Origin: Rhodanobacteraceae bacterium
Lineage (GTDB): Bacteria; Pseudomonadota; Gammaproteobacteria; Xanthomonadales; Rhodanobacteraceae
Reading direction: 5' to 3'
Length of the DNA stretch: 16,139 bases
Assembly: GCA_012270595.1 (NCBI GenBank)
Contig: JAAXIA010000121.1
Span: 1-16,139 of the forward strand
The notes beneath the pieces were generated by a model. It saw only the letters and a program-made list of their open reading frames with translations, had not been told where the DNA came from and made no database searches. Shown here in pieces: positions 1-16,139 of this stretch. A program made the position numbers and the translations under genes. Position 1 is the stretch's first letter; each line of letters opens with the position of its first letter.

Positions 1-33
1 CATCCATTGATCAGGGATTCCCTAGACACCTCG

Positions 34-57
34 AAAAAAGACCAATACGAATAGGTC
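34..57 (-). terminator. Intrinsic terminator of tsaD
   Basis: Read on the minus strand just after the tsaD stop, GACC and GGTC pair, followed by a T.T mismatch, two more A-T pairs and a TCGT loop, and then six T residues. The stem is short but has the run of U expected of a Rho-independent terminator, and it lies directly downstream of the gene. Confidence 0.5.
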
Positions 58-62
58 AAGCA

Positions 63-1097
63 TCACGTTAGCGCTGACAAGCTCTCCAAACTCCAGCGCG
101 GGAAAACCTCGATCATCTCACCCTGCCGCTGTCCGGCGGCAAGGCGGATCGCACCAGCCAGAGCAATCATTGCTCCATTATCAGTACAAAACGCTAGTCG
201 GGGAGAAAAGACGCGGAAAGCGTCACGCTTTCCGCAAGCTGCCAATACCGCACGCAACCGGCGATTGGCACTCACACCACCGGCAATGACCAACTGATCG
301 GCTCCGGTGACCTCGAGTGCACGACGACACTTGATCGCCAGCGTATCAACTACGGCTTCCTCGAAGCTACGGGCAATGTCGGCGCGGGTTTGCTCACTAC
401 GATCAGACTTTTTCCAGGCCATGATCACCTGGGTCTTGAGCCCAGAGAAACTAAAATCCAGGCCGGGCCGATCTGTCATCGGGCGCGTGAAGCGATAGAC
501 ATCGGCTCTTCCCTGCTCAGCAAGCTCAGCCAGAGCCACGCCTCCCGGATAGGGAAGACCCAGAAGTTTTGCGGTTTTGTCGAAGGCTTCACCAGCAGCA
601 TCGTCCAGGGTATCTCCCAGCACACGGTAGCGACCTATGGCCTCAACATGCACCATCATGGAATGGCCACCGGAGACCAGCAAAGCCACGAAGGGAGGTT
701 GGGGTGGGTCTTTTTCCAGCAGCGGAGCAAGCAAATGTCCTTCCATATGATGGACTGCTATCGCTGGCAATTCCAGTGCCCAGGCCATAGCACGCGCTGT
801 TGCTGCACCCACCAGCAAAGCGCCAACCAGCCCTGGACCGGCAGTGTAAGCGATACCGCCCAGATCAGTCAGCTCCAGCCCTGCCTGCGCCAAGGCTGCG
901 CGCAGTAGCGGCAGCACTTTGCGCACATGGTCGCGGCTGGCCAGTTCGGGCACCACCCCACCATAATCGGCATGGAGTCTGGTTTGGCTATAGAGTACGT
1001 TGGCCAGCAGGCCGCGCCCGGGTGCTTCCGGTTGCCAGCGTAAAATGGCCACACCAGTCTCGTCACAGGAAGATTCAATGCCAAGGATAGGCTTCAA
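63..1097 (-). CDS. tsaD: tRNA N6-adenosine threonylcarbamoyltransferase TsaD
   Basis: TsaD, with TsaB, TsaE and the product of TsaC, transfers the threonylcarbamoyl group to A37 of ANN-decoding tRNAs in the cytoplasm. The N-terminus [15 protein letters not shown] is the family signature. HMEGH gives the metal-binding histidines, and [28 protein letters not shown] and [13 protein letters not shown] follow in family order. The frame stays open up to a TTG at 1148, but I place the start at the TTG at 1097: this begins one or two residues before LGIESSC as in E. coli TsaD, gives about 344 residues, and has an AGG five bases upstream. The extra 17 residues of the longer frame lie over the divergent promoters. 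The gene is head-to-head with rpsU, as in E. coli. The function is secure; the exact start is moderately secure. Confidence 0.95.
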
Positions 1098-1108
1098 ACC
1101 CGCCTGGT

Positions 1109-1138
1109 TTGAAAATACACAAGGTTTTGCACTATACT
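1109..1138 (+). promoter_or_regulatory. Predicted sigma-70 promoter of rpsU
   Basis: TTGAAA (1109-1114) and TATACT (1133-1138) are separated by 18 bases, close to the sigma-70 consensus. The predicted start near 1145 gives a leader of about 63 bases ahead of rpsU. The -10 lies on the same bases as a reverse-strand TATAGT for tsaD. Confidence 0.6.
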
Positions 1139-1159
1139 CTTCGGCCAATTTTAATTCAC
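1131..1159 (-). promoter_or_regulatory. Possible tsaD promoter overlapping the rpsU promoter
   Basis: On the minus strand TATAGT (1136-1131) matches the -10 consensus at five of six bases. A weak -35, GTGAAT (1159-1154), lies 17 bases upstream. Transcription would begin near 1124, so the TTG at 1148 could not be the start codon and the TTG at 1097 would be used. The -35 is poor, so this is tentative. Confidence 0.35.
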
Positions 1160-1207
1160 CAGCTATCTTGTTTACAGGCGTCCTTTAAGTCTAACATCGG
1201 AGTCTCC

Positions 1208-1423
1208 ATGCCTAGCGTAAAAGTCCGCGAGAACGAGCCATTCGATCTTGCCTTGCGCCGCTTTAAGCGTATTTGCGAAAAAGCCGGCATTCTCGCCGAA
1301 ACCCGTAAGCGCGAGTTCTATGAAAAACCAACCCAGGAGCGCAAGCGCAAGCGCGCTGCGGCGGTAAAACGCCATGCGCGCCGTCTATCACGTGATGTCA
1401 CGCGCAAAACCCGCCTGTACTAA
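1208..1423 (+). CDS. rpsU: 30S ribosomal protein S21
   Basis: S21 is a small basic protein of the 30S subunit that helps translation initiation near the anti-Shine-Dalgarno end of 16S rRNA. The 71-residue product starts [20 protein letters not shown], includes the [19 protein letters not shown] core and ends in a Lys/Arg-rich tail, all typical of gammaproteobacterial S21 at full length. The ATG at 1208 has GGAG (1199-1202) five bases upstream. The frame opens earlier, at 1109, but that part overlaps the promoter. yqeY follows 145 bases downstream on the same strand with no terminator between, so the two are probably co-transcribed. Confidence 0.97.
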
Positions 1424-1568
1424 GGCGACCCGTCTGTCCACGTAATCCATCAGTAGATGACTGGTAAACGTCAAGATCATGGCTGGTACAAACGTGACTG
1501 TCTGGGCACAGCCTGCATGCTTCGATGCACCTCTTGATGAAAAGAATAGACAACAAAGATTTAAGCAC

Positions 1569-2027
1569 ATGGCACTCAAGCAACAACTCACTGACGACAT
1601 GAAAATGGCCCTGCGCCAGGGTGACAAACATGCACTGGGTGTCATTCGCCTGGTGCTTGCTGCAATCAAGCAACACGAAGTAGACGAGCGCATCAAGCTA
1701 AGCGATGCACAAGTATGTGCCGTATTGGAAAAAATGCTCAAGCAGCGTGAAGGTGCAATCCAGCAATACGAAAATGCCAAACGCCATGATCTTGCCACTG
1801 CCGAACGCAACGAGATGGACATCATTGAGCGCTACCTGCCAAAAAAACTGGATGAAGATGCGCTGGAAAGCCTGATCAACACAGTCATCCACACAACAGG
1901 AGCGAGCCAGGCGCGCGATATGGGCAAGGTCATCGCTGCGATGAAAGAACAAGCTGACGGACGCCTTGATATGGCGGTGGTCTCGGCTAAAGTTAAGGCT
2001 CATCTAGCTACTTGGATCAAGCAATGA
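1569..2027 (+). CDS. yqeY: GatB/YqeY domain-containing protein
   Basis: This is a 152-residue member of the YqeY family, which resembles the C-terminal tRNA-binding domain of the GatB amidotransferase subunit. Its cellular role is not settled; a tRNA-related function is assumed from the fold. The product starts MALKQQLTDDMKMALRQGDK, continues with IRLVLAAIKQHEVDER and IERYLPKKLDE, and ends in the GKVIAAMKEQADGRLDMAVV block typical of the family. The frame is open from 1479, but the ATG at 1569 fits family length and N-terminus; no good Shine-Dalgarno precedes either. It follows rpsU on the same strand, and an intrinsic terminator directly follows it. This placement between rpsU and dnaG is, as I recall, seen in Xanthomonadales. 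Confidence 0.9.
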   Translation: MALKQQLTDDMKMALRQGDKHALGVIRLVLAAIKQHEVDERIKLSDAQVCAVLEKMLKQREGAIQQYENAKRHDLATAERNEMDIIERYLPKKLDEDALESLINTVIHTTGASQARDMGKVIAAMKEQADGRLDMAVVSAKVKAHLATWIKQ

Positions 2028-2047
2028 TGCCTGTGTGTTTGAGTGTC

Positions 2048-2072
2048 AAAAAAGACTCTTCCGAGTTTTTTT
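2048..2072 (+). terminator. Intrinsic terminator after yqeY
   Basis: AAAAAAGACTC, a TTCC loop and GAGTTTTTT form an eleven-pair stem with one G.U pair, ending in a T run. The hairpin starts 21 bases after the yqeY stop and separates rpsU-yqeY from dnaG. Confidence 0.7.
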
Positions 2073-2338
2073 ATCCAATTGCCTGATGGCGCGTAACTCA
2101 CAAAAGCCACGCTAATATTGCCCCACGCACATGACGATCTACGGACTAAACGGTCGTGTGCAGCCAAGGCAGAGAGCTGAACCAGAAGCCGACCCCGTCA
2201 TCGGGAGTAGCGCAACTATGAGTCTCCGGGCAGCATCGGCAACCTGCACGCGCCATAACCGGAAATCACCTGGCTGTTCTACATGGGCAGGAGCAACATT
2301 CTATTTCATCTTCAGGCAGACTACACTTAGCAACGCTT
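2073..2338. other. Gap between yqeY and dnaG without a supported gene
   Basis: The gap from yqeY to dnaG is about 310 bases and its first part is the terminator. The rest has a plus-strand frame from 2131 that runs into dnaG in another frame and resembles no protein I know, so I do not call it. A TAATAT at 2113-2118 could be a -10, but no convincing -35 goes with it. A dnaG promoter should lie here because a terminator precedes it. Confidence 0.5.
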
Positions 2339-4090
2339 ATGCTTGGCCTGATACCAGATAGCTTCATCGACGAATTACTTGCCCGTGTCGACATTATCGA
2401 CGTGGTCGGGAAGTATGTGACGCTAAAAAAAGCCGGTCGTGAGTGGGCCGCATGCTGTCCGTTCCACGACGAGCGCACTCCTTCGTTCTACGTCAGCCCA
2501 GTCAAGCAGTTCTATCATTGCTTCGGTTGTGGTGCGCACGGTAGCGCTATCCGCTTTCTGATGCACTACGAACGGCTGGAATTCCGGGACGCCGTGGAAG
2601 AGCTGGCGCAATCGGCCGGTTTAACCATGCCACATGAAATCAGGCAAAACAGGCATGTGTATGAAGAAAAAACCGCGATCTACGCGCTGCTTGATGCCAG
2701 CGCGCGTTGGTATCAAGAAAATCTCTCATGCAGCACCGAAGCCAAGGACTACTGTCGGCAACGTGGCATTGATGAGACCACCATCCAAAAATTCCGCCTG
2801 GGCTGGGCACCAGGTAGTTATGACGGTCTTATCAAGACGATGGCCTCTGATGAGCACGCCATGCAGCATCTTCTCAAAGCAGGGATGATCTCCTGTAACC
2901 AGCGTGGCCATCATTACGACCGTTTTCGCCAGCGACTGATGTTTCCCATAATGGACCGTCGCGGTCGCGTCATCGCCTTTGGTGGAAGAATCATCCAGCC
3001 ACCCCATGCCAACGCATCAAGTGCTGGTGCGCCAAAATACTTAAACTCACCGGAAACCCCATTGTTTCACAAGGGGCGTGAGCTATTCGCACTATGGCAG
3101 GTCAAACAGGCCAATACCAAGCTTTCGCGCGTGCTTGTCGTCGAAGGTTACCTGGACGCCATTTCCCTGCATCAGGCGGGGATTCCCATTGCGGTGGCAA
3201 CGCTGGGAACGTCCACCACAGCCGAACATGCCGAAACCTTGTTTCGTGGCAGCAGCGATGTGGTGTTCTGCTTCGACGGCGACCGTGCCGGACGTGACGG
3301 CGCATGGAATGCGCTGGAAGCCACACTTTCGCATCTGCGTGACGGTCGGCAAGCCTATTTTCTGTTTCTTCCCGAAGGCGAGGACCCAGATAGTTTGATT
3401 CGTAAAGAAGGTAGGCGCGCCTTCGAAAAGCGCCTCAGACATGCCACGCCACTATCCGATTATTTTTTCGACGAACTGACGCGCCAGGTTGATAGTCGCA
3501 GTCTGGATGGTCGGGCACGCCTGGCCGATCGCGCCCGACCACTGCTCGCACAGCTACCAGGCGGTACCTTTCGTGAGCTAATGGAAGAAGAAACAGAAAA
3601 GCGTACCGGCGTGCGCGTAAGGTCAGGAAAAACTGCAATCACACACCGGGCCATTAAGCCAGTGGCAGCGCAAAACTCGCTGGTACGCAAGGCCATCACC
3701 TTGCTACTGGCACAACCATATATGGCCAATGAAGTAGAAAAACCTTATCGCTTCACCCGCCTGCATAAGCCTGGAGTAGCACTGCTCGCTGATCTGATTA
3801 ACACGGCACGCGAGCGACCGCATATCAATCCGGCCATGCTGGTGGAGCATTTTGCACAGCGTAGCGAACATCTTGCGCTACAAAAACTGCTTGCCATCCA
3901 GGTCGCTGGTACACCAGAAACACAGCGCATTGAGTTCCGCGATGCCTTGCAACGCATGGAACAGCAAGCCATGGCCATGCGCCGAAACGCCTTGCAGATC
4001 AAAATGCGTGAAGGCACACTCCACCAGGAAGAAAAAAATGAGCTACGCGAACTACTGGCCGCACGTATTGTACAAACACCTCTTAATTGA
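2339..4090 (+). CDS. dnaG: DNA primase DnaG
   Basis: DnaG makes the RNA primers used by DNA polymerase III and works with the DnaB helicase at the fork. The 583-residue product matches E. coli primase in length (581). The N-terminal CHC2 zinc-binding domain has C40, H43, C61 and C64 in CCPFH...CFGCGAHG. The RNA polymerase core follows, with the TOPRIM glutamate E269 in VVEGYLDA and the metal-binding D313 and D315 in CFDGDRAGRDG. The C-terminal part (about 430-583) is the helicase-interaction domain. The ATG at 2339 fits the family N-terminus (MLGLIPDSFIDELLARVDI), though no Shine-Dalgarno is visible. In E. coli rpoD follows dnaG; here the next gene is a DedA protein, so the operon has been rearranged. 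Confidence 0.97.
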   Translation: MLGLIPDSFIDELLARVDIIDVVGKYVTLKKAGREWAACCPFHDERTPSFYVSPVKQFYHCFGCGAHGSAIRFLMHYERLEFRDAVEELAQSAGLTMPHEIRQNRHVYEEKTAIYALLDASARWYQENLSCSTEAKDYCRQRGIDETTIQKFRLGWAPGSYDGLIKTMASDEHAMQHLLKAGMISCNQRGHHYDRFRQRLMFPIMDRRGRVIAFGGRIIQPPHANASSAGAPKYLNSPETPLFHKGRELFALWQVKQANTKLSRVLVVEGYLDAISLHQAGIPIAVATLGTSTTAEHAETLFRGSSDVVFCFDGDRAGRDGAWNALEATLSHLRDGRQAYFLFLPEGEDPDSLIRKEGRRAFEKRLRHATPLSDYFFDELTRQVDSRSLDGRARLADRARPLLAQLPGGTFRELMEEETEKRTGVRVRSGKTAITHRAIKPVAAQNSLVRKAITLLLAQPYMANEVEKPYRFTRLHKPGVALLADLINTARERPHINPAMLVEHFAQRSEHLALQKLLAIQVAGTPETQRIEFRDALQRMEQQAMAMRRNALQIKMREGTLHQEEKNELRELLAARIVQTPLN

Positions 4091-4265
4091 CATATGGGAC
4101 TTGGTTCAAGCGTGCAATCAAAACACTGCAACACGAAAGACCTGATTTTCTCATAACAATCTACCTTCTCTACCGCCAGGAGGTTCGCGGCTTAACCTGA
4201 CGCAACTTCAGCCAAACATAATCATATCCGCGGCCTGACTGTCCACTCGATACCCTGGAGTATCC

Positions 4266-4880
4266 ATGGAACTGCTTGAACGACTCATTACCATCTTTGC
4301 CCAGAACGGCTATCTCGCCGTATTTCTGGCTTTGATGATCTGTGGCTTGGGTTTGCCCCTGCCCGAAGATGTGGTACTGATTGCCGGGGGTGTCATCTCT
4401 GGTCTTGGCTTTGCCAACGTACATATCATGTTTGCAGTGTGTATGGGCGGCGTGCTGATAGGCGATTGCGCCATTTTTCTGCTTGGCCATCATTATGGTA
4501 AGCGCATGATGCGCTGGCGCCTGGTCGCCCGCATCTTCACCCCTAAACGCTACGCACAAGTGCAGGAAAAATTCCACCGTTATGGCAATCACGTACTGTT
4601 TTTCGCGCGCTTTCTTCCGGGACTGCGTGTGCCTATTTATATCACCGCTGGTATCAGCCACCGCGTCAGCACGCAGCGTTTTTTGCTACTTGACACGATG
4701 GCGGCGCTGATCAGCGTACCGCTCTGGGTCTATTTAGGTTTTCTGGGTGCCAACAACCGCCAGTGGCTACTAGAATGGGCATATCGAGGTCGGCATGGGT
4801 TTTGGCTGCTGATTGCCGCCGTTGTGATCGTCGTGCTACTCACCTGGTGGCGGCATAAACAGCGCATGAAAAAGTCTTGA
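4266..4880 (+). CDS. DedA family inner-membrane protein
   Basis: DedA proteins are inner-membrane proteins linked to undecaprenyl-phosphate or phospholipid translocation, membrane-potential maintenance and envelope stress. This 204-residue product has the usual family length and several hydrophobic segments (about 16-50, 55-75, 110-160 and 180-198). Family marks are the LGLPLPEDVVLIAGG segment with acidic E34-D35, D67 in a GDCAIFLLG segment, and FFARFLPGLRVP with R115 and R121, the two arginines important in characterised members. The ATG at 4266 has GGAG (4257-4260) five bases upstream. The gene lies 175 bases after dnaG with no clear terminator between, so read-through is possible. A recent 19-bp duplication covers its last codons. 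I cannot say which DedA subgroup it is. Confidence 0.9.
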   Translation: MELLERLITIFAQNGYLAVFLALMICGLGLPLPEDVVLIAGGVISGLGFANVHIMFAVCMGGVLIGDCAIFLLGHHYGKRMMRWRLVARIFTPKRYAQVQEKFHRYGNHVLFFARFLPGLRVPIYITAGISHRVSTQRFLLLDTMAALISVPLWVYLGFLGANNRQWLLEWAYRGRHGFWLLIAAVVIVVLLTWWRHKQRMKKS

Positions 4881-4910
4881 ATACACACAATAGTCTTGAA
4901 TACACACAAT
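4873..4910 (+). repeat. 19-bp perfect tandem duplication at the dedA stop
   Basis: The 19-base unit AGTCTTGAATACACACAAT occurs at 4873-4891 and again, identical and adjacent, at 4892-4910. The first copy contains the last dedA codons and the stop; the second lies outside the gene. Perfect identity suggests a recent slippage event. Confidence 0.95.
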
Positions 4911-5285
4911 GCCTTATGAAATATCAGCGGCATTGGCCTCCGCTAGAGAAGAAAAAAGGACGGATCAAAAAAAATTAACAGCACTCAAACGCTCTGCCGT
5001 CGTGGTGTGCCGTACCTCACCTCGTCACTCGCGCCCATAAGTCTTTCATGCATCAATCTCGTGTTAACCACTGAATGACAGGTAGCTTAGGATGTGGGTA
5101 AGTTGGGGACAAATTTACCCTCTCATATATCCACAAATAAACCACAGCCTTCCGGCGTACAGACACACCGGAAACAATGAGTCTAACCATATGAAAAAAA
5201 AAGACAGAACAGGAAATCCACTAAAAAAAATGCTTCTACTACCCCTACAAAAAATCTTTTAAAAAAAAGAAATAGAAGGACCTTT
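4911..5285. other. AT-rich intergenic region with DnaA-box-like sites
   Basis: This is the first part of the 780-base gap between dedA and mgtA. It is rich in A runs. It holds a TGTGGGTAA (5093-5101) and an ATATCCACA (5127-5135), each one base from the DnaA box. It also has an inverted repeat GGGTAA...TTACCC (5096-5120) that overlaps the first box, and TTCCGG...CCGGAA (5150-5173). A weak hairpin AGCGG...CCGCT lies at 4926-4944 without a T run. A 23-codon frame from 5191 has no ribosome-binding site and is not called. Confidence 0.5.
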
Positions 5286-5499
5286 ATGGTATCAACAATA
5301 AAATACAACAAAAATTTTCCCCTCCGTAATGCTTTTAATCCACACAGTGACTGTCTCAGCCAATTCCCGGATCTTCTTCAAGGGCTATAGACACGTTGTC
5401 AACTTGTTAAGTTCCGCTGAATTGGAAAACTGGAGGGAGAGCTTCCTTACACTAGGTCATAACAGAATAGACAGATTAACTGAACAGAAGCTTAAATAA
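5286..5499 (+). pseudogene. Possible small gene, perhaps frameshifted
   Basis: An ATG at 5286 is preceded by AGAAGGA (5274-5280) at five bases, one of the best ribosome-binding sites in the window. It opens a 34-codon frame (MVSTIKYNKNFPLRNAFNPH...) ending at the TAG at 5388-5390. In the +1 frame a 56-codon frame runs from the ATG at 5329 to the TAA at 5497-5499. Its later part reads like real helical protein (LLSSAELENWRESF, HNRIDRLTEQKLK), yet its own ATG has no ribosome-binding site. One explanation is a gene of about 70 codons with a one-base frameshift near 5380. AGA, ATA and TTA codons are frequent, unlike neighbouring genes. I recognise no family. The two frames could also be chance. 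Confidence 0.3.
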
Positions 5500-5606
5500 T
5501 TTTGCTGTTAACTGTAGGGTATTGATTGGATATAACAGTCTTTCGGGTTATGGAATGGTCTTGTATGCTTCCATACTCGGCGCGATGATGTCTTCATAAA
5601 GGGGTG

Positions 5607-5651
5607 AAAATTAAAATAACCGCTTCGCAGCGTGAGGGCATAGCGCCCTCA
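5607..5651 (-). terminator. Double-hairpin terminator of mgtA
   Basis: On the minus strand, starting ten bases after the mgtA stop, a perfect 7-bp stem (TGAGGGC / GCCCTCA, 5-base loop, 5633-5651) is followed directly by CGCT-GCGA-AGCG (5621-5632) and then a T-rich run. Two hairpins in tandem ahead of the T-rich tract make a convincing terminator. Confidence 0.6.
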
Positions 5652-5660
5652 AACGGCCAT

Positions 5661-8303
5661 TTATAACCAACGCCCGGCGTAGTGTCGCATATACAGGTGC
5701 TTTACCACCTGGGTAAGCAGGCAATAGGCCAGTACCGTTGCTCCCAGGTAAGAAAAGTAGGTAAACGGGAGTTTCACCATATGCAATTTGGCGCCAATAA
5801 CCGTGTAAGGTAGCGCCACGCCTATCACAATGATTGCGCTGGTCAGCGCCAGTACCGGGGCTGCCGCCACACTCTGTAAAAACGGAATCCGATGGGTGCG
5901 AATCATATGCACCACCAGCGTCTGCGTGAACAGGCTTTCGATAAACCAGCCAGATTGAAAAAAAGCCTGGTGGTCCGGTGTATTGGCTCCGAATATAAAC
6001 CAGAGCAAGGCAAAAGTGGTGATATCAAACACTGAACTGGACGGCCCAACCCATAGCATAAAACGACCGATGTCGGCTGCATTCCATTTGCGTGGCAGGC
6101 GCAGATAATCCTCATCCATGTGATCAAATGGAATCGCCAGCTGCGAAATATCGTAGAGCAGGTTTAATACCAGAATTTGCAGCGGAAGTAGCGGCACAAA
6201 AGGCAAAAATATGCTGGCGATCAGCACACTAAGTACGTTACCGAAGTTGGAGCTGGTGGTAAGCTTGATATACTTGATGATATTGCCAAAGGTAACCCGT
6301 CCTTCAGTAACCCCCCGTTCCAGAACCATCAAATTTTTTTCCAAAAGAATGATATCGGCCGACTCCTTAGCAATATCGGTTGCGGTATCTACCGAGATAC
6401 CCACATCAGCCTCCCTTAATGCCGGTGCATCGTTGATACCATCGCCCAGAAAACCGACTGTGTGATTTTGGCGTTGCAGTGATTTTACGACCCGTGCTTT
6501 TTGTAGCGGTGACATTTTGGCAAACACCGTGGTGCGAGCCACCAGCGTATCCAGCGCCGGATCATCCAGCACTTCAACATCATGGCCTTGTACTGAGTGT
6601 TCGCTATCCAGCCCCACCTCACGACAGATCTTGCGCGTTACTGCCTCATTATCGCCAGTGATGACTTTCACCACCACACCATGGCGATGCAGTGCAGCAA
6701 TTGCTGTAGCCGCACTGTCTTTTGGTGGGTCCAGGAAAGCCAGACACCCTACCGCCATCAACCCGGATTCATCAGCGACCCCGTAGACTGAGTCAGTCGG
6801 GGTTTGTTGGCGCTTAACGGCTACCAGAAGCACGCGCAGGCCATCATCATTAAGTTTCTGGGTGATGCGTTTGATACCTTCGCACAAGTCTGGACTCATT
6901 GCTAAAGTCTTTCCATCCATGCGCGCACTCGTGCAAATCGCCAGCATTTCTTCTACAGCACCTTTGCATATCAGCAGATGCTGACCATCATGCTCACCCA
7001 GTACCACCGACATGCGCCGACGCTGAAAATCAAACGGGATCTCATCCACAACCTGATAACGCTGTGTCATTGGCTCCAGGTCCCGGTGGGCAAGCACGGC
7101 CTTGTCAATGAGATTTTTGAGTCCGGTCTGGAAGTAGCTGTTGAGATAACCGTACTCCAGCGCCTCTTCAGAGGCTTCACCATGTAAGTCCAGATGGCGC
7201 TCCAGCACGATTTTGTCCAGTGTCAGAGTGCCGGTCTTATCGGTGCACAGCACGTCCATGGCACCGAAGTTCTGGATCGCGTTAAGTCGCTTGACCACTA
7301 CTTTATGCCGGGACATGGCCATCGCCCCCTTGCCCAGATTTGCCGTTACTATCAATGGCAACATCTCAGGCGTCAGCCCCACGGCGACCGACAAAGCAAA
7401 CAGCAAGGCTTCCCAAAAACCTTGTTTGTACCACTGGATGCCGAGTACGATGGGAACCATGACCAACATAAAACGGATCAGTAGCCAGCTAACGCTTTTT
7501 ACGCCACGATCAAAACTGGTCTGCACGCGCTCTCCAGAAAGGCTACGCGCCAGTGAACCAAGATAAGTACGCGATCCTGTGGCCACCACCACTGCGGTGG
7601 CGCTACCGCTCACCACATTAGTGCCCATGTAGCAAATAGATGCCAAATCCAGTGGCTGCACCTTCGTGCTGGAAGCGCCATGCTCCGCAGCGGCCGGAGC
7701 GGTCTTCTCTACCGGTAAGGATTCACCGCTAAGAATGGCCTGGCTGATAAACAGATCTTTGGAAGAGAGTAACCGCAAATCGGCGGGTACCATGTCACCA
7801 GCACCCAGATGCACAATATCACCCACCACTATTTCGTCCACCGGCACCTCGATGCGCTCACTGTGGCCATCGCAGGCCCGTCGCGTGGCACTGGCCGTGT
7901 TGCACACCATGGCCTTTAGCTGTTCGGCGGCACGGGTGGAACGAAACTCCTGGGTAAAACCAAGCAGTGCACTGATAGCCACCATCGCCGTAATAATAAG
8001 CGGACCGGTAGGATCTGAGGAGTCTGTCGCCAGCTGCACTCCAGCCAGGACCAGAAGAACGATAATGAATGGATTCTTGAACGCATGTAGCAGTTGCATC
8101 GACCAATGCGGCGGCTTTTCGTGGGATACCTCGTTGACGCCATCACGATCCAGACGCTGCCCAATCTCCGCTTCATCTAGACCGTCAATGCGCGTATCCA
8201 ATGCAGCAAGCAAGGGATTGCCAGATTGATAAGCCATGCTCGTTGCCAGTATTTCGACCGGCTTCGTTCCGCTCTGTGCACTGCGGTTTTTTTTGCCAAT
8301 CAT
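5661..8303 (-). CDS. mgtA: Magnesium-translocating P-type ATPase MgtA
   Basis: MgtA is a type P3B ATPase that imports Mg2+ across the inner membrane. The product is 880 residues, close to the E. coli length (898). In order, numbered from the chosen ATG, it has an actuator loop with SGES (192-195, the usual TGES with Ser for Thr), the transmembrane PEMLP motif (312-316), the phosphorylated Asp 355 in DKTGTLT, the nucleotide-binding KGA (447-449), TGDN (549-552) and the hinge GDGINDAP (620-627). A hydrophobic C-terminal membrane domain follows, typical of MgtA/MgtB. The ATG at 8303 has AAGGAAGG (8317-8310) six bases upstream and is preferred to the in-frame GTG at 8309. A long structured leader lies upstream, so Mg2+-dependent control of the leader is plausible but unproven. 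Confidence 0.95.
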   Translation of the reverse strand: MIGKKNRSAQSGTKPVEILATSMAYQSGNPLLAALDTRIDGLDEAEIGQRLDRDGVNEVSHEKPPHWSMQLLHAFKNPFIIVLLVLAGVQLATDSSDPTGPLIITAMVAISALLGFTQEFRSTRAAEQLKAMVCNTASATRRACDGHSERIEVPVDEIVVGDIVHLGAGDMVPADLRLLSSKDLFISQAILSGESLPVEKTAPAAAEHGASSTKVQPLDLASICYMGTNVVSGSATAVVVATGSRTYLGSLARSLSGERVQTSFDRGVKSVSWLLIRFMLVMVPIVLGIQWYKQGFWEALLFALSVAVGLTPEMLPLIVTANLGKGAMAMSRHKVVVKRLNAIQNFGAMDVLCTDKTGTLTLDKIVLERHLDLHGEASEEALEYGYLNSYFQTGLKNLIDKAVLAHRDLEPMTQRYQVVDEIPFDFQRRRMSVVLGEHDGQHLLICKGAVEEMLAICTSARMDGKTLAMSPDLCEGIKRITQKLNDDGLRVLLVAVKRQQTPTDSVYGVADESGLMAVGCLAFLDPPKDSAATAIAALHRHGVVVKVITGDNEAVTRKICREVGLDSEHSVQGHDVEVLDDPALDTLVARTTVFAKMSPLQKARVVKSLQRQNHTVGFLGDGINDAPALREADVGISVDTATDIAKESADIILLEKNLMVLERGVTEGRVTFGNIIKYIKLTTSSNFGNVLSVLIASIFLPFVPLLPLQILVLNLLYDISQLAIPFDHMDEDYLRLPRKWNAADIGRFMLWVGPSSSVFDITTFALLWFIFGANTPDHQAFFQSGWFIESLFTQTLVVHMIRTHRIPFLQSVAAAPVLALTSAIIVIGVALPYTVIGAKLHMVKLPFTYFSYLGATVLAYCLLTQVVKHLYMRHYAGRWL

Positions 8304-8329
8304 GTACACCTTCCTTCCATCTTCATCTG

Positions 8330-8345
8330 ATGTAAAAACTTACAT
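8330..8345 (-). promoter_or_regulatory. Hairpin just upstream of the mgtA ribosome-binding site
   Basis: ATGTAA and TTACAT pair perfectly around a four-base loop. On the mgtA mRNA this 6-bp hairpin ends 12 bases before the Shine-Dalgarno sequence. It could tune ribosome access; this is inference from position only. Confidence 0.35.
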
Positions 8346-8356
8346 GTGGAAAACCC

Positions 8357-8376
8357 GCGGATCTCCGATGATCCGC
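8357..8376 (-). promoter_or_regulatory. 7-bp hairpin in the mgtA leader
   Basis: GCGGATC and GATCCGC pair perfectly around a six-base loop in the mgtA leader, two bases after the stop of a 37-codon upstream ORF. No T run follows, so it is not an ordinary terminator. The position next to a uORF stop resembles leader-peptide control. Confidence 0.4.
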
Positions 8377-8378
8377 CG

Positions 8379-8492
8379 TTATGGCGTCGATGAACATGTA
8401 GCGGCGGGAAGCGTATGCTGCAGGTTATTCCGCGTAAATGTTACTTTGTATTGCTGCCATCGTCGACGTAGCGTCCGTGTGGTGCAAAACAT
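8379..8492 (-). CDS. Possible 37-residue leader peptide upstream of mgtA
   Basis: An ATG at 8492 opens a 37-codon frame (MFCTTRTLRRRWQQYKVTFT...) that stops at 8379, two bases before the 7-bp hairpin and 75 bases before the mgtA start. Only a weak GGGA precedes it. Enterobacterial mgtA is controlled through a short proline-rich leader peptide, MgtL. This peptide is longer and has only two prolines, so the analogy is positional. It may be a chance frame. Confidence 0.2.
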   Translation of the reverse strand: MFCTTRTLRRRWQQYKVTFTRNNLQHTLPAATCSSTP

Positions 8493-8662
8493 AAGTTATT
8501 TCCCAGGCATGTGGCCGCTTGCCCGCATGCAGGCGTGCTGGGCAGCTTCCGCAATTTATCATCCAGGGTGTTAGCGGCTTTAAGAAAAGCCTTAAGTTCA
8601 GGCGGTTGAACCCTGCCACGGACGCAGCTGGGAGAGCCTTTCGTCGATTGAGTTAGCGTTAT
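8430..8662 (-). other. mgtA upstream region with possible decayed coding sequence
   Basis: No intact gene is seen here on either strand. On the minus strand two stretches in different frames read like protein: SIDERLSQLRPWQG, and PPELKAFLKAANTLDDKLRK. The second is in the same frame as the 70-residue ORF upstream but separated from it by a stop. Neither has a start codon with a ribosome-binding site. A 6-bp hairpin (GGCTTT/AAAGCC, 8576-8591) also occurs. This may be the remains of a gene or a structured leader. Confidence 0.3.
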
Positions 8663-8875
8663 TTAATGCGTGGCGAGTAACGCACCGGACGGTGGCTCAC
8701 CGGATGAACGCGCTATGGGCGATGCATGAGTATGGGGCTGATGCAGCGCACTGCTGCGACTGGCTCGAGTCCGCGGAGCCGGAACGGTAATGGTACGTGG
8801 CGCACTCTCACGTCGCGTAATCAGGAAAAAGCGTCGGGCAGGACGCAGGCGAAAGAAGTTGCTAAGAAGCTTCAT
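8663..8875 (-). CDS. Small Arg-rich hypothetical protein upstream of mgtA
   Basis: This is a 70-residue frame starting MKLLSNFFRLRPARRFFLIT. The ATG at 8875 has AGGAG (8887-8883) seven bases upstream, a strong ribosome-binding site, and a TTGACA-type promoter lies about 240 bases upstream. Codons such as CGC, CGT and CTG match the neighbouring genes. The N-terminal third is basic and hydrophobic, possibly membrane-associating; the rest is rich in Arg, Ala, Ser and Pro and probably unstructured. I recognise no family. It points the same way as mgtA and may lie on its transcript. Competing plus-strand frames overlap it but have poorer starts. A perfect 7-bp hairpin lies just ahead of its Shine-Dalgarno. 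Confidence 0.45.
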   Translation of the reverse strand: MKLLSNFFRLRPARRFFLITRRESAPRTITVPAPRTRASRSSALHQPHTHASPIARSSGEPPSGALLATH

Positions 8876-8890
8876 GGCTCATCTCCTAGT

Positions 8891-8910
8891 CACGGTGATA
8901 CGACACCGTG
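8891..8910 (-). promoter_or_regulatory. 7-bp inverted repeat ahead of the small ORF
   Basis: CACGGTG and CACCGTG pair perfectly around six bases. On the minus strand the hairpin ends three bases before the AGGAG of the 70-residue ORF. It has the same geometry (7-bp stem, 6-base loop) as the hairpin at 8357-8376. It could be an RNA structure or an operator. Confidence 0.4.
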
Positions 8911-9119
8911 AAGAAGTCGAGCCGCGCTTACCTGTATCTCAAGGAAAGAACCAGCTCACCGCAAACGGTCGTCGCAGATACTATTGGGTTGTTATGCAAT
9001 GCCGACGCCCGATGCTCGCGGAGGTCGACCTTGCGACTTTGATAAAGGTCCATATGCCTTGGGTTGTTAGGACAGGATGGTTAGCGGACACAAAAAAGAC
9101 CATGCCGCTGACCGGAGTC

Positions 9120-9148
9120 ATTCTCGGGGATAGAAAAAACAATGTCAA
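9120..9148 (-). promoter_or_regulatory. Predicted sigma-70 promoter toward mgtA
   Basis: On the minus strand a perfect TTGACA (9148-9143), a 17-base spacer and GAGAAT (9125-9120, four of six bases) form a plausible sigma-70 promoter. The transcript would start near 9112 and run through the 70-residue ORF toward mgtA, with a leader of about 235 bases. The -10 is imperfect, which would suit an activated promoter. Confidence 0.45.
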
Positions 9149-9220
9149 GCCATAAACCCTTCTATGCATTCACCCCTCTCCCAAATTGCCATACAGGCAC
9201 GCAAGCCGATGACGTGTACC

Positions 9221-9255
9221 GCCGAAAACCGGAGCACCGGTTTTCGGCTATTTTT
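9221..9255 (+). terminator. Strong intrinsic terminator upstream of tRNA-Ser
   Basis: GCCGAAAACCGG and CCGGTTTTCGGC pair over 12 perfect base pairs around an AGCA loop, followed by TATTTTT on the plus strand only. It is the strongest terminator in the window. No supported plus-strand gene ends just before it, and tRNA-Ser starts 65 bases after it. Confidence 0.8.
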
Positions 9256-9257
9256 CC

Positions 9258-9266
9258 TGCTATCAT
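9258..9266 (+). promoter_or_regulatory. Possible extended -10 promoter of tRNA-Ser
   Basis: TGCTATCAT is an extended -10 (TGn plus TATCAT, five of six bases), followed by a GC-rich discriminator (GACGCGCGC) as seen at stringently controlled stable-RNA promoters. No good -35 is visible. The tRNA would start about 48 bases after the transcription start. Confidence 0.4.
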
Positions 9267-9320
9267 GACGCGCGCTGTCCGTACCGCGCGGGATCTGTGT
9301 TGGACGCATTTAAAGAATAT

Positions 9321-9410
9321 GGAGAGATGGCCGAGCGGTTTAAGGCAGCAGTCTTGAAAACTGCCGCAGGTGAAAGCCTGCCGTGGGTTCGAATCCCACT
9401 CTCTCCGCCA
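9321..9410 (+). tRNA. tRNA-Ser (anticodon UGA)
   Basis: This is a 90-base class II tRNA. The acceptor stem GGAGAGA pairs with TCTCTCC, followed by discriminator G and an encoded CCA. The anticodon stem GCAGT/ACTGC encloses the loop CTTGAAA with anticodon TGA at 9355-9357. The long variable arm expected of serine tRNA is present (GCAGG...CCTGC), and the T arm is GTGGG-TTCGAAT-CCCAC. It reads UCN serine codons. Confidence 0.97.
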
Positions 9411-9709
9411 GTTAAAAACGGATATCCGAGCGAAATGACAACATTGTCGAAGTTCGTTTATGTGCTCACTTATGAGGGTCATTCCAGTGCGTCACGGGGG
9501 AGTGACCGGCATATACCTTTTACCAACCTCATGGCAAAGGTCTCATGTGCCTTTCTATCGGTCATCGAAGAGTGGTTTTTAGGAAAAAAACGTTAAGGTC
9601 TTACGGAACGGAAATGCTTTGGAAGACTCGCTGCACTCCATGGCTTGTATTCCCGTGATCACTCTTAAAGACTTGCCAGATATTTCCCAACAAGGTCGCT
9701 TAACCAGCC
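9411..9709. other. tRNA-Ser to uppP gap, no firm gene
   Basis: A 53-codon plus-strand frame (9435-9596, MTTLSKFVYVLTYEGHSSAS...) has no clear ribosome-binding site and resembles no family I know. A short palindrome, CGGATATCCG (9419-9428), follows the tRNA but lacks a T run. I see no firm uppP promoter. The region is otherwise featureless. Confidence 0.4.
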
Positions 9710-10489
9710 ATGCCCCCCATTCTTCACACTGTTGCGCTTGGCATCATTGAAGGCATCACTGAGTGCCTTCCTATTTCTTCGTACAGTCATCTGTTGATCG
9801 CTGAAAAGTGGTTGGGCGTGCGCTCGGACCTGTTCAACGTAACTGCCCAGCTCGGTGCCATTGCAGCCATTGTAATGAACTACCGACAGCGTATCTGGCG
9901 GCTATTAACAGGCTGGCATGATTCGGGCAGACGTCAATATCTGCTCAAGCTGGTGGCGGCATTCGCGGTGACCTGCCTGCTGGGAATGGTCGTGGCGACT
10001 TATCACTTTGAACCAACGCATGCGATGGCCCCCATTGCCTGGGCCTTGTTAATTGGGGGTTTTTGTCTGCTCGCGGTGGAGTCCCTGGCGATAAAACGAC
10101 CGCGTTGCAGCGACGTCACCTGGACGGTAGCCATTTTAGTCGGTGTGGCGCAAATCGTGGCCGCCATTTTCCCCGGCACGTCACGCCTGGGTGCCACCAT
10201 TTTTGCCGCGCTCCTTTTTGGCACAAATGACCGCGTGGCCGCCACCGAGTTTTCTTTCCTGGTGGGTCTTCCTACCGTGGTTGCCGCTACCGGCTACAAA
10301 TTATTGAAAGAAGGCCACAGCGGGCAGGTACAGACGGACTTGCTGTCGCTGGCGATTGGCTTCATGGTGGCGTTTATTGCCGCCATGGTCGCGGTAAAAT
10401 GGCTACTTAACTACATTCGTACACACCCTTACACAATAATCGCTCTTTACCGGATGACATTGGGTGTCGCTCTCCTCGTGTTTATGTGA
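9710..10489 (+). CDS. uppP: Undecaprenyl-diphosphate phosphatase UppP/BacA
   Basis: UppP is an integral membrane enzyme that dephosphorylates undecaprenyl diphosphate, recycling the lipid carrier of peptidoglycan and other envelope polymers; excess activity gives bacitracin resistance. The 259-residue product is hydrophobic throughout and close to E. coli length (273). The EGITECLPISS segment has the catalytic glutamates E14 and E18, with H27 just after. The second motif, FPGTSRLGAT, holds S158 and R159. Two usually conserved spots differ: SSTGH is SSYSH (Y25, S26), and SRSGAT is SRLGAT (L160). The core catalytic residues remain. The nearest AAGG lies 14 bases from the ATG at 9710, so the ribosome-binding site is weak. 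Confidence 0.93.
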   Translation: MPPILHTVALGIIEGITECLPISSYSHLLIAEKWLGVRSDLFNVTAQLGAIAAIVMNYRQRIWRLLTGWHDSGRRQYLLKLVAAFAVTCLLGMVVATYHFEPTHAMAPIAWALLIGGFCLLAVESLAIKRPRCSDVTWTVAILVGVAQIVAAIFPGTSRLGATIFAALLFGTNDRVAATEFSFLVGLPTVVAATGYKLLKEGHSGQVQTDLLSLAIGFMVAFIAAMVAVKWLLNYIRTHPYTIIALYRMTLGVALLVFM

Positions 10490-10689
10490 AAACAGTGTGT
10501 TAAGCAGAGCAGCCACCCACCTTCCAGTCAGAAAGTGAAGGATCTTGATATGGTTACCGTACACATCAAAATAATGGCCAGATGCCGGCATGGATTCAAA
10601 GCCCACAGCCAACATAGAGTAACGACATCTTCCTGATAGCTCTTAAAAACAGCAATAACAGGTGTCTTTGAGCGTCACGTGCTGGTCTG
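10490..10689. other. Convergent gap between uppP and the PEBP gene
   Basis: Both flanking genes end here. CCTTC...GAAGG near 10521 and TAACAG...CTGTTA near 10655-10692 are weak inverted repeats without good T runs, so I call no terminator. Confidence 0.4.
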
Positions 10690-11316
10690 TTAAACCTCTA
10701 CCAAGTCAGGATTTCGTGTGTAAGTTCCCCGAAGTCGCGCCTCCGCCAGAACATGGCCACGCAGTGCAGCGCGTAGTTCATCACGAGTGAATCCAGATTC
10801 CAGATTAAGTCTGGTCACATCGAGCGCATAAAGCCCAAAGCAGTAGCGATGCACCAGACAATCATTCCAGGGTGGACACGGACCGTCATAGCCAAGGTAC
10901 AGACCGCTTAACTCGGCATTATTGGCTAGCCCCTCGCTGTAAGCATTACGGCCTTGCACACTGCCCGGCGGGCCATGCGGATCGCGCTTACCGTGTGCGA
11001 CAACTCCATCACTGCAAAAGCCTTCAGCCAGTACATTGCATTCGGGCGGAATATTGGCCATCAACCAGTGGACGAATTCCACCCGTGGCAGGTCAGCGGG
11101 GATGCTACGGCCTTCCTGGTTCGCATCGTCAAAACGGCTGGGCACATCCGGGTCAATACAGGTAAGTACAAAGGAGCGCGCCCCCTCGGGGGCATCGGTC
11201 CAGGCCAGGTGGGGACTACGATTACTGGACAGGTTAAACTCCTTGCCGGGTTTAGCAAAAGCGTAGATGACGGGTATGGGGGTGTTATCCTTGAAGCTAT
11301 CGCTATGCAGGTGCAT
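10690..11316 (-). CDS. YbhB/YbcL (PEBP) family protein
   Basis: This is a member of the phosphatidylethanolamine-binding protein family, whose bacterial cytoplasmic members (YbhB/YbcL) have no settled function. The 208-residue product has the family marks SPHLAW (34-39), CIDPDVP (DPDVP 55-59), HWLMANIP (83-90) and YDGPCPPWNDCLVHRY (143-158), which form the anion-binding pocket. It is about 50 residues longer than E. coli YbhB, with an insertion after DPDVP and a C-terminal extension. The ATG at 11316 is chosen over the frame opening at 11394 because AAGGA lies nine bases upstream and the family N-terminus begins here. No signal peptide is seen. A promoter-like sequence lies just upstream, so it may be transcribed apart from the 377-residue gene before it. 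Confidence 0.88.
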   Translation of the reverse strand: MHLHSDSFKDNTPIPVIYAFAKPGKEFNLSSNRSPHLAWTDAPEGARSFVLTCIDPDVPSRFDDANQEGRSIPADLPRVEFVHWLMANIPPECNVLAEGFCSDGVVAHGKRDPHGPPGSVQGRNAYSEGLANNAELSGLYLGYDGPCPPWNDCLVHRYCFGLYALDVTRLNLESGFTRDELRAALRGHVLAEARLRGTYTRNPDLVEV

Positions 11317-11352
11317 GGGCTGAGGTCCTTGGCGGTTCAATGGGTCCCCTAT

Positions 11353-11382
11353 CGTATACCGTGAGAGCCACATGGCGGGCAA
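11353..11382 (-). promoter_or_regulatory. Possible promoter of the PEBP gene
   Basis: On the minus strand TTGCCC (11382-11377) and TATACG (11358-11353), each four of six consensus bases, are 18 bases apart. A start near 11346 would give a leader of about 30 bases ahead of the ATG at 11316. Confidence 0.35.
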
Positions 11383-11427
11383 GCCTCTGTACACAGACCG
11401 GTGTGCAGACCAGGTTTTTTCCGGAAC

Positions 11428-12561
11428 CTAACCGGGCAGCAGTTCTCCGGGGACCCCAAGTCGACCATCTTTATCCAGCGACACGCAGCCTAATGCATGA
11501 GGTTTTTCCCGTGTGCCATAGCGCTTTGCCAGAGTCTCGGCGAGCACTGCCAAGGAGGCAGCATGCAGCGGGTAGGCATGCATCAGAACACGGCTTCCGC
11601 CAGACTGACTGCGCTGTGCCAGGCTCAGTGTGACCACACCCAGTCCACGCGCCTCGTGGGCATAAAGCGCGGGAGGGCCAGCGTCAGGGTCGATTTTGGC
11701 CATCGGCTCAAGCAGATAACCCGCACTGGCATCACCAGATACATCCTGAAAACGCAGCGCGATATGATGCGCTTTGAGCAAGGCTGCGTACAGGCGCAAC
11801 TCAAACACCCTGCTTGCGAACAGGTGGCTGCGGTGCGCACTATCAGCTCTTTCTGTCAGCAGGCTCTGTGCTGGCGATTGCGCCTGTACGACACCGTCGC
11901 GGTAACAAAAACGCATGCCCCGTGCGCTTAAGGTAGATTCCTCGGAAGATGGCGTAAGCAGAGCTGTTTCCAGTAGTTGCCATAGTCCGGCCAGATTGGC
12001 ATGCTCGTACTGCACACAGCCTAGCGCAAGCAGGTCGTTGCGTGTGAGGTAGCGTGCATGTTCCAGGCGCAGCCCCAAGGAGCGCATCAGGAAATCCGCA
12101 CTACGCGTGCCGGCTTGCCCCTGCGCCATCAATGTCGCTTCCAGTTGACTGCCAAGCGTGGGTGCACATGCTACCGGAGCCAGCAAGGACAATGGCAGCA
12201 GGCGCATTGCTCCGTTGGCATGGCGAGCGTCCGGCTCCAGCACTGGCATGGGCATGCGCCCCTCATGGTGACCGAAAGCCACCACGTTTTCCAGCCTTCC
12301 ACGTGGAACCCGACGCGCCAGTTCGCTTAATGCGTCCCACACCATAAAACCGGGGCGTAGCAGTTCCACCATATCAAATAAGGCACCGACCACGCTCAGT
12401 CGGGCCTTGTTTGCCGTGGGCAACAGCTGGTACAGGTCGGTAGCGATCAGTGCGGCCAGTTCAGCGGACTGGTCACGACTCAGCGTCAATGCTGTTGAAG
12501 TCGTTCCCGGCGACAATTCCAGGGCGAGTGCCAAAGGGAGCGCTATTGCTGTATTTTCCAC
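11428..12561 (-). CDS. Conserved-looking hypothetical protein, 377 residues
   Basis: I do not recognise the family. The frame is 377 codons, starts at a GTG at 12561 (MENTAIALPLALALELSPGT) with only a weak GAGA upstream, and ends in TAG. The product is rich in Ala and Leu, with no clear signal peptide, membrane segment, metal-binding cluster or nucleotide-binding motif. Stretches such as LYQLLPTANKARLSVVGALF and RVFELRLYAALLKAHHIALR look like amphipathic helices of a folded protein, and codon use matches the neighbours, so it is surely coding. It is divergent from the thiolase gene (113 bases between starts) and upstream of the PEBP gene on the same strand. The divergent layout hints at shared control with the thiolase, but says nothing firm about function. 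Confidence 0.8.
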   Translation of the reverse strand: MENTAIALPLALALELSPGTTSTALTLSRDQSAELAALIATDLYQLLPTANKARLSVVGALFDMVELLRPGFMVWDALSELARRVPRGRLENVVAFGHHEGRMPMPVLEPDARHANGAMRLLPLSLLAPVACAPTLGSQLEATLMAQGQAGTRSADFLMRSLGLRLEHARYLTRNDLLALGCVQYEHANLAGLWQLLETALLTPSSEESTLSARGMRFCYRDGVVQAQSPAQSLLTERADSAHRSHLFASRVFELRLYAALLKAHHIALRFQDVSGDASAGYLLEPMAKIDPDAGPPALYAHEARGLGVVTLSLAQRSQSGGSRVLMHAYPLHAASLAVLAETLAKRYGTREKPHALGCVSLDKDGRLGVPGELLPG

Positions 12562-12674
12562 GTGTAATGTCTCTACGAATGGAGTAAAACCGGTTGCAAT
12601 GCATGCGTTGGACTTTCATCATGCGCCAAGGCAAGCTAACCTTCACTCCATTAAGCGTATCGGGCAGTAAGCGC

Positions 12675-13961
12675 ATGGACAATACACAGCAGCGCGTGGG
12701 TGTGATCGGTGGCGTTCGCATCCCCTTTTGTCGGCATAACACAACTTATGCTGACGTCGGCAATTTTGGCATGTCAGTGAAAGTTCTGGGATCCCTGGTA
12801 GAACGCTTCCAGCTGCATGGACAGGAACTGGGTGAAGTGGCACTGGGTGCGGTTATCCGGCATGCCTCGGACTGGAATCTGGCGCGCGAGGTTTTGCTCT
12901 CATCCGGACTGGCTCCCACCACGCCAGGAATTACTACAGCGCGTGCCTGTGGCACCTCACTGGACAACACCATTGTGGTGGCCAACAAGATCGCCAGCGG
13001 CCAGATCGAAGCCGGTATTGCCGCTGGTGCCGATACGACCAGTGATGTACCCATTGTCTATAGTCCGCGTCTGCGCCGGCGCTTGTTGGAAGTTAACCGC
13101 ATCAGGGGCTGGCAACGCAAGCTGCCGGCAGCCATACGTGGTTTCTCCTTGCGTGAGTTACGGCCATCTCTTCCGTACGTGAAAGAACCACGCACCGGTA
13201 TGTCCATGGGCGAACACTGTGAAAAAATGGCTCAAACCTGGCAAATAGCACGTAAAGCGCAGGACAAGTTGGCATTAGCCAGCCACCAGAAGCTTGCCGC
13301 AGCCTATGATGCGCACTTCTTCGATGATCTTCTGATACCGTTTCGTGGCCGGAAACGCGACGGCTTTCTAAGGCCCGAGACCACGTTGACCAAGCTGGCC
13401 GCATTGAAACCGGCTTTCGATCAGCATTCAGGTCAGGGCACACTGACAGCAGGTAATTCCACCGGCCTGTCTGACGGTGCTGCCGCCGTCCTGCTTGGTA
13501 GTGAAGCATGGGCAGCCAAACATAAACTGAGTATCCAGGCCTACTTTCGTGATGCCGAAGTTGCTGCTGTCGATTTTGTGCAAGGTGAAGGTCTGTTGAT
13601 GGCGCCAACCATCGCAGTGCCACGCCTGCTCAACCGTCAGGGCCTCACCTTGCAAGACTTTGATTTCTATGAGATTCACGAAGCCTTTGCGGCACAGGTG
13701 CTGTGCACGCTACGCGCCTGGGAAAATGCAGATTATTGCCGCGAGCGACTTGGACTGGACGAACCGCTGGGTGCTATTGACCAGACACGCCTCAATGTCT
13801 GTGGCTCATCGCTGGCCACAGGGCACCCCTTCGCCGCCACCGGCGCGCGTATTGTGGCCACCCTAGCCAGGCTGTTGGAACAAAAAGGTTCTGGGCGTGG
13901 CTTGATTTCTATCTGTGCTGCCGGCGGTATGGGTGTCACTGCGATTCTGGAGAGGGGCTGA
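12675..13961 (+). CDS. Acetyl-CoA C-acyltransferase, FadI-type thiolase
   Basis: Thiolases cleave 3-ketoacyl-CoA with CoA in fatty-acid beta-oxidation, or run in reverse as acetyl-CoA acetyltransferases. The 428-residue product aligns by eye along its length with E. coli FadI (436). The acylated Cys is C92 in TARACGTS. HEAF (H335), in place of the NEAF of ordinary thiolases, marks the FadI/trifunctional-beta group. GHPFAATGAR holds H384 and ICAAGGMGV the second active-site C414. The frame is open from 12594, but the ATG at 12675 (MDNTQQRVGVIGGVRIPF) fits the family N-terminus; no strong ribosome-binding site is seen. A FadJ-like partner, usually next to fadI, is not in the window, so I leave the symbol empty. 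It converges on putA. Confidence 0.9.
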   Translation: MDNTQQRVGVIGGVRIPFCRHNTTYADVGNFGMSVKVLGSLVERFQLHGQELGEVALGAVIRHASDWNLAREVLLSSGLAPTTPGITTARACGTSLDNTIVVANKIASGQIEAGIAAGADTTSDVPIVYSPRLRRRLLEVNRIRGWQRKLPAAIRGFSLRELRPSLPYVKEPRTGMSMGEHCEKMAQTWQIARKAQDKLALASHQKLAAAYDAHFFDDLLIPFRGRKRDGFLRPETTLTKLAALKPAFDQHSGQGTLTAGNSTGLSDGAAAVLLGSEAWAAKHKLSIQAYFRDAEVAAVDFVQGEGLLMAPTIAVPRLLNRQGLTLQDFDFYEIHEAFAAQVLCTLRAWENADYCRERLGLDEPLGAIDQTRLNVCGSSLATGHPFAATGARIVATLARLLEQKGSGRGLISICAAGGMGVTAILERG

Positions 13962-14048
13962 CTCCATTAATGACAGCAAATGAACACAAAACACCTTGCA
14001 TGACTGTCCTGTGTGTTCGCCATAACGATTGGAAATGCAATTTTCTTC

Positions 14049-14080
14049 CTTAAATAGTGGCAATATTGCCACTATTTAAG
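14049..14080. terminator. Perfect 32-bp palindrome, likely bidirectional terminator
   Basis: The 32 bases are exactly self-complementary, with core GTGGCAATATTGCCAC flanked by TATTTAAG on each side. It lies between the convergent thiolase and putA genes. It contains the last two sense codons and the TAG stop of putA (14080-14072). A GC core followed by T-rich arms suits termination in both directions, though a separate T run is lacking. Confidence 0.6.
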
Positions 14081-14788
14081 TTCCAATAACGAGGCATTGC
14101 CACCGATAGAGGTCGTGTTGATGGTGCACGTGCGCTCTGTGATGAAACGTAAAAGATAAAGTGGCGATCCCATCAGGTTATATGTTTTCATGTCGGTTTC
14201 TGCAATCAGTTGCAGCACCGCGCCAGATCGCGCGGCCAGGGTGGCCTCGATGCGCCTGGCCTTTTCTGCTGCGCCGCAAAAAAGCACACCTTCGATCTCC
14301 CCGATTTTCCGAAGCCAATCACCTGACAGTGCGCCACCTAGGCCGTTCCATCGCTGCAGGACCTTGCCAGGAAGACCTGCCCGGACCAGATCATCGAGCA
14401 GGTCAACAGCCTGCTCATCTTCAAAACAGGGTATCACCGTATTGCCTGCGACCAGGGCTGCCGTCAGCCCGCCGGCTATCGCCAGGCTGGGTGTATTAGC
14501 TTCGATCAGCAGCAGAAAGGTACCGCGACCGGAAAAGTAAAGCGTATTACTCTCGCCGGTTGGCCCCGGCATCCATAGGGTCTGGGCGAGCAGGTGGCGG
14601 GCCTGCCGACACTGAAAGCGCACCATGGAAGCTGCGTCGGCGTACCTTGCCCTGTGCTGATCCAGATAAACGGCCCAGTTTTCCAGTATGGTTGCCCGCG
14701 CGGTCACGCCCAGGTCATTCCATGACTCCCATACGCTACGGCTTTGTTCAATAAGCACTTCCAGTGTTAGCATGCGTTCTTTGCCCAC
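14072..14788 (-). CDS. putA: PutA C-terminal ALDH-superfamily domain, separated by amber stop
   Basis: This 238-codon frame is the C-terminal domain of trifunctional or long bifunctional PutA. It matches E. coli PutA at PGPTGESNT (PGPTGERNT) and at the C-terminus, ITERTCTINTTSIGGNASLL. In long PutA proteins this inactive aldehyde-dehydrogenase-like domain covers the channel between the two active sites. It is in the same frame as the upstream P5C dehydrogenase segment, separated only by a TAG and one GGT codon. A GTG at 14788 or an ATG at 14773 could restart translation, neither with a strong Shine-Dalgarno. No further stop or frameshift is present. It could be half of a broken gene, a separately made polypeptide, or a sequencing error. 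Confidence 0.75.
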   Translation of the reverse strand: MGKERMLTLEVLIEQSRSVWESWNDLGVTARATILENWAVYLDQHRARYADAASMVRFQCRQARHLLAQTLWMPGPTGESNTLYFSGRGTFLLLIEANTPSLAIAGGLTAALVAGNTVIPCFEDEQAVDLLDDLVRAGLPGKVLQRWNGLGGALSGDWLRKIGEIEGVLFCGAAEKARRIEATLAARSGAVLQLIAETDMKTYNLMGSPLYLLRFITERTCTINTTSIGGNASLLELK

Positions 14789-14791
14789 ACC

Positions 14792-16139
14792 CTACGGAGT
14801 GTCGCCGACACGTCGGCTGTATGTTTGGGTAAAGCGGTAAAGATAATGCGGACCACCGGCCTTTGGTCCAGTACCGGAAAGCCGCTCTCCACCGAAAGGT
14901 TGCACACCGACAACCGCGCCGATCTGGTCACGATTGATATAGCAATTACCTACTCGGGCACGCTTTTCAATATGGCGAAAAGTGCTTTCATTGCGGGAAT
15001 GGATGCCCATGGTCAAACCAAAGCCAGTGTTATTGATCTGGTCAATCACCTGATCAAGCTCTTTGGCTTGATAACGAATTACATGCAGAACCGGTCCAAA
15101 ATGTTCCTGTTTTAGTTCGGCAATACTGTTGATTTCAAAGGCCACCGGTGCAATAAAATTGCCGTGCATGCAGGTATCATCCAATGCTACTTCGTAAATC
15201 AGCCTGCCTTTTTTATTCATGGTATCAATATGTTGCTGTAACGCCTTACATGCCTTCCCATCAATCACCGGCCCTACATCGGTCGCCAGACGCTCGGGGC
15301 GACCCACCGATAATTCAGCCATCGCTCCTTTGATCAGACTGATGATGCGCTCTGCTACTTCACTTTGGATATACAATACGCGCAGTGCCGAACAGCGCTG
15401 CCCTGCCGAAGCAAAAGCAGAGCGGATCACATCACGAACCACCTGCTCGGGCAAAGCGGTACTATCCACCAGCATGGTATTTTGCCCACCAGTTTCGGCG
15501 ATGAGTGGCGCGCTACCTGCTGGTCGAGCCGCCAGGGCGCGGTGAATATGTTGAGCTGTCGCGAGCGATCCAGTAAAGGCGACGCCAGCGATGCGGTCAT
15601 CCCGACTCAATAGCGCACCCACAGTTGGCCCGTCGCCGGGCAGAAAATGGATCACGGCGGCGGGAATACCGCTTTGCAACAAAAGCTCCATAACGCGGAA
15701 GGCCAGGAGCGAAGTCTGCTCTGCCGGCTTGGCGACTACAGTGTTGCCAGCAAGCAGCGCTGCACCGATCTGGCCGATGTATATCGCCAGCGGGAAGTTC
15801 CATGGGCTAATACAGGCAAACACGCCCCGCCCCGTATAGCTTATGACCATCGATTTACCTTTATACGAAGTCCATCGCTGCCCGTCGGCCAGGTGTCGTT
15901 CTGCTTGCTGGGCGTAGAAACGCAGAAAATCCACTGCCTCACGCACTTCATCCATCGCATCCTGAATGGTTTTACCGGCTTCACGCTGACACAACGCCAT
16001 GAGTTCGGCCATGTGTTCTTCCAATTTGTCGGCCAGCTGAAGCAGGTAGAGCGCGCGGCTGGAAACAGGTGTGGCTGCCCAGTCGGGCCAGGCTTCTTTA
16101 GCGGTGGCCAATGCTTGTTCCACGTCATGGGCATCAGCC
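14792..16139 (-). CDS. putA: PutA, P5C dehydrogenase part (partial, ends at amber codon)
   Basis: PutA oxidises proline to P5C (proline dehydrogenase domain) and then to glutamate (NAD-dependent P5C dehydrogenase domain). Only the second domain is in view; the frame stays open through the window edge, so the start and the flavin domain lie beyond 16139. Seen here are PWNFP with the active-site Asn, FTGSLATAQ (NAD binding), IAETGGQNTM with the general-base Glu, GQRCSALRV with the catalytic Cys (codon 15394-15392), and PFGGERLSGTGPKAGGPHYL. The frame ends at a TAG (14794-14792) 21 codons past the GTGPK motif, where E. coli PutA continues for about 200 residues. The catalytic domain itself is complete. 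The GTG at 16123 is only an internal Val, not the start. Confidence 0.88.
   Translation of the reverse strand, partial: ADAHDVEQALATAKEAWPDWAATPVSSRALYLLQLADKLEEHMAELMALCQREAGKTIQDAMDEVREAVDFLRFYAQQAERHLADGQRWTSYKGKSMVISYTGRGVFACISPWNFPLAIYIGQIGAALLAGNTVVAKPAEQTSLLAFRVMELLLQSGIPAAVIHFLPGDGPTVGALLSRDDRIAGVAFTGSLATAQHIHRALAARPAGSAPLIAETGGQNTMLVDSTALPEQVVRDVIRSAFASAGQRCSALRVLYIQSEVAERIISLIKGAMAELSVGRPERLATDVGPVIDGKACKALQQHIDTMNKKGRLIYEVALDDTCMHGNFIAPVAFEINSIAELKQEHFGPVLHVIRYQAKELDQVIDQINNTGFGLTMGIHSRNESTFRHIEKRARVGNCYINRDQIGAVVGVQPFGGERLSGTGPKAGGPHYLYRFTQTYSRRVGDTP

Follow-up and report, generated by a model that had tools for sequence, protein, structure and literature searches.

A Putative Naturally Split PutA with a Separately Encoded C-Terminal Domain in a Rhodanobacteraceae Bacterium

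Introduction

Three types of PutA, designated A, B, and C, are established, and the C-terminal domain (CTD) of type B PutA is reported to contribute to aldehyde dehydrogenase (ALDH) activity and to channelling (PMC5293562). The locus analyzed here invites comparison with three kinds of PutA. Type B PutA carries proline dehydrogenase (PRODH), P5C dehydrogenase (P5CDH), and the CTD in one chain; our locus has the same order of P5CDH and CTD and the same kind of terminal motif, but it places a stop codon and a new start before the CTD, giving two polypeptides in which the CTD is not covalently linked to P5CDH. Type A PutA, as found in the family and order of the bacterium studied here, has a P5CDH of the same family (52–63% identical over the matched part), but it lacks a CTD, and its terminal motif follows directly after P5CDH with no stop between the two. 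The split putA-CTD-putP operon of the Vibrionaceae and their allies is divided at the same domain boundary and belongs to the same clade as our locus, from which it differs in that our locus has no putP (a convergent fadI is found there) and comes from a different order.

A naturally split type B PutA with the CTD as a gene of its own is already present in annotated records, as in Salinivibrio, where the RefSeq annotation gives the order AraC regulator, PutA, aldehyde dehydrogenase family protein, PutP. Among the top-ranked results of our literature search, none dealt with a split PutA in its title or abstract, and a description in print is possible. In fused PutA structures, a C-terminal flap seals the substrate tunnel, and the role of the ALDH-like C-terminal domain in such proteins is hard to separate from that of the enzyme itself. 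A two-gene form allows the lid protein to be added or omitted and channelling to be measured directly. In-frame stops at domain boundaries are, moreover, easily mistaken for mutations.

Here we analyze a 16,139-nucleotide stretch of DNA (hereafter, the window) from a Rhodanobacteraceae bacterium in which a single amber codon lies between the P5CDH and CTD coding regions of putA. The original prediction had offered four explanations for this codon: a recent nonsense mutation, natural splitting with a restart, partial read-through, and an assembly error. Natural splitting agrees with the related loci, the trees, and the pattern of conservation, with the restart at ATG 14773, whereas the other three fare poorly against a stop that marks a gene boundary shared with other bacteria. 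In all likelihood, judging from sequence comparison, the window carries a naturally split PutA whose CTD is made from its own downstream gene beginning at ATG 14773; the two proteins would most likely assemble, and the pair was probably acquired.

Results

The putA Stop Codon and the CTD Gene in the Window

The window is the entire contig G000:C3 of an assembly of 1.45 Mb in 213 contigs (85.8% complete). Its right end falls inside putA, so a PRODH half would lie beyond the contig; the proline dehydrogenase domain PF01619 had no match in this 85.8% complete assembly, in which the window contig stops within P5CDH. The visible 3′ part of putA, which encodes the P5CDH domain, comprises 448 codons on the minus strand (14792–16138), its 5′ end being cut by the contig end. 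According to the sequence and the list of open reading frames (ORFs), this frame is open from 16138 to the TAG at 14794–14792, and the same-frame ORF beyond it ends at a second TAG (14074–14072), with no further stop within either part. The earlier statement that P5CDH and the CTD share one frame and are parted only by the first TAG is thereby confirmed. The CTD gene (14072–14773, minus strand) has 233 codons and an ATG start, the latter at +21 from the putA stop, in frame 0 and on the same strand, and encodes an ALDH-like C-terminal domain ending with TERTCTINTTSIGGNASLLELK.

The identities first given to the two parts hold as well. PF00171 (Pfam) matches both the P5CDH part and the CTD, and the top NCBIfam models for both are the PutA models NF008869 and TIGR01238, with TIGR01238 passing its curated cut-off on the P5CDH part only. 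The P5CDH translation contains the motifs IAETGGQN and SAGQRCSALR, which presumably have catalytic roles in P5CDH. Of the 206 columns in which 95% or more of 78 split relatives agree, the visible P5CDH part retains 196. It stops 27 residues past the start of GTGPKAGGP and lacks the terminal motif. Residue 419 of the visible part, just before LSGTGPKAGG, is an R, as against a G in at least 95% of the 78 split relatives.

Stand-Alone CTD Genes in Related putA Loci

We compared the window with the loci of the best 80 of 270 named P5CDH matches (62–68% identity), which come from Photobacterium, Vibrio, Aliivibrio, Enterovibrio, Grimontia, Veronia, Moritella, Psychromonas, Motilimonas, Agarivorans, a Vibrionales bacterium, and one Bermanella MAG. 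In these loci the P5CDH frame stops soon after GTGPKAGGP, and a CTD match lies just downstream in 79 of the 80; the CTD match of L093 (Photobacterium sp. SKA34) starts at CTD residue 109. Together with the 30 best matches of an order-wide search they form a set of 110 loci, selected for likeness to the window, at least five of which duplicate named loci (L161, L162, L168, L169, and L185); after duplicates were set aside, 104 CTD genes were used to compare Shine-Dalgarno regions and 97 distinct CTD sequences to assess conservation. A stand-alone CTD of 224–245 codons is present in 109 of the 110 loci, with a start between −8 and +72 bases relative to the end of putA. The sole exception is L093, in which the CTD is spread over two frames, reflecting a frameshift or a sequencing error.

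Within the 109 loci with an intact stand-alone CTD, putA invariably stops after the same motif, using TAA in 78, TGA in 22, and TAG in 9. An alignment of putA from relatives, suggested earlier as a check, thus shows the stop at this place to be shared, the TAG codon itself recurring in only these nine. The P5CDH tail extends 21–63 residues past the start of GTGPKAGGP, the CTD lies in frame 0, 1, or 2 relative to putA in 14, 45, and 50 loci, respectively, and an SD-like motif precedes the CTD in 95. With its start at +21, frame 0, a 27-residue tail, and 233 codons, the window fits within all of these ranges. A lone stop between two parts in one frame, as in the window, occurs in 10 of the 80 named loci by hand count (L055, L063, L064, L065, L070, L071, L099, L102, L111, and L112). 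Judged by these loci, the amber codon (14792–14794, minus strand) is the natural putA stop, at which the first of two adjacent genes ends as it does in many marine bacteria. The shared frame is unremarkable, because 14 of the 109 related loci also hold both genes in one frame, and a single in-frame stop is not by itself evidence of a broken gene.

The neighbourhoods of the named loci are similarly uniform, with putP directly 3′ of the CTD in 71 of 80 (none was found in the examined flank of the other 9), an AraC-type gene upstream in 66 of 80, and a P5CDH-bearing ORF of more than 950 codons in 78 of 80. In the window, putP is absent 3′ of the CTD, and fadI, convergent and on the other strand, takes this place. 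Fourteen named genomes were searched whole; an intact stand-alone CTD was present in 13 and a frameshifted copy in the 14th, and a PutA ORF of more than 1000 codons lies beside the CTD in 13 of the 14. The Bermanella MAG has a 440-codon PutA ORF beside its CTD and another ORF, of 1046 codons, on a different contig. In the order of Photobacterium marinum, 147 of 247 genomes give a match at E 1e-12, and among the matches listed, at least 55 of the 247 genomes carry a stand-alone CTD ORF of fewer than 300 codons (hand count) and at least 21 a fused ORF of 1266–1301 codons. A class-wide search of 369 genomes at E 1e-29 gave no matches outside the window's own assembly, this search being too strict, or the sample too thin, to reveal the split clade.

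Resemblance of the CTD to PutA Domains and a Possible Two-Protein Assembly

We measured the tails of fused and split proteins in 20 stretches, two of which (L208 and L217) yielded no motif. From the start of GTGPKAGGP to the end of the protein there are 274–281 residues in 12 fused B/C rows, close to the 27 + 233 residues of the window, and 26–38 in six split rows. The terminal motif, of the form xERTLTxNTxxxGGNASLL, follows directly after P5CDH in six type A rows and also ends one fused B row; split P5CDHs lack it, and the stand-alone CTD ends with it. The remainder of the CTD likewise points to PutA. The window CTD resembles residues 603–763 of the 6bsn chain, which belong to the nucleotide-binding part of P5CDH, together with the terminal motif at residues 968–997, and its Pfam match spans profile positions 91–228 of 461. 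A CTD family profile finds its best match in the nucleotide-binding part of P5CDH in type A PutAs (E 3e-41). It scores less well (E 8e-24) against residues 1080–1235, the C-terminal end of the 1235-residue PutA 5kf6, which we take to be a type B PutA; this order of scores counts against the reading proposed below.

In an alignment of 57 CTD sequences the mean column identity is 50%, and most of the domain varies freely. Such variability, along with a length (233 codons) of about half an ALDH domain, would suit an independent binding or regulatory protein that shares the operon with PutA without being a subunit of it. However, 10 of the 23 invariant columns (T212, E213, N219, T221, G224, G225, N226, A227, L229, and L230) are located within the C-terminal motif, the very element that split P5CDHs lack, and pairwise distances of P5CDH and CTD correlate with r 0.89 over 78 rows, a value to be read with the caution that shared ancestry alone also yields a high r. 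We regard an independent protein as improbable, albeit the best placed of the alternatives to a split PutA.

For a split PutA, we propose the following arrangement. Comparison with the related loci indicates that putA ends where P5CDH ends and that the CTD, which belongs to one and the same chain in type B and C PutAs, is translated separately from ATG 14773. The CTD protein has the look of a degenerate P5CDH nucleotide-binding part joined to the conserved C-terminal flap. From its homology to fused PutAs, it would dock on P5CDH, and the docked CTD would act in trans, not in cis, to close the tunnel through which P5C/glutamate semialdehyde passes from the proline dehydrogenase site. Binding of the CTD to PutA and a lid on the tunnel in trans are likely by analogy with the fused enzymes. 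We are evenly divided on a wider proposal, according to which the pair would represent a fourth, two-subunit PutA architecture, with a separately translated, non-catalytic ALDH-like subunit that provides the tunnel lid and flap in trans and whose abundance could adjust channelling, and with a module that moves between orders as a unit and replaces type A.

Origin of the Pair in the Rhodanobacteraceae Lineage

Among the matches listed for 196 relatives in the window's order, there are no stand-alone CTDs; the listed matches are type A P5CDH domains, and one relative (G160) has a fused PutA of 1290 codons. A type A putA was also not seen in the window's own assembly, where any further P5CDH matches are weaker than those listed (E of about 4e-41), as compared with about 1e-150 to 1e-175 for a type A putA. 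Because its own family has short type A PutA and the order matches listed include no stand-alone CTD, the split pair was probably gained laterally, from a Vibrionales-like clade with the same form, and the type A putA usual in the family would have been lost or would be missing from the assembly.

Native sequence makes up the left part of the window, with tsaD, rpsU, yqeY, dnaG, dedA, and mgtA clustered likewise in three relatives of the genus (G001, G006, and G010) and one of the family (G023), tsaD being found in three of these four and lying outside the examined stretch of G010. All four have a type A putA within the same 31–36 kb, on the same strand as dnaG, whereas the putA of the window is on the opposite strand; uppP, PEBP, h377 (the 377-codon gene), and fadI were not found in these 31–36 kb stretches. 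In four genus relatives, h377 and fadI form a divergent pair located elsewhere. The possibility that the split pair replaced the native putA in place was rejected, since the putA of the window sits beside the native fadI and not at the native putA site. The GC content of the whole window is 0.536, compared to 0.63–0.72 in five stretches of relatives, and the assembly measures 1.45 Mb, whereas 14 genomes from its genus span 2.9–4.2 Mb. This is perhaps a genome-reduced, host-associated lineage.

A chimeric join at the contig end is possible, and with it the broader explanation that an assembly or sequencing error created the arrangement, either through a misread sense codon or through a contig end that carries the putA of another bacterium. 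The assembly does consist of 213 contigs, with the putA part at the extreme end of one of them, and the CTD of this part has no stand-alone counterpart among the matches listed for the 196 order relatives. A misread codon, however, is not expected to fall on the gene boundary of a whole clade. Regarding a chimeric end, the best named P5CDH match is only 68% identical, so the putA part is not a copy of a known contig in that collection, and GC content runs without a step at the join (0.53–0.55 in the putA part, within a window range of 0.45 to 0.60). Third-position GC (GC3) is 0.54 in P5CDH, 0.61 in the CTD, and 0.54–0.62 in the other window genes. Several Photobacterium and Grimontia P5CDH genes share the GC3 of the window (0.56–0.57), as a chimeric end would allow, and GC3 is thus uninformative on chimerism. 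Overall, we consider an error of either kind quite unlikely.

Phylogeny and Selection

In a tree of P5CDH sequences the window groups with 78 split rows (SH-aLRT 100), the outside group consisting of 33 type A rows from the window's family and order and one fused B row. This tree lacks L097 and L098 of the 80 named loci, presumably removed by a filter against stops, and holds two type A genes twice (relatives G001 and G006); the end branch of the window, 0.37, was flagged as long. In a second P5CDH tree, of 55 rows, a branch with 100/97 separates 33 split rows, including the window, from 22 others (12 fused B/C, 10 type A), none of which falls inside the split clade. The CTD tree separates 31 split rows from 12 fused rows (97/94), although the program warned of long fused branches meeting at this point. 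The rows of the 55-row tree and the CTD tree were picked by hand; they comprise 26 of the 80 named loci together with further rows, without L208 and L217, in which no motif was found, and no row was removed after a tree was viewed. Within the split clade the position of the window is weakly supported: the set of 29 rows that holds it received 90/74, with 28 of the 32 other split rows joining above its P5CDH. The end branch of the window CTD, 0.79 against a median of 0.27, is what one would expect of a lineage with no close relatives among those sampled. The split thus looks like one old event, and the window carries a member of the split clade.

The median dN/dS of CTD genes is 0.076 and the highest value 0.238 over the 19 usable of 23 hand-picked pairs of relatives; four pairs with dS below 0.05 were excluded, one of which had a dN/dS of 0.74 at a dS of 0.018. 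By these values, the CTD genes are under purifying selection. The window CTD retains 31 of the 34 columns conserved in at least 95% of the 97 distinct stand-alone CTDs, having lost one A to S, one V to I, and one G, near the end, to K; this retention of 0.912 is at the low end, with one row lower and one equal among the 97. Its median identity to other split CTDs, 0.41, is the same as among those others, while the P5CDH of the window has a median identity of 0.64 to the split rows, compared to 0.71 among those rows. Taken together, the low dN/dS, the retention of the conserved columns, and the usual divergence indicate that the window CTD is not a decaying fragment.

These results bear directly on the possibility of a recent nonsense mutation, in which a fused type B gene would have acquired the TAG and left a decaying 3′ fragment. 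The TAG is indeed single and in frame, the type A putA of own-family relatives is free of internal stops over the matched part, and the small size of the assembly is like that of lineages that lose genes. Such a mutation is nevertheless very unlikely, given that the split is common to the clade holding both parts, that fused rows stay outside this clade, and that the CTD has kept its reading frame, its conserved columns, and its usual divergence. Relaxed constraint and closest orthologues without the stop, the signs of a nonsense pseudogene, were not observed for the window. The original prediction had named the case of an uninterrupted gene in all relatives combined with relaxed selection as one that would point to a plain error or a fresh pseudogene; we found instead that the gene is split in 109 of the 110 loci and that constraint is kept.

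Programmed or leaky read-through of the TAG to yield some full-length fused PutA, although compatible with two parts in one frame and no other stop between them, has almost nothing to recommend it, as the CTD is in another frame in 95 of the 109 related loci, where simple read-through could not join the two parts, and the CTD and the 377-codon gene both end in TAG as well. The earlier view of TAG as an ordinary stop is borne out by this usage, and the L194 orthologue of the 377-codon gene ends at about the same place. A general reassignment of TAG was rejected on the ground that the codon serves as the ordinary stop of these two genes. The only tRNA in the window is tRNA-Ser(tga).

Start and Termination of the CTD Gene

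Two restart codons had been put forward, GTG 14788 and ATG 14773, and both are located at these positions. Only the ATG stands up to comparison: it, and not the GTG, aligns with the start codons of relatives, and its Shine-Dalgarno pairing is the better of the two (−4.9 versus −2.1 kcal/mol). The Shine-Dalgarno region before ATG 14773 (14776–14793, minus strand) is nonetheless weak when set against the median of −8.1 kcal/mol in 104 relatives, 13 of which are as weak or weaker. Because of this weakness, coupling to putA translation may help translation of the CTD.

At the other end of the gene, a perfect 30-bp palindrome (14050–14079, not assigned to a strand) overlaps the CTD stop and lies between the convergent CTD and fadI genes. 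It occurs as a single copy in the window, and the surrounding 55 bases are predicted to fold at −21.5 kcal/mol; the palindrome is likely a two-way terminator.
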